Assembly: GCF_030064165.1 (NCBI RefSeq)
Contig: NZ_CP125947.1
Coordinates: 3,286,001 to 3,350,000, forward strand
Length of the DNA: 64,000 bases
Origin: Comamonas resistens
GTDB lineage: Bacteria; Pseudomonadota; Gammaproteobacteria; Burkholderiales; Burkholderiaceae_C
Direction of reading: 5' to 3'
The position numbers were made by a program, and so were the translations under genes. Below the pieces are notes generated by a model. It ran no database searches and was not told where the DNA came from. It saw only the letters and a list, made by a program, of their open reading frames with translations. Of this stretch, positions 1-64,000 are shown piece by piece (position 1 is the stretch's first letter; every line of letters begins with the position of its first letter).

Positions 1-229
1 CTGCCATCCGAACAGACGACAGCCAAAGCGGCACCTTCACCTGCCAACCAGGGCTTGCTTATGGCTCCTGAGTGCGTTGCGGGAGAACCAACGTTCTCTG
101 CCCTGGCTACAGGCCTCAACCCCTGACAGCTCCTGAAGCAGCTCGATGCGACAAGCCATTCCATTGCGCTATCAAAGTCATACCCTTTAGGTCATGATGT
201 CGAGACTGTACGTTCTCAGCACACCAAAA

Positions 230-251
230 TTGTCTACAGTTTTGTATACAA
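230..251. promoter_or_regulatory. Tandem GntR/FadR-like operator candidate
   Basis: TTGTATACAA at 242-251 is a perfect 10-bp palindrome. A close relative, TTGTCTACAG, lies exactly 12 bp upstream at 230-239. The TNGTNNNACNA pattern is the type bound by FadR-subfamily GntR regulators (family knowledge). Which gene it would control cannot be seen, so the assignment is an inference. Confidence 0.3.
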
Positions 252-273
252 AGTGCTGACAAGAACCTTCCCA

Positions 274-296
274 AGGGAAAACCCATGGTTTTCCCT
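274..296. repeat. Perfect 10-bp inverted repeat
   Basis: AGGGAAAACC at 274-283 is followed by a 3-base spacer and its exact complement at 287-296, centred on CCATGG. No T-run follows on either strand, so it does not look like a terminator. It could be a protein-binding site lying next to the TTGTATACAA pair. Confidence 0.4.
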
Positions 297-507
297 GAAT
301 TCCAGACAGTCAATCAGGCGAATTCCCTTGGCAAAGGCGTCTAGGAGAGGGCAAAAGTCCGTGCCCCCAACCGACGCCAGCCGGCACCAGGGGCTATATC
401 ACAGTAAAAATCTTGGCTATTGCAGAGATTTGCACCGCCAGTCACCGGCACTGCTCAGGCCAACTGCATGAAGGACTGCCATCGAACAGGCTGCCGTCCC
501 GCCTGTC

Positions 508-1047
508 TCAATCCTCTTCAGATGCGGCAATCCCCGGAAACAGAACATCTGTAAAGCCAAACTGGGCGAAATCACGCATGCGCATGGGGTAAAGCTTGCC
601 CCAGAGATGATCACACTCATGCTGGACCACGCGTGCATGAAACCCCTCTACTGTGCGATCGATGGCATCCCCATAAACATCGAAACCGGTGTAGCGCACC
701 TTGTTCCAGCGCGGAACCATGCCACGCATGCCCGGCACGGAAAGACAGCCTTCCCAATCCAGCTGCTCCTCATCTCCAATAGGGGTGATGACAGGATTGA
801 TGAGCACTGTACGAGGTACCACCGGAGCTTCGGGATACCTAGGGTTCACTTGACCGGAGCCAAAAACCACCATCTGCAGATCTTCTCCAATCTGGGGCGC
901 AGCCAGGCCTGCGCCATTTGCCGCATGCATGGTGTCGAGCAAGTCCTTGAGCAACAGATGCAGTACATCCGTATCGAACTCGGTCACCGGCTTGGCTGTG
1001 CGCAGCAAACGGGGATCACCCATCTTCAAAATTGTGCGAATCGTCAT
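508..1047 (-). CDS. def: Peptide deformylase
   Basis: Removes the N-terminal formyl group from nascent proteins in the cytosol, using a bound metal ion. The 179-residue product carries all three family motifs in order: [10 protein letters not shown] at about residues 45-54, EGCLS at 99-103 (metal-binding Cys) and QHECDH at 142-147 (two metal-binding His and the catalytic Glu). The ATG at 1047 was chosen because M-T-I-R-T-I-L-K matches the normal N-terminus; an upstream in-frame start would add 32 unlikely residues. The gene stands alone. Many beta-proteobacteria carry more than one def, so this may be a second copy not linked to fmt. Confidence 0.93.
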
Positions 1048-1237
1048 GGCGTTAATGATCAGCCTGCCCCAAGACTGCCCAGGCAACGGACTGATGCTCC
1101 TATATATATGAAAGAAAGATGCCGCCCCCTCAAGGGCAGACACATCTGAAAAGCATAGCGCGAGGCCAGCGACCTAGGCCGCAAGCAAGGTCTTGGCGCA
1201 ACTCCCGACAAATTTTCATGAAATTCTGGTGCGCTTC

Positions 1238-1265
1238 TTTTGAGGCTCGTTTTACAGCCTATAAT
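1238..1265 (+). promoter_or_regulatory. Promoter of the tRNA-Asn array
   Basis: A perfect TATAAT -10 box at 1260-1265 lies 11 bases ahead of the first tRNA, with a weaker TTTTGA -35 candidate at 1238-1243 (16-bp spacer). This is the only strong promoter seen for the four tandem tRNAs, so they are probably made as one transcript. Confidence 0.7.
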
Positions 1266-1276
1266 CTAGGTCTTCT

Positions 1277-1352
1277 TCCTCAATAGCTCAGTCGGTAGAG
1301 CGCCGGACTGTTAATCCGTAGGTCCCTGGTTCGAGCCCAGGTTGAGGAGCCA
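1277..1352 (+). tRNA. tRNA-Asn (GTT), copy 1
   Basis: A 76-base cloverleaf. The acceptor arm TCCTCAA pairs with TTGAGGA, the anticodon is GTT in ACTGTTAAT, the T loop reads GGTTCGAGCCC and CCA is encoded. It is the first of four identical copies at an exact 124-base period. Confidence 0.97.
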
Positions 1353-1400
1353 GAATTCAAACGCCTTGCAATCGTTCAAGGCATTGTCAAACCGACATCT

Positions 1401-1476
1401 TCCTCAATAGCTCAGTCGGTAGAGCGCCGGACTGTTAATCCGTAGGTCCCTGGTTCGAGCCCAGGTTGAGGAGCCA
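1401..1476 (+). tRNA. tRNA-Asn (GTT), copy 2
   Basis: Identical in all 76 bases to copy 1, with encoded CCA. The 48-base spacer before it can form a small GCCTTG/CAAGGC hairpin, which may help processing of the joint transcript. Confidence 0.97.
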
Positions 1477-1524
1477 AAATTCAAACGCCTTGCAATCGTT
1501 CAAGGCATTGTCAAACCGACATCT

Positions 1525-1600
1525 TCCTCAATAGCTCAGTCGGTAGAGCGCCGGACTGTTAATCCGTAGGTCCCTGGTTCGAGCCCAGGTTGAGGAGCCA
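1525..1600 (+). tRNA. tRNA-Asn (GTT), copy 3
   Basis: Identical in all 76 bases to copies 1 and 2, with encoded CCA and the same 124-base period. The preceding spacer keeps the GCCTTG/CAAGGC hairpin. Confidence 0.97.
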
Positions 1601-1648
1601 GAATTCAAACGCCTTGCAATCGCTCAAGGCACTGTCAAACCGACATCT

Positions 1649-1724
1649 TCCTCAATAGCTCAGTCGGTAGAGCGCCGGACTGTTAATCCGTAGGTCCCTG
1701 GTTCGAGCCCAGGTTGAGGAGCCA
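1649..1724 (+). tRNA. tRNA-Asn (GTT), copy 4
   Basis: Identical in all 76 bases to the other copies. The spacer before it differs from the others at two positions (CGCTCAAGGCACTG instead of CGTTCAAGGCATTG). A terminator follows directly. Confidence 0.97.
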
Positions 1725-1728
1725 AATA

Positions 1729-1760
1729 AAAGCCCACATGCAATGCATGCGGGCTTTTTC
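1729..1760 (+). terminator. Terminator of the tRNA-Asn array
   Basis: AGCCCACATGC and GCATGCGGGCT form a stem just after the last tRNA, followed by TTTTTCTTTTTC. It closes the array transcript. Confidence 0.85.
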
Positions 1761-1774
1761 TTTTTCAGCAGCCA

Positions 1775-2092
1775 TCACGCAGCTCGCACCACCCCCACGG
1801 CAGGGGACACCTGAGGAGCATCCATCACAACAGGCTTGGCGGCCGTGATGTGTGACGTCGCAGAATAGCGATGAGGCACCTCCGGCACATGGTGCTGATC
1901 ACCAGCCTCCCACAGCCGCAACTCTTCTTCGAGCCTGGCTGCCCGCTCGGCATACATCTGCGCCGATGACTGGTAATACTCGGCCGCGATGGAATGCTCA
2001 AGCACAGCCATACGGGCCTCCTGCAAATAAGCCCTCGTACGGCGGATGTACCGGGGCTCAGAGAAACCAAAGCTGAAAAACTTAAAAGCCAT
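1775..2092 (-). CDS. Small protein of unknown function
   Basis: A 105-residue product that I do not recognise. It opens M-A-F-K-F-F-S-F and has a Glu/Arg/Ala-rich helical middle (about residues 25-60, Y-A-E-R-A-A-R-L-E-E-E-L), then a Pro/Val/Ala-rich tail. The start at 2092 was chosen because GAGGAGGCGG lies immediately upstream. An ORF beginning further out (2314) adds 74 residues without a better binding site. There is no signal peptide or membrane segment. It converges on the tRNA array and diverges from aat. Confidence 0.6.
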   Translation of the reverse strand: MAFKFFSFGFSEPRYIRRTRAYLQEARMAVLEHSIAAEYYQSSAQMYAERAARLEEELRLWEAGDQHHVPEVPHRYSATSHITAAKPVVMDAPQVSPAVGVVRAA

Positions 2093-2316
2093 TTCCGCCT
2101 CCTCTGCCTGCAGCGCACACAGCCATTGCATGCATCCCGCAGTCAACAAACCCAACTTAACCCAGTCTACCCCTGGCTCTTGTCCCACGAAAAGAGTTCG
2201 GCGCGTAGGAGTTCTACTCACCTCAATGACCCATTGGTGAAATACCCCAGCACAGCTCTCTTGCCATGGCCCAAAGCTGTGCAAGACTGAGAGGCATTCA
2301 CGCTTTCCACTCATTC

Positions 2317-3105
2317 ATGACACACGCCCTGCCCTGGCTGCTGCCCGCACAGGAATTTCCACCTATCGATACCACCTGGAGCGACCGTGACCCGATCCCC
2401 GGCCTGCTCGCAGCCGGCAACACCCTGGATGCAGCACACCTGCGCCGCGCCTACAGCCAGGGGATATTTCCCTGGTTCAGCGAAGGCCAGCCTGTTCTGT
2501 GGTGGTCACCCAATCCCCGCATGGTGCTTCACCCGCAGGAGTTTCGCCTGCGCCGCAGTCTGCGCAAGACATTGCAGAAATTCAGAGACACCCGAGGCTG
2601 CGAAATCCGCATCGACAGCGCTTTTTCCACGGTGATGCAGCACTGCGCCCAAACCCCTCGGGAAGGCCAGAGCGGCACCTGGATCGTGCAAAGCATTGTG
2701 GATGCATACAGTGAACTGCACCGCCAAGGAGCAGCGCATAGCGTCGAAACCTGGATCGACGACAAGCTGGTCGGAGGTCTGTACTGCGTGGCCCTGGGTC
2801 GCGCCGTGTTCGGCGAGTCCATGTTTTCACTGCAAAGCGATGCCTCCAAGATTGCCCTGTCGGCATTGGTTGCCATGTGCCGTGCTCAGGATGTGCCTCA
2901 GATCGACTGTCAGCAAGCCACCGCTCACCTCTCCTTCATGGGAGGGCGCGAAATAGCTCGCTCGGAATTCGCCGAGATTGTCGAGCAACAGCATAGGCGC
3001 GCCGATATGCAATGGCAGTTCACCTCCGTATACTGGGATCAGTTGCTGGGGCCGCAAACAGATACCCAGCAGACTCACGTTCCATTGCCAGCTGCCCCGG
3101 CCTGA
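2317..3105 (+). CDS. aat: Leucyl/phenylalanyl-tRNA--protein transferase
   Basis: Attaches Leu or Phe from charged tRNA to proteins with N-terminal Lys or Arg, marking them for ClpAP via ClpS (N-degron pathway). The 262-residue product has the family blocks [18 protein letters not shown] and [10 protein letters not shown] near the N-terminus, and [11 protein letters not shown] with G-E-S-M-F-S in the middle. The start at 2317 gives the usual M-x-x-x-L-P-W-L beginning. Two bases separate its stop from bpt, so the two N-degron enzymes form one operon. Confidence 0.93.
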
Positions 3106-3107
3106 AC

Positions 3108-3863
3108 ATGACGCACCCGAACGAACTCCCCTTGCAGGCCCTGCAGTTCTATGCGACTGCAGCCTACCCTTGCAGCTATCTGCCCGGACGACTGGCACGC
3201 TCCCAGGTCGCAACCCCCAGCCACCTCATTCAAAACCCCGCCTACTCGGAGTTGGTCAACCTCGGGTTTCGGCGCAGCGGCATGTTTACCTATAGGCCGT
3301 ATTGCGATGGCTGCCACGCCTGCATTCCTTTACGCATCCTCGCCGCCGAATTCCATCCCAATCGCAGCCAACGCCGCGCCGCCACCCAACACGCCGGCCT
3401 GATCGCATCCACACAGCGACTGCACTACTCGGACGAGCATTACCAACTTTATCTACGCTATCAGCAACATCGCCACAGCGGCGGCGGCATGGATCATGAC
3501 AGCGTCGACCAATACACCCAGTTTCTGCTGCAAAGCCGCGTCAATTCCCGGCTGGTCGAATTTCGTGAGCCAACGACAGATGGGCAGCCCGGTACGCTCA
3601 AAATGCTATCGATTCTGGACGTGCTGGAAGACGGCCTCTCTGCGGTCTATACCTTCTACGACCCCGAAGACCACGCCAGCTACGGCACCTACAACGTGCT
3701 CTGGCAGATCAATCAAGCCCGCTCCATGAATCTGCCCTATGTATATCTGGGCTATTGGATCGCCGAGAGCCCGAAGATGAACTACAAGGCCAGTTTTCTG
3801 CCGCACGAAATCCGCTGCGGCGAGCGCTGGGAACGCGTGGACCAACAAAGCCGCAAACGCTAG
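3108..3863 (+). CDS. bpt: Aspartate/glutamate leucyltransferase
   Basis: Bacterial Bpt-type transferase that adds Leu to proteins with N-terminal Asp or Glu, completing the N-end rule with the upstream aat. The 251-residue product starts [10 protein letters not shown] and contains [11 protein letters not shown] near the N-terminus, then G-F-R-R-S-G and [11 protein letters not shown], the Cys-rich block typical of arginyl/leucyl transferases. C-terminal blocks include Y-L-G-Y-W-I and [10 protein letters not shown]. The start at 3108 sits 2 bases after the aat stop; an overlapping start at 3012 would run deep into aat and is unlikely. Confidence 0.92.
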
Positions 3864-3978
3864 CAATATTGCAGCAACTCGTCTCGATATCCATCGTATG
3901 CAGATATGAGCAGATGACATGGCTGCATAGCGATTGCTGCCGCTAGAATGCCCTCATCCCGCAACGTATTTCCACCGT

Positions 3979-4809
3979 ATGAAAAAAGACGACCTCTCGG
4001 CCTCCGCAAAGCCTAGCGTCCAGGTTCTGGAACGCATGTTCACGTTGATTGACGTGCTGGCATCGCGCGAGGAAGCGGTTTCTTTGAAGGAAATCAGCGA
4101 ACGCACGGGCCTGCACCCCTCCACGACCCACCGCATCCTCAACGACCTGGCTCTGGGCCGTTTTGTGGATCGCCCCGAATCGGGCAGCTACCGACTGGGC
4201 ATGCGCTTCCTGGAATTGGGCAATCTGGTCAAGGCCCGCCTGAACGTGCGCGAGGTTGCACTTCCACCCATGCGCCAGCTCTATAAGCTGATTCAACAGC
4301 CCGTCAGCCTGTCTGTGCGCCAGGGCGATGAAATCGTTTATGTAGAGCGAGCCTATAGCGAGCGCTCGGGCATGCAGGTGGTGCGCGCCATTGGCGGCCA
4401 TGCCCCCTTGCACCTGACCTCCAATGGCAAGCTGTTTCTGGCTGCCGATGATTCGCAGCAAGTGCGCGCCTACGCCACCCGCACCGGCCTTCCCGGCAAG
4501 ACACACTTCAGCATCACCCAGCTTGGCGAGCTGGAACATGAACTGGAAAAAGTGCGCCGATACGGCATTGCCCGTGACAACGAAGAACTGGAGTTGGGTG
4601 TGCGCTGCATGGCCGCAGGCATTCATGACGACCAGAACAAGCTGATTGCAGGCCTGTCCATCTCTGCGCCTGCAGATCGCCTCGATGAAAGCTGGGCGCC
4701 CAAGCTGCAAGCCACCGTCCAGGAAATCTCGGAGGCCTTGGGTTACAGCCGCCAGCGCCCAAGCGCCTCAACAGCATCCCCCTACAGCCGCAGCCAGCAT
4801 CAGGACTGA
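3979..4809 (+). CDS. IclR-family transcriptional regulator
   Basis: A 276-residue DNA-binding regulator. The N-terminal winged helix-turn-helix spans about residues 14-75 (V-S-L-K-E-I-S-E-R-T-G-L-H-P-S-T-T-H-R-I-L). The IclR effector-binding domain follows, with G-G-H-A-P-L-H-L-T-S-N-G-K and the C-terminal R-G-Y/R-Y-G-I-A-R-D-N-E-E-L-E-L-G-V-R-C block. The effector cannot be told from the sequence. No catabolic operon adjoins it, which is unusual for the family and leaves its target open. The ATG at 3979 was preferred over 3934 because M-K-K-D-D-L is a typical short lead into the helix-turn-helix. Confidence 0.88.
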   Translation: MKKDDLSASAKPSVQVLERMFTLIDVLASREEAVSLKEISERTGLHPSTTHRILNDLALGRFVDRPESGSYRLGMRFLELGNLVKARLNVREVALPPMRQLYKLIQQPVSLSVRQGDEIVYVERAYSERSGMQVVRAIGGHAPLHLTSNGKLFLAADDSQQVRAYATRTGLPGKTHFSITQLGELEHELEKVRRYGIARDNEELELGVRCMAAGIHDDQNKLIAGLSISAPADRLDESWAPKLQATVQEISEALGYSRQRPSASTASPYSRSQHQD

Positions 4810-4866
4810 TAGTATTTCTATAGCGCACAGCGCTTACCCAACAAGAATTTCAACCCAATTTGATAT

Positions 4867-4894
4867 AAAAAAGCCACCCAAAGGTGGCTTTTTT
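4867..4894. terminator. Bidirectional terminator
   Basis: AAAAAAGCCACC, a 4-base loop and GGTGGCTTTTTT form a perfect stem with T-runs on both strands. It lies between the converging IclR gene and pbpG and can serve both. Confidence 0.9.
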
Positions 4895-4908
4895 GCGGCA
4901 ATCTGAAA

Positions 4909-6159
4909 TCAACCGCGAATACGCTGGGCGATGGTGGTGCTGGCTGTCGGCCCCATGGCTTCCACCCAGTGGCGCACACGCTCCGCATCGGCCAAACGAC
5001 TGAATTTACCGGCCGAGTCCAGGAAGACCATGATGAGCTTGCGACCGGAGACCTGGGCCTGCATCACCAGGCAGCGCCCGGCTTCTGAAATATAGCCAGT
5101 CTTTTGCAGACCGATATCCCAGTTGTCGCTCTTGACTAGGCGGTTGGTATTGTTGAACTGCAGCGTACGGCGGCCCACGGCCACTTCATAACCGGGTGAA
5201 GTGGAATATTCACGCATCAAAGGCTCGCCATGGGCAACACCGACCAGCAAGGCCAGATCACGGGCACTGGACTGATTGCTGCTGGACAGACCGGTTGGCT
5301 CCACATAGCGCGTATCCTTCATGCCCAGCTGCCGCGCCTTGGCGTTCATCTGCTGCACGAACTGAGCCAGACCGCCTGGATATGTACGGCCCAGCGCGTG
5401 GGCTGCACGGTTCTCACTCGACATCAGGGCCAGATGCATCATTTCGGAACGGCTCAGCGTCGTGCCCACGCGCAGGCGCGAGCTGCTGTGCTTTTCCGTA
5501 TCCACATCATCCTGGGTGATGGTGATCATCTCATCCATAGGCAAGCGTGCTTGCGCGATCAGCAGACCCGTCATCAGCTTGGTCAGCGATGCAATGGGCA
5601 ACACTGCCTGATCGTTCTTGCTCAACAGCACTTCATGCGTATCTTGATCGATCACATACGCCACGCTGGACTGCAGATCCAGAGGATCGCTCACCGAATG
5701 CAAGCCAGCCATCTGCCCGTAGGACAGGCGAGCAGGCTCGACAGGGGCCGCAATCGCTGCAGCCGCCAGCGCGGCACCACCAGCCGCTCCTGCACGCACC
5801 AGATGTTTTTTACCCGAGGAGCGCTCTGCTCGCTCAGCCTTGGCGATAGCCGTCTTGCTTCCGTGCTTGCCGGCCGCCGCCACACTGACCTTTTCGGCCT
5901 TGCCCCTGCCGGGCTTCTCAGCCTTTTCGGCCTTGGCAACCCGCCCAGCCTTGGCCGACTTGGCATCCGCTGCCACCTTGCCCTTGGCTACTGGCTCCTT
6001 GGCCGCAGCCTTCTTGGCAGAAGCCGCCGCAACCGGCTTTTTGACTTCTTTTTTACCCCCTGCAGCATGCGCTGCTGGAGCGGCCAGTACACAACTGAGA
6101 AGCGCCACAGACATCAGTTGAGGAAGCTTGGCAAGGCGGAAGGGAGTGAGCAGCTGCAT
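4909..6159 (-). CDS. pbpG: PBP7-type D-alanyl-D-alanine endopeptidase with Lys/Ala-rich linker
   Basis: Peptidase S11 penicillin-binding protein that cuts peptidoglycan cross-links in the periplasm. The product has 416 residues. A signal peptide ends near A-H-A (residue 32). Residues about 34-135 are almost all Lys, Ala, Glu and Gly. The catalytic domain has S-L-T-K at 191-194, S-E-N at 248-250 and K-T-G at 353-355. The blocks M-S-S-E-N-R-A-A-H-A-L and N-A-K-A-R-Q-L-G-M-K-D-T-R-Y-V-E-P-T-G-L match Escherichia coli PBP7 closely. That enzyme has about 310 residues, so the basic linker is the extra part. Confidence 0.9.
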   Translation of the reverse strand: MQLLTPFRLAKLPQLMSVALLSCVLAAPAAHAAGGKKEVKKPVAAASAKKAAAKEPVAKGKVAADAKSAKAGRVAKAEKAEKPGRGKAEKVSVAAAGKHGSKTAIAKAERAERSSGKKHLVRAGAAGGAALAAAAIAAPVEPARLSYGQMAGLHSVSDPLDLQSSVAYVIDQDTHEVLLSKNDQAVLPIASLTKLMTGLLIAQARLPMDEMITITQDDVDTEKHSSSRLRVGTTLSRSEMMHLALMSSENRAAHALGRTYPGGLAQFVQQMNAKARQLGMKDTRYVEPTGLSSSNQSSARDLALLVGVAHGEPLMREYSTSPGYEVAVGRRTLQFNNTNRLVKSDNWDIGLQKTGYISEAGRCLVMQAQVSGRKLIMVFLDSAGKFSRLADAERVRHWVEAMGPTASTTIAQRIRG

Positions 6160-6200
6160 GCGATACCCCAGACAACAAGATGTAATGATTTAATTCAATC

Positions 6201-6239
6201 AAAAAAGTTGTGAAGTGACAAGCACTTGCACAACTTTTT
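6201..6239 (-). terminator. Terminator after leuA (short form)
   Basis: On the minus strand, AAAAAGTTGTGCAAGTG pairs with CACTTCACAACTTTTTT around a CTTGT loop. It follows the leuA stop at 6272 by about 30 bases and separates leuA from pbpG. Confidence 0.85.
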
Positions 6240-6271
6240 CGATAATCTGAGTGAAATTATAAATCCTGTAC

Positions 6272-7810
6272 TCAACCTTGTGCAGCCACAATTTCCATAT
6301 TGCTGTGCAATTTGTTAAGAGCGCTCAGATATGCCTTGGCAGAAGCCACCACAATATCGGGGTCCGCCCCCACGCCATTGACCACGCGACCACTGCGCTG
6401 CAGGCGCACAGTGACCTCGCCCTGGCTCTCGGTGGATCCGCTGATCGCATTGACGGAGTACAGCACCATCTCGGCGCCGCTGCGGACTTCGGATTCAATC
6501 GCCTTGAACGAAGCATCCACCGGGCCATTGCCTTCAGAGCTCGCCTTGATCTCACGCCCTTCGTTGCTGAACACCACGGTGGCCTGCGGGCGCTCCCCGG
6601 TCTCGCTTTGCTGCGCCAGCGAAATGAACTGGAACTGATTCTCATGGTGCTGTGCACCCTCCACATTCACCAGCGCCAGGATGTCCTCGTCGAAAATCTC
6701 GCTCTTGCGGTCGGCCAGTTCTTTGAAGCGGGTGAAGGCCTGGTTGATGGCAGCCTCGCTGTCCAATTCCACGCCCAGCTCCTGCAAGCGCTGCTTGAAG
6801 GCATTGCGGCCGCTGAGTTTGCCCAGCACGATCTTGTTGGCGCTCCAGCCCACATCCTCTGCGCGCATGATTTCGTAGGTGTCACGCGCCTTGAGCACGC
6901 CATCCTGGTGAATGCCGGAAGCATGGGCAAAGGCATTGGCACCCACCACCGCCTTGTTGGGCTGCACCACAAAACCCGTGGTCTGGCTGACCATGCGGCT
7001 GGCGGCAACGATGTGCTGGGTGTCGATATTCACATCCAGGCCAAAATAATCCTTGCGGGTCTTGATGGCCATGACCACTTCTTCCAGCGAGCAATTGCCT
7101 GCACGCTCACCCAGACCGTTGATCGTGCACTCGATCTGGCGCGCGCCGCCAATCTTCACACCAGCGAGTGAATTGGCAACAGCCATGCCCAGGTCGTTGT
7201 GGCAATGCACGGACCAGACAGCCTTGTCGCTGTTGGGCACGCGCTCGCGCAGATTGCGAATGAATTCACCATACAGCTCGGGAATCGCATAGCCCACGGT
7301 GTCAGGCACGTTGATGGTGGTGGCACCTTCCTTGATGACGGCTTCGATCACGCGCGCCAGGAAATCGGGTTCGCTGCGGTAGCCGTCTTCGGCGCTGAAC
7401 TCGATGTCCTCGATCAGATTGCGGCCAAAGCGCACCGCCTGCTTGGCCTGCTCCAGCACCTGCTCGGGTGTCATGCGCAGCTTTTTCTCCATGTGCAGCG
7501 GGCTGGTAGCAATGAAGGTGTGAATACGCGCACGATTGGCATCCTTCAAAGCCTCTGCGGCGCGCGCGATATCCCGGTCATTGGCGCGCGAGAGCGAGCA
7601 CACCGTAGAGTCCTTGATGGCACGGGCAATCCCCTGAATGGATTCGAAGTCACCATTCGACGCTGCCGCAAAACCCGCCTCGATCACATCCACCTTCAGG
7701 CGTTCCAGCTGGCGCGCAATACGCAGCTTCTCGTCACGCGTCATGGAAGCTCCGGGCGATTGCTCGCCGTCGCGCAAAGTGGTGTCAAAAATAATGAGTT
7801 GGTCGGACAT
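6272..7810 (-). CDS. leuA: 2-isopropylmalate synthase, short (type 1) form
   Basis: Condenses acetyl-CoA with 2-oxoisovalerate, the first committed step of leucine synthesis. The 512-residue product has [16 protein letters not shown] at residues 8-23, the metal-binding [13 protein letters not shown] in the barrel, and a C-terminal LeuA allosteric dimerisation domain (about 395-512) for leucine feedback. The start at 7810 gives the standard [15 protein letters not shown]. It lies downstream of the longer leuA but is separated from it by a terminator, so it probably has its own promoter. Confidence 0.93.
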
Positions 7811-7871
7811 GGTGGGTCTCACTTAAGTTATGGCGCAGCTTATACGCCGTTTTAGTACAGGGATTACCGAT

Positions 7872-7906
7872 AAAAAAGCCGGAACGCTTTTGGCGGCTCC
7901 GGCTTT
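7872..7906 (-). terminator. Terminator after leuA (long form)
   Basis: On the minus strand, AAAGCCGGAGCC and GTTCCGGCTTTTTT form a GC-rich stem and a T-run directly behind the stop of the longer leuA. It would isolate the two leuA genes transcriptionally. Confidence 0.85.
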
Positions 7907-7917
7907 GGACACTAGCT

Positions 7918-9588
7918 TCAGGCAGCAACCGCTTCTACAGTTGCCGGAGCACGTTGCACTCCCGAGATGATGGCGCGAAGCGAGGCAGACACGATATTGG
8001 CATCCACCCCAACGCCGTAGCAGACCTGCTCGTCATCGACGCGCAGCTCCACGTAGGCAATCGCCTTGGCATTCGCACCTTCGCCAATCGCATGCTCGGC
8101 GTAATTGAGCACACGCACATTGCGACTCACGGCTGCCGAGAGCGACTGCACAAAGGCATCAATGGGGCCCGTACCTTCGCCTTCCAAAAAATATTTCTCG
8201 CCTCCCACTTCAATTTCAGCGGTCATGTTGACGACCCCATCCGCCTCCTGCAAGCGGTACTGGGGCGCCTTGACCGTGTTCACAGCGTATTCACGCTGGA
8301 ACAAGTCCCACAGGTCGGCAGCCGACAATTCCTTGCCGCTGGCGTCCATCTCTCGCTGCACAACCTGGCTGAATTCGATCTGCAAGCGACGGGGCAGCTG
8401 CAGACCGAACTCGCTCTCGAGCAGATAGGCAATACCGCCTTTGCCCGACTGGCTGTTGACGCGAATCACAGCCTCATAGCTACGACCCAGATCCTTTGGA
8501 TCGATAGGCAAATAAGGCATATCCCAGATATCGCCATCCTTGTGAGCGGCGAAGGCCTTCTTGATGGCATCCTGGTGGGAGCCGGAGAAGGAGGTGTAGA
8601 CCAGATCACCCACGTAAGGGTGACGCGGATGCACGGGCAACTGGTTGCAATGCTCAACCGTTGCTCGGATATCGTCGATATTGGAGAAATCCAGGCCGGG
8701 ATTCACACCCTGGATATACATATTGAGGGCAACGTTGACCACATCGAGATTGCCGGTGCGCTCGCCATTGCCAAACAAACAACCTTCGAGGCGATCGGCA
8801 CCAGCCATCAGCGACAACTCGGCGGCTGCGGTACCAGTACCGCGGTCATTGTGGGGATGCACCGAGATCACCACGCTGTCACGGCGCTCGATATTGCGGT
8901 GCGTCCACTCCACCATGTCGGCAAAGATATTGGGCGTGGAATGCTCCACCGTGGTGGGCAAGTTGATGATGCACTTGTTCTCGGGCGTGGGCTGCCACAC
9001 GGCAGTCACGGCATCGATCACACGCTTGGAGAACTCCAGCTCGGTATCCGAATACATCTCGGGCGAATACTGGAAGGTCCATTGGGTCTGCGGATACTGA
9101 GCTGCTATGTCCTTGAACATCTGGGCATTGATGGTGGCCAACTCCACAATCTCATCCTCGCTCATATTCAGCACCACGCGGCGCATCACGGGCGCGGTGG
9201 CGTTGTAGAGGTGAACGATGGCACGGGGCACCCCCTCCAGTGCCTCGAAAGTGCGGCGAATCAGATGCTCACGCGCCTGGGTCAGCACCTGGATCGTCAC
9301 ATCATCGGGAATGCGGTTTTCATCGATGAGCTTGCGCAGAAAGTCAAACTCCACTTGCGATGCCGAAGGGAAGCCCACTTCGATTTCCTTGAAGCCGATC
9401 TTCACCAGCTGCTCGAACATGCGCATCTTGCGCTCGATATCCATGGGCTCGATCAAGGCCTGATTACCGTCGCGCAGGTCCACACTGCACCAGACCGGGG
9501 GCTTGGTAATCACCGCGTCAGGCCAAGTGCGATGGGTCAAGCGCACGGGAGCGAAAGCACGGTATTTGGTGGAGGGGTTCTGCAACAT
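7918..9588 (-). CDS. leuA: 2-isopropylmalate synthase, long (type 2) form
   Basis: A second leucine-pathway synthase, 556 residues, from the other LeuA subfamily. Its N-terminus [10 protein letters not shown] and the motif [15 protein letters not shown] are typical of the long form found in yeast, actinobacteria and some proteobacteria. The metal site reads [11 protein letters not shown], and a regulatory domain follows at about 420-556. It is only distantly related to the neighbouring short leuA, so it did not arise by a recent tandem duplication. A leader peptide and terminator upstream (9647-9769) make it the leucine-attenuated copy. Confidence 0.92.
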
Positions 9589-9646
9589 GGTCAGTCTCTT
9601 GAATGGAATTGGAAAAAGTGAAAACCCAATCAGCGACGCCCAAACG

Positions 9647-9680
9647 CAAAAACGGCCCGTCGCTGTAGCTACGGGCCGTC
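9647..9680 (-). terminator. Attenuator terminator of the leu leader
   Basis: On the minus strand, ACGGCCCGT pairs with ACGGGCCGT across a 10-base loop, followed by TTTTTG. It lies between the leader ORF and leuA. GCCCGT in its 5' arm can also pair with ACGGGC inside the leader coding region (9727-9732), which would be an antiterminator. Confidence 0.8.
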
Positions 9681-9715
9681 GAGTAGGTGTGTGTCTGTAC
9701 GTTTGTACGCGCGCG

Positions 9716-9769
9716 CTACTTCCTCTGCCCGTTGGACATTAGTAGTAGAGCTAGCGACAGGTTTTGCAT
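9716..9769 (-). CDS. Leucine-rich leader peptide (leuA attenuator)
   Basis: A 17-codon ORF encoding [17 protein letters not shown]. Five codons are Leu, four of them the rare CTA, including three CTA in a row at 9740-9748. This layout, with a terminator 36 bases downstream of the stop and leuA behind it, is that of a classical ribosome-mediated attenuator: a ribosome stalled for charged tRNA-Leu would favour read-through. The site ahead of the ATG is a weak AAGTGA. It is too short for routine ORF calling. I have not folded the RNA. Confidence 0.8.
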
Positions 9770-9825
9770 ACGGATCACTTTAACACAAGAAAAGTTGACA
9801 AGAGCAAGATTTTTGCGCCGCAGCG

Positions 9826-10695
9826 TCAATCATCATGCAGCCCACGCTCATCGGGCTCATCCTTGCTGGTTGCCACGATGCTCACCTGCTCACCCTTGGC
9901 CCGGCGCCACACATAGATCACATAGCCCGAAATGGAGTAGCCCACAAACACCAGGAACAGCATGGTTGCAGGCTCCACACTGACCACTGCCATCAGCAGG
10001 GCCACTACGACCAGCGAGACAAAAGGCATGCTCTTGGCTCCACCAATGTCCTTGAAGCTGTAGTAGGGAATGTTGGTAACCATGGTCAGGCCGGCAAACA
10101 AAGTGATGGCGAACATGATCCACGACAGATCGGCCCTATCCGTGGGATAGCCCCCGAACCAGGAAATCACATCGCCAAAGATGGGCACATCGCGGTGCGA
10201 GACCATGAGTGCGCTGGTCAACCAGATGAACCCTGCCACAAGCGCCGCCGCGGCAGGCGAAGGCATGCCTTGGAAGTAGCGCTTGTCTACCACACCCGTG
10301 TTGACATTGAAACGTGCCAGACGCAACGCAGCACAGGCGCAATAAACGAAGGCCGCAATCCAGCCCCATCGTCCCAGGGGACGCAGTGCCCATTCATAGG
10401 CAATCAAAGCCGGAGCCGCACCAAAAGACACCATGTCTGACAGCGAGTCCATCTGCTCGCCAAACGCGCTTTGCGTGTGCGTCATGCGCGCCACACGGCC
10501 GTCCAGACTGTCGAGCACCATGGCGCAGAACACGCCCACGGCCGCCAGCTCGAACTTGTTGTTCATGGCCATCACGATGGCGTAAAAGCCACCAAACAGT
10601 GCAGCCAAGGTAAATAGATTGGGCAGCACATAAATACCTTTGCGCAGCTTGCGCGAAGCGCCACCAATCTCGCCAGACTCATTGCTGTTCTGCAT
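9826..10695 (-). CDS. pssA: CDP-diacylglycerol--serine O-phosphatidyltransferase
   Basis: Membrane enzyme making phosphatidylserine, the precursor of phosphatidylethanolamine. The 289-residue protein has about eight membrane segments and the complete CDP-alcohol phosphotransferase signature in the first third: D-G-x2-A-R-x8-G-x3-D-x3-D, read as D-G-R-V-A-R ... G-E-Q-M-D-S-L-S-D. The start at 10695 was chosen because GGAGG lies 8 bases upstream; the outer start at 10719 has none. It sits between ilvC and leuA, an arrangement I associate with beta-proteobacteria, but the ilvC terminator suggests separate transcription. Confidence 0.92.
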   Translation of the reverse strand: MQNSNESGEIGGASRKLRKGIYVLPNLFTLAALFGGFYAIVMAMNNKFELAAVGVFCAMVLDSLDGRVARMTHTQSAFGEQMDSLSDMVSFGAAPALIAYEWALRPLGRWGWIAAFVYCACAALRLARFNVNTGVVDKRYFQGMPSPAAAALVAGFIWLTSALMVSHRDVPIFGDVISWFGGYPTDRADLSWIMFAITLFAGLTMVTNIPYYSFKDIGGAKSMPFVSLVVVALLMAVVSVEPATMLFLVFVGYSISGYVIYVWRRAKGEQVSIVATSKDEPDERGLHDD

Positions 10696-10821
10696 TAAAC
10701 AGACCTCCAGTGCTTGCATGTCAATCGCATGCAGCTATTAAAACCATAGTATTTTAAGCAATACCGCATTGGCAATGCCTACTGGAGCCAGTGTACCCGC
10801 CAGCCATGCTGTACTTGGAAT

Positions 10822-10848
10822 GAAAAAGGCCACCCTGGGGTGGCCTCT
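10822..10848 (-). terminator. Terminator after ilvC
   Basis: On the minus strand, GGCCACCC and GGGTGGCC form a stem followed by TTTTTCA, 45 bases behind the ilvC stop. It closes the ilvBHC unit. Confidence 0.85.
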
Positions 10849-10891
10849 TGCTGACAGGTTTCATCGAGCCTGAGCCCGATGAGATCTGCCA

Positions 10892-11938
<1,047 letters not shown>

Positions 11939-11982
11939 TTAAAAAGGTTTGTTCAGATTCAAAAACGCCGCAAAGACAGCGA

Positions 11983-12474
11983 TTAGACACGCAGAATGCG
12001 TTCGCCACGGCCAATACCCGAGGCACCTGTACGCACTGTCTCCAGAATGGCAGTACGGTCCAGCGCTTGCAGGAAGGCGTCGTTCTTGGACTGGTCGCCC
12101 GTCAGCTCGACGGTGTAGCTCTTTTCGGTGACGTCGATGATGCGCCCACGGAAGATGTCGGCCATGCGCTTCATTTCCTCGCGCTCCTTGCCCACGGCAC
12201 GCACCTTGACCATCATCAACTCACGTTCGGTATACGAGCCTTCGGTCAGGTCCACCACCTTCACCACTTCAATCAGGCGGTTCAGATGCTTGGTGATCTG
12301 CTCGATGACATCGTCCGAACCCGTGGTCAGAATGGTCATGCGCGACAGCGACGGGTCTTCCGTCGGCGCCACAGTCAGGGATTCGATGTTGTAGCCGCGG
12401 GCAGAAAACAGGCCCACGACGCGCGACAGTGCTCCTGGCTCGTTCTCGAGCAGCACGGCAATAATGTGTTTCAT
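11983..12474 (-). CDS. ilvH: Acetolactate synthase small (regulatory) subunit
   Basis: Regulatory partner of IlvB that confers valine feedback and raises activity. The 163-residue product opens M-K-H-I-I-A-V-L-L-E-N-E-P-G-A-L-S-R-V-V-G-L-F, the ACT domain with the valine-binding loop, and ends with the ALS_ss_C domain. The start at 12474 gives this standard N-terminus. The 160-base gap to ilvB holds a hairpin and a repeat remnant, so the ratio of the two subunits may be adjusted there. Confidence 0.94.
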   Translation of the reverse strand: MKHIIAVLLENEPGALSRVVGLFSARGYNIESLTVAPTEDPSLSRMTILTTGSDDVIEQITKHLNRLIEVVKVVDLTEGSYTERELMMVKVRAVGKEREEMKRMADIFRGRIIDVTEKSYTVELTGDQSKNDAFLQALDRTAILETVRTGASGIGRGERILRV

Positions 12475-12566
12475 TGGGAGATTCCTCTTTTCGCCGCCCT
12501 CCCCTGACACCGGTAAGTGCCAAGCTTGGCGGGCAATAGATTCGTCAAAAATATCGCTATAAAGAA

Positions 12567-12585
12567 TATAGCTGCTAGCGCTTAC
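12567..12585 (-). repeat. Remnant of the TTGATAGCTG repeat family
   Basis: ATATAGCTGCTAGCGCTTA between ilvB and ilvH resembles the TTGATAGCTG-N3-GCGCTT end of the elements at 36649 and 63486. Only one end is clear. Confidence 0.4.
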
Positions 12586-12599
12586 TTTACTTTGACTTC

Positions 12600-12626
12600 A
12601 TGTCGATTTCATTCACAAATCGACAT
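12600..12626. repeat. Perfect inverted repeat between ilvB and ilvH
   Basis: ATGTCGATTT at 12600-12609 and AAATCGACAT at 12617-12626 form a perfect 10-bp stem with a 7-base loop, 9 bases behind the ilvB stop. There is no T-run, so it could be an RNA-stabilising or processing hairpin within the ilvB-ilvH message. Confidence 0.55.
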
Positions 12627-12634
12627 ATCAGTCA

Positions 12635-14422
12635 TCACAAATCGTCAGCACCCAACAGCATTTCCGTGATGCCGCGGCCTGCCTGCACCATCGGGAACAC
12701 GTTCTCCGTAGGATCGGTGCGGAAGTCCAGGAACACGGTCTTGCTTTCCTCGCGCACGATACGGCGGGCCTCGCGCAGAGCCCCTTCCACATCGGCGGGG
12801 TTTTCGACCAGCAGGCCACGATGCCCATAAGCCTCGGCCAGCTTCACAAAGTCAGGCAGCGAGTCCATATAGCTGCTGGAGTAGCGGCCCGAGTACTCAA
12901 TTTCCTGCCACTGGCGCACCATGCCCAGGAAACGGTTGTTCAGCGCGCAGATCACCACAGGCGTGTTGTACTGCTTGCAGGTCGCCAGCTCCTGAATGTT
13001 CATCTGGATCGAGCCTTCACCCGTGATACAGAAGACTTCAGAGTCTGGCTTGGCCAGCTTGATGCCCATGGCATAGGGCAGGCCCACACCCATGGTGCCC
13101 AGGCCGCCGGAATTGATCCAGCGGCGCGGCTCGTCAAAGCGGTAGTACTGCGCGGCCCACATCTGGTGCTGCCCCACATCGGAGGTGATGTAGGTGTCGG
13201 CATCCTTGGTCATGTTCCACAGCGTGTCGACCACGAACTGGGGCTTGATCACCTCGGTATTGGCCTTGTCGTAGCTCAGGCAGTCGCGGCTGCGCCAGCC
13301 TTCGATGGTATTCCACCACTGCCCCAGGGCCGCCTCGTCAGGGCGCTGAGTCGCTTCGCGCAGCATGGCGATCAGCTCGGTCAGCACATCCTTGACATCG
13401 CCCACGATGGGCACATCCACCTTCACACGCTTGGAGATGGAGGAAGGATCAATGTCGATGTGGATGATCTTGCGCTCCACCGACATGAAGTGCTTGGGGT
13501 TGCCGATCACACGGTCGTCAAAGCGCGCACCCACCGCCAGCAGCACGTCACAGTTCTGCATGGCATTGTTGGCTTCGATCGTGCCGTGCATGCCCAGCAT
13601 GCCCAGGAACTTCTTGTCGCTGGCCGGATAGGCGCCCAGGCCCATCAGCGTGTGCGTCACGGGGTAGCCCAGCATGTCGACCAGGGTACGCAGCTCGTTG
13701 CAGGCATTGCCCAGCAATACGCCACCGCCGGTGTAGATATAGGGGCGCTTGGCCGTCAGCAGCAACTGCAGCGCCTTGCGGATCTGGCCCGCATGGCCCT
13801 TCTTGACCGGGTTGTACGAGCGCATTTCCACTTTTTCGGGATAGCCGGTGTACAGCGCCTTCTTGAAGGAGACGTCCTTGGGGATATCCACCACCACGGG
13901 GCCGGGACGGCCGGTACGGGCAATGTGGAAAGCCTTTTTCATGGTCTCGGCCAGGTCGCGCACATCCTTGACCAGGAAGTTGTGCTTGACGATGGGACGA
14001 GTGATACCGACGGTGTCGCACTCCTGGAACGCATCGGTACCGATGTAATTGGTCGACGTCTGACCGGCCACCACCACCATGGGGATGGAGTCGGTGTAAG
14101 CAGTCGCGATACCGGTAACCGCATTCGTCAGGCCGGGGCCGGAAGTCACGAGGGCGACGCCCACTTCACCAGTGGCACGCGCAAAACCGTCGGCGGCGTG
14201 CACGGCAGCCTGCTCATGGCGCACCAGCACATGCTGAATGCTGTCTTGCTTGTAAAGCGCGTCGTAGATATAGAGAACAGCCCCGCCTGGGTAGCCCCAC
14301 AGATGCTTGACACCTTCGGCTTGCAGAGACTTGATGAGGATTTCGGAGCCCATCAATTCCTGGGCGCCCTTGGGGGAGGATGCGGCGGCTGCGGAGGCCA
14401 GCTCGGCTTTGGAGATTTCCAT
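12635..14422 (-). CDS. ilvB: Acetolactate synthase large (catalytic) subunit
   Basis: Thiamine-diphosphate enzyme making acetolactate and acetohydroxybutyrate. The 595-residue product has the activating Glu in V-R-H-E-Q-A-A-V-H-A-A-D-G-F-A-R, a central FAD-binding domain, and the ThDP/Mg motif as G-E-G-S-I-Q-M-N. The usual first acidic residue Asp is Glu here, a change I recall from other beta-proteobacterial enzymes. The extreme N-terminus carries an Ala-rich stretch ahead of the first domain. The ATG at 14422 is preceded by AAAGG. An in-frame TTG lies 6 bases further out. Confidence 0.94.
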   Translation of the reverse strand: MEISKAELASAAAASSPKGAQELMGSEILIKSLQAEGVKHLWGYPGGAVLYIYDALYKQDSIQHVLVRHEQAAVHAADGFARATGEVGVALVTSGPGLTNAVTGIATAYTDSIPMVVVAGQTSTNYIGTDAFQECDTVGITRPIVKHNFLVKDVRDLAETMKKAFHIARTGRPGPVVVDIPKDVSFKKALYTGYPEKVEMRSYNPVKKGHAGQIRKALQLLLTAKRPYIYTGGGVLLGNACNELRTLVDMLGYPVTHTLMGLGAYPASDKKFLGMLGMHGTIEANNAMQNCDVLLAVGARFDDRVIGNPKHFMSVERKIIHIDIDPSSISKRVKVDVPIVGDVKDVLTELIAMLREATQRPDEAALGQWWNTIEGWRSRDCLSYDKANTEVIKPQFVVDTLWNMTKDADTYITSDVGQHQMWAAQYYRFDEPRRWINSGGLGTMGVGLPYAMGIKLAKPDSEVFCITGEGSIQMNIQELATCKQYNTPVVICALNNRFLGMVRQWQEIEYSGRYSSSYMDSLPDFVKLAEAYGHRGLLVENPADVEGALREARRIVREESKTVFLDFRTDPTENVFPMVQAGRGITEMLLGADDL

Positions 14423-14569
14423 GATCAACCTTTGTGAATTTCTCTAACGAAAAACCTTCGGTGCCCTTAGCCTGAAGCCCTTGTGAGGCCGGTTTAGGAC
14501 TTAAGACCACAAGCCATGGGCGTTCGTGTATACGCCGGACCGTGATCCGTTTGCTTCTTTAAGTTGGAA

Positions 14570-14598
14570 ACATTATCGCACTGCAACAAGACCTTCAA
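14570..14598 (-). promoter_or_regulatory. Candidate promoter of ilvBHC
   Basis: On the minus strand, TTGAAG (14593-14598) and TAATGT (14570-14575) stand 17 bases apart; GATAAT overlaps the second box. This would leave a leader of about 140 bases before ilvB. I found no branched-chain-rich leader peptide in it. The only short ORF with a plausible position encodes M-A-C-G-L-K-S. Confidence 0.35.
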
Positions 14599-14684
14599 CT
14601 GCAGTACGCTAAAAAACATCAAGCGATGCCATAATCGCTCATTTTTCGCCGACCGGTAACCGGCTTCTCCAGGGTTTTCTTCTC

Positions 14685-15251
14685 TTGGCCACAGAACAAG
14701 AACTGACTGCATTCTTCAAGGACGTTGAAAAGCGCGCATTCAAGCGCAGCTTCTTCCATGTCCGTGATGAAGATGCGGCCCTGGATATCGTTCAGGACAG
14801 CATGCTCAAGCTGGCTCAGCACTATGGCGACAAGCCGATGCAGGAGCTGCCCATGCTGTTTCAACGCATTCTCTCCAACTGCACCCTGGATTGGTTTCGC
14901 CGTCAGAAGACACAAAAAGCGGTCTTCACCCATTTCAGCGATCTTGAGTCTTCCGACGAAGATGGAGATTTCAACTGGCTCGACACCTACGCCACCAATC
15001 GTGACGACTCCGAGTCCCTCAATGCAGAGAGCCTGACCGAGCGCAAGCAGGTTCTGCAAAGCATAGAAAAAGAAATACAAGAGTTACCGGCGCGTCAACG
15101 GGAGGCTTTCCTCATGCGTTATTGGGAGGAGATGGATGTCGCCGAGACCGCTGCCGCCATGGGCTGCTCAGAGGGTAGTGTTAAAACACATTGTTTCCGC
15201 GCCATACAAACATTGAGCAAGGCACTCAAGGCCAAAGGAATCGAGTTATGA
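14685..15251 (+). CDS. ECF-type RNA polymerase sigma factor
   Basis: A 188-residue sigma-70 family factor with region 2 (A-A-L-D-I-V-Q-D-S-M-L-K-L-A at about 27-40, then W-F-R-R-Q-K-T) and region 4 (L-P-A-R-Q-R-E-A-F-L-M-R-Y-W-E-E, then C-S-E-G-S-V-K-T-H-C-F-R-A). An acidic linker (D-L-E-S-S-D-E-D-G-D-F) joins them. The start is TTG at 14685, giving M-A-T-E-Q-E-L; the next ATG (14758) would cut into region 2. Its stop overlaps the start of the DUF3619 gene (ATGA), so the two are translationally coupled, as sigma/anti-sigma pairs often are. Confidence 0.85.
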   Translation: MATEQELTAFFKDVEKRAFKRSFFHVRDEDAALDIVQDSMLKLAQHYGDKPMQELPMLFQRILSNCTLDWFRRQKTQKAVFTHFSDLESSDEDGDFNWLDTYATNRDDSESLNAESLTERKQVLQSIEKEIQELPARQREAFLMRYWEEMDVAETAAAMGCSEGSVKTHCFRAIQTLSKALKAKGIEL

Positions 15252-15703
15252 AATCTGCGCCCACTCTCCGGCAAGAACAGGCTGCCGATCGTATCGCCCG
15301 TCATATCACTGCGCGTCTCAGTGAGGGCGAAGCCTTGCTCCCTTACGAAGTGACCGAGCGACTGCGTGCTTCGCGAGAGCGCGCCATCTCCGAGCGTCGC
15401 CGTGAAATCTCCGTTCTGCATACCCAGGCCAGCACTGCGGCCTCCGCTCATGGTCACACCATGACGCTGGGCACGCCTGAAAGCGAAGGCAACGGCTGGT
15501 GGCGCACGCTGATTTCTGCCATACCGGTTTTCGCACTGATTGCCGGCCTGGTGGTTTATAACGCTCCATCTGACCAGAGTCTGCTGAACGAGGTGACCGA
15601 AGTCGATACCGCCTTGCTGACCGACGACCTGCCGCCCGCCGCCTACGCCGACCCTGGCTTCATCCAATACCTCAAGACCTCTGCCACCAGCTCAGAGCAT
15701 TGA
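15248..15703 (+). CDS. DUF3619-family single-pass membrane protein
   Basis: A 151-residue protein with a charged, helical cytoplasmic half (residues 1-85, rich in Arg and Glu), one membrane segment (about 88-106, L-I-S-A-I-P-V-F-A-L-I-A-G-L-V-V-Y) and an acidic outer tail. Function is unknown. The architecture and the 4-base overlap with the ECF sigma factor are those of a membrane anti-sigma factor, but I see no ZAS zinc motif (H-x3-C-x2-C), so this role is inference. The ATG at 15248 was chosen for the ATGA overlap. Confidence 0.75.
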   Translation: MKSAPTLRQEQAADRIARHITARLSEGEALLPYEVTERLRASRERAISERRREISVLHTQASTAASAHGHTMTLGTPESEGNGWWRTLISAIPVFALIAGLVVYNAPSDQSLLNEVTEVDTALLTDDLPPAAYADPGFIQYLKTSATSSEH

Positions 15704-15723
15704 TACACCCGACAACTGTCTGA

Positions 15724-16566
15724 ATGCCTTCTGAAAACCGCACCTCTTTGCCACCCGTCAACAGCGCCGCCATCATGGCGGCGATGTTGTTGATAGCCCT
15801 GGGCTACACAGGCTGGAATGTGGTGCAGCAGGTGCGACTGGCCCCAAGCTCCGTTCCGCCTGCCACGGTTGCGGCCTCCAAGGCTGTTCACGCTGACCCC
15901 AGCACCCGCCAGAAAACCTCCGCCATGGCGGCCGGGCCGCGCTGGGCCGAGCTCAGCCGCCATCAGCGCGACGTTCTGGAGCCCCTGGAAGAACGCTGGC
16001 CCATGATTGGCGCCGGCCAAAAGCGCCGCTGGATGGCGCTGGCAGACGGCTTTGACAAGCTCAGCGAACGCGAGCAGGAAAAGCTGCGCAGCCGCATGGA
16101 ATCCTGGTCCAGCCTGAGCGCAGCCCAACGCAACCAGGCCCGGCTGAACTTCGCCATCACCAACAATCTGGCCACCGACAAGCAGGCTCAATGGGAAGCC
16201 TATCAGGCGCTGAGCGACGAGGAAAAGCGGATGCTGGCGGCTCGCGCCGCCCCCAAGGTGGTGACGGTCGCTCCGGCCATCAAACCCATCCCCCAAAAGA
16301 AACTGGCCCGTATTCCTGCGGCGACAGCCACCCCCAGCAATGTGCCGAATCTGCCCAAGATTCCCCCCGCCACCATTCACCACCCGCCGCCACCGGTGCC
16401 CGCCACTCCGGCCATGGTGGAGACACATCCTGTGCGTACTCCGTCCATCATCGTCGAGACGGCGCCTGTGGATATTCCCCGCGCCACCCCCACGACTTTG
16501 CCGCCACTCGATGCGCCAGCGCAAGAATCAGGTTCGAGCCAGGGCAGCAGCCTTCAGGGCAACTAA
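15724..16566 (+). CDS. DUF3106-family protein with membrane anchor
   Basis: A 280-residue protein. An N-terminal membrane segment (about 13-30) is followed by the DUF3106 region (about 70-170, W-A-E-L-S-R-H-Q-R-D-V-L-E-P-L and R-R-W-M-A-L-A-D-G-F), a tandem of short Trp-containing helical blocks. The C-terminal 100 residues are rich in Pro, Thr and Ala, as in an envelope-spanning linker. It is the third gene of the sigma cluster, 20 bases behind DUF3619. No biochemical role is known to me; the periplasmic placement is inferred from the anchor. Confidence 0.78.
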   Translation: MPSENRTSLPPVNSAAIMAAMLLIALGYTGWNVVQQVRLAPSSVPPATVAASKAVHADPSTRQKTSAMAAGPRWAELSRHQRDVLEPLEERWPMIGAGQKRRWMALADGFDKLSEREQEKLRSRMESWSSLSAAQRNQARLNFAITNNLATDKQAQWEAYQALSDEEKRMLAARAAPKVVTVAPAIKPIPQKKLARIPAATATPSNVPNLPKIPPATIHHPPPPVPATPAMVETHPVRTPSIIVETAPVDIPRATPTTLPPLDAPAQESGSSQGSSLQGN

Positions 16567-16587
16567 AGTGCCCTCTACAATGCCCTC

Positions 16588-17136
16588 ATGCAGCAAGAAT
16601 TACCGGCTCGCGAGGGCAACACCGCCCCTTCCGACACCCCAGTATTGATAGCACCCGGCCTGCGCCGCAGAATGGCTTGCTGGCTTTATGAGGGCATGCT
16701 GCTGTTTGGTGTGATCTTTATTGCCGGTTATCTGTTCAGCACCCTGTCGCAAACGCGCAATGCGCTGGACAATCGCCACGCGCTGCAGGCCTTCATGCTG
16801 GTAGTGCTGGGAATTTACTTTGTCTGGTTCTGGAGCAAGGGTCAGACCCTGGCCATGAAAACCTGGCATATCCGCGTTGTGGATGCAGCGGGCCGCCCTC
16901 TGACTCAGACCCGCGCCCTGCTGCGTTATGCGGCCAGCTGGATGTGGTGGTTGCCACCGCTGGCCGTGCTCTATCCTCTGGGCCTGCCGCCACTGGAAGT
17001 GCTGATCCTGCTCATGGGCTGGGTCCTGATCTGGGCTCTGCTCAGCCGCTTTCACCCACAACGCCAGTTCTGGCACGACGCCTGGGCCGGCACGCGACTG
17101 ATTCACCAAGAGCCCGCACCCAAGCGTATTCGCTAA
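16588..17136 (+). CDS. RDD-family membrane protein
   Basis: A 182-residue integral membrane protein. The RDD domain begins with G-L-R-R-R-M-A-C-W-L-Y-E-G and contains about four hydrophobic segments, with the family's T-L-A-M-K-T-W-H-I-R-V-V-D block in the centre and a typical R-F-H-P-Q-R-Q-F-W-H-D ending. RDD proteins are thought to be transporters or membrane partners; the substrate is unknown. It follows the DUF3106 gene by 21 bases and belongs to the sigma cluster. Confidence 0.85.
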   Translation: MQQELPAREGNTAPSDTPVLIAPGLRRRMACWLYEGMLLFGVIFIAGYLFSTLSQTRNALDNRHALQAFMLVVLGIYFVWFWSKGQTLAMKTWHIRVVDAAGRPLTQTRALLRYAASWMWWLPPLAVLYPLGLPPLEVLILLMGWVLIWALLSRFHPQRQFWHDAWAGTRLIHQEPAPKRIR

Positions 17137-17148
17137 TCACCTTTCCAC

Positions 17149-17547
17149 ATGACCCTGCCTCAGCAAGACCCTGTCAATCCACAAAAAAGCCGCACCGGGC
17201 TGTCACGCTTTCTGCATGCCGGAAAATACTCGCTACAGGGCCTGCAAGCCGCCTGGTTCGAGCCAGCCTTCCGCCAGGAAGTCATCTGTGCCTTTATTCT
17301 GGTACCCGCAGCATTCTGGCTGGGCCAGAGCTGGGAGCAGACAGCGCTGCTGGCCGGCACCGCCATCCTGGTGCTGATCGTGGAGCTGCTCAACACCGGC
17401 ATCGAGGCGGCCATTGACCGCGTGGGCCTGGAATGGCACGAGCTCTCCAAAAAAGCCAAGGACATGGGCACGGCTGCCGTATTCCTTTCCTTGTGGCTAT
17501 GCGGCGCCGTCTGGGCCGCTGCGCTCTATCACCGATTCATTGCATGA
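17149..17547 (+). CDS. dgkA: Diacylglycerol kinase (DgkA type)
   Basis: Small inner-membrane kinase that recycles diacylglycerol to phosphatidic acid. The 132-residue product has three membrane segments and the family core E-L-L-N-T-G-I-E-A-A-I-D-R-V, with the cytoplasmic K-D-M-G-T-A-A-V loop after it. It carries an N-terminal extension of about 20 residues compared with Escherichia coli DgkA. Its stop overlaps the next gene by ATGA at 17544. Confidence 0.93.
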   Translation: MTLPQQDPVNPQKSRTGLSRFLHAGKYSLQGLQAAWFEPAFRQEVICAFILVPAAFWLGQSWEQTALLAGTAILVLIVELLNTGIEAAIDRVGLEWHELSKKAKDMGTAAVFLSLWLCGAVWAAALYHRFIA

Positions 17548-18137
17548 CAAATCCCGCTTTTTCCATCTGCGTGTACTGCGGCTCGCGCCCCGGCACCAAT
17601 CCTCAATTTACCGAAATCGCCAAGGCCACCGGCCAATGGATTGGCGAGCGCGGCGGCCAGTTGGTCTATGGTGGCGGACGCAGCGGCCTGATGGGTGTGG
17701 TGGCCGAAGCCACACGCCAGGCTGGCGGCCGCGTCGTCGGCATCATTCCCCAGGCACTGGTGGACAAGGAGCTGGCCAACCAGGCCTGCGACGAGCTGCA
17801 TATCGTCAAGAACATGCACGAGCGCAAAGCCATGATGGCCGAGCGCAGCGATGCCTTTGTGGCACTGCCCGGCGGCATAGGTACCTTCGAGGAACTGTTC
17901 GAGGTCTGGACCTGGCGCCAGCTCGGCTATCACGACAAGCCCATCGGCCTGATCAATGTCGATGGCTACTACGACGCCATGCTGCAGTTTCTGCAATCGT
18001 GCGTCAGCAATGGCCTGATGGGTGAGTGGCAGATGGGCCTGATCGAAAGCAGCAGTGACGCCCCGGCCCTGCTGCAGAACATGGTTCAGAACTCAGGCAC
18101 CCGCCTCGACACCCCCAACCTGAGATCCGTGATCTGA
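17544..18137 (+). CDS. LOG-family nucleoside 5'-monophosphate phosphoribohydrolase
   Basis: A 197-residue Rossmann-like protein of the TIGR00730/LOG family, which cleaves the base from nucleoside monophosphates (cytokinin-activating in plants; role in bacteria less certain). It opens F-S-I-C-V-Y-C-G-S-R-P-G and has the signature P-G-G-I-G-T-F-E-E at about residues 110-118, with G-G-G-R-S-G-L-M-G ahead of it. The start at 17544 overlaps the dgkA stop; an ORF opening at 17433 would run through dgkA. Confidence 0.9.
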   Translation: MTNPAFSICVYCGSRPGTNPQFTEIAKATGQWIGERGGQLVYGGGRSGLMGVVAEATRQAGGRVVGIIPQALVDKELANQACDELHIVKNMHERKAMMAERSDAFVALPGGIGTFEELFEVWTWRQLGYHDKPIGLINVDGYYDAMLQFLQSCVSNGLMGEWQMGLIESSSDAPALLQNMVQNSGTRLDTPNLRSVI

Positions 18138-18140
18138 ATA

Positions 18141-18166
18141 ACAAAAAGCCAGCTTTTCTGCTGGCC
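18141..18166 (-). terminator. Terminator downstream of glnB
   Basis: On the minus strand, GCCAGC and GCTGGC form a stem followed by TTTTTGTT. It sits between the converging LOG gene and glnB; its T-run serves the minus strand. Confidence 0.75.
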
Positions 18167-18191
18167 TCTGCTCAAATCGCTCCCTGAATCA

Positions 18192-18272
18192 GGAACAACA
18201 GGCAAGGGCCTAGGCGGCCCCACCGCCCCGCAGCGATGGTGCCGTCCCCGCACAGCGCCTCAAGGGGGAAGA
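18192..18272 (-). repeat. GC-rich intergenic repeat, copy 1
   Basis: Read on the minus strand it runs CTTCCCCCTTGAGGCGCTG, GGGGACGGCACCATCGCTGC, GGGGCGG. It resembles the repeats at 37379 and 49281 and likewise starts right behind a stop codon (glnB). It is non-coding and GC-rich with short internal complementarity. Confidence 0.65.
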
Positions 18273-18626
<354 letters not shown>

Positions 18627-18661
18627 CTAAATTGAATCGGCATCGCGTCTGAGGCCTGGCC

Positions 18662-20308
18662 TCAGGCGCGGAATTTGTTGGTGATGGGATAGCGCCAGTC
18701 CTTGCCAAAACTGCGAACAGTCAGACGCGGGCCTATGGGTGCCTGGCGGCGCTTGTATTCATTGATTTGTATCAGACGCGTGACCCGCTCGACATCGGCC
18801 GCTGCAAAACCCTCGGCAACGATGGAGCTTATGCTCTCATTGTTTTCCATATAGCGAGCCACGATGGCGTCCAGCACCTCGTAGGCAGGCAAGCTGTCCT
18901 GGTCTTTCTGGTCGGGGCGCAACTCGGCACTGGGCGGGCGCGTGATGATGCGCTCGGGAATGGGATCCAGACCCGTGCCGAACGGGTCATTGGCATTGCG
19001 CCAGCGTGCCAGCGCAAACACCTCGGTCTTGAACACATCCTTGATGACCGCAAAGCCACCGGCCATATCGCCATACAGCGTGCAGTAGCCGGTGGACATC
19101 TCGCTCTTGTTGCCCGTGGTCAGCACAATGGAGCCGAACTTGTTGCTCATGCCCATGAGCAGGGTGCCGCGGATACGCGCCTGCAGGTTTTCCTCGGTCG
19201 TGTCCTCGGCCCGGCCCGCAAAAGCCGGAGCCAGCGCCGCCTTGAAGGCCTCGAACTGGGGCGCGATATTGATTTCCTCATGCTGCACGCCCACGCGCTC
19301 GGCCATCTCGCGCGCATCCAGCCAGCTGATGTCTGCCGTATAGGGCGAGGGCATCATCACCGTGCGCACCTTGTCTGCACCCAGCGCATCGACGGCGATG
19401 GACAGCACCAGGGCCGAATCCATGCCCCCCGACAAGCCGATGATGGCACCGGGAAAACGATTTTTGCCCACATAGTCGCGCACGGACAGCACCAGAGCCG
19501 ACCATAACGCCTCATGGTGAGCAGGCGCAGGCTGGATTTCGCCAGCCAGAGCCAGACGCCCGCCAACTGCCTGCGCTTTGACCAGGAGCAGGTCTTCGCC
19601 AAATGCAGCAGCGCGCGCAGCGATCTGGCCATCGGCCTGCACGGCGAAGGAGCCGCCGTCAAATACGACCTCATCCTGTCCACCCACCAGATGGGCATAG
19701 ACCAGTGGCACACCTGTTTCTGTAGCACGCTGCGCAAGTACTGCCTCGCGCTCTGCCTGCTTTCCTGCATGAAATGGCGATGCATTGATGACTGCCAGCA
19801 GCTGTGCGCCAGCATCCACTGCGGCTTTTGCCGGGCCCGAGTGCCAGGCATCCTCACAAATCAGCAGGCCAATGTTCACGCCATCGATGTCCACCACACA
19901 GGGCTGATCACCGGCTGCAAAATAGCGCTGCTCGTCGAACACGCCAAAATTGGGCAGCAACTGCTTGGCATAGCTGGCCATCAGCTGGCCATCGCACAGC
20001 ACGCTGGCAGCATTGAACAATGGAGCACCCGCAGCATCTTGCCGGGGATGACCGATAAGCAACGCCAGGCCAGGCCACCGGGTGCTGGCAGCCCTGAGCT
20101 GCTCCAGCGCCTCCTGGCAGGCGGCGATAAATGCAGGGCGCAGATACAGGTCTTCGGCAGCGTAGCCGCACAGCGCAAGCTCGGGTGTCAGCAGCAGGCG
20201 CGCGCCCTGGGCATGGGCCTGTTCAGCGGCATCAATGATTTTCTGGACATTGCCAGAGAGGTCGCCCACGACGAAATTGCGTTGGGCACAGCAGATGGAG
20301 AGCGTCAT
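18662..20308 (-). CDS. nadE: Glutamine-dependent NAD+ synthetase
   Basis: Converts deamido-NAD to NAD, using glutamine as ammonia donor. The 548-residue product joins an N-terminal nitrilase-type glutaminase (Glu in L-L-L-T-P-E-L-A-L-C-G-Y, Lys in Y-A-K-Q-L-L-P-N-F, Cys in L-L-I-C-E-D-A-W-H) to a C-terminal ATP-pyrophosphatase synthetase with the P-loop G-L-S-G-G-M-D-S-A-L. The start at 20308 gives M-T-L-S-I-C-C-A-Q-R-N-F. glnB follows on the same strand. Confidence 0.93.
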   Translation of the reverse strand: MTLSICCAQRNFVVGDLSGNVQKIIDAAEQAHAQGARLLLTPELALCGYAAEDLYLRPAFIAACQEALEQLRAASTRWPGLALLIGHPRQDAAGAPLFNAASVLCDGQLMASYAKQLLPNFGVFDEQRYFAAGDQPCVVDIDGVNIGLLICEDAWHSGPAKAAVDAGAQLLAVINASPFHAGKQAEREAVLAQRATETGVPLVYAHLVGGQDEVVFDGGSFAVQADGQIAARAAAFGEDLLLVKAQAVGGRLALAGEIQPAPAHHEALWSALVLSVRDYVGKNRFPGAIIGLSGGMDSALVLSIAVDALGADKVRTVMMPSPYTADISWLDAREMAERVGVQHEEINIAPQFEAFKAALAPAFAGRAEDTTEENLQARIRGTLLMGMSNKFGSIVLTTGNKSEMSTGYCTLYGDMAGGFAVIKDVFKTEVFALARWRNANDPFGTGLDPIPERIITRPPSAELRPDQKDQDSLPAYEVLDAIVARYMENNESISSIVAEGFAAADVERVTRLIQINEYKRRQAPIGPRLTVRSFGKDWRYPITNKFRA

Positions 20309-20514
20309 GAAAAGCAAGCTGGGTGCGAGGGCCACCTAAGAACGTGTTTACGATCTCCACGCGGGTGTGTAGTCGCGGCCTCGGGCGGTCTGCGTTGTTG
20401 CAAATCCTCGCAATAGCCAAACTATTGCTGCGGTTTGCGCCTAGCAGCCCATCCCGATCCGCATCCCACACCCCTTCGCGCAAGATCGCAAACACGTTCT
20501 CAGACAATCAGGGC

Positions 20515-21780
20515 ATGGCCGAAAACAAGATTATCACTCGCGTGCTTGCCAGCGTGCAGCAGCTGGACGCACAAACCTGGAATGCCTTGCTGGCCTGCCA
20601 GCCCACGCCCACGCCTTTCATGCGCCACGAATACCTGGCCGCCATGGAACAAAGCGGCAGCGCCAGCGCCCAGACGGGCTGGGCCTGCCGCGTCATCACG
20701 GTTTGGGATGGAGATGAGCTGCTGGCCGCCTGCCCCGTCTATCTCAAGAGCCACTCCTACGGCGAATACGTGTTCGACTGGGCCTGGGCTCGTGCCTATC
20801 AGCAGCATGGCCTGCCCTACTACCCCAAGGCCATCGTCGCCGTACCGTTCACACCGGTGCCCGGCACCAGACTGCTGGCACGCAGCCAGCCGTTGCGCAT
20901 GGCACTGGTTCAGGCGCTGCAGCAATGGGCGGAGGATGAACAGCTATCGTCCTTGCACCTGCTGTTTGGCGATGCCCATGATCTGCAAGCCTGCCATGCC
21001 GCTGGCTGGATGCAGCGCAGCACCGTGCAGTTTCATTGGACCAACGGGCAACGTGCCAACGAACCGGTTGCCATGGGCCAGGCATTTCTGGACTTCGATG
21101 ACTTTCTGGCTTCCTTGCAGCAGGAAAAGCGCAAAAAAATCCGCCAGGAACGGCGCAAGGTGCGTGAAGCCGGCGTGCGCTTCAAAAGCCTGCAAGGCAA
21201 AGAGATTACGGCCAGCGACTGGGCTTTTTTCTATCGCTGCTATGAGCGCACCTATCTGGAGCACGGCAACCCGCCCTATCTGACGCCGGAGTTCTTTACG
21301 GCCATGAGCGAATCCATGCCCGAGAACTGGGTGATGTTCATTGCGGAACGGGATGGCCGCCCTATTGCCTGCAGTTTGATAGCGGTCAGCGCTGACCAGC
21401 CCCCATTTTCAGCGTTAAACCATTCTGAAATCATTTCCAATCAAGCGTCAGCAGCTATCAATAACAAAGTAGCCTACGGCCGCTACTGGGGAGCACTGGA
21501 GAGGGTGGACAGCCTGCATTTCGAGGCCTGCTACTACCAGCCCATAGCATGGTGTATTGCCAACGGCTACGGCCGCTTTGAAGGTGGCGCCCAGGGCGAG
21601 CACAAAATGGCCCGCGCCCTGCTGCCCATGGAAACACCCAGCGCGCACTGGGTGGCTCACCCGGCCTTTGCCGATGCCATTGCCCGCTTTCTGGAGCGCG
21701 AAGGCGAAGGCATGGCCGACTATCTGCAAATGCTGCAGGCTCACAGCCCGCTGCGCCAGACAAGGGAGCCGCAACCATAA
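20515..21780 (+). CDS. FemAB/GNAT-like acyltransferase (COG3146 family)
   Basis: A 421-residue protein of the family annotated as putative peptidoglycan or acyl-group N-acyltransferases. Recognisable blocks are P-F-M-R-H-E-Y-L-A-A-M-E near the N-terminus, K-R-K-K-I-R-Q-E-R-R-K-V in the middle and a C-terminal GNAT-like part with F-E-G-G-A-Q-G-E-H-K. The substrate is unknown. Residues about 289-316 are an insertion encoded by a TTGATAGC repeat element (21376-21461) that breaks up an otherwise smooth acetyltransferase sequence. The ATG at 20515 was chosen over an outer start at 20323 that adds 64 non-conserved residues. Confidence 0.8.
   Translation: MAENKIITRVLASVQQLDAQTWNALLACQPTPTPFMRHEYLAAMEQSGSASAQTGWACRVITVWDGDELLAACPVYLKSHSYGEYVFDWAWARAYQQHGLPYYPKAIVAVPFTPVPGTRLLARSQPLRMALVQALQQWAEDEQLSSLHLLFGDAHDLQACHAAGWMQRSTVQFHWTNGQRANEPVAMGQAFLDFDDFLASLQQEKRKKIRQERRKVREAGVRFKSLQGKEITASDWAFFYRCYERTYLEHGNPPYLTPEFFTAMSESMPENWVMFIAERDGRPIACSLIAVSADQPPFSALNHSEIISNQASAAINNKVAYGRYWGALERVDSLHFEACYYQPIAWCIANGYGRFEGGAQGEHKMARALLPMETPSAHWVAHPAFADAIARFLEREGEGMADYLQMLQAHSPLRQTREPQP
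21376..21461 (+). repeat. TTGATAGC-ended element inside a coding gene
   Basis: An 86-base AT-richer stretch with imperfect inverted ends: TTGATAGC-GG-TCAGCGCT on the left and the complement of TTGATAGCTGCTGACGCTT on the right. It lies in frame inside the acyltransferase gene and encodes a Ser/Asn/Ala-rich loop. The same end sequence recurs at 36649, 63486, 28951 and 12567. Confidence 0.65.
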
Positions 21781-21803
21781 AAAAGGCCGCTTTGCAGCGG
21801 CCC
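21779..21803 (-). terminator. Terminator after chemoreceptor 1
   Basis: On the minus strand, GGGCCGCTGCAAAGCGGCC is followed by TTTTTTA. It lies between the converging acyltransferase gene and the chemoreceptor gene. Confidence 0.8.
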
Positions 21804-21838
21804 AAGAGGAAGAGACACGGCGGTCTCAGCCATACCAA

Positions 21839-23593
21839 TCAGAAAGTTTCCCAGTCGTCCTCGGTGCTTGAGGTCTTGCGCGATGTGCTGCCCGTTAGCG
21901 CCTGAGGTGCCGGCTGCGGCACAGTCTTGGGCGATAGCGGTCGGCGTGGTGCCGGCATGGCTGCGCTGGCAGTCGGGCTAGCAACCGGACGGGAGGCAGA
22001 GCTGGCAACAGACGGCACCGCCGCCGAATGCGCGCCTCGCTCATGCATGGCATGGGGCGGCAACTGAAAGACGGCAACGGCCTGCACCAGTTCCTGGGCC
22101 TGCTTGCGCAGCGCGCCTGCGGCTGCGGCGCTTTCCTCCACCAGCGCAGCATTTTGCTGGGTGGTCTGGTCCATCTGCGTAACGGCCTCGCCCACCTGGG
22201 CCACGCCCTGGCTTTGCTCCTGGCTGGCCGCACTGATCTCCGCCATGATGTCGGTGACGCGGCGAATCGCCGTCACGATGTCCTCCATGGTGCTGCCGGC
22301 CTTGTCCACCAGCTGCGTGCCTTGCTCCACACGCTGCACACTGGTGGTGATCAGCGCCTTGATTTCCTTGGCAGCTTCGGCGCTGCGCTGGGCCAGCGTG
22401 CGCACCTCGCCCGCCACCACGGCAAAGCCACGGCCCTGCTCGCCCGCACGAGCGGCTTCCACCGCCGCGTTCAACGCCAGGATATTGGTCTGGAAAGCAA
22501 TGGAGTCGATGACCGAGATGATGTCGGCAATCTGGTGGCTGCTGTTGTTGATGCCCTTCATGGTTTCGACGACTTCGGCCACCACGGCACCGCCCTGTGC
22601 CGCCACCTTCGAGGCGTTCTCCGCCATCTGATTGGCGGCGCGGGCGTTATCGGCGTTCTGACGCACGGTAGAGCCCAGTTGTTCCATCGAGGCAGCGGTT
22701 TCCTCCAGCGCACTGGCCTGCTCTTCGGTACGGCTGGACAGATCGGCGTTACCGGAGGCAATCTGCGAGCTGGCCGAAGCCACGCCTTCGGCGTTCAGGC
22801 GTACCGAACGCACGGTCTGCACCAAGCTGGTCTGCATGCGCTCCAGAGCCATCAGCAACTGACCGGTTTCGTCATGACGCGTGGCCCGGATGTCGGCACT
22901 CAAGTCACCGTTGGCCACCCGGTCGGCCGCCTTGACCGCCTGCTCCAGCGGCGCACGGATGGAGCGCACCAGCCAGATACCGGCAATCACGGCCAGCAGC
23001 AGCGCCACCACGGTGGCTCCCACCAGCATCACGACCGCACGGTCGTACACCTCGTTCGAGGCCTTGGTCTCGGCACGCGCCATATCGCTGTTGTATTTGA
23101 CCAATTTCTCCAGCGTGGCCGTGGACTGGTTATAGAGCGTCAGCGATTCACCGGCCATGAGTTCCTTGGCCTTGTCCTTTTCGCCGTCATGCGAGAATTT
23201 GAGCAACTGCGTGCTCAATTCCAGATAGCGCTCACGCTCCTTGATGAACTGGTTATAGAGGCCCTGCTCCTCCGGAGAGATGATGAGCGGCTCATAGAAT
23301 TTCTTGTCCGCCGCCAGGCGCACCTGCAGTTCGGCATATTGCTTTTCCACCTGCGCCATCTGCTCTGCGTCGGAGCTGTTGACATGACGCAATTCCAGCA
23401 GACGCGCGCGTACCAGCTCGGTGCTGATGGTGTTGATGGTTTCCACGCTGGGCAGTGCGTTGCCGGTAATGGTTTCGGTGTTTCCACGCATGGAGCGCAG
23501 CTGCATCAAAGCAATGCTGACCACCACCACGAGCAAAAGCACCAGAATGCTGATGAGTCCCAAGATGCGCGTGGAGATTTTGATGTTCTTCAT
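21839..23593 (-). CDS. Methyl-accepting chemotaxis protein 1
   Basis: A 584-residue Tar/Tsr-type chemoreceptor. It has a first membrane segment (about 10-30), a periplasmic four-helix bundle with a Tar/Tsr-like N-E-R-Y-L-E-L-type stretch, a second membrane segment (about 190-212) and a HAMP domain. The signalling tip reads [36 protein letters not shown]. It ends D-D-W-E-T-F, nearly the NWETF pentapeptide that tethers CheR and CheB. The ATG at 23593 has GGGAG upstream. The ligand is unknown. Confidence 0.92.
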
Positions 23594-23857
23594 CCCAAGT
23601 GCTCCCTCTGTCCCTGAAAATGTGGACGAATGCTGTGCTGCCAAGCAATAAGGCATTCAATGATTAATTCATATTCTCATCTGGCCAGGCCAGCCATCAC
23701 GCACATGCTGCATGCGTTTTATCCATGCCAGTACTGCGCTTCAATTGATTGTATTTAATTGTTTCTTCATAAATTCGACCCGCACCCTTGTCAGCCCAGC
23801 CAAGATGCAGACGCGCTCCGAAAAACAATGGAATCTCGTTGATTAGCAAAGCAAAAA

Positions 23858-23884
23858 TCCCGAACCAAATTTCGGTTCGGCAGG
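23858..23884 (-). terminator. Second terminator downstream of chemoreceptor 2
   Basis: On the minus strand, CCGAACC and GGTTCGG form a stem followed by GATTTTTGC. It lies about 60 bases beyond the first terminator. Confidence 0.65.
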
Positions 23885-23942
23885 AACATCAAGAGGGAGC
23901 CGCACATTTATTGACGCTCAGGTGACTCACTCTGTACCTAGT

Positions 23943-23988
23943 GAAAAAGAAAGCCTCTGGCTGCCGGCAGCACAGAGGCTTTTTCACC
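23943..23988 (-). terminator. Terminator after chemoreceptor 2
   Basis: On the minus strand, AAAGCCTCTG and CAGAGGCTTT form a long stem with an inner GCTGCCGGCAGC palindrome, followed by CTTTTTC. It lies 20 bases behind the stop. Confidence 0.85.
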
Positions 23989-24006
23989 AGGCGGCTGGTG
24001 GAAAAA

Positions 24007-25764
24007 CTAGAACTGTTCCCAGCTGGAGTCGTCCAGCGAGACCGCATTCGCCACTCGCGGCGCAGCCACGGCGGCGGGCGCTGAAACGGCTGCCGCCTTG
24101 ACTACGGGGGAGCGCGGCACAGCAGCGGTCCTGCTTGCAGGGGCGGCGCTGGGCTGGACAGAATTGAACTGAGCCGCAGCATCATTACCCAGCTGAAAAA
24201 TGGCAACGGAATCCACCAGCGCACGGGCCTGACGCTGCAAAGCATCGGCCGCAGCAGCACTTTCCTCGACCAGCGCGGCATTTTGCTGCGTGCTTTGGTC
24301 CATCTGGGTAATAGCCTCGCCCACCTGTGCCACACCCTGGCTTTGCTCGCGGCTGGCAGCGCTGATTTCACCCATGATATCGGTCACACGACCAATGGCT
24401 GTCACGATCTCTGCCATCGTCTCGCCGGCCTTGTCCACCAGTTGCGAGCCCTGCTCCACACGCTCCACGCTGGCGTTGATGAGCTGCTTGATCTCTTTGG
24501 CCGCCTCTGCGCTGCGCTGCGCCAGTGTGCGCACCTCGCCGGCCACCACGGCGAAACCCCGCCCTTGCTCACCCGCACGGGCGGCCTCCACCGCGGCATT
24601 GAGCGCCAGGATATTGGTCTGGAACGCAATGGAGTCGATCACGCCGATGATGTCGGAAATCTGGTGGCTGCTGTCGTTGATGCCCTTCATGGTGTCCACC
24701 ACCTGGGCGACCACGGCCCCGCCACGGCCTGCAACATCCGAGGCGTTTCTGGCCATCTGGTTGGCCGTCTGCGCATTGTCTGCGTTCTGGCGCACGGTAG
24801 AACCCAGCTGCTCCATGGAGGCTGCCGTCTCCTCCAGCGCGCTGGCCTGGCTTTCGGTGCGTGCCGAGAGGTCGGCGTTGCCCTGTGCAATCTCCCCCGA
24901 AGCCAGCGCCACGCCTTGTGCATTGCCACGCACTTCCTGAACCACGCTGGCCAATTGGCGGCGCATGTCTTCCAGTGCGTTGAGCAGCAAGCCCATTTCA
25001 TCACGGCGCTGGCTGCGCACCGCTGTGGCCAACTTGCCCGCAGCCACATCCTGAGCCAGTTTCACGGCGGTCTCCACAGGCTTGGTGATGGCCCGCGTCA
25101 TGGCAAAACCGACGGCAGCCGCAATCAGTACCACCAGCACCAGCGTGCCCAGCAACCAGTAACGGGCCAACGCAAACGCAGATTCTTCCGCCTGCTGCGC
25201 GCTGGCCGCAGCGTCCAGCTGCAGCGTCATGACCTTGCCTGTACTCTCGGCCAGCCGGGCAAAAGCGCTTTCAGATTCACCGGCAAAAAACAGACCCATC
25301 TCGTCTGCCATGGCCGCCTGCTCTTCCACGGTGTTGTAGCGGCCATCGCGTGCACGGCTGAGCAGTTGCTCGTGCAGGTCCAGAAAGGTCTCCTTGTGCT
25401 TCTGGTACTCGGCATAGGCAGCGCGCAGGGCCTCGCCTGCCAGCAGGCCCGCCATCACTTTTTCCTGCTCGCCGATGGTCTTCAGCCGCTGCTGGATCTG
25501 TTGCTCGTACCCCTCGATTTCCACCAGCGTGCGAGCCGTGGCAATGCCAGCCTCATGGCGGCGCAGGCGGTTGAATTCGGATCGCATGGAGGCTGCGTTG
25601 TAGACGCTGGGCAATGCCACCTCGGAGACAGCCGTGCTGGCCGCATGAATCTGTGTCAGTTGCAGCCAGGCGACCAACCCCAACAGCGCCGAAAAAAACA
25701 CCATGACCAGAAAACTGATCCCCAGCTTGGTACCTATGCGCCAGTTCGATATCTGCCAACTCAT
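24007..25764 (-). CDS. Methyl-accepting chemotaxis protein 2
   Basis: A 585-residue chemoreceptor with the same layout as the next gene: membrane segment at about 14-34, periplasmic helical sensor, second membrane segment (about 190-210), HAMP, and the conserved signalling tip. The cytoplasmic halves of the two receptors are nearly identical while the periplasmic halves differ, which points to a duplication followed by sensor divergence. It ends S-S-W-E-Q-F, an x-W-x-x-F pentapeptide that may bind CheR more weakly. The ATG at 25764 is preceded by GGGGGGA. Confidence 0.92.
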
Positions 25765-25818
25765 GCCATCCCCCCGTTTTTTCTTGGACGATTCATGCCT
25801 GTCCGGGCAATAAAAAAG

Positions 25819-25894
25819 CCCCCACGCTTGCCCACTAACGTGTGGCTGCTGCCCCCTCAAGGGGGTTTATTGCCTTGGGGCGGCCCGGCGGCAA
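25819..25894 (+). repeat. ACGCTTGCCCACTA repeat, copy 1
   Basis: CCCACGCTTGCCCACTA, then CGTGTGGCTGCTGCCCC, then a CCCCTCAAGGGGG hairpin and TTGGGGCGGCC. The same blocks in the same order recur at 36523-36604. It lies in the gap between ppa and chemoreceptor 2. Confidence 0.7.
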
Positions 25895-25928
25895 TAAAAA
25901 ACGCGCCAGACGCAAATCTGGCGCGTTT
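25895..25928 (-). terminator. Terminator after ppa
   Basis: On the minus strand, AAACGCGCCAGA and TCTGGCGCGTTTTTT form a perfect stem and T-run about 70 bases behind the ppa stop. Confidence 0.9.
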
Positions 25929-25997
25929 CAAATTGTATCCAACCCTTGTGCGCAACAGGGCTGCGCATCCAGGTTAGAGACTCTTTACTGCCTGGGA

Positions 25998-26525
25998 TCA
26001 ACCCTTGTAGTTGGCGATACCGTCGGCAATTTCCTTGTGCGCCACGTCCACGCCCTTCCAGCCCAGAACCTTGACCCACTTGCCCTTTTCCAGATCCTTG
26101 TAGTGCTCGAAGAAGTGAGCGATCTGCTGCAGGGTCAGGTCATGAATGTCGCCCAGCGTGTTGATCTTGTCGTAGGCGGGCAGCAGCTTCTGTGTGGGCA
26201 CAGCCAGCACCTTGCCGTCGATACCGGACTCATCTTCCATCTCCAGGATGCCGATGGCGCGGCAAGGCACGACCACGCCGGTGGGCAGGGGGAAGGGAGT
26301 CATCACCAGCACGTCCACGGGATCGCCGTCGCCGGACAGGGTCTGAGGCACATAGCCGTAGTTCACGGGGTAGTGCATGGCTGTGCCCAGGAAGCGGTCC
26401 ACGAACACGCAGCCGGTTTCCTTGTCCACTTCGTACTTCACGGGAGCAGAGTTGGCCGAGATTTCGATGACGACGTTGAAGACTTCAGGCGCCTTGGAGC
26501 CGGGGGTCACATTGTTCAGAGACAT
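25998..26525 (-). CDS. ppa: Inorganic pyrophosphatase (family I)
   Basis: Hydrolyses pyrophosphate released by biosynthetic reactions. The 175-residue product has the signature D-G-D-P-V-D-V-L-V at about residues 66-74, where three Asp bind metal, and the K-Y-E-V-D-K-E-T-G and Y-G-Y-V-P-Q-T-L blocks around it. Its length matches the E. coli enzyme (176). It appears to be transcribed alone, with a strong terminator behind it. Confidence 0.95.
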   Translation of the reverse strand: MSLNNVTPGSKAPEVFNVVIEISANSAPVKYEVDKETGCVFVDRFLGTAMHYPVNYGYVPQTLSGDGDPVDVLVMTPFPLPTGVVVPCRAIGILEMEDESGIDGKVLAVPTQKLLPAYDKINTLGDIHDLTLQQIAHFFEHYKDLEKGKWVKVLGWKGVDVAHKEIADGIANYKG

Positions 26526-26730
26526 GATGGTTGGGAAAGTAAAACAAAAAAGGCCCCACTAGGGGTCACCCCGTAATTCTAGGCGCATGACCCTAACACT
26601 GGCATTACATGTTTGAAAGATGCAGCTGCACCGCTCTTCAGCCACAGAGGGTTTCAAGCCAAATCAGCCTCAAGCCATTTATCCATCGACGCTAAAAGCT
26701 ATTCAAAAAAATAGCACCAAAGAGCGCCAC

Positions 26731-27342
26731 TCAGGCTCCAGCCAGCTCCCTGCGGCGAACCGGGCCGCTGCGCCGCTCAATTTCGGCTTGCAGCGGCTTG
26801 CGCAGCCCCATGGCAAAGCTCAATTCCGCCACCACGAACAGCGGGCCTATCACCAGCCCCATCACATCGTCAAAAAATGCGGGCTTGCGCCCCTCGTAAT
26901 AGTGACCGATGAACTGGATCACCCAGCCCACGCCAAACAGGCCCAGCCCCCACGCCAGCCAGAGCGCCGAGGACTGCGCGGCAATCGGTATGGCCAGAGC
27001 CAGCATGGTCGCGAGCAGCGCCGTCATGAACAAGCCGTAACGCAGATCGAGCCTGCAGTAGTAGACCGCAGCCGCCGAGGCGGCCACCAGGGCCAGTGAC
27101 AGCGGCACACCGGCCAGCAGCCCCCACTGCACGCGCGCCAGCAAGATGACGACAGCCCACATGATCATGGGCACACCGATGTAATGCGTGAAGATGTTGC
27201 GCGGATCGCGGTGGTAGTCCGCATAGCTGGAGAGCTGATCGACTAGGGCAGGACTTCCGCAAACAAGGATGCGCAAGGCCTGTGTCCAGGGTGCAAACGT
27301 TTTGCCTGAACCTGACTTGCGTAAGTCGTTTAGGGTTTTCAT
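26731..27342 (-). CDS. Mpo1-like (DUF962) membrane protein with repeat-encoded N-terminus
   Basis: A 203-residue integral membrane protein of the DUF962/YGL010w family, whose yeast member Mpo1 is a dioxygenase acting on 2-hydroxy fatty acids. The start of the domain is seen at Q-L-S-S-Y-A-D-Y-H-R-D-P-R-N-I-F-T-H-Y-I-G-V-P, with the metal-binding His residues. About five hydrophobic segments follow, and a second block is F-I-G-H-Y-Y-E-G-R-K-P-A. Residues 5-31 are encoded by the AGGACTTACG repeat (27250-27329). The ATG at 27342 has AAGGAG 8-9 bases upstream and lies just outside the repeat, so the extension is probably translated. Confidence 0.82.
   Translation of the reverse strand: MKTLNDLRKSGSGKTFAPWTQALRILVCGSPALVDQLSSYADYHRDPRNIFTHYIGVPMIMWAVVILLARVQWGLLAGVPLSLALVAASAAAVYYCRLDLRYGLFMTALLATMLALAIPIAAQSSALWLAWGLGLFGVGWVIQFIGHYYEGRKPAFFDDVMGLVIGPLFVVAELSFAMGLRKPLQAEIERRSGPVRRRELAGA
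27250..27329 (-). repeat. AGGACTTACG inverted-repeat element, copy A
   Basis: An 80-base element with near-perfect terminal inverted repeats: GACTTCCGCAA at one end and the complement of GACTTACGCAA at the other. It shares GCCTGAACCTGA and AACAAGG with copies at 33276 and 61937. It lies inside the coding start of the Mpo1-like gene and encodes D-L-R-K-S-G-S-G-K-T-F-A. Confidence 0.85.
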
Positions 27343-27403
27343 CGCTGTATCTCCTTGTGTCATGCACCAGCATGGTGGCGCAGCCTCAACCGCCTCGTCT
27401 GTC

Positions 27404-28201
27404 ATGCAACCGACACAAGCTCCTCTCCCGCAGTCCGGGCTGGCTCCCACGCGCAAGCGCAGTCTTCCCGCCACCTCTGCCAATGACCTCTGGGCCATCG
27501 TCCAGGCGGGTCGCTGGTTCCGTGCACTGCCACCCGAGCTGGTCCAGGAGTTGCAGCGCATGGCCAGACCCCGTTTTCTGGCACCTGGCGAATGGCTGTT
27601 TCGCCGGGGGGATGCACCATGCGGCATCTACGCCGTGGCGCGCGGCTCGCTCAATATCTCGGGCACGGCAAGCCTGCAGGAGCAAACCCGCACCGCGCTG
27701 CTGACTCTGGTGGAGCCGCCCATGTGGCTGGGCGAGATCGCCCTCTTCGATGGCGAGCCCCGCACCCATGACGCCCATGCCAACACGGCCTGCGCGCTGC
27801 TGCAGGTGCCGATTGCCCCGCTGCGCGACTGGCTCGATGTTCATCCTCATCATTGGCGCAGCATGGCGCTGCTGCTGACGGACAAGCTGCGCGCCAGCCT
27901 GACGGCGCTGGAGGAGCAAACCGTGTTGCCCGCCCCGCAGCGGCTGATGTGCCGGCTGGTACAAATGGCTCAGGGCCACGACCAGTGGGCCGACCGCCTG
28001 CGCACCCACCGCGAACTGGCGGTATCCCAGGAGCAACTGGCACGCATGCTGGGCCTGTCCCGCCAGACCACCAACCAGATCCTGCAGGACTTGCAGCAAG
28101 CGGGCTGGCTGCAAGTGCGTCGTGGCAGATTGGAAGTGCTGGACCTTCCCGCCCTGCGCGACGCCGCAGCCTTCGGCCAGACTCGCGCCCCGACAGGCTG
28201 A
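27404..28201 (+). CDS. Crp/Fnr-family transcriptional regulator
   Basis: A 265-residue regulator. The cyclic-nucleotide-binding-like beta barrel occupies about residues 35-150 (P-G-E-W-L-F-R-R-G-D-A-P-C-G-I-Y-A-V), followed by a long helix and a C-terminal winged helix with L-A-V-S-Q-E-Q-L-A-R-M-L-G-L-S-R-Q-T-T-N-Q-I-L. There are no N-terminal Fe-S cysteines like those of FNR, so oxygen sensing is unlikely. The start is uncertain: 27362 is also possible, but would leave only 19 bases to the divergent Mpo1-like gene. The target is unknown. Confidence 0.85.
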   Translation: MQPTQAPLPQSGLAPTRKRSLPATSANDLWAIVQAGRWFRALPPELVQELQRMARPRFLAPGEWLFRRGDAPCGIYAVARGSLNISGTASLQEQTRTALLTLVEPPMWLGEIALFDGEPRTHDAHANTACALLQVPIAPLRDWLDVHPHHWRSMALLLTDKLRASLTALEEQTVLPAPQRLMCRLVQMAQGHDQWADRLRTHRELAVSQEQLARMLGLSRQTTNQILQDLQQAGWLQVRRGRLEVLDLPALRDAAAFGQTRAPTG

Positions 28202-28344
28202 CGGCGCGGACAGTTCTGTCCTCTTTGCGCTGGACAGCGCCCTGCCAGCTTCGATAATGAGTGCCGCGCTGCATGCACTGCGGCGCCGCACCCACGATCG
28301 AAAAAAGCCGGCGGGCCAGCAGCCCGCCAGAACCATCACCGCTC

Positions 28345-28926
28345 ATGCCCCTGCCACCCAGCGCCAGCCGCACGCCTCTTCCCATCCACATGCGCGATGT
28401 CAAATACCGGGGCTATGCCCGCGATGACGGCATGTGGGACGTAGAAGCCGAACTTGTCGACCAGAAGACCTATGACATCGAGCTGCACGGCCGCCGCCAA
28501 GTGCCAGCCGGCAAGCCCATCCACCACATGTGGATTCGCCTGACCATCGATGCCGACATGGTGGTGCATGGCATCGAAGCCGCCATGGATGACCACCCAT
28601 TGGCCCATTGCCCCGAAGCCACCCGTGCCATGCAGAAGATGCTGGGCTGCTGTATCGCCCGAGGCTGGCGCCGCGCCATTGCCGACAACCTGGGCGGCGT
28701 GGTGGGCTGTACCCATCTGCGCGAGCTGCTGTTCAATATGGCCACGCCGGCATTTCACACCGTGCTCAACCAGTTCAACACCGATGATTCAGGCCTTCCA
28801 CCACGCCACCTGGGTCAATGCCTGGGCTGGGACTTCAACGGCCCCGGGGTCGCCGAGTTCTACCCGGAATTCAAGGGCTGGAAGCCATTGGTCCAGCAAC
28901 CAGCATCAAGCCTGAAAAACGGCTGA
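28345..28926 (+). CDS. DUF2889-family protein
   Basis: A 193-residue cytoplasmic protein of unknown function. Family blocks are M-R-D-V-K-Y-R-G-Y-A-R-D-D-G-M-W-D-V-E-A, then D-I-E-L-H-G-R-R-Q-V-P-A-G, M-W-I-R-L-T-I-D and the C-terminal G-C-T-H-L-R-E-L-L-F-N-M-A-T-P-A. The G-C-T-H-L segment with flanking Cys and His hints at a metal site, but that is a guess. The start at 28345 or a later ATG (about 28390, M-R-D-V-K) are both possible. It precedes moaA by 100 bases. Confidence 0.8.
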   Translation: MPLPPSASRTPLPIHMRDVKYRGYARDDGMWDVEAELVDQKTYDIELHGRRQVPAGKPIHHMWIRLTIDADMVVHGIEAAMDDHPLAHCPEATRAMQKMLGCCIARGWRRAIADNLGGVVGCTHLRELLFNMATPAFHTVLNQFNTDDSGLPPRHLGQCLGWDFNGPGVAEFYPEFKGWKPLVQQPASSLKNG

Positions 28927-28940
28927 AACGCAATGTCAGC

Positions 28941-28959
28941 AGGCTCAGGCAGCTATCAA
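28941..28959 (-). repeat. Single end of the TTGATAGCTG repeat family
   Basis: Read on the minus strand: TTGATAGCTGCCTGAGCCT. It lies just ahead of moaA, matches the repeat end seen at 21443-21461 and 36649, and has no clear partner. Confidence 0.4.
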
Positions 28960-29025
28960 ATTGGAATCCCATCAATCAAGCCCGCGCCCAGCCCGGGCAT
29001 AGAGCTTGCGGCACAATCGGACACC

Positions 29026-30168
29026 ATGGCAGAACGTGTGATCCCTCTGGTCGATGAACGTGCGGCATCGCGCCCCGCAGTCGTCCCTCCCAACCTGCAG
29101 ACCCCGACCGGGCTGCTGCAGGATCAATGGGGACGGCCTTTGCGCGACCTGCGCATCAGCGTGACCGACCGCTGCAACTTCCGCTGCAATTACTGCATGC
29201 CCAAGGAAGTCTTTGACAAGAACTACCAATATCTGCCGCACAGCTCGCTGCTGAGCTTTGAGGAAATCACACGCCTGGCCCGCCTGTTTGCCGCCCATGG
29301 CGTGCGCAAGATCCGCCTGACCGGCGGCGAGCCGTTGCTGCGCAAAAACATCGAAGCCCTGATCGAGCAATTGGCAGCACTGCGCACGCCCGATGGCCAG
29401 CCGCTGGAGCTGACGCTGACCACCAATGCCACGCTGCTGGCGCGCAAGGCGCAAGCGCTCAAAAACGCGGGGCTGAACCGCGTCACCGTCAGCCTGGATG
29501 GCCTCGATGATGCGGTTTTCCGCCGCATGAACGATGTGGATTTTCCCGTCGCCGACGTGCTGGCCGGCATAGCAGCGGCTCAGGCTGCAGGCCTGAGCGG
29601 CCTCAAGGTGAATATGGTGGTCAAGCGCGGCACCAACGACGACCAGATCCTGTCCATGGCACGTTACTTCCGCGGCACGGGGGTGACGCTGCGCTTTATC
29701 GAATACATGGATGTAGGCGCTACCAATGGCTGGCGCATGGACGAGGTCCTGCCCTCGGATGAAGTCATAGCCCGTCTGCGCGCCGAGCTGCCACTGATTG
29801 CCCTGGCGCCCCGCACCGTAGGCGAAACCGCCGTACGCTGGGGTTATGCCGGAGCAAACGGCCAGCATGACCCGGCCCTGGGCGAGGTGGGCGTCATCAG
29901 CAGCGTGAGCCACGCTTTCTGCGGCGACTGCAACCGGGCCCGCCTGTCCACCGAAGGCCAGCTCTATCTATGCCTGTTCGCCAGCCAGGGCTGGGATTTG
30001 CGCAGCCTGCTGCGCAGCGGCGCCAGCGATGCCGAAATCGCCTCGGCCATCGCGCCCATCTGGCAGCGACGCGACGACCGCTACTCCCAGTTGCGCAGCG
30101 AAATGCCGCCGGATGCCACGCCCGCAGGCACCGGCCGCCGCATCGAGATGAGCTATATCGGTGGCTGA
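29026..30168 (+). CDS. moaA: GTP 3',8-cyclase (molybdenum cofactor step 1)
   Basis: Radical SAM enzyme that starts molybdopterin synthesis from GTP, working with MoaC. The 380-residue product has the SAM-cluster motif [10 protein letters not shown] at about residues 50-59, L-T-G-G-E-P-L-L-R after it, and the second 4Fe-4S site [11 protein letters not shown] with a third Cys in L-Y-L-C-L-F. It ends S-Y-I-G-G, the conserved Gly-Gly tail needed for activity. The ATG at 29026 gives the usual length; an outer start (28933) would translate the repeat end upstream. Confidence 0.94.
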
Positions 30169-30178
30169 TTCGCCGCAC

Positions 30179-30868
30179 ATGAAGAGCCTTGCCCTCACGC
30201 CAGCAGACATCACGGGCTGTGTGCTGGCCGGCGGACGCGGTTCGCGCATGGGCGGTGTCGACAAAGGCCTGCAGACATTTCAGGGGCAGCCCATGGCCGC
30301 TCATGCACTGAAGCGCCTGGCGCCCCAGGTTGGCAGACTGCTCATCAACGCCAACCGCCATGCCGATATCTATGCCGAGCTGGCCCGCCCGCTGGGCGCG
30401 CAGCTGTGCAGCGATGCCCTGCCTGACTATCCGGGCCCGCTGGCCGGTTTTCTGTCGGGTCTGACGCAGTGCCAGACCCCCTGGCTGCTCTGCATTCCCT
30501 GCGACACGCCTTTGTTCCCGGCCGATCTGGTGGATGTGATGGCCCAGGCCTATCAACTGGCAGACATGCAGGCCGACATCATCATTGCCCATGGCCGCGA
30601 AACCGAGAACGATGGCGAATGCGCCAGCCCGGGCCAGCTCCCGGAGCTGCGCGCCCAGCCCGTGTTCTGCCTGCTCCGGGCCTCGCTCAGGGACAGCCTG
30701 GAGGAATTCATCACTTCGGGCGGCCGCAAGATCGACGCCTGGACCCGCCAGCACCGCTGCATCGCGGCCTTGTTTGACCGCCCCCAGGACGCCCAGGCCT
30801 TCAGCAATGCCAATACCCTGGCCCAGCTCCATGATCTGGAGCAAGCAATGCCCGCAGCAAAGCCATGA
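30179..30868 (+). CDS. mobA: Molybdenum cofactor guanylyltransferase
   Basis: Links GMP to molybdopterin to make the bis-MGD cofactor of DMSO-reductase-type enzymes. The 229-residue product shows the nucleotidyltransferase motif V-L-A-G-G-R-G-S-R-M-G-G-V-D-K-G-L near the N-terminus and a D-Y-P-G-P-L-A-G-F block with C-D-T-P-L-F-P in the middle. The ATG at 30179 lies 10 bases behind the moaA stop; a GTG at 30161, overlapping moaA, is the alternative start. It is part of the moaA-mobA-moeA operon. Confidence 0.93.
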   Translation: MKSLALTPADITGCVLAGGRGSRMGGVDKGLQTFQGQPMAAHALKRLAPQVGRLLINANRHADIYAELARPLGAQLCSDALPDYPGPLAGFLSGLTQCQTPWLLCIPCDTPLFPADLVDVMAQAYQLADMQADIIIAHGRETENDGECASPGQLPELRAQPVFCLLRASLRDSLEEFITSGGRKIDAWTRQHRCIAALFDRPQDAQAFSNANTLAQLHDLEQAMPAAKP

Positions 30869-30963
30869 ACCATCGGCAAGCCACGCCAAAAGCGTAAAGT
30901 TGCTTCAATCCATGGGCCGGCCCCGCGCATATCGGGCTCTGCGGCTTTCTCATTTCTTCCGCC

Positions 30964-32355
30964 ATGACTGCGACTTTTCATCCCGCTGCCGCCTCCACCG
31001 CCCAGAATCTGAGCACAACCCAGGTTCTGGAACAGTTGCGCGCCCTGCTGCAACCTCTGGGCGCAGTGGCCGAGCAGGAAACACTGAGCCTGTCCGATGC
31101 ACTGGATCGCATCCTGGCAGAGCCCGTGGCCTGCCCCGTCGACGTTCCACCCCATGACAACAGCGCCATGGACGGTTACGCCTTCGACGGCACAGAACTG
31201 GACTCGGTCAATGGCGGGCTCTTGCGTCTGCGGGTGGTGGGCACCGTGCTCGCTGGCGCGCCGTGGACCCAGGCCTTGGCCCAAGGCGAATGCGTGAAGA
31301 TCATGACGGGTGCCGTCATGCCCGCCGGCCTAGATACCGTGGTGCCGCACGAGCAGGTCACGGCCTGCGGCGAAGAGATTGAATTTGACACCTGCGGCAT
31401 CAGGCCGGGCGCCAATCGCCGCCTGCGCGGCGAAGACCTGCGTCAGGGTGAAGTCGCTCTGCCAGCCGGCCAGCGCCTCACACCCGCAGCCTTGGGTCTG
31501 CTGGCCAGCCTGGGCCTGGGCCTGGCCACGGTGCGCCGCCGCCTGCGCGTGGCCTATTTTTCCACCGGCGACGAGCTGCTCAACCCCGGCGCGGCGCCGC
31601 GCGAAGGCGCCATCTACGACAGCAACCGCTTCAGTCTGCAAGGCCTGCTGCGCCGCATGGGCGCTCAAGTACTGGACCTGGGCTCTGTTCCGGACGAACC
31701 CGCCGCGCTGGAGGAACGCCTGCGCGAAGCCGCCACCCTGGCCGATGTGGTGCTGACCAGCGGCGGCATCAGTGCCGGCGAAGCCGACCACACCCGTGCC
31801 ATGCTCCAGCGCCTGGGCACGGTGCAATTCTGGCGCGTAGCCATGCGCCCCGGCCGCCCATTGGCCGTTGGCCTGCTGGCACCGGCGGCCATGGCGCTCA
31901 ACCCCGTGGCCGAGAGATTCACCGAAAAATCAGCAATCAGCCCAATACCAGAAAGCGTCAACAGCTCTGAAAAGCAGAGCATCTCCATGTCCAGCAAACG
32001 CCCTGCCGTCTTGCTGGGCCTGCCGGGAAATCCGGTCGCCGCCATGGTCAGCTTTCTGATGTTTGTACGTCCATCGCTTGCCTTGCTTTCGGGAGAGCGC
32101 GCCGCCCCCACAGTCATGCTGCAGGCATTGAGCAGCGAGCGACTGCGCAAGCGCGAGGGCCGCACCGAATATCTGCGCGGCGTACTGGATCTGAACGAGC
32201 AGGGGCAGGCCACCGTGCGCACCACAGGCCCTCAGGGCTCGGCCCTGCTGAGCTCCATGGTCGATGCCAATTGCATCATCGTCCTGGATGATGCGCGTGG
32301 CGATGTGCAGCCCGGAGAATATGTCCACGTCCTGCCCATGCACGGGCTGATCTGA
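30964..32355 (+). CDS. moeA: Molybdopterin molybdenumtransferase with an inserted loop
   Basis: Inserts molybdate into adenylylated molybdopterin. The 463-residue product has the N-terminal block P-P-H-D-N-S-A-M-D-G-Y-A, the M-T-G-A-V-M-P block and the MogA-like domain with T-S-G-G-I-S-A-G-E-A-D-H-T and G-L-P-G-N-P-V-A-A. Between P-L-A-V-G-L and R-P-A-V-L-L-G-L-P-G-N-P it carries about 40 extra residues (about 309-346) rich in Ser, Glu and Lys, where most MoeA proteins pass almost directly from one strand to the next. DNA at 31910-31990 is AT-richer than its surroundings. Confidence 0.92.
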   Translation: MTATFHPAAASTAQNLSTTQVLEQLRALLQPLGAVAEQETLSLSDALDRILAEPVACPVDVPPHDNSAMDGYAFDGTELDSVNGGLLRLRVVGTVLAGAPWTQALAQGECVKIMTGAVMPAGLDTVVPHEQVTACGEEIEFDTCGIRPGANRRLRGEDLRQGEVALPAGQRLTPAALGLLASLGLGLATVRRRLRVAYFSTGDELLNPGAAPREGAIYDSNRFSLQGLLRRMGAQVLDLGSVPDEPAALEERLREAATLADVVLTSGGISAGEADHTRAMLQRLGTVQFWRVAMRPGRPLAVGLLAPAAMALNPVAERFTEKSAISPIPESVNSSEKQSISMSSKRPAVLLGLPGNPVAAMVSFLMFVRPSLALLSGERAAPTVMLQALSSERLRKREGRTEYLRGVLDLNEQGQATVRTTGPQGSALLSSMVDANCIIVLDDARGDVQPGEYVHVLPMHGLI

Positions 32356-32395
32356 AGCCGGATTTCACAGGCCAGTCTTTTTTCGAGGAAGCACC

Positions 32396-32722
32396 ATGCC
32401 CTACCAAGCCACCCACTGGGCCACAGAACCCACCAGGCAGGCCATCGATGCGCTGCAAGGCGCGAACCTGCTGGAGTTCGGCACTCCCTGGTGCGGCCAT
32501 TGCCAGGGTGCGCAGCCGCTGCTGCAGGCAGCACTCTCGGCTTACCCCGATCTGCAGCACATCAAGGTGGAGGATGGCCCGGGCCGCCCGCTGGGCCGCA
32601 GCTATCGCGTCAAGCTCTGGCCTACGCTGATCTTCCTGCGCGACGGCAAGGAGGTGGCTCGCCTGGTTCGCCCCGAAAGCGAGCAACAGATTGCCCAGGC
32701 ATTGGCACTGATCGCCCCCTGA
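32396..32722 (+). CDS. Thioredoxin-family protein (CGHC)
   Basis: A 108-residue thioredoxin-fold protein with the active site P-W-C-G-H-C at about residues 29-34, the cis-Pro block K-L-W-P-T-L-I-F-L-R and the G-K-E-V-A-R-L turn. The C-G-H-C motif is more oxidising than C-G-P-C and is common in disulfide-exchange proteins, but no signal peptide is seen, so it is probably cytosolic. GAGGAAG stands 7 bases upstream. It follows moeA by 40 bases and may be co-transcribed. Confidence 0.85.
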   Translation: MPYQATHWATEPTRQAIDALQGANLLEFGTPWCGHCQGAQPLLQAALSAYPDLQHIKVEDGPGRPLGRSYRVKLWPTLIFLRDGKEVARLVRPESEQQIAQALALIAP

Positions 32723-32811
32723 GATCGCGCCGAAGTGGCCGAGGGCTGACACATCTCAACACCTGGCGCTTCTTCCAGCCATTCACGCCAGGCCTCTGAC
32801 TGCATGGCCGA

Positions 32812-33261
32812 TCAGCCGTTCTTCAAAGCCAGCTCGACTCCTTTGTTGGCCAGAGCATCGGCGTGTTCATTGCCAGGATCACCCGCATGGCCCTTGACCC
32901 AGCGCCAGTCAATACGGTGACCGCTGCCTTGCACCAGAGCATCCAGCTGCTTCCAGAGTTCGGCATTCTTGACGGGCTCCTTGGAGGCCGTGACCCAGCC
33001 CTTGGCCTTCCAGCCGTGAATCCATTCGGTGATGCCTTTGCGCACATACTGGCTGTCCAGATAAAGCACCACATCGCAAGGCCTTTTCAGGGCCGACAAA
33101 GCCTGGATCACGGCCATCAGCTCCATGCGGTTGTTGGTGGTGCCCAGCTCTCCGCCAAACAACTCCTTTTGCGCCGCTCCGGCCTGCAGCAATGCGCCCC
33201 AGCCACCCGGGCCGGGATTGCCCTTGCAGGCACCGTCGGTATAGATCACAACTTGATTCAA
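32812..33261 (-). CDS. rnhA: Ribonuclease HI
   Basis: Degrades RNA in RNA-DNA hybrids during replication and repair. The 149-residue product has the four catalytic acids: D in [17 protein letters not shown] in N-N-R-M-E-L-M-A, D in L-Y-L-D-S-Q-Y-V and D in G-N-E-H-A-D-A-L-A. The G-I-T-E-W-I-H-G-W handle region is present. The start at 33261 abuts repeat copy B; the methyltransferase gene lies upstream on the same strand. Confidence 0.95.
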
Positions 33262-33275
33262 TTTCTTTCCTTGTT

Positions 33276-33357
33276 AGGACTTACGTAAACAAGGGTGCAC
33301 CAAGGACTGCAGCCCTTGAGGCGAAGCTCTTGTCTGAACCTGATTTGCGTAAGTCGT
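33276..33357 (-). repeat. AGGACTTACG inverted-repeat element, copy B
   Basis: An 82-base element with ends GACTTACGTAA and the complement of GACTTACGCAA, sharing TCTGAACCTGATTTGCGTAA with copy A apart from two bases. It lies between rnhA and the methyltransferase gene, whose last codons and stop (TAA at 33281-33283) fall inside it, encoding D-L-R-K-S-G-S-D-K-S-F-A and onward. Confidence 0.85.
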
Positions 33358-34198
33358 GCTTGTTTTGTCGGCTCAGCTCGCGCCAGACCGTATCCGGCGG
33401 CTGTTTGCTGGTGACGGGCGCCTTCATGCCGGCAGGCGCGCTGCGGCCACGCCAGCTGGGGGTCAGCATGCGCATGCCCTGCACGCGCTTGACGGCCACC
33501 ACGCAGTAAACACCGCCCAGCACCGGCCAGCAGCGATGGCCGAGCTTTTCCATGAACTGCCAGTGAGCCAGCCACTGCGCACTTTGCGTGGCAGGACGAT
33601 AACAGCCAAATTGCACGGCTTCGATCTCGAAGCTCAACAATCTGAGCCAATCCCGCAGCCGCCAGTAGCCCACGCCCAGGCTCAGATCGGGCAAATGTCC
33701 GGCACTGCGCTCCACACCACGCTGCAGCCCCAGCAAACTGGCCGGATTCAGGCCGCAGATCACCAGCCGGCCTTCCGGCACCAGAACGCGGGCCGCTTCG
33801 CGCAAGGCCGCATGGGGGTCCGCCGAGGACTCCAGCGTATGCGGCATCAGAAGCAGGTCCAGACTGCTTTCGGCAAACGGCAAAGCCGCAGCATCGGTCA
33901 CCAAAGAGGGGCGCACGGCATCATCCCCAGGCCGGGGCAAGTCTTGCTCCGCCCCACTGACCTGCCCGGCTTGCGCTACAGTGCTTGCTTTTGTATCGAT
34001 TTTTGCATCGGCGACGGTCTCGCCTGCATGCAGCGCCAGCCAACGATGCGGCATGCGGTTGCTACGCAGCCCCTGGAGCTGTGGCAAACCCAGCTGCACG
34101 GCGTGATAGCCAAAGATATCGGCCACCGCTTCGTCGCAGCGCTGCTGCTCCCATTCCAGGAGATAGTGCCCAAGGGCTGAGTCCGTCCAGTGTTGCAT
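33281..34198 (-). CDS. SAM-dependent methyltransferase with repeat-encoded tail
   Basis: A 305-residue class I methyltransferase (Methyltransf_11-like). The family core D-A-A-A-L-P-F-A-E-S-S-L-D-L-L-L-M-P-H-T-L-E-S-S lies at about residues 97-120, and E-G-R-L-V-I-C-G-L-N-P follows. The usual N-terminal glycine-rich motif is weak. Residues about 60-86 look like an inserted loop (A-D-A-K-I-D-T-K-A-S-T), and the last about 25 residues are encoded by repeat copy B. It diverges from gloB with only 19 bases between start codons. The substrate is unknown. Confidence 0.8.
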   Translation of the reverse strand: MQHWTDSALGHYLLEWEQQRCDEAVADIFGYHAVQLGLPQLQGLRSNRMPHRWLALHAGETVADAKIDTKASTVAQAGQVSGAEQDLPRPGDDAVRPSLVTDAAALPFAESSLDLLLMPHTLESSADPHAALREAARVLVPEGRLVICGLNPASLLGLQRGVERSAGHLPDLSLGVGYWRLRDWLRLLSFEIEAVQFGCYRPATQSAQWLAHWQFMEKLGHRCWPVLGGVYCVVAVKRVQGMRMLTPSWRGRSAPAGMKAPVTSKQPPDTVWRELSRQNKHDLRKSGSDKSFASRAAVLGAPLFT

Positions 34199-34217
34199 CT
34201 CTATAATTTTGCAGCCC

Positions 34218-34991
34218 ATGAACCTGTTGCCTATTCCCGCTTTCTCCGACAACTACATCTGGCTGCTCCATGACGGCGAGCAGGCCCTAGTCGTCGACCC
34301 CGGGCAAGCCGAGCCGGTGCTGACCGCCCTGACCCAGCTGCAATTGCGGCTGCAGGGCATTTTAGTCACCCATCATCACGCCGATCATGTGGGCGGCGTC
34401 CAGGCCTTGCAGCAGGCAACCGGGGCTCCTGCCTGGGGCCCTGCCTACGAGCGCCTGCCCGAACCCATTTCCCGCGTGCAGGGGGGCGACACGGTCGATC
34501 TGCTGGGCGGCCCCTGGCAGGTCATCGATGTGCCGGGTCACACCAGCGGTCATATCGCTTTCTTCAGCGTCCATGCGCAAAAGCAGCCGGTTCTGTTTTG
34601 CGGCGATACCCTGTTCTCGGGTGGCTGCGGCCGCCTGTTTGAAGGCACGGCCGCGCAAATGCAGAACTCCTTGGACCAGCTTGCGGCATTGCCCGGCAAC
34701 ACGCTGGTGTGCTGCGCCCACGAATACACAATTTCCAACCTGCGTTTTGCGCAGGCCGTGGAACCAAACAACCAGGATCTGGCTCAGTACCTGGAACACT
34801 GCCAGGCACTGCGCTCGCAGGGACAGCCCACGCTGCCGTCCACCCTGCAGATCGAACTGGCCATCAACCCCTTCATGCGCAGCCGCGCCGCCGATGTGAT
34901 TGCGGCGGCCGTACAGCATGACTCTCACACCCGGCCCGAAGAGCCCGCCAGCGTGCTGGCAGCCCTGCGCCAATGGAAAAACGTTTTTTGA
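34218..34991 (+). CDS. gloB: Hydroxyacylglutathione hydrolase (glyoxalase II)
   Basis: Hydrolyses S-lactoylglutathione in methylglyoxal detoxification. The 257-residue product has the metallo-beta-lactamase motif V-T-H-H-H-A-D-H-V-G-G at about residues 51-61, V-P-G-H-T-S-G-H-I in the middle, the F-C-G-D-T-L-F-S-G-G-C-G-R-L-F-E-G block and the C-C-A-H-E-Y-T block. The ATG at 34218 gives the standard M-N-L-L-P-I-P-A-F-S-D-N-Y. Its stop overlaps the mltD start (TGATG). Confidence 0.94.
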   Translation: MNLLPIPAFSDNYIWLLHDGEQALVVDPGQAEPVLTALTQLQLRLQGILVTHHHADHVGGVQALQQATGAPAWGPAYERLPEPISRVQGGDTVDLLGGPWQVIDVPGHTSGHIAFFSVHAQKQPVLFCGDTLFSGGCGRLFEGTAAQMQNSLDQLAALPGNTLVCCAHEYTISNLRFAQAVEPNNQDLAQYLEHCQALRSQGQPTLPSTLQIELAINPFMRSRAADVIAAAVQHDSHTRPEEPASVLAALRQWKNVF

Positions 34992-36505
34992 TGAAGCTGC
35001 TCCAAACCCTGTTGCTATCCAGCGTACTGGTCATCACCGGCTGCGCCACCACCAGTAGCGTCGACCCCATGTATCCCAACGGCCCGCTCAAACCTCTGGG
35101 TCAAGGCAGGATCGGCAATTCCGAAGTCGCCTCTCTGGAAGCCACTGGCGATCTGTGGATGCGCATCCGTGGCGGCTTCGGCATGCCCGATCTGGAGCAG
35201 GACCTGGTCCAGGATCAGGAGCAGTGGTACGCCAGCCGCCCTGATTACATCCAGCGCATGACGGAGCGCTCGAGCAAATACCTGTTCCACATCGTCGAAG
35301 AGCTTGAGCGCCGCGGCATGCCCAGCGAACTGGCCCTGCTGCCCTTCATCGAAAGCGCGTTCAATCCGCAGGCCGTCTCCAGCGCCAAGGCGGCCGGCAT
35401 GTGGCAGTTCATGCCCGCCACCGGCACCTACTTCGACCTCAAGCAAAACATCTTCCGCGACGACCGCCGCGATGTGCTGGCCTCCACCCGCGCAGCACTC
35501 GACTATCTGCAAAAGCTCTACGGCATGTTTGGCGACTGGCACCTGGCCCTGGCCGCCTACAACTGGGGCGAAGGCAGCGTGGGCCGCGCCATCAAGCGCA
35601 ACGAAAAGCTGGGCCTGCCCACGGGCTACACCGATTTGCAGATGCCGGCCGAAACCCGCAACTACGTGCCCAAGCTGCAGGCGGTGAAGAACATCGTGGC
35701 CCACCCCGAGCGCTTCAACGCCGAGCTGCCCGTCATCGAAAACCACCCCTATTTCCAGGCCGTCACCCTGCCCCACGACATCGATGTGGAGCTGGTGGCC
35801 AAGCTGGCCGACGTCAGCGTCAAGGACTTCAAGGCCCTGAACCCCAGCTTTCACAAGCCCGTGATCTTCGCGCGCGCCACGCCGCAGATTCTGCTGCCCT
35901 GGGACAATGCCAAGGTCTTCCGCCGCAATCTGCAGGCCTATACCGATGGCCAGTTTGCCAGCTGGACCGTCTGGACCGTGCCCACCACCATCACCGTGAC
36001 AGAGGCAGCCCAGCGCACGGGCCTGAGCGAGGCGGATCTGCGCAGCATCAACAATATTCCGCCCCGCATGTTGATCAAGGCCGGCTCGGCGCTGATGGTG
36101 CCACGCGACCCCAGCATCAAGAACGACGTGCCGGGCCATATCGCCGATAACGGCCAGATCTCTTTCGCCCCCGAAATAGTGACCGTGCGCACCACGGTCA
36201 AGGCCCGCAAGCGCGACACCCTGGTCAGCGTGGCCAGCCGCTACGGCGTCAGCGTCTCCAATCTGGCCGACTGGAACGATCTGAAATCCACCGCTTCGCT
36301 GCATGCTGGCCAGTCGTTGATCGCCTATCTGCCAGCGCGCGCTGCCCGCGCGGCCCGTGCGGAAGCACATCAGCCAAGCCCGCGCGCGGCCGCCAGCCGT
36401 GGCTCGGCCAAGGTGGCCACCAGCAGCAAGGCTGCAGCAGCCCCTCGTGGCGGCAAGAACGAGCCCAAGCCGCGCGGTGGCACACCCGCCAAGAAACGCA
36501 AGTAA
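34991..36505 (+). CDS. mltD: Membrane-bound lytic murein transglycosylase D
   Basis: Outer-membrane lipoprotein that cleaves peptidoglycan glycan strands. The 504-residue product has a lipobox at V-I-T-G-C (Cys at about residue 17), and an SLT catalytic domain with the Glu in L-P-F-I-E-S-A-F-N-P and blocks A-A-G-M-W-Q-F-M-P-A-T-G and A-L-A-A-Y-N-W-G-E-G. At least one C-terminal LysM domain follows (R-K-R-D-T-L-V-S-V-A-S-R-Y-G-V-S), with a degenerate one before it. The last 50 residues are basic and Ala/Arg-rich. Pairing with gloB is shared by many proteobacteria. Confidence 0.93.
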   Translation: MKLLQTLLLSSVLVITGCATTSSVDPMYPNGPLKPLGQGRIGNSEVASLEATGDLWMRIRGGFGMPDLEQDLVQDQEQWYASRPDYIQRMTERSSKYLFHIVEELERRGMPSELALLPFIESAFNPQAVSSAKAAGMWQFMPATGTYFDLKQNIFRDDRRDVLASTRAALDYLQKLYGMFGDWHLALAAYNWGEGSVGRAIKRNEKLGLPTGYTDLQMPAETRNYVPKLQAVKNIVAHPERFNAELPVIENHPYFQAVTLPHDIDVELVAKLADVSVKDFKALNPSFHKPVIFARATPQILLPWDNAKVFRRNLQAYTDGQFASWTVWTVPTTITVTEAAQRTGLSEADLRSINNIPPRMLIKAGSALMVPRDPSIKNDVPGHIADNGQISFAPEIVTVRTTVKARKRDTLVSVASRYGVSVSNLADWNDLKSTASLHAGQSLIAYLPARAARAARAEAHQPSPRAAASRGSAKVATSSKAAAAPRGGKNEPKPRGGTPAKKRK

Positions 36506-36522
36506 GCCAACCCGGCAAAAAT

Positions 36523-36604
36523 GCCCCACGCTTGCCCACTACGTGTGGCTGCTGCCCCTACGCCGCCCCCGAGGGGGCCGCTTTTTGCCCTGGGGCGGCC
36601 GCAA
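36523..36604 (+). repeat. ACGCTTGCCCACTA repeat, copy 2
   Basis: CCCCACGCTTGCCCACTA, CGTGTGGCTGCTGCCCC, a CCCCCGAGGGGG hairpin and TGGGGCGGCC, in the same order as the copy at 25819. It sits directly behind mltD. Confidence 0.7.
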
Positions 36605-36640
36605 AAAAGCCCGCAGACCATTTCCGGCTGCGGGCTTTTT
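36602..36640. terminator. Bidirectional terminator between mltD and recR
   Basis: AAAAAAGCCCGCAG and CTGCGGGCTTTTTC form a strong stem with A/T runs on both sides, serving the converging mltD and recR transcripts. Confidence 0.9.
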
Positions 36641-36648
36641 CTATGGTT

Positions 36649-36700
36649 TTGATAGCTGGAAGCGCTTGATACATAAGCGCCAGAGGCCATTCTTATTGAA
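36649..36700 (+). repeat. TTGATAGCTG repeat, most complete intergenic copy
   Basis: TTGATAGCTG-GAA-GCGCTTGAT, then ACATAAGCGCCAGAGGCC and an AT-rich end. The first 22 bases match the complement of 63486-63507 at 19 positions. GCGCTT and AAGCGC can pair around TGATACAT. Confidence 0.65.
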
Positions 36701-36701
36701 G

Positions 36702-37292
36702 TCAGCGCCTATCCACCAGTGCATGGGCAATCGTGCCCAGATCCACATATTCGAGTTCGCTGCCGATCGGCACACCGCGCGCCAGCCGCGTCACCAGCAG
36801 GCCGCGCGCCTTGAGTGCCTCACTGATGGCATGGGCCGTGGCTTCGCCCTCGGCCGTAAAGCTGGTCGCCAGAATCACCTCCTGCACCACGCCGTCACAG
36901 GCACGCTCCAGCAGCTGTCGCATGCCGATTTCCTTGGGCCCCACGCCGTCTAGCGGCGACAAACGCCCCATCAGCACGTAGTAATAGCCCTGGTAAGCGC
37001 CTGTGCGCTCCATGGCCGCCAGATCGGCAGGCGCCTCCACCACGCACAGCCGCGCGCCATCGCGCCCCGCATCGGCGCAGATGCTGCAGATCGCGCCTTC
37101 GGTAAACGTATGGCAACGCTCGCAGTGATGCACCGAATTGACCGCTGCATCCAGCGCCCTGGCCAGTTGCAGCGCTCCGGCCTGGTCACGCTGCAGCAAA
37201 TGAAACGCCATGCGCTGAGCCGACTTGATGCCCACGCCCGGCAGCTTGCGCAGCGCCTCGATCAAGGCATCCAGAGATTGCACATCCGACAC
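36702..37292 (-). CDS. recR: Recombination mediator protein RecR
   Basis: Acts with RecF and RecO to load RecA at gaps. The 196-residue product has an N-terminal helix-hairpin-helix ([16 protein letters not shown]), a C4 zinc finger (C-E-R-C-H-T-F ... C-S-I-C) and a Toprim domain with V-V-E-A-P-A-D-L and [10 protein letters not shown] chose GTG at 37292 because AAAGGA stands 6 bases before it, whereas the ATG at 37307 is preceded only by the T-run of a terminator. It is the last gene of dnaX-ybaB-recR. Confidence 0.92.
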
Positions 37293-37313
37293 AGCTTGTC
37301 CTTTCATTCACCA

Positions 37314-37340
37314 GAAAAAAGGCGATCCAAAGATCGCCAT
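37314..37340 (-). terminator. Terminator-like hairpin just ahead of recR
   Basis: On the minus strand, GGCGATC and GATCGCC form a stem followed by TTTTTTC. It lies behind ybaB and only about 20 bases before the recR start, so it may partly separate recR from dnaX-ybaB. Confidence 0.75.
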
Positions 37341-37378
37341 TGTTTGCTCGACTGAAGCCTCTAAAAACAGGCATGTGC

Positions 37379-37466
37379 CAAGGCCAGAGGCGCCAGGCAA
37401 GAGCCGCCTCGCGGCGATGGCGCCGTCCCCCTCTGGGGGAAGCGGCAACGCCGCTCAGGGGGAGCT
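37379..37466 (-). repeat. GC-rich intergenic repeat, copy 2
   Basis: On the minus strand it reads AGCTCCCCCTGAGCGGC, GCCGCTTCCCCCAGAGGGG, GACGGCGCCATCGCCGCG, and ends CGCCTCTGGCCTTGG. It begins directly behind the ybaB stop, as the related copies do behind glnB and the RbbA-like gene. Confidence 0.75.
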
Positions 37467-37467
37467 A

Positions 37468-37800
37468 TCAGAACGGGAATTTCATACCGCCAGGCAGACC
37501 TGGCATACCGGCCGTGATCTTGCCCATCTTCTCGCTGGAGGTCTCTTCGGCCTTGCGCACGGCGGCGTTGAAAGCGGCAGCCACCAGGTCTTCCAGCATG
37601 TCCTTGTCTTCGGCCAGCAGGCTGGGGTCGATGGTGATGCGCTTGACGTCGTGCTTGCAGGTCATCACGACCTTGACCAGACCGGCACCGGACTCGCCTT
37701 CGACTTCGATATTGCCCAGCTCGTCCTGAGCCTTCTTCAGGTTGTCCTGCATGGCCTGGGCTTGCTTCATCAAACCGGCGAGTTGTCCTTTGTTGAACAT
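37468..37800 (-). CDS. ybaB: YbaB/EbfC nucleoid-associated protein
   Basis: Small dimeric DNA-binding protein. The 110-residue product opens [19 protein letters not shown] and has the [12 protein letters not shown] and D-P-S-L-L blocks of the family, ending in a Gly/Met/Pro-rich tail (M-P-G-L-P-G-G-M-K). It follows dnaX by 27 bases; dnaX-ybaB-recR is a widely conserved operon. Confidence 0.93.
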
Positions 37801-37827
37801 GAGAATTCCTTCTTTTGTTGAAACGCC

Positions 37828-39963
37828 TTATTCAGGCTGAATGGAGATTGGCTTGATGCTGCCCGGCACGATCTTCGCACCAAAGTCCCGCCTCAAGGTT
37901 TGCACCAGAGGGTTGCTGTTCACAATGTCTTCGGCAATCCCCTGGCGCAGATGGTTTTCCACGGCCAGGCGGCGCGCCGGACTGTCCGTGACCGCGCCCT
38001 GCTCGATCTGCAATTGTCGCGCATGACCAGCCGCTTCCAGCGCAGCACGCAAACGCTCGCGCGCGCCGGCCTGGTTCAGCGAGTTGGATTCCACCCGCAG
38101 CATCCACAGATCGCCCTCGCGCGCGACCAGCTGCGATTGCAATGCCAGCTGCCGCGCCAGTGCCACCACGGCATCGTTTTGCAGCAGCTCTTGCACCACC
38201 GTCTGCCAGAGGTCACCTTCGCTGGTGCGCTCGACCGTCGGCGCATCCTGGGTATTTCCGCCCGTTTGCGCTTCCGGCTCTTCTTGAGGATGCGTCGGCA
38301 TGGTCTGCATGGGCAGACCCACGTCCACATCGGCATCATCGCCCCAGCGGCCGTCATCGGCCCAGCCTTCGTCAGGCATTCCGGCCCAGGCACCTTCATC
38401 CGGACCGGCATCATCGGCAACGAACTCATTGCCGGACTCTTCGGTCTCGGGGCCTTCTGCTGCGGCTTCTACTGCGGCTTCTGCTGATCCGGCCTGCTGC
38501 AACGGCGCTGGCACCGGCTCAGGGGCTGCCACCTCTTCAGAACTGGCCTCCACTGCAGGGACTGGCGCAGCGTTAGCTGGCTTCGCTACGGATTCAGAAG
38601 CATTCAGCACAGTCTGCATCTGCGCTGCAGCCGATTTTGACTCCAAATCTGCCACAGGCTCGGTCGCCAACTCTGGGTTGGGCTGCACAGCAGCGGCCAC
38701 CGGAGTGTTCGCGACCACGGCTGCGGGCACGGGCATAGCCGCAGGCACAACCGGGGTCGAGGCAACAGCGGCACCCCCTTGCGCGGCAGCAGGAGCGGCA
38801 TTGACCGGGCGGCTAGGCCTCAGCGCTGGAGTTTTTTTTTCAGCCGCGCCGACTTCGGCGTTTTCAGGCTTGAAGGCCAACAGCCGCAGCAGCGCCATGG
38901 TCAGGGCCGCATATTCGTCAGGCGCCAGGCCCAGCTCGGTACGGCCATGCAGACAGATGCTGTAGAGCAGTTGCGTCTCGTCGCGGGGCATCAGGCCGGC
39001 CAGACGGTCCAGCTCGGCCGCTTCAGGGTCGCTGGCATCCAGCGGCATATCTGGCACGGCTTGCAGCACGGCCATGCGCTGCAGCACATTGCACATTTCC
39101 TCCAGCGTCGAAGCGGCGGACAAACCGTTGTGGCGCAACTCCTCGGAAGTTTCGACCACAGTGCGCCCATCGCCCTGGGCCAGTGCGTCGATCAGGCGAA
39201 AGACATGACTGCGATCCACGCTGCCCAGCATCTGGCGTACCGTGGCTTCCTGCAACTGGCCGCTGCCAAAGGCGATGGCCTGATCGGTCAGGCTCAGCGC
39301 ATCCCGCATGGAGCCACGCGCAGCGCGCGAGAGCAGGCGCAGGGCTTGCGGCTCGGCCGGCACACTCTCCTTGGCCAGCACATCGGTCAGATGCTCCAGC
39401 ACCGTATCCGGGGCCATGGGGCGCAGATTGAACTGCAGGCAGCGCGAGAGCACGGTGACCGGCACTTTTTGCGGGTCGGTCGTGGCCAGCACGAACTTCA
39501 GATATTCAGGCGGTTCCTCCAGCGTCTTGAGCATGGCGTTGAACGCCGTGTTCGTCAGCATGTGCACCTCGTCGATCATGAAGACCTTGAAGCGCCCCTG
39601 CACCGGCTTGTACACGGCCTGCTCGAGCAGGCTTTGCACCTCGTCCACGCCGCGATTGGATGCGGCATCCAGCTCGGTGTAATCGGGGAAACGACCGCTA
39701 TCGATTTCAGTGCATGCCACGCAAACTCCGCATGGGGTTGCCGTGATTCCGCCCTTGCCGTCAACACCTTGGCAGTTGAGGGACTTGGCCAGAATGCGCG
39801 ACACCGTCGTCTTGCCCACCCCTCGCGTACCCGTGAACAGATAGGCATGATGCAGCCGCTGCTGGGTCAACGCATTGGTCAAAGCCTGAACCACATGCTC
39901 CTGCCCCACCATTTCGGAGAAGGTACGGGGCCGGTATTTGCGAGCAAGCACTAAATAAGACAT
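37828..39963 (-). CDS. dnaX: DNA polymerase III tau (and probable gamma) subunit
   Basis: Clamp-loader ATPase. The 711-residue full product (tau) has Walker A G-T-R-G-V-G-K-T at 45-52, a zinc module ending C-G-V-C-V-A-C, Walker B with D-E-V-H-M-L, and the sensor block T-T-D-P-Q-K-V-P. Domains I-III end near residue 373. Directly after, at codons 375-378 (38832-38840), lies a run of nine A. Gain of one A stops after 383 residues and loss of one A after 380, so slippage there would make a gamma-sized protein. A long Ala/Pro/Val-rich linker and the C-terminal tau domains follow. Confidence 0.95.
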   Translation of the reverse strand: MSYLVLARKYRPRTFSEMVGQEHVVQALTNALTQQRLHHAYLFTGTRGVGKTTVSRILAKSLNCQGVDGKGGITATPCGVCVACTEIDSGRFPDYTELDAASNRGVDEVQSLLEQAVYKPVQGRFKVFMIDEVHMLTNTAFNAMLKTLEEPPEYLKFVLATTDPQKVPVTVLSRCLQFNLRPMAPDTVLEHLTDVLAKESVPAEPQALRLLSRAARGSMRDALSLTDQAIAFGSGQLQEATVRQMLGSVDRSHVFRLIDALAQGDGRTVVETSEELRHNGLSAASTLEEMCNVLQRMAVLQAVPDMPLDASDPEAAELDRLAGLMPRDETQLLYSICLHGRTELGLAPDEYAALTMALLRLLAFKPENAEVGAAEKKTPALRPSRPVNAAPAAAQGGAAVASTPVVPAAMPVPAAVVANTPVAAAVQPNPELATEPVADLESKSAAAQMQTVLNASESVAKPANAAPVPAVEASSEEVAAPEPVPAPLQQAGSAEAAVEAAAEGPETEESGNEFVADDAGPDEGAWAGMPDEGWADDGRWGDDADVDVGLPMQTMPTHPQEEPEAQTGGNTQDAPTVERTSEGDLWQTVVQELLQNDAVVALARQLALQSQLVAREGDLWMLRVESNSLNQAGARERLRAALEAAGHARQLQIEQGAVTDSPARRLAVENHLRQGIAEDIVNSNPLVQTLRRDFGAKIVPGSIKPISIQPE
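38832..38840 (-). promoter_or_regulatory. A9 slippage site in dnaX
   Basis: Nine consecutive A on the coding strand, reading GAA-AAA-AAA-ACT in frame. With ten A the frame meets TAG six codons on; with eight A it meets TGA three codons on. Position and outcome fit a tau/gamma switch by transcriptional slippage, as in Thermus thermophilus, or by -1 ribosomal frameshifting, as in E. coli. Confidence 0.65.
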
Positions 39964-40052
39964 AGCCGCCGATTCTACGGGGCCGGCGCATGCCAACAAG
40001 GCGGCACCAGGAATCTATTGCCATGTAACCCGGGGATGTGTCTTTTTCGACC

Positions 40053-40058
40053 TATAAT
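40053..40058 (+). promoter_or_regulatory. -10 box of the 4.5S RNA gene
   Basis: A perfect TATAAT ends 4 bases before the 5' end of the 4.5S RNA stem. No good -35 box stands 16-18 bases upstream. Confidence 0.65.
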
Positions 40059-40062
40059 CGTT

Positions 40063-40161
40063 GGTGACGGGCCTCCTCGCATGGGGAAGCAGCCAACCGG
40101 GTCAGGTGGGGAACCAAGCAGCCCTAACTGTGAAACCAGTGCCGAGATCAGGCTCGTCACC
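40063..40161 (+). ncRNA. ffs: 4.5S signal recognition particle RNA
   Basis: A 99-base RNA whose ends pair (GGTGACGGGCCT with AGGCTCGTCACC). The universally conserved SRP tip is present as GGTCAGGTGGGGAACCAAGCAGCC, in blocks GGTCAGG and AAGCAGCC. It binds Ffh and guides membrane proteins to FtsY. It is transcribed away from dnaX, and its TATAAT lies about 90 bases from the dnaX start. Confidence 0.93.
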
Positions 40162-40298
40162 TTTAGCTGGAAATCCTCTTTAGAGACAAGAGGCAGCCTT
40201 CCGCAAAGGACATCCCCCATATATGTTGTGTCACTTCGGTGTATCGCTTTTGTCCAGGCTGGAAAAGCGGACTCGCCATCGGCAAGCCCGTCTTCGGC

Positions 40299-41585
40299 TT
40301 ATTTGCGGCCCAGGTAATTGAGCACGCCTTGCGCCGCATGCACCCCGGAAGACATGCAGGCAGTGAGCAGATACCCCCCGGTCGGAGCCTCCCAGTCCAG
40401 CATCTCGCCGGCGCAGAACACGCCAGGCAACGCCGTGCACATGCTATTTGCGTCGAGCGCCTCGAAGCGCACGCCTCCGGCCGTGCTGATGGCCTCATCC
40501 ATGGGGCGAGGCGCCATCACAGTCACCGGCACGGCCTTGATGGTACGCGCCAGGAGCTTGGCATCCGCCATGCCGTCCTTGCCCAGGACCTCATACAACA
40601 GACCGCTCTTGATGCCATCAAGCCCCAGCCTGCCCTTGAGATGACTGCTCAGGCTGCGTGATCCACGCGGGCGCAGCACTTCCTGCTCCACGCGCTCCTG
40701 CGTCCATTGCGGCAGCAGATCCAGTTGGAACTGCGCACTGCCAGCTTTGGCAATACGCTCGCGCAACAAGGAAGAGACGGCATAAATCAGACTTCCCTCC
40801 ACACCACTCTGGGTCGCCACAAATTCGCCCTGGCGTGCAAAGCTGGCGCCAGATTCATCGGCATAGTGCAAAGCCACAGACTTGAACGGCTGGCCCGCAA
40901 AGCGCTGACCGAACACCTCACTCCAGCCCGGCGCGCGCCCGTCATGCCAGCCCACATCGAATCCGCAGTTGGAAGGCCGAAGCGGTGCCATGTCCACCCC
41001 GCGCTCCTGCAGCCAGGGGAACCATGCGCCATCGGAACCCAGGCGGGCCCAGCTGCCGCCACCCGTGGCCAGCACCAACGCCTTGCACTGCAGCTTGCAC
41101 TGCGACTGCTCACGCTGGAAAACGGGCAGCTTGTCCTCGTCCCAGCCCAGCCAGCGGTGACGGGTGTGGAACACCACCCCTTGTCCCTTGAGCCGCGACA
41201 ACCAGCCGCGCAGCAAAGGCGCGGCCTTCATATCAGTCGGGAACACCCGGCCGGAGGTGCCCACAAAGGTGTCGAAACCCAATGCCTTGACCCATTCGCG
41301 CAAGGCATCGCTGCCCCAACGCGTCAACAAAGGTTGCAGCTGAGCGGCTCGCTCGCCATAGCGCGTCACAAAACTGGCGAAGTCTTCCGAATGGGTCAGG
41401 TTCAGCCCGCCCTTGCCCGCCAGCAGAAATTTGCGGGCCACTGAAGCCTTGGCCTCGAACACATGCACGGACAGGCCTGATTGCGCCAATTGCTCTGCCA
41501 CCATCAGGCCGGCAGGGCCGGCCCCGACCACCGCAACATCACAACTCAGCACCTCATCGGCCGCCACAGGCTCCGAAACATTCAT
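40299..41585 (-). CDS. HI0933-like FAD-dependent oxidoreductase (TIGR03862)
   Basis: A 428-residue flavoprotein with the dinucleotide-binding V-A-V-V-G-A-G-P-A-G-L-M-V-A-E near the N-terminus, the F-L-L-A-G-K-G-G-L-N-L-T-H-S-E block typical of HI0933 proteins, and a C-terminal G-E-M-L-D-W-E-A-P-T-G-G-Y-L-L FAD block. The family's substrate is not established; some members act on tRNA or have unknown roles. The start at 41585 was chosen by the GGAAAACT site; a start at 41606 is possible. It stands alone between ffs and trxA. Confidence 0.85.
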   Translation of the reverse strand: MNVSEPVAADEVLSCDVAVVGAGPAGLMVAEQLAQSGLSVHVFEAKASVARKFLLAGKGGLNLTHSEDFASFVTRYGERAAQLQPLLTRWGSDALREWVKALGFDTFVGTSGRVFPTDMKAAPLLRGWLSRLKGQGVVFHTRHRWLGWDEDKLPVFQREQSQCKLQCKALVLATGGGSWARLGSDGAWFPWLQERGVDMAPLRPSNCGFDVGWHDGRAPGWSEVFGQRFAGQPFKSVALHYADESGASFARQGEFVATQSGVEGSLIYAVSSLLRERIAKAGSAQFQLDLLPQWTQERVEQEVLRPRGSRSLSSHLKGRLGLDGIKSGLLYEVLGKDGMADAKLLARTIKAVPVTVMAPRPMDEAISTAGGVRFEALDANSMCTALPGVFCAGEMLDWEAPTGGYLLTACMSSGVHAAQGVLNYLGRK

Positions 41586-41822
41586 AGTTTTCCATATCCG
41601 GTTCAATATGCGGCTGGCGAAAAATCGGATTCGCAGCCGCGAAAGGCTGCGCAGAATACCACCGCAGCCATTTCGGCAACATCACAGGCACTATTGGCGT
41701 CATAGCGGGAAACAACCGCCCACACTACACAGCGGGAGATGAGTTTCTGTCACAATGAAATCACAAGGCGGATATTTCACCGCTCTTTTTGATTTTTGAC
41801 TGAAGAAAATCCAGGACTACAA

Positions 41823-42152
41823 ATGGCTAGCGAATTGATCAAGCACATCACTGATGCAAGCTTTGAATCTGACGTACTGCAACCCGGCACCACGGTTCTC
41901 GTGGACTACTGGGCCGAGTGGTGCGGCCCCTGCAAGATGATTGCCCCCATCCTGGACGAAACTGCCGAAAGCTATAAAGGCAAGGTGCAGATCGCCAAGA
42001 TGAACGTGGACGAAAACCGTGAAATCCCTGCCAAGTTCGGCATTCGCGGCATTCCCACGCTGATGTTGTTCAAGGACGGCCAACTGGCCGCCACCAAGGT
42101 GGGCGCGCTGAACAAGACTCAGCTGTCCGCTTTCCTGGACCAGCACATCTAA
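41823..42152 (+). CDS. trxA: Thioredoxin 1
   Basis: Main cytosolic protein disulfide reductase. The 109-residue product has the active site A-E-W-C-G-P-C-K at about residues 31-38, [12 protein letters not shown] with the cis-Pro, and V-G-A-L at the end of the fold. The ATG at 41823 gives the standard length. A strong terminator follows; rho comes next, an order shared by many proteobacteria. Confidence 0.96.
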
Positions 42153-42166
42153 AGCACATGCTTGAC

Positions 42167-42198
42167 AACAAGGCCTGCACCCAGGCCTTGTTCTTTTT
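42167..42198 (+). terminator. Terminator after trxA
   Basis: AACAAGGCCTG and CAGGCCTTGTT form a perfect 11-bp stem with a 4-base loop, followed by CTTTTTG. Confidence 0.9.
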
Positions 42199-42445
42199 GC
42201 GGGCCGGACTCCACCGTCGTGCCCTTGTTTTTCAAGGTCTGAATGACCTGCGCCAGACACCGAAGGCCGGTCCTTCAAAATTCCTGTAGTCCGCGCTGAT
42301 TTTCCTGTCATAATGTACAAATCGCCGGCCGCAGCATGCGGGTCGCGCTAGATTTCTCCAGGCAAGCCTGCCCACTATCACAGTGTTTCGTTAGGCCCTA
42401 CGCCTCCCCCCTGGTTATTCCTCACTCCACACTTGGAGTTATTTC

Positions 42446-43708
42446 ATGCACCTTAATGAACTCAAGGCACTGCACGTGTCTGAAGTCCTGAAGCAGGCCG
42501 AAGCGCTTGAGATCGAAAACGTCGGTCGCATGCGCAAGCAGGAGCTGATGTTCGCCATCATCAAAAAGCGCGCAAAGGCCGGTGAACAGGTCTTTGCCGA
42601 CGGCGTGCTCGAAATTCTGCCCGACGGTTTTGGCTTCCTGCGCAGCCCCGACACCAGCTACACCGCCAGCACGGACGATATCTACATCTCGCCCAGCCAG
42701 GTGCGCCGCTTCAATCTGCACACCGGTGACATGATCGAAGGCGAAGTGCGCATCCCCAAGGATGGCGAGCGCTACTTTGCCCTGACCAAGCTCGACAAGG
42801 TCAACGGCGGTCCACCCGAGCAAAACAAGCACAAGGTGCTGTTTGAGAATCTGACCCCCCTGTTCCCCAAGGAGCAGATGCGCCTTGAGCGCGACATCAA
42901 GGGCGAAGAAAACATCACCGGCCGCATCATCGACATCATCGCCCCCATTGGCCGCGGCCAGCGCGCGCTGATCGTGGCACCGCCCAAGAGCGGCAAGACC
43001 ATGATGATGCAGAGCATTGCGCACGCCATCACCGCCAACCACCCCGATGTGCACCTGATGGTGCTGCTGGTGGACGAGCGACCTGAAGAAGTGACGGAAA
43101 TGCAGCGCTCGGTGAAGGGCGAAATCATCGCCTCCACCTTCGACGAGCCAGCTACCCGTCACGTGCACGTGGCCGAAATGGTGATCGAGCGCGCCAAGCG
43201 CCTGGTGGAGCTGGGCAAGGATGTGGTCATCCTGCTGGACTCCATCACCCGCCTGGCCCGCGCCTACAACAACGTCGTGCCCTCGTCGGGCAAGGTGCTG
43301 TCGGGCGGTGTGGACTCCAACGCACTGCAGCGCCCCAAGCGCTTCTTCGGCGCGGCCCGCAATGTGGAAGAAGGCGGCTCGCTGACCATCATCGCCACGG
43401 CACTGGTCGACACCGGCAGCCGCATGGACGAAGTGATCTTTGAAGAATTCAAGGGCACCGGCAACAGCGAACTGCACCTGAACCGTCGCCTGTATGAAAA
43501 GCGCGTGTTCCCTGCCATCGAACTCACCAAGAGCGGTACACGCCGCGAAGAGCTGCTGCTGGCTCCCGAGATTCTGCAAAAGACTCGTATCCTGCGCCAG
43601 TTCATGTACAACATGGACGAGATCGAGTCCATGGAGCTCATGATCAAGAACATGAAGGCCACCAAGAACAATGTGGAGTTCTTCGACATGATGCGCCGCG
43701 GCGGCTGA
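42446..43708 (+). CDS. rho: Transcription termination factor Rho
   Basis: Hexameric RNA helicase that ends untranslated transcripts. The 420-residue product has the N-terminal RNA-binding cold-shock-like domain (G-F-G-F-L-R-S-P at about residues 63-70), Walker A A-P-P-K-S-G-K-T, the Q-loop and the R-loop in the C-terminal ATPase, and [11 protein letters not shown]. Its length matches E. coli Rho (419). The roughly 250-base leader after the trxA terminator is long enough for the autoregulation known in other bacteria. Confidence 0.97.
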
Positions 43709-43727
43709 TACAGCCCGCACGCACCGA

Positions 43728-43753
43728 ACAAAGCCCCGCTTGCGGGGCTTTGT
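43728..43753 (+). terminator. Hairpin after rho
   Basis: ACAAAGCCCCGC and GCGGGGCTTTGT form a perfect 12-bp stem with a 2-base loop. The T-run is short (TGTCGTTT). Confidence 0.75.
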
Positions 43754-43891
43754 CGTTTCCGGCACCCGACCCGTTGATTGATATGGGTCAACCTGTGCTA
43801 CAGGCGCACCCACCATACTGGTGCTTGCATTTGATACAAATCATGCAGATGCCGGGAGCTAGGGGCTTTCAGGCTTGCATGTTCTGCATTC

Positions 43892-45379
43892 ATGGCCCAG
43901 CACTCCATCCTTCGCCTACACCGCATTCCCCCCGCGCTGCCGCGCCTGCTGACCTCTGCTCTGCTGCTGACCGCGCTCGCAGCCTGCAGCCCTGGCCTGC
44001 CACTGCTGCAGCCTCAGGCCCAGATACTGCCCGGCCAGTGGCCGGCGCAGCCAAGCGGCAAGTCGGCGCCCGTCACGTCGACACCGGCTGCGGCCATTGC
44101 CTGGCAGGACTTCTATCTGGACCCAGCCCTGCAGGAACTGATCCACGCGGCACTGGCGCATAACCAGGACCGGCGCCTGGCGCTGCTACGCGTGCAGGAG
44201 GCCCAGGCGGCCTACGGCATCCAGAGCGCGGCCAGGCTGCCGACGATCGGCCTGGGCAGCAGCCATGCCAGAGCACGCGTGCCTGCCGACCTCAATGCCA
44301 GCGGCCGCTCCGTGGTGGCCGGAGATCAGGAGGTCTTTGTGGGCCTCAACAGCTGGGAGCTCGACCTCTGGGGCCGTGTCAAAAGCCTCAGCGATGCCGC
44401 CTTGGGCAACTATCTGGCGCTGGATGCCACGCAGCATGCCGTTCAATCCAGTCTCATCAAACAGGTGGCGCTGAACTATCTGGCCCTGCGCAGCCTCGAT
44501 GAGCGCTTGGCCCTGACGGAGCGCACGATTGCCAGCCGCGAGGAATCGCTGCGCATCTTCAAGCGCCGCACCGAGGTGGGCTCCACCTCGCGCTATGCGC
44601 TCACGCAGGTACAGACGCTGGTTCACCAGGCCAAGGCCATAGGCACCCAGCTGGCACAGCAGCGGGCGCTGCAGGCCCATGCGCTGCAGCGGCTCACGGG
44701 TCTGGATGCCGAGCGCCTGCCGCAGCAGCTGTCCACACCGGTCGTCCTCAAACCCGTGGCCGAAGGCCTGCCCTCGGCTCTGCTCACGCAGCGCCCGGAC
44801 ATCATTGCCGCCGAGTACGGCCTGCAGGCCGCCAAGGCCAATGTGGCCGCCGCGCGCGCCGCGTTCCTGCCCCGTATCGCGCTGACCGGCAGCTGGGGCA
44901 CGGCCAGCGCCGAACTCGACGGCCTGTTCAGAAGCGGCAGCCGTGCCTGGCAGTTTGCTCCCACGATTTCGCTGCCGATCTTTGACGGCGGCCAGCGCCA
45001 GGCCAACCTGAATCTGCAGGCCGTGCGACAGAACATGGCGGTCGTCCAGTACGAAAAAACCATAGAGACAGCAATGCGCGAAGTGCTGGATGCACTGTCC
45101 AGCCGCACCATGCTCGAGCAGCAGCTCGTGGTGCTGACCGAGCAGCGCGCAGCCCTCAAGGAACGCGCCCGGCTGGCGCGGCTGCGCTATGACCAGGGCG
45201 CCTCGCCCTATCTCGATGTGCTGGATGCCGAACGCGACCTGCTGAGTGCCGAGCAGCAACTGGTTCAGGGCCGCGAGGCCCTGCTGTCCACCCAGGTCGC
45301 TCTCTATGCCGCTTTGGGTGGAGGCTACTTGGCTCAAGGCCAGAGCAGCGCCCCCACCCCTTCGGCCCTCCAACCTTGA
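43892..45379 (+). CDS. NodT-family outer-membrane efflux lipoprotein
   Basis: TolC-like channel of a tripartite exporter. The 495-residue product has a long basic N-terminus, a signal segment and lipobox at L-A-A-C (Cys about residue 33), then two outer-membrane-efflux repeats (A-L-A-H-N-Q-D-R-R-L-A-L-L-R-V and the V-A-A-A-R-A-A-F-L-P-R-I-A-L-T-G-S-W block). It heads a four-gene cluster with a periplasmic adaptor and two ABC components, and the adaptor gene starts 12 bases behind its stop. Confidence 0.9.
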   Translation: MAQHSILRLHRIPPALPRLLTSALLLTALAACSPGLPLLQPQAQILPGQWPAQPSGKSAPVTSTPAAAIAWQDFYLDPALQELIHAALAHNQDRRLALLRVQEAQAAYGIQSAARLPTIGLGSSHARARVPADLNASGRSVVAGDQEVFVGLNSWELDLWGRVKSLSDAALGNYLALDATQHAVQSSLIKQVALNYLALRSLDERLALTERTIASREESLRIFKRRTEVGSTSRYALTQVQTLVHQAKAIGTQLAQQRALQAHALQRLTGLDAERLPQQLSTPVVLKPVAEGLPSALLTQRPDIIAAEYGLQAAKANVAAARAAFLPRIALTGSWGTASAELDGLFRSGSRAWQFAPTISLPIFDGGQRQANLNLQAVRQNMAVVQYEKTIETAMREVLDALSSRTMLEQQLVVLTEQRAALKERARLARLRYDQGASPYLDVLDAERDLLSAEQQLVQGREALLSTQVALYAALGGGYLAQGQSSAPTPSALQP

Positions 45380-45390
45380 CCAGCGAATCC

Positions 45391-46470
45391 ATGTCCATGA
45401 ACAAGAAATTGACCATCGCCGCGCTCATCGTTGCCGCCGCCGCCCTGGGCGCTTATGGCTGGCAGCAATGGCGCAGCGCGCAGGCATCCGAAGGCTTGAT
45501 CAGCGGCAACGGCCGCATCGAAGCCACCGAAATCGACGTCGCCACCAAATACGCCGGCCGCATCGCTGAAATCCTGGTTCAGGAAGGCGAGTTCGTGAAA
45601 GCCGGTCAGCCACTGGCGCGCATGCAGATCGAAAGCCTGCAGGCTCAGCAGCGTGAAGCCATCGCCGGCCGCGAGCGCGCCTCTCATGCAGTGACCTCGG
45701 CGCGTGCCGAAATCGCGCTGCGCGAAAGCCAGTATGCGGCCACCATCGCCACGGTTGCGCAACGCGAGGCCGAGCTGGATGCAGCGCTGCGCCGCGTCAA
45801 TCGCTCCGAAACACTGGCGCGCGAAGGTGCATCCTCGGAGCAGGAACTGGACGACGACCGGGCGCGCGTGCGTGGCGCCCGGGCCGCGCTCAAGGCCGCC
45901 GAGGCCCAGGCCACGGCCGCCAAGGCAGCCATCGACGCAGCCAAGGCCCAGACCATCGGTGCGGAATCGGCGGTGACAGCCGCCGCCGCCACCGTCCAGC
46001 GCATCGATGCCGACGTCAAGGACAGCGAACTCACCGCCCCGCGCGATGGGCGCGTGCAATACCGGCTGGCCCAGCCTGGCGAGGTGATCGGCGCTGGCGG
46101 CAAGGTGCTCAATATGGTGGATGTCTCGGATGTCTACATCAGCTTCTTCCTGCCCGAGACCGTGGCTGGCCGCGTGGCCCTGGGCACCGAGGTGCGTATC
46201 GTGCTGGATGCGGCACCGCAATATGTGATCCCGGCCCAGGTGTCCTTTGTCGCCAGCACCGCCCAGTTCACGCCCAAGACCGTGGAGACGACCAGCGAAA
46301 GACAAAAGCTGATGTTCCGCGTCAAGGCCCGCATCGCCCCGGATCTGCTGCAAAAGCATCTGACACAGGTCAAGACAGGCCTGCCTGGCGTGGCCTGGAT
46401 CAAGCTCGATAAGGAGCGCGAATGGCCGGCCCGACTGGAGCTGCGCACCGGCGACGCTTCGGCCTCGTGA
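45391..46470 (+). CDS. HlyD-family periplasmic adaptor (YhiI-like)
   Basis: Membrane-fusion subunit joining the ABC exporter to the outer-membrane channel. The 359-residue product has one N-terminal membrane anchor (about residues 8-26), a lipoyl-type half ([20 protein letters not shown]), a long Ala-rich coiled coil (about 75-195) and the second lipoyl half ([15 protein letters not shown]). The ATG at 45391 was chosen; an earlier TTG at 45376 overlaps the nodT-like gene. It corresponds to E. coli YhiI, next to RbbA and YhhJ. Confidence 0.88.
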
Positions 46471-46490
46471 ACGTTGCGACCCCATTTGCC

Positions 46491-49277
46491 ATGACCCAGC
46501 ATGTAGCCACCTTGCGCGATGTGACGCTCGCCTACGGCAAGACGCAGGCGCTGCGCGGACTGAGCCTGGAGATTCCTGCAGGCATCATGGTCGGCCTGAT
46601 CGGCCCTGACGGCGTGGGCAAGTCAAGCCTGTTGTCTTTGATTGCCGGCGCGCGCGCGCTGCAGGGCGGCGAGATACAGGTGCTTGGCGGCGATATGCGC
46701 AGCAAAAAGCACCGCGATGCCGTCTGCCCCCGCATTGCCTACATGCCTCAGGGCCTGGGCAAGAACCTCTACCCCACACTGTCGGTGGAAGAGAATCTGC
46801 AGTTCTTCGGCCGCCTTTTCGGGCATGACGCGGCCGAGCGCCGGGCGCGCATCGACGATCTGACCCAGAGCACCGGACTGCAGAAATTCCTCTCCCGCCC
46901 AGCCGGCAAGCTCTCGGGTGGCATGAAGCAGAAGCTGGCACTGTGCTGCGCCCTGATCCACGACCCGGACCTGCTGATTCTCGACGAGCCCACGACCGGA
47001 GTGGACCCGCTGGCGCGCGCGCAATTCTGGGATCTGATCAACCGCATCCGTGGCCAGCGCCCGCAGATGAGCGTGATCGTGGCCACGGCCTATATGGACG
47101 AGGCCCAGCGCTTCGACTGGCTGGCCGCCATGGATGACGGCCGGATTCTGGCCACCGGCACGCCTGCCGAATTGCTAGCACGCACCGGTATGCCGGCGCT
47201 GGAGGCCGCCTTCATCGCCCTGCTGCCCGAAGAGAAAAAACGCGGCCATGCCGCCGTTGTGATCCCACCGCTGCAGACCCGCGATGACGACATCGCCATC
47301 GAGGCGCGCGATCTCACCATGCGCTTTGGCGATTTCGTGGCCGTGGACCATGTGAACTTCCGCATCCGGCGCGGCGAGATCTTCGGCTTTCTGGGCTCCA
47401 ACGGCTGCGGCAAGTCGACCACCATGAAGATGCTGACCGGGCTGCTGCCCGCCAGCGAGGGAGATGCCTGGCTGTTCGGCAAGAAGATCGATCCGCATGA
47501 TGTGGCCACGCGCCAGCGCGTGGGCTATATGTCCCAGGCCTTCTCGCTCTACGGCGAGCTGACCGTGCTGCAGAACCTGGTGCTGCACGCCGAACTCTTC
47601 CACGTGGACCCGGCCGAGATCCCCGCGCGGGTCGAGGAGATGATCACGCGCTTCGGCCTTGCCGAGGTGCGCGAGACCCTGCCCGGCAATATGCCGCTGG
47701 GCATGCGCCAGCGCCTGTCGCTGGCCGTAGCCATGGTGCACAAGCCGGAGCTGCTGATTCTCGACGAGCCCACCTCGGGCGTGGACCCCGTGGCGCGCGA
47801 CCAGTTCTGGCGCCTGCTGATCGAGCTCTCGCGCCGCGACCGTGTGACCATCTTCATCTCCACACACTTCATGAACGAGGCCGAGCGCTGCGACCGCATG
47901 TCCATGATGCATGCGGGCAAGGTGCTGGACAGCGACCGGCCGGCAGCCCTGACCGCCAAGCGCGGCGCGGCCACGCTGGAAGAGGCGTTCATCGGCTATC
48001 TGGTGGAGGCCTCGGGCGAAGCCGCACCCGTGCTTGATATCAAAAAAGAAGCTGTTACCGCTGACTCAGCCTTATCCTCAGCATCAAAAGTATCTGATAC
48101 CAATACAGATAAAGCGCAGCAAGCTCCTGTTTCCGACGCGCACAAAGGCCCTGGCTTCAGCCTGCAACGCTTGTGGAGCTATCTGTGGCGCGAGTCGCTG
48201 GAGCTGCAGCGCGATCCCGTGCGCGCCACGCTGGCTCTGGTGGGCTCGCTGGTGCTGATGGTGGTGATCGGCTTCGGCATCAGTATGGACGTCGAAGACC
48301 TGAAGTTTGCCGTGCTCGACCGCGACCAGAGCACCATCAGCCAGAACTATGTGAACAATCTCGCAGGCTCGCGCTATTTCATTGAAATGCCTCCCATCCA
48401 GGACTACGCGGACCTGGACCGGCGCATGAAGAGCGGCGAGCTGGCACTGGCCATCGAGATACCACCCGGTTTTGGCCGTGATGTGCTGCGCGGCTCGAAG
48501 GTTGCCGTGGGCGCCTGGTTCGACGGCGCCATGCCCCAGCGCGGCGAGACCGTCAAAGGCTATGTCCAGGCCATGCACCAGCTGTGGCTGGTGCAGCAGG
48601 CGCGCGAGCGACTGGGCGTGCAACTGGGCAGCCAGGTCAGCCTGGAAACCCGCTTTCGCTACAACCCCGATGTGAAAAGCCTGCCCGCCATGGTGCCGGC
48701 CGTGATTCCGCTGCTGCTGATGATGCTGCCGGCCATGCTCACGGCCCTGGCCGTGGTGCGGGAAAAGGAGCTGGGCTCCATCGTGAATCTGTACGTCACT
48801 CCCGTGACCCGCATCGAGTTTCTGCTGGGCAAGCAGCTGCCTTATGTGGTGCTGGCCATGCTGAACTTCTTTCTGATGTGTGCCATGGCGGTGTTCGTGT
48901 TTGGCGTCCCGATGACCGGCAGCTTCCCCTTGCTCATCGTGGCCGCCCTGCTCTTCAGCGTCATTGCCACGGGCATGGGACTGCTGGCCTCTGCCGTCAC
49001 CAGCAGCCAGATTGCCGCCATGTTCTTTGCCATGCTGGGCACGCTGATTCCGGCCACGCAGTTCTCGGGGCTGACCGACCCGGTGTCCTCGCTCGAAGGC
49101 GCCGGTCGCTGGATTGGCGAGATCTACCCGGCCACCTATATGTTCGCCATCAGCCGCGGCGTCTTCAACAAGGCGCTGGGCCTGCACGATCTGGCGCCGA
49201 CCTTGCTGCCGCTGCTGATTGCCATTCCCGTGATCATGGGCGTGGCCATCTGGGCCTTGCCCAAGCAGGAGAAGTAA
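46491..49277 (+). CDS. rbbA: RbbA-like fused ABC transporter (two ATPases plus permease)
   Basis: A 928-residue protein. ATPase 1 (about 5-230) has Walker A G-P-D-G-V-G-K-S and L-S-G-G-M-K-Q-K. ATPase 2 (about 270-500) has G-S-N-G-C-G-K-S-T and the degenerate signature P-L-G-M-R-Q-R seen in E. coli RbbA. The C-terminal ABC-2 permease (about 560-928) has six hydrophobic segments. A Ser/Thr/Lys-rich linker at about 513-545 is encoded by AT-richer DNA. E. coli RbbA was first described as ribosome-associated, but the context here is export. A GTG at 46467 overlapping the previous stop is an alternative start. Confidence 0.9.
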
Positions 49278-49280
49278 TGA

Positions 49281-49388
49281 AGCTCCCCCTGAGTCGCTGC
49301 GCGCCTTCCCCCTCTCTCGCTGCGCGGGAGGGGGACGACACCTTCGCTGCGGGGCGGCCCTGGCTCGGTGTCCCTACGTTGGGCCTGC
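49281..49388 (+). repeat. GC-rich intergenic repeat, copy 3
   Basis: AGCTCCCCCTGAGTCGCTG, CTTCCCCCTCTCTCGC, GGGAGGGGGACGACACCTTC, GCTGCGGGGCGGCCC. It begins 3 bases behind the RbbA-like stop and separates it from the permease gene, so an otherwise tight operon is broken by 159 bases. Confidence 0.7.
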
Positions 49389-49436
49389 GCTTGTTCAGAG
49401 CGTCCTCTGCTTCACGGCACACCTTGGACTTTTACG

Positions 49437-50564
49437 ATGTTGCATAGCCTGAAAAATATCTGGCGCCTGGGCGTCAAGGAACTGTGGAGCCTGTGGCGCG
49501 ACCCGGTGATGCTGGTGCTCATCGTCTACACCTTCACGGCCTCGGTGTACACCGCAGCCACGGCCATGCCCGATACGCTGCACAAGGCGCCGATCGCCAT
49601 CGTCGACGAAGACCAGTCGCCACTGTCCGCACGCATCACCTCGGCTTTCTACCCGCCTCAGTTCATGCCACCGCAGATGGTCGATTTCAGCCATGTGGAT
49701 CCCGGGCTGGATGCAGGCGACTTCACCTTCTCGCTGACCATTCCTCCCAACTTCCAGCGCGACGTGCTGGCCGGCAAAAAGGCTGAGCTGCAGCTGAACG
49801 TGGATGCCACGCGCATGAGCCAGGCGTTCTCCGGCAGCGGATACGTGCAGCAGATCGTGCTGGCCGAAGTCAACGAGTTCGTGCAGCGTCACCGCGGAGC
49901 CAGCGCACTGCCCGTGGATCTGGAGCTGCGCGCCCGCTTCAACCCCGGACTGAACAAGATATGGTTCGGCGGACTGATGCAGATCATCAACAACGTCACC
50001 ATGCTCTCCATCATCCTCACGGGCGCGGCGCTGATCCGCGAGCGCGAGCACGGCACCATCGAGCATCTGCTGGTCATGCCTGTGACGCCTACCGAGATCA
50101 TGCTGGCCAAGGTCTGGTCCATGGGTGCCGTGGTGCTGCTGGCAGCGGGTGTCTCGCTCAATCTGGTCGTGCGCGGCGCGCTCAAGGTGCCCATCGAAGG
50201 TAGTCTGCTGCTGTTCATGGCAGGCTCGGCCCTGTGCCTGTTCGCCACCACGGCCATGGGCATCTTTCTGGCCACCGTGGCGCGCAGCATGCCGCAGTTC
50301 GGCCTGCTGATGGTGTTGACGCTGCTGCCGCTGCAATTGCTGTCCGGCGGCATGACGCCCCGCGAATCCATGCCCCAACTGGTGCAGGATGTGATGCTGT
50401 TCGCCCCCACCACGCATTTTGTGGAGCTGGGTCAGGCGATTCTGTATCGCGGCGCCGGCCTGGAAACCGTATGGAAGCCCTTTGTGTGGCTGGCGGGAAT
50501 CGGCGCCGTGCTGTTCTGGCTGTCGTTGATGCGGTTCAGAAAAACCTTGTCGAGCATGGCCTGA
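49437..50564 (+). CDS. ABC-2 type permease (YhhJ-like)
   Basis: A 375-residue inner-membrane permease. An N-terminal helix is followed by a large periplasmic region with the family block I-A-I-V-D-E-D-Q-S-P-L-S, then five membrane segments and R-E-R-E-H-G-T-I-E-H-L-L-V-M-P-V-T-P-T-E. It is homologous to the permease half of the upstream RbbA-like protein, so the two probably pair as a heterodimer. The ATG at 49437 lies just behind the GC-rich repeat. Confidence 0.9.
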   Translation: MLHSLKNIWRLGVKELWSLWRDPVMLVLIVYTFTASVYTAATAMPDTLHKAPIAIVDEDQSPLSARITSAFYPPQFMPPQMVDFSHVDPGLDAGDFTFSLTIPPNFQRDVLAGKKAELQLNVDATRMSQAFSGSGYVQQIVLAEVNEFVQRHRGASALPVDLELRARFNPGLNKIWFGGLMQIINNVTMLSIILTGAALIREREHGTIEHLLVMPVTPTEIMLAKVWSMGAVVLLAAGVSLNLVVRGALKVPIEGSLLLFMAGSALCLFATTAMGIFLATVARSMPQFGLLMVLTLLPLQLLSGGMTPRESMPQLVQDVMLFAPTTHFVELGQAILYRGAGLETVWKPFVWLAGIGAVLFWLSLMRFRKTLSSMA

Positions 50565-50653
50565 GTTCTGGCCGGGCACCGTAGCGACCATGGAGGGCAT
50601 ATTGCTCGGTTTCTGCTGAAAGTTCTTTCCTTCCAACCTCAAGGCCTCGGCCC

Positions 50654-50902
50654 ATGCCATTCACCACCGAAGAACGACAATCACTGCTTGCACTCAAGGG
50701 CGTGGGCCCCACGGTGCTGAGCCGGCTGGAATCCCTGGGCTACGGCTCATTTGCGCAGTTGCGTCAGGCCAACGCCCTGGACATCGTCGCCAAGGCCTCG
50801 GCCCTCACAGGCTCCAGCTGCTGGAAGAACAGCCCTCAGGCACGCGCAGCCATCCAGGCGAGCATCGATGCGGCCAGGCAGCAGACAGAGCAGGAGAGCT
50901 AA
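50654..50902 (+). CDS. Small helix-hairpin-helix protein
   Basis: An 82-residue protein with a helix-hairpin-helix at L-L-A-L-K-G-V-G-P-T-V-L-S-R-L-E (about residues 11-26), a DNA-binding motif, then a helical Ala/Gln-rich end. It resembles the short Cdd1-type family. It follows the exporter on the same strand by 89 bases and converges on the acetate kinase gene. The function is unknown. Confidence 0.65.
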   Translation: MPFTTEERQSLLALKGVGPTVLSRLESLGYGSFAQLRQANALDIVAKASALTGSSCWKNSPQARAAIQASIDAARQQTEQES

Positions 50903-50991
50903 GCATTCGCTGAAACCCGCGCTGTCCTCCGGACTGTGCCCTCATGCATATCATTGCAGCAGCGCAGGCCTGAGCGGCAGACGGCCTTTTC

Positions 50992-52197
50992 TCAAGAAGA
51001 CGGTTGCGCACCAAGAATGCACAGCGTATCGCGGGCGGCCACCCACTCCTCGTTGGTGGGCTCAACCCCCACCAGTACCCGGCTGTCTGCAGATGAGATA
51101 ACTGGTGCATGGGCTGCATTGGCCTGCTCATCCAGCTCCAGGCCCAGCCATGCCAGATCGGCGCAAACGCGGGCACGAATCTCCTCGCTGTGCTCGCCGA
51201 TGCCCGCCGTGAACACCAGCATGTCCACCCCACCCAGCGCAGCGACCAGAGAACCGATCTCGCGCACGATGCGGCGCACAAAGAGGTCCAGCGCGATGCG
51301 CGCCCGCTCGCCCGCCTCACCTGAATCCCGGACATGGCGCAGGATCACGCGCGGCTCGGACGAGATGCCCGACACGCCAAGCAGCCCCGAGTCGTGATAG
51401 AGCAGATGCCCCACCTCTTGAAGCGTCAGCTTTTCGATCTCCATCAGATAGAGCACGGCCCCCGGGTCCAGCGCCCCAGTGCGCGTGCCCATCATCAATC
51501 CGTCCAGGGCCGAGAAGCCCATGGTGGTCGCCACGCTTTGCAGCTGCTGCATGCCGCAGAGGCTGGCGCCGCTGCCCAGATGGGCGACGATGGTGCGGCC
51601 CCTGGCCCTTTCACCATGACGTTCGGCCAAGGCAGTCGCCATATAGGCATACGAGAGCCCATGAAAGCCATAGCGGCGCATGCCGCGCTGCCACCATTCG
51701 TAGGGCAGTGGCAGGATCTGCTCCACCTTGGGCAAGCTGTGATGAAACCCAGTATCAAAGCAGGCAATCTGCACGATATCGGGCCGCTCGCGCAACAGGA
51801 TCTCGATAGCCTCCAGCGCAAACGGCTGATGCAGCGGTGCCAGCGGCACATAGCTGCGCAAGTCTCGCAACACGCCTGCATCGATGCGCGTGGACTCGAA
51901 ATACTTGCTGCCGCCATGCACCACCCGATGGGCGATCGCCGCCACGGGCCGATCCTCGAGCCGAGCCGTGATGCGCTCGCGGATGATGCGCAGCGCATCG
52001 TGATACGGATGCTCTGCACCCAGCTCGATGGCAAAGGGCTGGACGCCGGTTTCGCCGAAGTCGGGACCGGGCCCGCCAATGCCCTGCACCTTGCCGTTCC
52101 ACAGAGGCTTGCGCGGCAGGGGACTAACGGCCTCGAAGACGGCGAACTTGATGCTCGAGGAGCCGCAGTTCAGGACGATGATGACGGAATTGCTCAT
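50992..52197 (-). CDS. ackA: Acetate kinase
   Basis: Interconverts acetyl phosphate and acetate with ADP/ATP. The 401-residue product has V-L-N-C-G-S-S-S-I-K-F near the N-terminus, H-R-V-V-H-G-G in the middle, the phosphate block H-L-G-S-G-A-S-L and the C-terminal F-T-A-G-I-G-E-H-S. The start at 52197 is clear from homology; an ORF reaching out to 52818 runs through pta. It is the last gene of the phasin-DUF3141-pta-ackA run, 71 bases behind pta. Confidence 0.93.
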   Translation of the reverse strand: MSNSVIIVLNCGSSSIKFAVFEAVSPLPRKPLWNGKVQGIGGPGPDFGETGVQPFAIELGAEHPYHDALRIIRERITARLEDRPVAAIAHRVVHGGSKYFESTRIDAGVLRDLRSYVPLAPLHQPFALEAIEILLRERPDIVQIACFDTGFHHSLPKVEQILPLPYEWWQRGMRRYGFHGLSYAYMATALAERHGERARGRTIVAHLGSGASLCGMQQLQSVATTMGFSALDGLMMGTRTGALDPGAVLYLMEIEKLTLQEVGHLLYHDSGLLGVSGISSEPRVILRHVRDSGEAGERARIALDLFVRRIVREIGSLVAALGGVDMLVFTAGIGEHSEEIRARVCADLAWLGLELDEQANAAHAPVISSADSRVLVGVEPTNEEWVAARDTLCILGAQPSS

Positions 52198-52268
52198 GCC
52201 AGGGCCTTTGTCTGCCGATGGGACAGAGACTGCAGCGTTTGCCAGTCCGGCGCCATCGGCCATGTATT

Positions 52269-53396
52269 TCAGGGCGGCGTCTGCCGGTAGTGATGTGCGA
52301 GCAGCAGCGCAATCGCACAGGATGCAATGCGGGATTCGCGCGAGTCCGCCCGGCTGGTCAGCACGATGGGCACCTTGGCGCCAAGCACGATGCCTGCGCT
52401 GGCAGCGCCGCCCAGGTACATGAGCTGCTTGGCCAGCATATTGCCGCTTTCCAGATCGGGCACCAACAGGATGTCGGCCTGACCGGCCACTGGCGAAGTG
52501 ATGCCCTTGGTACGCGCGGCCTCGATGGAGACCGCATTGTCGAAAGCCAGCGGGCCGTCCAGCACGCCTCCGGTGATCTGGCCCCGGTCGGCCATCTTGC
52601 ACAGCGCGGCCGCATCCAGGGTTGCGGGCATGCTGGGGTTGACCGTCTCGACGGCAGCGAGAATGGCCAGCTTGGGCCTGGCCACTCCCAGGACCTGCGC
52701 GAGCTCGATGGCATTGCGTGCGATGTCGGCCTTCTGCAAGAGATCGGGGGCCAGGTTGATGGCCGCGTCGGTGACGATGAAGGGGCGTGGGTAGCTGGCC
52801 GTCTGCAACACAAAGCAATGGCTTACACGCCTCTTGGTGCGCAACCCGGCACTGCCGGCAACGACAGCCGCCATCAGCTCGTCGGTGTGCAGGCTGCCTT
52901 TCATCAGTGCCTCGACTTCGCCGCTGGCGGCGAGTCTGGCACCACGCTCGGCTGCAGCATGACTGTGCGGCACGTCCTCGATGCGCAGGCCCTGCAGCTC
53001 GAGCCCCTGCGCAAGCGCAACCGCCTCCAGCCTGGCGCGCGGAGCGATCAGGACCGGCTCGATCAGCCCCAGCCGATGCGCGTCAAGCGCGGCCGACAGG
53101 CTGGTGGCATCGCAGGGATGGACGACCCCCACGCGAACCGGCGGCAGTTCCTTGACAGCCGCCAGCAGCCGGATCAGGCCATGATGGGTGGCCACGTCCA
53201 GCGGCTGCTCCGCTCCGCCCAAAGACAGGTCAGCCACCTGCGGTGACGCTGTGGTGAAAGCCTGGGCCTGTGCCTCGCGGGCGCAGCGCAGGGTCAACGT
53301 GCTCGCATCACGGGCGGCAACGGTGACATGCAGGCTGTCGCCGACAGCCAGGCCCTCGAACGGCTCCCGCATCCCCTCTGGACTCGATTGACTCAT
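52269..53396 (-). CDS. pta: Phosphate acetyltransferase (short form)
   Basis: Exchanges CoA and phosphate between acetyl-CoA and acetyl phosphate. The 375-residue product is mostly the PTA_PTB domain (about 60-372; G-V-V-H-P-C-D-A and the G-G-V-L-D-G-P-L-A-F-D-N-A block). Relatives annotated as bifunctional enoyl-CoA hydratase/phosphate acetyltransferase have a MaoC domain in front. Here only about 50 residues (F-E-G-L-A-V-G-D-S) are left, so the hydratase part is missing or reduced. Its start overlaps the DUF3141 stop by ATGA. Confidence 0.9.
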   Translation of the reverse strand: MSQSSPEGMREPFEGLAVGDSLHVTVAARDASTLTLRCAREAQAQAFTTASPQVADLSLGGAEQPLDVATHHGLIRLLAAVKELPPVRVGVVHPCDATSLSAALDAHRLGLIEPVLIAPRARLEAVALAQGLELQGLRIEDVPHSHAAAERGARLAASGEVEALMKGSLHTDELMAAVVAGSAGLRTKRRVSHCFVLQTASYPRPFIVTDAAINLAPDLLQKADIARNAIELAQVLGVARPKLAILAAVETVNPSMPATLDAAALCKMADRGQITGGVLDGPLAFDNAVSIEAARTKGITSPVAGQADILLVPDLESGNMLAKQLMYLGGAASAGIVLGAKVPIVLTSRADSRESRIASCAIALLLAHHYRQTPP

Positions 53397-55711
53397 CGCA
53401 CTCCTTTCTTGCCGCGTGCTGCGGTCGGTTGACGTCGCGCGGCAGGCTTGGGCCGCGTGGCGGTGGCGGAAGCCCGGGCCGGCGCCAGCTGCGGTACCTG
53501 AGCCTCGTCCATCGGGGCCTGCTGCTCCAGCGCGGCCTGCTCGAACAAGGCCTGCACCTGCTGCAAGGCATGTCTTACGGCCTCATCCTCCGCGCCAGGC
53601 TCCTTATCGATGGCTGCCATCTGGGTGATGGCTTCGCCGGCCTTGCGGATGGTGTCGGCAGGCGTGCTCTTCAGCAGGCCGGGAATGGCTTCGATGGCAG
53701 CGCTGCCGCATTGCCTCATCACCAGGGTCTGCTCGCGGATGGCGGCTCGCAGCTCGGCCAGACTCCAGCGCCCAGGTGCTTGCTGCTCCAGCAATTGCGC
53801 AGCCAGGTGGTAGTAGCGCTCGTCCACAGCGCGACGCTGGGACAGCACGCTCAGCAAGCCGCGCAGCGTGGCTTCGAGCACGCCCCCTTGGTCCACACTG
53901 CTCTCGATCTGTCGCAGCCTGGCCGCCATCAGTGCCAGATGCTCGGGGGTGGAGCCTGGATGCTGGCGCACCGCTGCGCTCTCGCCATAAGCATGCCCAG
54001 CCAGCGCCTGCATGAGCGGCAAGCCATAGAGCATGTCAAACCACAAGGCATAGATGTGGTCGCGCCGGTCGCGGAAATCATCGAGAGCGCGATCCAGTGC
54101 TGCCGAGCACCGCTGCTGCATGTGCAGCCAGGGATTGGCCTCATCCACGGGCTGGCGATGTTCGCGTATGTATTGGGCGCTGCTGCGTATCAGGCAAGCC
54201 AGCGGGTGCTGGCTGCTCCAGGCCTCGAATTGCAGGCGCATGGGATGCAAGGTCTGCAACCAGTGCGCCGATTGGGAAGTGCTCAGCGCACGCACCCAAG
54301 GTTGCCATATGCTGCGATACAGAGCCAGGTTGATATCGGATACCCGGGCCGCCGCGTCGAAACGGCGATCGGACTCCGGATCGGGCTTGACGATATCGCG
54401 CACTTCATCGATGCCGCTGGCACGGATGCTCAGCAGATAAGGGTCATGGAGCAGCTTTTGCTCCTGCTTCGTGGCATCGTCAACGCTGGCGCGGTAGATG
54501 CCTGCCGGCAGCAGATTGATCTGCTCGATGGCACTGGCGAACTTGCGGTGCTGCTTGCTGCCGACGGCACCCGAAACAAAGATGCCCAGATGCCCGATGC
54601 TGTCGTGCGTGCTGAAGATGATGGTCTGGTCGTGGCCGCGCACGTCGTCGTCGCTGGCGTACAAATCGGTGATCCAGCCCAGAGCCTGGGCCGGCGGCGT
54701 GATGTTGTCGCCATAGGAGCAGAACACGAGGATGGGCGAGCGGATATTGCGCAGATCGATGCGCACCCCGTCCGATGTCAGCAACTGGGCCGTCGACAGC
54801 CTGTTGCCTATGAACAGATTGTCGACGATGTACTGCATCTCCACATCGTTGAGGAAGACATAGCCGCCCCAGTATTTCTCGAAGTCTATATAGCGCTCAG
54901 CTTCGGTGTCGACATTCGCATAGACCTTGTACTGCTTGCTCCACAGCGTGTTGGCCGGATCGAGCTGCTCGAAGTTCTGCACCAGATGGGCGCCGTCGAA
55001 GCGGCCATTGCCCAGGTCGCTGGCCAGAGCCGTCATCCAGCTGCCCCCGAGAAGCCCGCCCGAATAACGCATGGGATTGTCACCGGCCCAGTACGACAAG
55101 GGCGCTCCGGCGACGATGATGGGCCCGAACAGCTCGGGCCAGACAGCGGCCGTCATCAGGATCTGCCAACCCGCCTGGCAGTTGCCAATGACCGCGGGCT
55201 TGCCCTCGCTGTCGGGGTGCAGCTCGGCCACGCGACGCATGAACGCGGCCTCGGCACGCATCACATCTTCCACCGTCTGACCAGGTACGGGATCAGGTAG
55301 AAAGCCGACAAAGTAGCAAGGGTGACCGGCCTCCAGCGCCGCACCGATCTCGCTATGGGGCTTGAAGCCACCTATGCCCGGGCCATGTCCGGCGCGTGGA
55401 TCTATCACGACGAACGGACGCTTGGCGGGGTCGGCAGGCCGGTCTTCTGACGCCTGAATGCGAACCAGGCCATAGTTGACGGGTCTGGGGAGCTCCAGCC
55501 CCGACATCACGAGTTCTGCGGGGAAATGCAGCACGTTGGGCATCCTGGCCTCACGCTGGCTCCGGTACTGGTCACCCACCTGCCGCTCGATATCGGCATA
55601 CAGCACCGCACGTTGAGCGGCATCCACCGCATAGGCCCCGGCGGCCCGCCACCATGCAAAAGGATCAACAGACCCGTTGGTCGACGGACCGCCCCCGCTG
55701 GGTTTGCTCAT
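53393..55711 (-). CDS. DUF3141-family protein (alpha/beta-hydrolase-like, PHA synthase-like)
   Basis: A 772-residue protein. Residues about 80-400 look like an alpha/beta hydrolase related to PhaC: P-F-V-V-I-D-P-R-A-G-H-G-P-G-I-G-G, the elbow G-N-C-Q-A-G-W-Q (Cys in the nucleophile position) and a late D-S-I-G-H-L-G-I-F-V with His. The C-terminal half is helical, ending in an Ala/Pro/Lys-rich tail. The G-N-C-Q-A-G elbow is that of PHA synthases (GxCxG). No function is established. It overlaps pta by 4 bases and lies behind a phasin gene, so a link to polyhydroxyalkanoate or acetyl-CoA storage is likely but inferred. Confidence 0.82.
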   Translation of the reverse strand: MSKPSGGGPSTNGSVDPFAWWRAAGAYAVDAAQRAVLYADIERQVGDQYRSQREARMPNVLHFPAELVMSGLELPRPVNYGLVRIQASEDRPADPAKRPFVVIDPRAGHGPGIGGFKPHSEIGAALEAGHPCYFVGFLPDPVPGQTVEDVMRAEAAFMRRVAELHPDSEGKPAVIGNCQAGWQILMTAAVWPELFGPIIVAGAPLSYWAGDNPMRYSGGLLGGSWMTALASDLGNGRFDGAHLVQNFEQLDPANTLWSKQYKVYANVDTEAERYIDFEKYWGGYVFLNDVEMQYIVDNLFIGNRLSTAQLLTSDGVRIDLRNIRSPILVFCSYGDNITPPAQALGWITDLYASDDDVRGHDQTIIFSTHDSIGHLGIFVSGAVGSKQHRKFASAIEQINLLPAGIYRASVDDATKQEQKLLHDPYLLSIRASGIDEVRDIVKPDPESDRRFDAAARVSDINLALYRSIWQPWVRALSTSQSAHWLQTLHPMRLQFEAWSSQHPLACLIRSSAQYIREHRQPVDEANPWLHMQQRCSAALDRALDDFRDRRDHIYALWFDMLYGLPLMQALAGHAYGESAAVRQHPGSTPEHLALMAARLRQIESSVDQGGVLEATLRGLLSVLSQRRAVDERYYHLAAQLLEQQAPGRWSLAELRAAIREQTLVMRQCGSAAIEAIPGLLKSTPADTIRKAGEAITQMAAIDKEPGAEDEAVRHALQQVQALFEQAALEQQAPMDEAQVPQLAPARASATATRPKPAARRQPTAARGKKGVR

Positions 55712-55894
55712 GTCTTGCTCCCGAAGTCACAATCTTCTGTCTCAAGAAGATTCAAAAACAATAGCATCCAGCGTTTTATGGATCACCACAAAACGCCGAA
55801 AACATCGGATTTTTTGCAATGGAGAGCCTGCTGACCAGCCGGCCCGCAGGCGGCAGCGTCGCCATCTTGGGCTGAAGCTGCGCCAGCCGATCGC

Positions 55895-56368
55895 CTACTT
55901 CTGAGCTGCTTTGCCGCTCTTGGCCTGGGCGGGGTCCTGAGTGGCCGGCGTCCAGGCAGACAACCATTGCTTGAAGATGTCCTGCATGGGCAAAGCGGGC
56001 AGATTCGAGGCACCGTCGGCACGCAGGGCTTCGGCCACGGATTTCTGCCAGGCCTCCAGGGCTTGCTGCAGACCGCTGGCAAACGCCTGCTGGTTCTTGA
56101 TCGCGATGTCGCTGGCGTTCTTCGCATTGATCATGCGGTCTTCGAGCCTGCGCATGACTGCCTCGGCGGGCAGGCTTGCCAGTGATTGCCAGTCCTCGGC
56201 TTGGAGCAGGCTGTGCAGCTCCGCCGTGGTTTCGCTGAGGCCCGCAGCACTGGTCTGCTGCACGGCCTCCAGCCAGCGATGACCGCTTTCACGCATCAGC
56301 TGGGCGATGCGCAACTGCAACTCTGCATTGGCCTTGAACAGATTCAGGGGGGTCGCTTGAATGCTCAT
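55895..56368 (-). CDS. Phasin-family protein
   Basis: A 157-residue, all-helical protein of the phasin type that coats polyhydroxyalkanoate granules. It starts M-S-I-Q-A-T-P-L-N-L-F-K-A-N-A-E-L-Q-L-R and ends in a Pro/Ala/Lys-rich tail, both typical. It lies 183 bases ahead of the DUF3141 gene and just behind a small ORF (1-base gap), which supports a role in storage-granule or acetyl-CoA balance. Confidence 0.8.
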   Translation of the reverse strand: MSIQATPLNLFKANAELQLRIAQLMRESGHRWLEAVQQTSAAGLSETTAELHSLLQAEDWQSLASLPAEAVMRRLEDRMINAKNASDIAIKNQQAFASGLQQALEAWQKSVAEALRADGASNLPALPMQDIFKQWLSAWTPATQDPAQAKSGKAAQK

Positions 56369-56369
56369 G

Positions 56370-56609
56370 TCAGTCTCCGCACGGTGATGATGGAGCCTCG
56401 CAACAAGGCTGGCGGACCGCCCGATTTATCACCATGGCCGGGCGGCCATTGAGAAACCAATACTCGAATACGTACCGACCAGGCGCATCCTCCAGCGGCC
56501 TGAAGTGCTTGCCGCCCATGCATGGCGGCAGCAACGGGACGGCCTTGAGCCATACTCGGCTGCTGCCCCGTGTAGTTGTGATCAACCATGGTTGCCTCTT
56601 TTGCTGCAT
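56370..56609 (-). CDS. Possible small protein ahead of the phasin gene
   Basis: A 79-residue ORF with a sensible stretch (G-G-K-H-F-R-P-L-E-D-A-P-G-R-Y-V-F-E-Y-W) and a stop one base before the phasin ATG, as in translational coupling. There is no good ribosome site and no family I recognise. An overlapping ORF in another frame (56365-56664) looks less protein-like. Confidence 0.4.
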   Translation of the reverse strand: MQQKRQPWLITTTRGSSRVWLKAVPLLPPCMGGKHFRPLEDAPGRYVFEYWFLNGRPAMVINRAVRQPCCEAPSSPCGD

Positions 56610-56909
56610 GGCAATATCGCAACATCTTAGGGGGCATACGTGTTTTCACATATTCAATCCCCACAAAACTTGCGCTTCATCAAGCTACACCGGCACGGGC
56701 ATGGCCTCCAGCCCCCGAGCAGTGGCAGCCTCGCCTAGGCGCCCCACGCTGCAGGCGTCGCAGAACAACAATGCTCCCCGACTCATGACCGGGTTTTGAC
56801 AACGGCGATGGCCGCAGCATTTTCCGAATATGTGTAATAATCGAGAGCTTTTTGCGGAAAGTACACCGGGCTGGCCGGTGCGGCTCCCGCACTTGACCAA
56901 AGGAAGATC
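56610..56909. other. Intergenic region ahead of the L31 gene
   Basis: No ORF with coding character. The end of it should hold the L31 promoter (TAATAAT at about 56835-56841) and AAAGGAAG 4 bases before the ATG. I see no Zur box. Confidence 0.5.
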
Positions 56910-57155
56910 ATGAAAGAAGGCATTCACCCCGACTACCGCGAAGTTCTGTTCGTGGACCTGTCCAACGGCTTCAAGTTTGTGACACGTTCTTGCGTGAACA
57001 CCAAGGAAACCGAAACCTTCGAAGGCAAGGAATACCCCCTGTTCAAGCTGGATACCTCCTCTGAATCGCACCCCTTCTACACTGGCACACAAAAGTCGGT
57101 GGACAACATGGGCGGCCGCGTGGAGAAGTTCCGCAACCGCTTCGGCAAGAAGTAA
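56910..57155 (+). CDS. rpmE2: 50S ribosomal protein L31 type B
   Basis: An 81-residue ribosomal protein of the zinc-free L31 class: [16 protein letters not shown] and [10 protein letters not shown], with a single Cys and none of the CxxC zinc pairs. A Shine-Dalgarno AAAGGAAG precedes it and a strong terminator follows. In many bacteria this form replaces the zinc form in zinc shortage, but here it may be the only copy; that cannot be told from the window. Confidence 0.95.
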
Positions 57156-57176
57156 TTTCTACTTTTTGCGAGCAAG

Positions 57177-57208
57177 GGCAGCCGGGCAACCGCGCTGCCT
57201 TTTTTTTG
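57177..57208 (+). terminator. Terminator after rpmE2
   Basis: GGCAGC and GCTGCC frame an inner CGGGCAACCGCG, followed by eight T. It ends the single-gene rpmE2 transcript. Confidence 0.85.
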
Positions 57209-57373
57209 CCCGCGATGGCGCCCAGCCCGGTGCAGCTGAATGACTGTGCCAGCACGGTGCCGTATCCAGACCTCTTCAACGCTCCTATCATGGGAGCATC
57301 TTGCGCTTGCTCACAAAGCGCTACCGCTTGATTTGACCGTCAATCATCCGACGGCCTACACAGGATTGTTCGC

Positions 57374-59101
57374 GTGAATCAGCCCACTCCCGCCATTGTT
57401 GCCCAGAGCGCCGTGCGCAGACTGCCCCGCTGGGCGCTGCTTTTGCTTTGCCTGGCTTATGTGGTTCCTGGCTTTGTCATGCGCGGCCCCTGGCGCTCCA
57501 ATGACATGGAGGCGTTTGGCTATATGCGGGAGCTGGCTCTGGGCAACACCTCCTGGCTGACTCCTCTGCTGTCTGGCCTGTCGCCCAGCATGGATGGGTT
57601 GCTGCCCTACTGGCTTGGCGCCTTGTCCCTGCAGACGCTTGGCGGGTTGCTCGGGCCGGAGATGGCGACGCGCATCCCCTTCGCCGCACTGCTGGTGCTG
57701 ACGCTGGCGGCCACCTGGTGGGGGGCCTACTATCTGGCGCGCACGCCAGGTGCACAGCCCGTGGCTTTCGCCTTTGGCGGCGAAGCTCAACTGGTGGATT
57801 ATTCCCGCGCCATGGCGGATGCAGCGCTGCTGGCCCTGGTCGCCTGCCTGGGACTGGCCCAGCTGTCACACGAAACCACGAGCTACGTCACCCAGTTGGG
57901 ATGCACCGCCCTGCTGTTCTTTGCAGCCTCTGCCATGGCCTATCACCCCTACAAGGCCGCCGCCGCCATGGTGTTCGGCATGCTGGGCATGGGCTTGAGC
58001 GGTGCGCCCACCATGGCCGTGCTGTTTGGCCTGGGCGCAAGCATCATCACCTTCACCCAGCGCAGCTGGGGTGACAACCCCGGCCGGGTACACCAGCAGG
58101 CTCGCCTGTGGGCTGCAGCCTGGCTGGCCGCCACCCTCATAGGCGCAGCCCTGATTACCGGCCTGCAACAATGGAGCTGGCATCTGGTGGACTCCACCCG
58201 GGATGCCGGCGAGCTGCTGCAGCTGTTGCTGTGGTTTTGCTGGCCTGCATGGCCTCTGGCACTCTGGACCTTGTGGGTCTGGCGCCGCCAGATCGCCGAA
58301 CCCAGCCACTACCCGCACCTGAGCATCGCGCTGCTGTTTGCACTGCTGCCGGTCATTGCCTGCCTCAGCAGCACACCGGCCGACCGCGCCCTGCTGCTGG
58401 GTCTGCCCGCCATCGCAACGCTGGCTGCCTTTGCCCTGCCCACCTTCCGCCGCAGCATCAGCGCACTCATAGACTGGTTCACCTTGCTGTTCTTCACGGC
58501 AGGCGCACTGGCCATCTGGGTGGTGTGGCTGGCATTCCAGACCGGCTACCCACCCAAGATTGCCGCCAATATTGCGCGCCTGGCCCCGCAATTCGAAGCC
58601 AGCATTTCCTGGCCCACCGTCATCGTGGCTCTGATCGCCACCGCCGGCTGGTTTGTGCTGGTGGTCTGGCGCACTTCGCGCAACCGTGCCGCCATCTGGA
58701 AAAGCCTGGTGCTGCCCGCCAGCGGTGCCACGCTGGGCTGGGTGCTGCTGTCCACACTCTGGATGGCGCCACTGGATCACGCCCGCAGCTATGAGTTCCA
58801 GATGCAGCAGCTGGCTTCCAGCATGCAACAAAACCGGGCACAAAGCTGCGTGCTGACCTATGGCCTGGGCCGCTCACAGATCGCAGCCGTGCGCTACTAC
58901 ACCCATGTCGACACGGCTTTGCTGCGCCGCAGCACGCCCGATGTCTGCGACTGGGCCCTGGTAGATGCCGACCGCTGGGCCGGCGACCATAACCGGCTAC
59001 TGCGCCAGGGCTGGGAAGAGGTCTCGCGCATCAACCGTCTTGCGGGCAAAAAGGAAGTGCTGATTCTGCTCAGGCGCAGCGACATGGCCAAAAAGCCATG
59101 A
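57374..59101 (+). CDS. GT-C-type (ArnT/PMT-like) membrane glycosyltransferase
   Basis: A 575-residue membrane protein with about twelve segments. The acidic pair in W-R-S-N-D-M-E-A-F-G-Y-M just after the first segment is that of lipid-linked-sugar transferases (GT-C fold). A soluble C-terminal domain (about 460-575) with L-T-Y-G-L-G-R-S-Q completes it. The donor and acceptor are unknown; ArnT-like transfer to lipid A is one possibility. The start is GTG at 57374. The MATE gene overlaps its stop by ATGA. Confidence 0.78.
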   Translation: MNQPTPAIVAQSAVRRLPRWALLLLCLAYVVPGFVMRGPWRSNDMEAFGYMRELALGNTSWLTPLLSGLSPSMDGLLPYWLGALSLQTLGGLLGPEMATRIPFAALLVLTLAATWWGAYYLARTPGAQPVAFAFGGEAQLVDYSRAMADAALLALVACLGLAQLSHETTSYVTQLGCTALLFFAASAMAYHPYKAAAAMVFGMLGMGLSGAPTMAVLFGLGASIITFTQRSWGDNPGRVHQQARLWAAAWLAATLIGAALITGLQQWSWHLVDSTRDAGELLQLLLWFCWPAWPLALWTLWVWRRQIAEPSHYPHLSIALLFALLPVIACLSSTPADRALLLGLPAIATLAAFALPTFRRSISALIDWFTLLFFTAGALAIWVVWLAFQTGYPPKIAANIARLAPQFEASISWPTVIVALIATAGWFVLVVWRTSRNRAAIWKSLVLPASGATLGWVLLSTLWMAPLDHARSYEFQMQQLASSMQQNRAQSCVLTYGLGRSQIAAVRYYTHVDTALLRRSTPDVCDWALVDADRWAGDHNRLLRQGWEEVSRINRLAGKKEVLILLRRSDMAKKP

Positions 59102-60456
59102 AAGGCGAGCTTCAGCACATCAGCCGCCATGCTGTCACGGTGCTGGCAGGCCAGCTGGCCGTGATGGCCTTTGGCACGACAGACACCATTGTTGCCAGCC
59201 GCTATTCCGATGAAGCCGTGGCCGCCCTGTCTGTGGGGTCGGCCATTTTTGTCAGTGTCTATGCCTCGCTGATGGGCATTTTTCAGGCCCTGCTGCCGCT
59301 TTGGTCCGAGCAACGCGGCGCGGGCCAGGCACAGGCCATAGGACACTCTCTGCGCCAGTCCATGTATCTGTGCCTGCTGGCCTGCCTGCTGGGCATGTCG
59401 GTCCTGCTGATGCCCGATGCCCTGCTGCGCTGGACCCATGTTCCCGAAGCCATGCAGCTCGAAGTGAAACGCTATCTGAGCGTACTGGCCTGGGGCTTGC
59501 CTCCGGCCCTGCTGTTTCGCATCTACAGCGCGCTCAACCAGGCCCTGGGCCATCCGAAGCTGGTGACCTGGCTGCAGCTGACCTCTTTGCTCATCAAAAT
59601 ACCGCTTTCCATCTGGTTCACTTTCGGTGGCCTGGGTCTGAACCCCATGGGAGCCGTGGGCTGCGCCCTGGCCACGCTGGTCGTCAACTACACCATGTTT
59701 GGCGTGGGTCTGTGGCTGATCCGCACCCAGGATCTCTATACACCTTTGGCCCTATGGACCCGGATGGAGCGACCTGACATCCGGATGCTGGCGCGTTTTT
59801 GCCGGCTGGGCATTCCCGCGGGTCTGGCCATTCTGGTGGAAGTCACTTCCTTTACCCTGATGGCGCTGTATGTTGCACGCCAGGGCTCGCTGTCTTCGGC
59901 CAGCCACCAGATCGCCGCCAACCTGGCCGCCATTGGCTATATGTTCCCGCTGTCCCTGGCCATTGCCGCCAGCGCCCGCGTCAGCTACTGGCGTGGTGCC
60001 GGCGACGAAGCCCAGGCTCGGCAGCTGATTCAACAGTGTTTCAAGCTCTCGACGCTTATGGGGGCTGCGGTTGCAGCTACGCTTTTAATTGCGCGCGGCC
60101 TGATTGCCGACATCTATACCGACTCCAACCAGGTGCAGGCCCTGACCTCCTGGCTGCTGATCTGTGTGGCGGCCTACCATCTGGCAGACTCTGTACAAAC
60201 CTACTGCATCTTTGTGCTGCGCAGCTACCGCGTCACGGTGGCTCCGCTGCTCATTTATTGCGTGCTGCTATGGGGTGGTGGCCTGGGCCTCGGTTACTGG
60301 ATAGCCTATGAATGGCAGGCTCCGGCCTCATGGCATGGCTGGCAGGCCACGCCCATGCCGTTTTGGGCCTGCAGCACGGCAGCCCTGTTCCTGACGGCAG
60401 CAGCCTTCAGCACCATTTTGTTCAGGGTCATCAAACCAGCCCCCGAACAGGCCTAG
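59098..60456 (+). CDS. MATE-family efflux transporter
   Basis: A 452-residue antiporter with twelve membrane segments arranged as two six-helix halves. Family blocks include M-A-F-G-T-T-D-T-I-V-A-S-R in the first helix and Y-S-A-L-N-Q-A-L-G-H-P-K in the middle. It exports cationic drugs or dyes using Na+ or H+ in known members; the substrate here is unknown. It overlaps the glycosyltransferase gene by 4 bases and converges on phoR with an 11-base gap. Confidence 0.9.
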   Translation: MKGELQHISRHAVTVLAGQLAVMAFGTTDTIVASRYSDEAVAALSVGSAIFVSVYASLMGIFQALLPLWSEQRGAGQAQAIGHSLRQSMYLCLLACLLGMSVLLMPDALLRWTHVPEAMQLEVKRYLSVLAWGLPPALLFRIYSALNQALGHPKLVTWLQLTSLLIKIPLSIWFTFGGLGLNPMGAVGCALATLVVNYTMFGVGLWLIRTQDLYTPLALWTRMERPDIRMLARFCRLGIPAGLAILVEVTSFTLMALYVARQGSLSSASHQIAANLAAIGYMFPLSLAIAASARVSYWRGAGDEAQARQLIQQCFKLSTLMGAAVAATLLIARGLIADIYTDSNQVQALTSWLLICVAAYHLADSVQTYCIFVLRSYRVTVAPLLIYCVLLWGGGLGLGYWIAYEWQAPASWHGWQATPMPFWACSTAALFLTAAAFSTILFRVIKPAPEQA

Positions 60457-60467
60457 CGCCGCACCCC

Positions 60468-61871
60468 TCAGCTCTGCGCAGTCGACGCCAGTTGCGGGGC
60501 AGCTGTCGCCGCTCGCACGCGGCTGGCCGGGAAAGTCACGGCAAACTCAGAACCCTTGCCTTGCTCGCTCGCGATGCTGAGCACGGCGCCATGGCGCTGC
60601 AGCACATGCTTGACGATGGCCAGTCCCAGTCCTGTGCCCCCCGTATCGCGGGAACGGCTGCGATCCACACGGTAAAAACGCTCGGTCAGGCGGGCTACAT
60701 GCTTGGGATCAATGCCCGGGCCGGAATCCTTGACCGCAAAGCGTGCCGAACCATCGGCAAGCTGCACCCAGCTCACATCGATCTGCCCACCGGCCGGCGT
60801 GTAGCGCATGGCATTGCCCAGCAGATTGGAAAACGCGCTGTGCAGCTCTGCACTCGCGCCGGCGATGTCTCCGGCCTGCGCCAGCACGGCATCATCCGGG
60901 AAATTCAGCACATGGGGACGGTTCTGTTTGCGCGTCAGAGTGGCAGATAGACCGCGCGCTTCGTTCTCGCAGCGCTTAAGCAACTGGGCCACCGACATCC
61001 AGTCGTTATGGCTGGGCGGAGGGCTGCCCTCCAACCGGGACAACGTCAGCAGATCTTCCACCAGATGCTGCATGCGCTCGGCCTGCTGGGACATCAGTTC
61101 CAGATAGCGTTTGCGCTCGTCGGCCTCCAGAGGCAGGTTCTGCAAGGTCTCGACAAAGCCCGCCAACACCGTCAGCGGCGTGCGGATTTCATGAGAGACA
61201 TTGGCCACGAAATCACGGCGCATGGCCTCGGCCTGCTCCACCGCCGTCACATCGCGGGCCAGCAACAGCTTGCGCCCCTCGCCATAGCCATACAGCTGCA
61301 CCGACAGCTTGACGGGCCGCGACGGCGTGCTTTCGCGTCCCTGCATCACCAGATCCCGGGTGAAATCCTGCGCAGCAAAATATGCGCTGAACTGAGGGTC
61401 TCGCAGCAGATTGCCAATGCTTTGCATCACGTCGCGATTCGCATCAAAGCCGAACTGGCGCGCCGCGATCTGGTTGCACCATTCGATGCGGCCCTGGGCA
61501 TCCAGCAGAACCACGCCGTTGGGACTGGCCTGGAGTGCCGAAAGAATATCGCTGAGGCGCTGATCCCCCTGCTGGGCCTGCTGCACGGTCTGACGGATCC
61601 AGCGGCGCATGCGTATGCTGGCCTCACCCCAGATACCCGACAGATTGGGCGCATCGCCAAGACTGGACTGACGCAGCCAGCCCAGCAGGCGCGCACCGTT
61701 CCAGCTATCCACCAGCCACCAGATCCAGCCACCAATCAGTGCACCGGCCAGAGCTGCCAGACATTGCTGGACACCACCGGCCTGAGGCTGAACCCCGTAG
61801 CTCCAAACCAGCCAAGCCACCAGTGCCGCCGCGATCTGAGAGGCCAGTAAACGAAATCCACGCCACCCCAT
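60468..61871 (-). CDS. phoR: Phosphate-regulon sensor histidine kinase PhoR
   Basis: Inner-membrane kinase that phosphorylates PhoB under phosphate limitation. The 467-residue product has two N-terminal membrane segments (about 8-55), a PAS domain (about 105-200), the phospho-acceptor His in N-V-S-H-E-I-R-T-P-L (His 227) and the ATPase domain with G-G-T-G-L-G-L-A-I-V-K-H. It lies behind phoB, with repeat copy C (61937-62015) in the 155-base gap. Confidence 0.93.
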   Translation of the reverse strand: MGWRGFRLLASQIAAALVAWLVWSYGVQPQAGGVQQCLAALAGALIGGWIWWLVDSWNGARLLGWLRQSSLGDAPNLSGIWGEASIRMRRWIRQTVQQAQQGDQRLSDILSALQASPNGVVLLDAQGRIEWCNQIAARQFGFDANRDVMQSIGNLLRDPQFSAYFAAQDFTRDLVMQGRESTPSRPVKLSVQLYGYGEGRKLLLARDVTAVEQAEAMRRDFVANVSHEIRTPLTVLAGFVETLQNLPLEADERKRYLELMSQQAERMQHLVEDLLTLSRLEGSPPPSHNDWMSVAQLLKRCENEARGLSATLTRKQNRPHVLNFPDDAVLAQAGDIAGASAELHSAFSNLLGNAMRYTPAGGQIDVSWVQLADGSARFAVKDSGPGIDPKHVARLTERFYRVDRSRSRDTGGTGLGLAIVKHVLQRHGAVLSIASEQGKGSEFAVTFPASRVRAATAAPQLASTAQS

Positions 61872-61936
61872 ATTGATGTTCTCTTGTGATTTTTACGGAG
61901 GCCCGATCTGTGGTGATCGGGCCGTGGCAGTTCATG

Positions 61937-62015
61937 AGGACTTACGCCAGCGAGGATATGCCGAGATGTTGCCTTGAGGCAAAGCGTTGGCCTGAACCCG
62001 AGTGGCGTAAGCCGT
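61937..62015 (-). repeat. AGGACTTACG inverted-repeat element, copy C
   Basis: A 79-base element in the phoB-phoR gap with ends GACTTACGCCA and the complement of GGCTTACGCCA. It shares TTGAGGCAAAGC and GCCTGAACC with copies A and B. Both ends carry matching changes (CCA with TGG), which keep the pairing. Confidence 0.8.
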
Positions 62016-62026
62016 ATTTATCAGCC

Positions 62027-62722
62027 TCAGGCCAGGGCCTGCGCACTGAAGCGATAGCCTGCGCCGCGCACGGTCTCGATCAAGGTACCGGCCACGCCCA
62101 GCGATTCGCGCAGACGCTTGACATGCACATCGACCGTGCGCTCCTCGATGAACACATGGTCACCCCAGACCTTGTCCAGCAGCTGGGCTCGGCTGTGCAC
62201 ACGCTCCGGGTGCTTCATCAGATAGTTGAGCAGCTTGAACTCCGTAGGGCCGATCTTGAGTAGATCGCCCTGCCAGCTCACGCGGTGAGCCGCGGCGTCC
62301 AGCACCAACTCGCCGATGCTGACCTTGTCCTGCATTTGCTCGGGGGCACGGCGACGCAGCACGGCGCGAATGCGCGCCAGCAACTCCTGCGTGGAAAACG
62401 GCTTGGTGATGTAGTCATCCGCGCCGGCATCCAGCCCCGCCACCTTGTCCGGCTCATCGCCGCGCGCGGTCAGCATCAGAATGGGCACGCCTTTGGTGCG
62501 GCTATCGGCGCGCCATTTGCGCGCCAGCGACAGACCGCTGGCACCCGGCAACATCCAGTCCAGAAGTATCACCTCGGGCAGCACCGCATCCAGCTCGCGT
62601 TGCGCGGAAACACCGTCTTCCGCCCAGACAGGCTGGAAGCCGTTATGCCTCAAATTGACCGCAATCAACTCTGCAATCGCGGGTTCGTCCTCCACGATGA
62701 GGACCATGGGCATCTTCTTCAT
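62027..62722 (-). CDS. phoB: Phosphate-regulon response regulator PhoB
   Basis: OmpR-type activator of the Pho regulon. The 231-residue product has a receiver domain with acidic residues E11-D12, phospho-acceptor Asp at about residue 55 (V-I-L-L-D-W-M-L-P-G) and Lys in T-K-P-F-S. A winged helix follows (P-T-E-F-K-L-L-N-Y-L-M-K-H-P-E-R-V-H-S-R). The ATG at 62722 is preceded by AGGAGG. It sits between phoU and phoR on the same strand. Confidence 0.95.
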   Translation of the reverse strand: MKKMPMVLIVEDEPAIAELIAVNLRHNGFQPVWAEDGVSAQRELDAVLPEVILLDWMLPGASGLSLARKWRADSRTKGVPILMLTARGDEPDKVAGLDAGADDYITKPFSTQELLARIRAVLRRRAPEQMQDKVSIGELVLDAAAHRVSWQGDLLKIGPTEFKLLNYLMKHPERVHSRAQLLDKVWGDHVFIEERTVDVHVKRLRESLGVAGTLIETVRGAGYRFSAQALA

Positions 62723-62741
62723 CCCTTGAATTCCTCCTGCT

Positions 62742-63443
62742 TCACTGCAATGCAGATTCGATTTCCGCCATGGTCTGATGGCGCACATCCTTGCCCTCGA
62801 CAAGGTAGATGATCAGCTCGGCCACGTTCTTGGAGTGGTCGCCGATACGCTCGATCGCCTTGGCCAAGAATAGCAAGTCCAGGCTGGCCGAGATCGTGCG
62901 CGGGTCTTCCATCATGTAGGTGATGAGCTTGCGCACAAAGCCGTCAAACTCGTCGTCGATCAGGTCGTCTTCCTTGAGGATGGCCACTGCTGCCTTGGTA
63001 TCGAGGCGGGCAAATGCATCCAGAGTCTTGCGCAGCAAGTCGGACGCCATCTCGGCCGCCACACGTAGCTCGCCGCTGGGCAGGGAACGCGCCGCGCCGC
63101 TTTCGATGATGGCCTTGACCATGCGGGCCATCTTGCAGGCCTCGTCGCCCATGCGCTCCAGATTGGCCGTAGCCTTGGAAAACGCGATCAGCAGGCGCAG
63201 ATCACGCGCCGTGGGCTGGCGGCGGGCAATGATGGACGAGAGTTCATGGTCGATTTCCACTTCCATGGCGTTGACGCGATTTTCCGTCGCGATCACCTGG
63301 TCCACGGCTTCGCGGCTGAAGCTGGTCAGGGCGTAGACGGCATTGCGGATCTGCGATTCAACCAGGCCGCCCAGCTCCATCACGCGGGCCGAGACACGGT
63401 TGAGTTCGGCATCGAACTGGCTGGAGAGATGTTTTTCTGTCAT
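62742..63443 (-). CDS. phoU: Phosphate-specific transport system protein PhoU
   Basis: Peripheral regulator that holds PhoR inactive when the Pst transporter is filled with phosphate. The 233-residue product has the two PhoU three-helix repeats, with V-E-I-D-H-E-L-S-S-I-I-A-R-R-Q-P in the first and the related D-D-E-F-D-G-F-V-R-K-L stretch in the second. It lies between pstB and phoB, in the usual pst-phoU-phoB-phoR order. Confidence 0.95.
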   Translation of the reverse strand: MTEKHLSSQFDAELNRVSARVMELGGLVESQIRNAVYALTSFSREAVDQVIATENRVNAMEVEIDHELSSIIARRQPTARDLRLLIAFSKATANLERMGDEACKMARMVKAIIESGAARSLPSGELRVAAEMASDLLRKTLDAFARLDTKAAVAILKEDDLIDDEFDGFVRKLITYMMEDPRTISASLDLLFLAKAIERIGDHSKNVAELIIYLVEGKDVRHQTMAEIESALQ

Positions 63444-63485
63444 ATGCGTTTCATTTTTAATGAAAATGGTCTCTAGCGCCCGTCT

Positions 63486-63507
63486 ATCAAGCGCAAACAG
63501 CTATCAA
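63486..63507 (-). repeat. TTGATAGCTG repeat end between pstB and phoU
   Basis: On the minus strand: TTGATAGCTG-TTT-GCGCTTGAT, the same blocks as at 36649 with a different 3-base centre. No second end is obvious. Confidence 0.55.
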
Positions 63508-63524
63508 TTCAAGAGCTTTACCCA

Positions 63525-64000
63525 TCAACCGAACCTACCCGTGATGTAGTCTTCGGTTTCCTTGCGCTCTGGCTTGAAGAACATCTTTTCCGTCTCGCCG
63601 AATTCCACCAGATCGCCCAGATACATATAGGCCGTGTAATCGCTGCAGCGCGCGGCCTGCTGCATGTTGTGGGTCACGATGACCACGGTGTATTCATCCT
63701 TGAGCTCGGCAATCAGCTCTTCGATCTTGGAGGTCGAAATCGGGTCCAGCGCCGAGCAGGGCTCGTCCAGCAGCAACACCTCGGGCTTGATGGCAATGCC
63801 GCGGGCAATGCACAGACGCTGCTGCTGGCCGCCGGACAGACCCGAGCCCGTCTGATTGAGCTTGTCCTTGACTTCGTTCCACAGCGCAGCCTTGCGCAGC
63901 GCCCATTCCACGCGGTCATCCATGTCGGAAGCGTTGAGATTTTCAAACAGCTTCACACCGAAGGCGATGTTGTCATAGATCGACATGGGAAACGGCGTGG
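63525..64000 (-). CDS. pstB: Phosphate ABC transporter ATP-binding protein PstB (3' part)
   Basis: The visible 158 codons are the C-terminal part of the high-affinity phosphate importer ATPase; the gene runs off the right edge. It has the ABC signature [13 protein letters not shown], Walker [13 protein letters not shown] and the switch His in [10 protein letters not shown]. It ends E-D-Y-I-T-G-R-F-G, the PstB C-terminus. phoU follows. Confidence 0.95.

Follow-up and report, generated by a model that had tools for sequence, protein, structure and literature searches.

A MITE-like element inserted in frame near the start of an Mpo1-like membrane protein gene in a Comamonas-like genome

An inverted-repeat element of about 82 bp, matched at 114 distinct places in a 5.3-Mb Comamonas-like genome, has very probably inserted into the gene of an Mpo1-like membrane protein, as judged from the insertion and its target duplication, an empty site in a relative, the reading frame and the absence of the insert from the relatives examined. 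On sequence grounds the element forms a MITE-like family, two of whose insertions into coding sequence were verified as in frame, and the event is a new instance of a type already known. The case offers a resolved before and after of mobile DNA turned coding sequence, with empty site, duplication and filled site, the insert of a single genome being set against dozens of relatives. A DNA-repair helicase provides a second case, so that one can ask directly if inserts of this sort are translated, if they are tolerated and if they have a use.

The insertion in the Mpo1-like gene

The window, by which the whole stretch of 64,000 nucleotides that was analysed is meant, contains the following features.

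26731..27342, minus strand: Mpo1-like (DUF962) membrane protein gene, 203 aa, PF06127; residues 5-33 from the element and one target duplication
27244..27248, no strand: target-site duplication TAGGG, left, from flank comparison
27331..27335, no strand: target-site duplication TAGGG, right, from flank comparison
27244..27330, minus strand: 87 inserted bases, 29 codons, NDLRKSGSGKTFAPWTQALRILVCGSPAL, from the empty site in L068/L210
27340..27342, minus strand: ancestral ATG start codon, outside the element, with an AAGGAG ribosome site just upstream
27249..27330, plus strand: copy A of the MITE-like element, 80-bp core 27250-27329 and one variable base per end, AACAAGG side left
33275..33358, plus strand: second window copy including its end bases, immediately upstream of the ribonuclease HI gene (32812-33249, minus strand), exact CTTGT duplication at the fixed offset
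61936..62016, plus strand: third window copy including its end bases, flanked by phoB and a phoR-like gene, imperfect duplication TTCAT/TTTAT

The Mpo1-like protein matches PF06127 with an E-value of 2.9e-21 and 75.8 bits against a cut-off of 24, and gave no hit in NCBIfam. The filled site in the window reads ATGAAAACCCTA, then 82 bp, then CCCTAGTCGATCAG, and the empty site in the nearest relative (Comamonas sp. Pcu381_bin24, a single genome represented by L068, L210 and G033) reads ATGAAAACCCTAGTCGATCAG, with the junction lying between ATGAAAACCCTA and GTCGATCAG. The net gain is 87 bp, made up of the element and one 5-bp duplication, or 29 in-frame codons for residues 5-33, and the protein lengths add up accordingly (203 = 174 + 29 aa). 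A preliminary description of this locus had assigned residues 5-31 to the element; its in-frame insert is retained and the span extended to residue 33. Its placing of the start codon and ribosome site outside the element is confirmed by the ATG at 27342 and the AAGGAG, and this ATG is kept in the Comamonas orthologues compared.

The element very probably transposed into the target CCCTA across codons 3-4 of a 174-aa Mpo1-like gene. As 87 bp correspond to 29 codons and the element has no stop codon on the strand and in the frame in which the gene reads it, the reading frame was kept and residues 5-33 were added without altering the start codon, the ribosome site or the membrane core. An in-frame TTG at residue 23 inside the element, before which no ribosome site was visible by eye, could in principle start translation there. 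A scan of 27150-27520 for promoters and terminators gave no hit.

Comparison with orthologues

The orthologue set comprised 109 loci, namely 80 named ones, which scored best among 263 found, and a further 29 from the genus; less strong matches in the genus, for example G013 and G024, lie outside it. Six of the named loci recur among the 29, which leaves 103 distinct proteins of 164-180 aa. Orthologues had been expected to lack the inserted residues, and the insert was present in none of the 103 proteins. Between the initial methionine and a conserved YH, 108 of the 109 loci have a distance of 13 residues and L147 one of 18; in the window protein it is 42, that is 13 + 29. When R1, the covariance model of the element, was run on 43 of the 109 loci together with the window's own locus (L209), only the latter matched. 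A genus-wide DNA search with a 700-base query matched somewhere in 41 of 53 genomes, the own genome included, and among the matches listed the query was covered end to end only in the window's genome, the flanks forming separate pieces elsewhere. In G033 these pieces lie at 203766-203860 and 203856-204373 and overlap by 5 bp, which is the size of the duplication.

Copies and ends of the element

The model R1 was built from 46 aligned copies, selected by a script which demanded both ends with at most 4 mismatches and a minimum internal match. It gave 145 matches in the genome at E <= 0.01, which after merging of second-strand hits correspond to 114 places, all on contig C1; this number is possibly a lower bound (150 of 2184 first-look candidates were scored), and a few places are weak, the weakest reaching 26.5 bits. 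A strict pattern search yielded 48 strand-wise matches (25 + 23) compared with 0 for the reversed-pattern control, and BLAST with the element yielded 42. Within the window an element-derived 24-mer with up to 3 mismatches found copies 1 and 2 and missed copy 3, with 0.00 matches expected.

Most places (84/114) have a match length of 79-83 bp, 14 fall into a class of 96-97 bp and six into one of 111-113 bp, and the 80-bp core is the commonest form (40/114). By eye, the longer variants look as if they had been extended on the left by one or more GC-rich units, each about 16 bp long. Variants of 96 to 112 bp, apparently with one or two such extra units, were seen at L030, L038, L039, L043 and L050-L052.

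Terminal inverted repeats of the ASGACTTACGCAAA type are found on both sides in the 46 aligned copies, which had been selected for such ends. Of the 48 places with an exact duplication, 41 have a pyrimidine as the variable outermost base of the left end and 43 have a purine as that of the right end, and the ends are therefore read as YASGACTTACGC. The element thus described ends in YASGACTTACGCAAA, has a 5-bp target duplication and is about 82 bp long.

All three window copies that the preliminary description had listed (27250-27329, 33276-33357 and 61937-62015) were recovered, as were the internal motifs it had named near the two ends, with AACAAGG in copies 1 and 2, GCGAGG in copy 3 and CTGAACC in all three. 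Its common AGGACTTACG ends hold as an approximation: they are close in all copies, but copy A starts AGGACTTCCG, and copy 3 has CGTAAGCCGT at its right end where CGTAAGTCGT would be expected. The extent of about 80 bp suits the core 27250-27329, which with the end bases becomes 27249-27330 between the TAGGG repeats. Copy A scores 86.8 bits in the R1 search (E 7.1e-19) and is 86% identical to the query consensus. The neighbours of the third copy are both on the minus strand, phoB (62027-62788) being above the NCBIfam cut-off and the phoR-like gene (60699-61871) having PhoR as its best NCBIfam hit with a score below the cut-off.

Mobility and class of the element

At 48 of the 114 places the element, with its variable outermost base at either end, is bordered by an exact 5-bp target duplication, always at the same offset; the other 66 lack an exact one there. 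When the right flanks were shuffled among the copies in 2000 rounds, the mean was 0.74 and the maximum 5 duplications, and because the observed number far exceeds this permutation the element is judged mobile. In four other genomes 12 of 21 copies had an exact duplication, some of them apparently representing one site in two genomes. Empty sites occur in relatives both at the Mpo1-like site and at a site in yoaA, which lacks the element there. With a longest form of 113 bp the element has no room to encode its own transposase, and its copies are many, so that its classification as a MITE-like, non-autonomous DNA transposon is supported. It would be moved by transposition in trans, and the inverted ends together with the fixed-length duplications point to a transposase of the DDE type.

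REP sequences are palindromes of 20-40 nt without target duplication which accompany RAYT (Y1) transposases. The element resembles them in being repeated and palindromic and differs in its 82 bp with 5-bp target duplications, and assignment to this class was rejected; from the earlier alternative of a MITE or a REP-like sequence the MITE is kept. That the element is no transposable element but a palindrome of the REP-like or structural RNA type is scarcely conceivable. Its ends are inverted, and when folded as single-stranded DNA copies 2 and 3 outperform shuffled sequences (z -3.2 to -4.0), but copy A does not clearly do so (z -1.5 and -1.7), target duplications and an empty site exist, and over the element no Rfam family reaches its gathering score. 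RNAalifold predicts nine pairs, confined to the terminal arms, with a covariation term of 0.09; pairing so limited and with so little covariation does not indicate a role as RNA.

Search for an autonomous partner

An autonomous element with the same ends was found neither in the own genome nor in the regions fetched elsewhere, in a search which diverged ends could escape. In the own genome all 68 perfect 11-bp ASGACTTACGC ends lie inside element copies, and ends with one mismatch (111 + 102) are about as common as, or rarer than, those in the reversed-pattern control (176 + 206). Among 36 element-poor genomes 15 had an end site; 19 regions were fetched from them, and R1 matched 14 of these at E <= 1, leaving L261, L265, L268, L275 and L270. 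The end sites in L268 and L275 lie inside long open reading frames and look like chance. In L261 and L265, which belong to two genomes, a copy of an IS481-like element adjoins a lone AGGACTTACGCAAA; we take the family to be IS481, the rve_3 hit having been observed. This element was rejected as a partner, as its sixteen aligned copies have ends of their own (TTAGATGTACGGTCCCAGG...) and the AGGACTT motif lies about 75 bp outside. Twenty regions from 14 further genomes (19 with unpartnered ends among the sites listed and one with two ends 1.3 kb apart) all contain element copies, the sites listed for these genomes including none of G050, G075, G186 or G272.

A second in-frame copy in yoaA

A second in-frame copy lies at 2831839-2831918 of the own genome (L019:1501-1580) within yoaA; it is 99% identical to the consensus and is flanked by an exact TCAAG duplication. 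The product of this reading frame has 721 aa and reaches 729.6 bits against a cut-off of 680 for the NCBIfam DNA-repair helicase YoaA, with Helicase_C_2 following the insert. The insert adds 29 aa in a variable linker, the same 29-codon step as in the Mpo1-like gene. Inspection of this region by eye in 19 relatives showed that the linker preceding the SATLG motif varies in length and is without the insert; the longer linker of L258 does not contain it either. Since yoaA and the Mpo1-like gene use different strands of the element, they have no inserted peptide in common.

Altogether 86 open frames span element copies; 27 of them have a downstream GC3 of at least 0.70, and 19 were translated. 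A screen in which the empty site was joined, requiring at least 40 codons upstream and 25 downstream, kept nine of 67 candidates with GC3 >= 0.68 on both sides; of the screened in-gene candidates only yoaA was compared with relatives, and several others look antisense. Verified in-frame insertions in unrelated genes hence number two, the Mpo1-like gene and yoaA, and as N-terminal cases such as the former escape the screen, two in-gene copies among 114 is a lower bound.

Fate of the inserted residues

An AlphaFold model of the Mpo1-like protein based on 44 aligned sequences had a mean pLDDT of 87.7; in blocks of ten residues the values were 51, 55 and 65 for residues 1-30 and 89 to 98 for residues 31-150. 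In this model the insert reads as a flexible N-terminal addition which leaves the fold alone. The element-derived N-terminus is a statement at the level of DNA, from which we infer that the 29 residues are translated and that they are tolerated rather than useful.

That the insertion broke the gene, with the open frame a coincidence in a pseudogene, is unlikely. The insert is found in the own genome only, and a lucky open frame is easily obtained, the query consensus being open in three of six frames, for which reason the open frame alone is weak evidence. What speaks for an intact gene is that the remainder is open and 90% identical to the nearest orthologue, that PF06127 is still matched at 75.8 bits, and that the differences which copy A has accrued from the consensus brought neither frameshift nor stop. 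The opposite view, in which the 29 residues have been recruited and are now functional, for instance by altering membrane targeting or topology, is very improbable: the insert is in frame, N-terminal and retained, but it is known from one genome, model confidence is low across it, and the yoaA insert reads the opposite strand of the element, so that no common peptide exists.

More generally, the family might act as a frame-neutral donor of peptides, its insertions becoming 29-residue segments instead of knock-outs and some, such as that in the Mpo1-like gene, being kept for function; we consider this quite doubtful. The commonest form, the 80-bp core, adds 87 bp or 29 codons together with its duplication. 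The fraction of stop-free frames is 0.54 in 84 of the 114 copies compared with 0.37 in 100 composition-matched shuffles (range 0.32-0.40), an excess which is weak because related copies were counted as independent, and the insert length is divisible into codons at 48 of 114 places compared with 38 expected, a mild excess.

Spread among genomes and known systems

Further copies in related genomes, also anticipated earlier, were found. R1 matched 31 of 53 genomes of the genus, the own included, at E <= 0.01 with between 1 and 88 matches per genome (scoring of 88 candidates in each, under strict filters that lose weak matches), and in a family sample nine of 250 genomes, from six of 141 genera, at E <= 1e-5 (18 candidates scored per genome), the own and two of the same genus being among the nine. 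Searches with the element gave no match at E 0.01 in plasmid records and none at E 0.1 in phage records. Two viral contigs with an 18-mer match were taken as chance, the matches lying inside long open reading frames with R1 scores of only 15.2 and 10.0 bits. A pair of copies 545 bp apart occurs in three genomes (own 4024026/4024571, G044:C60 53224/53769 and G027:C554 10479/11024), and this recurrence suggests that some copies were inherited from a common ancestor.

Bacterial MITEs include Correia/NEMIS, RUP, ERIC and others. Like them, the element is short, has inverted ends and a target duplication, and occurs in about a hundred copies with a patchy distribution across related genomes; it differs in that the search found no autonomous parent and in its variable outermost base. 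To our knowledge no named MITE family combines these ends with a 5-bp duplication. Rickettsia palindromic elements are small palindromic repeats found in frame in protein genes, to which they add a short peptide, and on this general description the present insertions resemble them; they differ in host, and here there are two verified in-gene cases among 114 copies, on opposite strands.

Neighbouring genes

The element also supplies the start codon to the longest open reading frame of a neighbouring regulator, of which annotators should be warned. This divergent gene, Crp/Fnr-like according to Pfam, has its longest reading frame at 27269-28201 with the ATG inside the element, and another in-frame ATG lies at 27404. 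If the latter is used, the element would lie about 74 bp upstream of the regulator and may touch its control region. Elsewhere in the window Rfam identified an ilvH RNA at 12479-12546 and four closely spaced, equal-scoring tRNA genes at 1277-1721.
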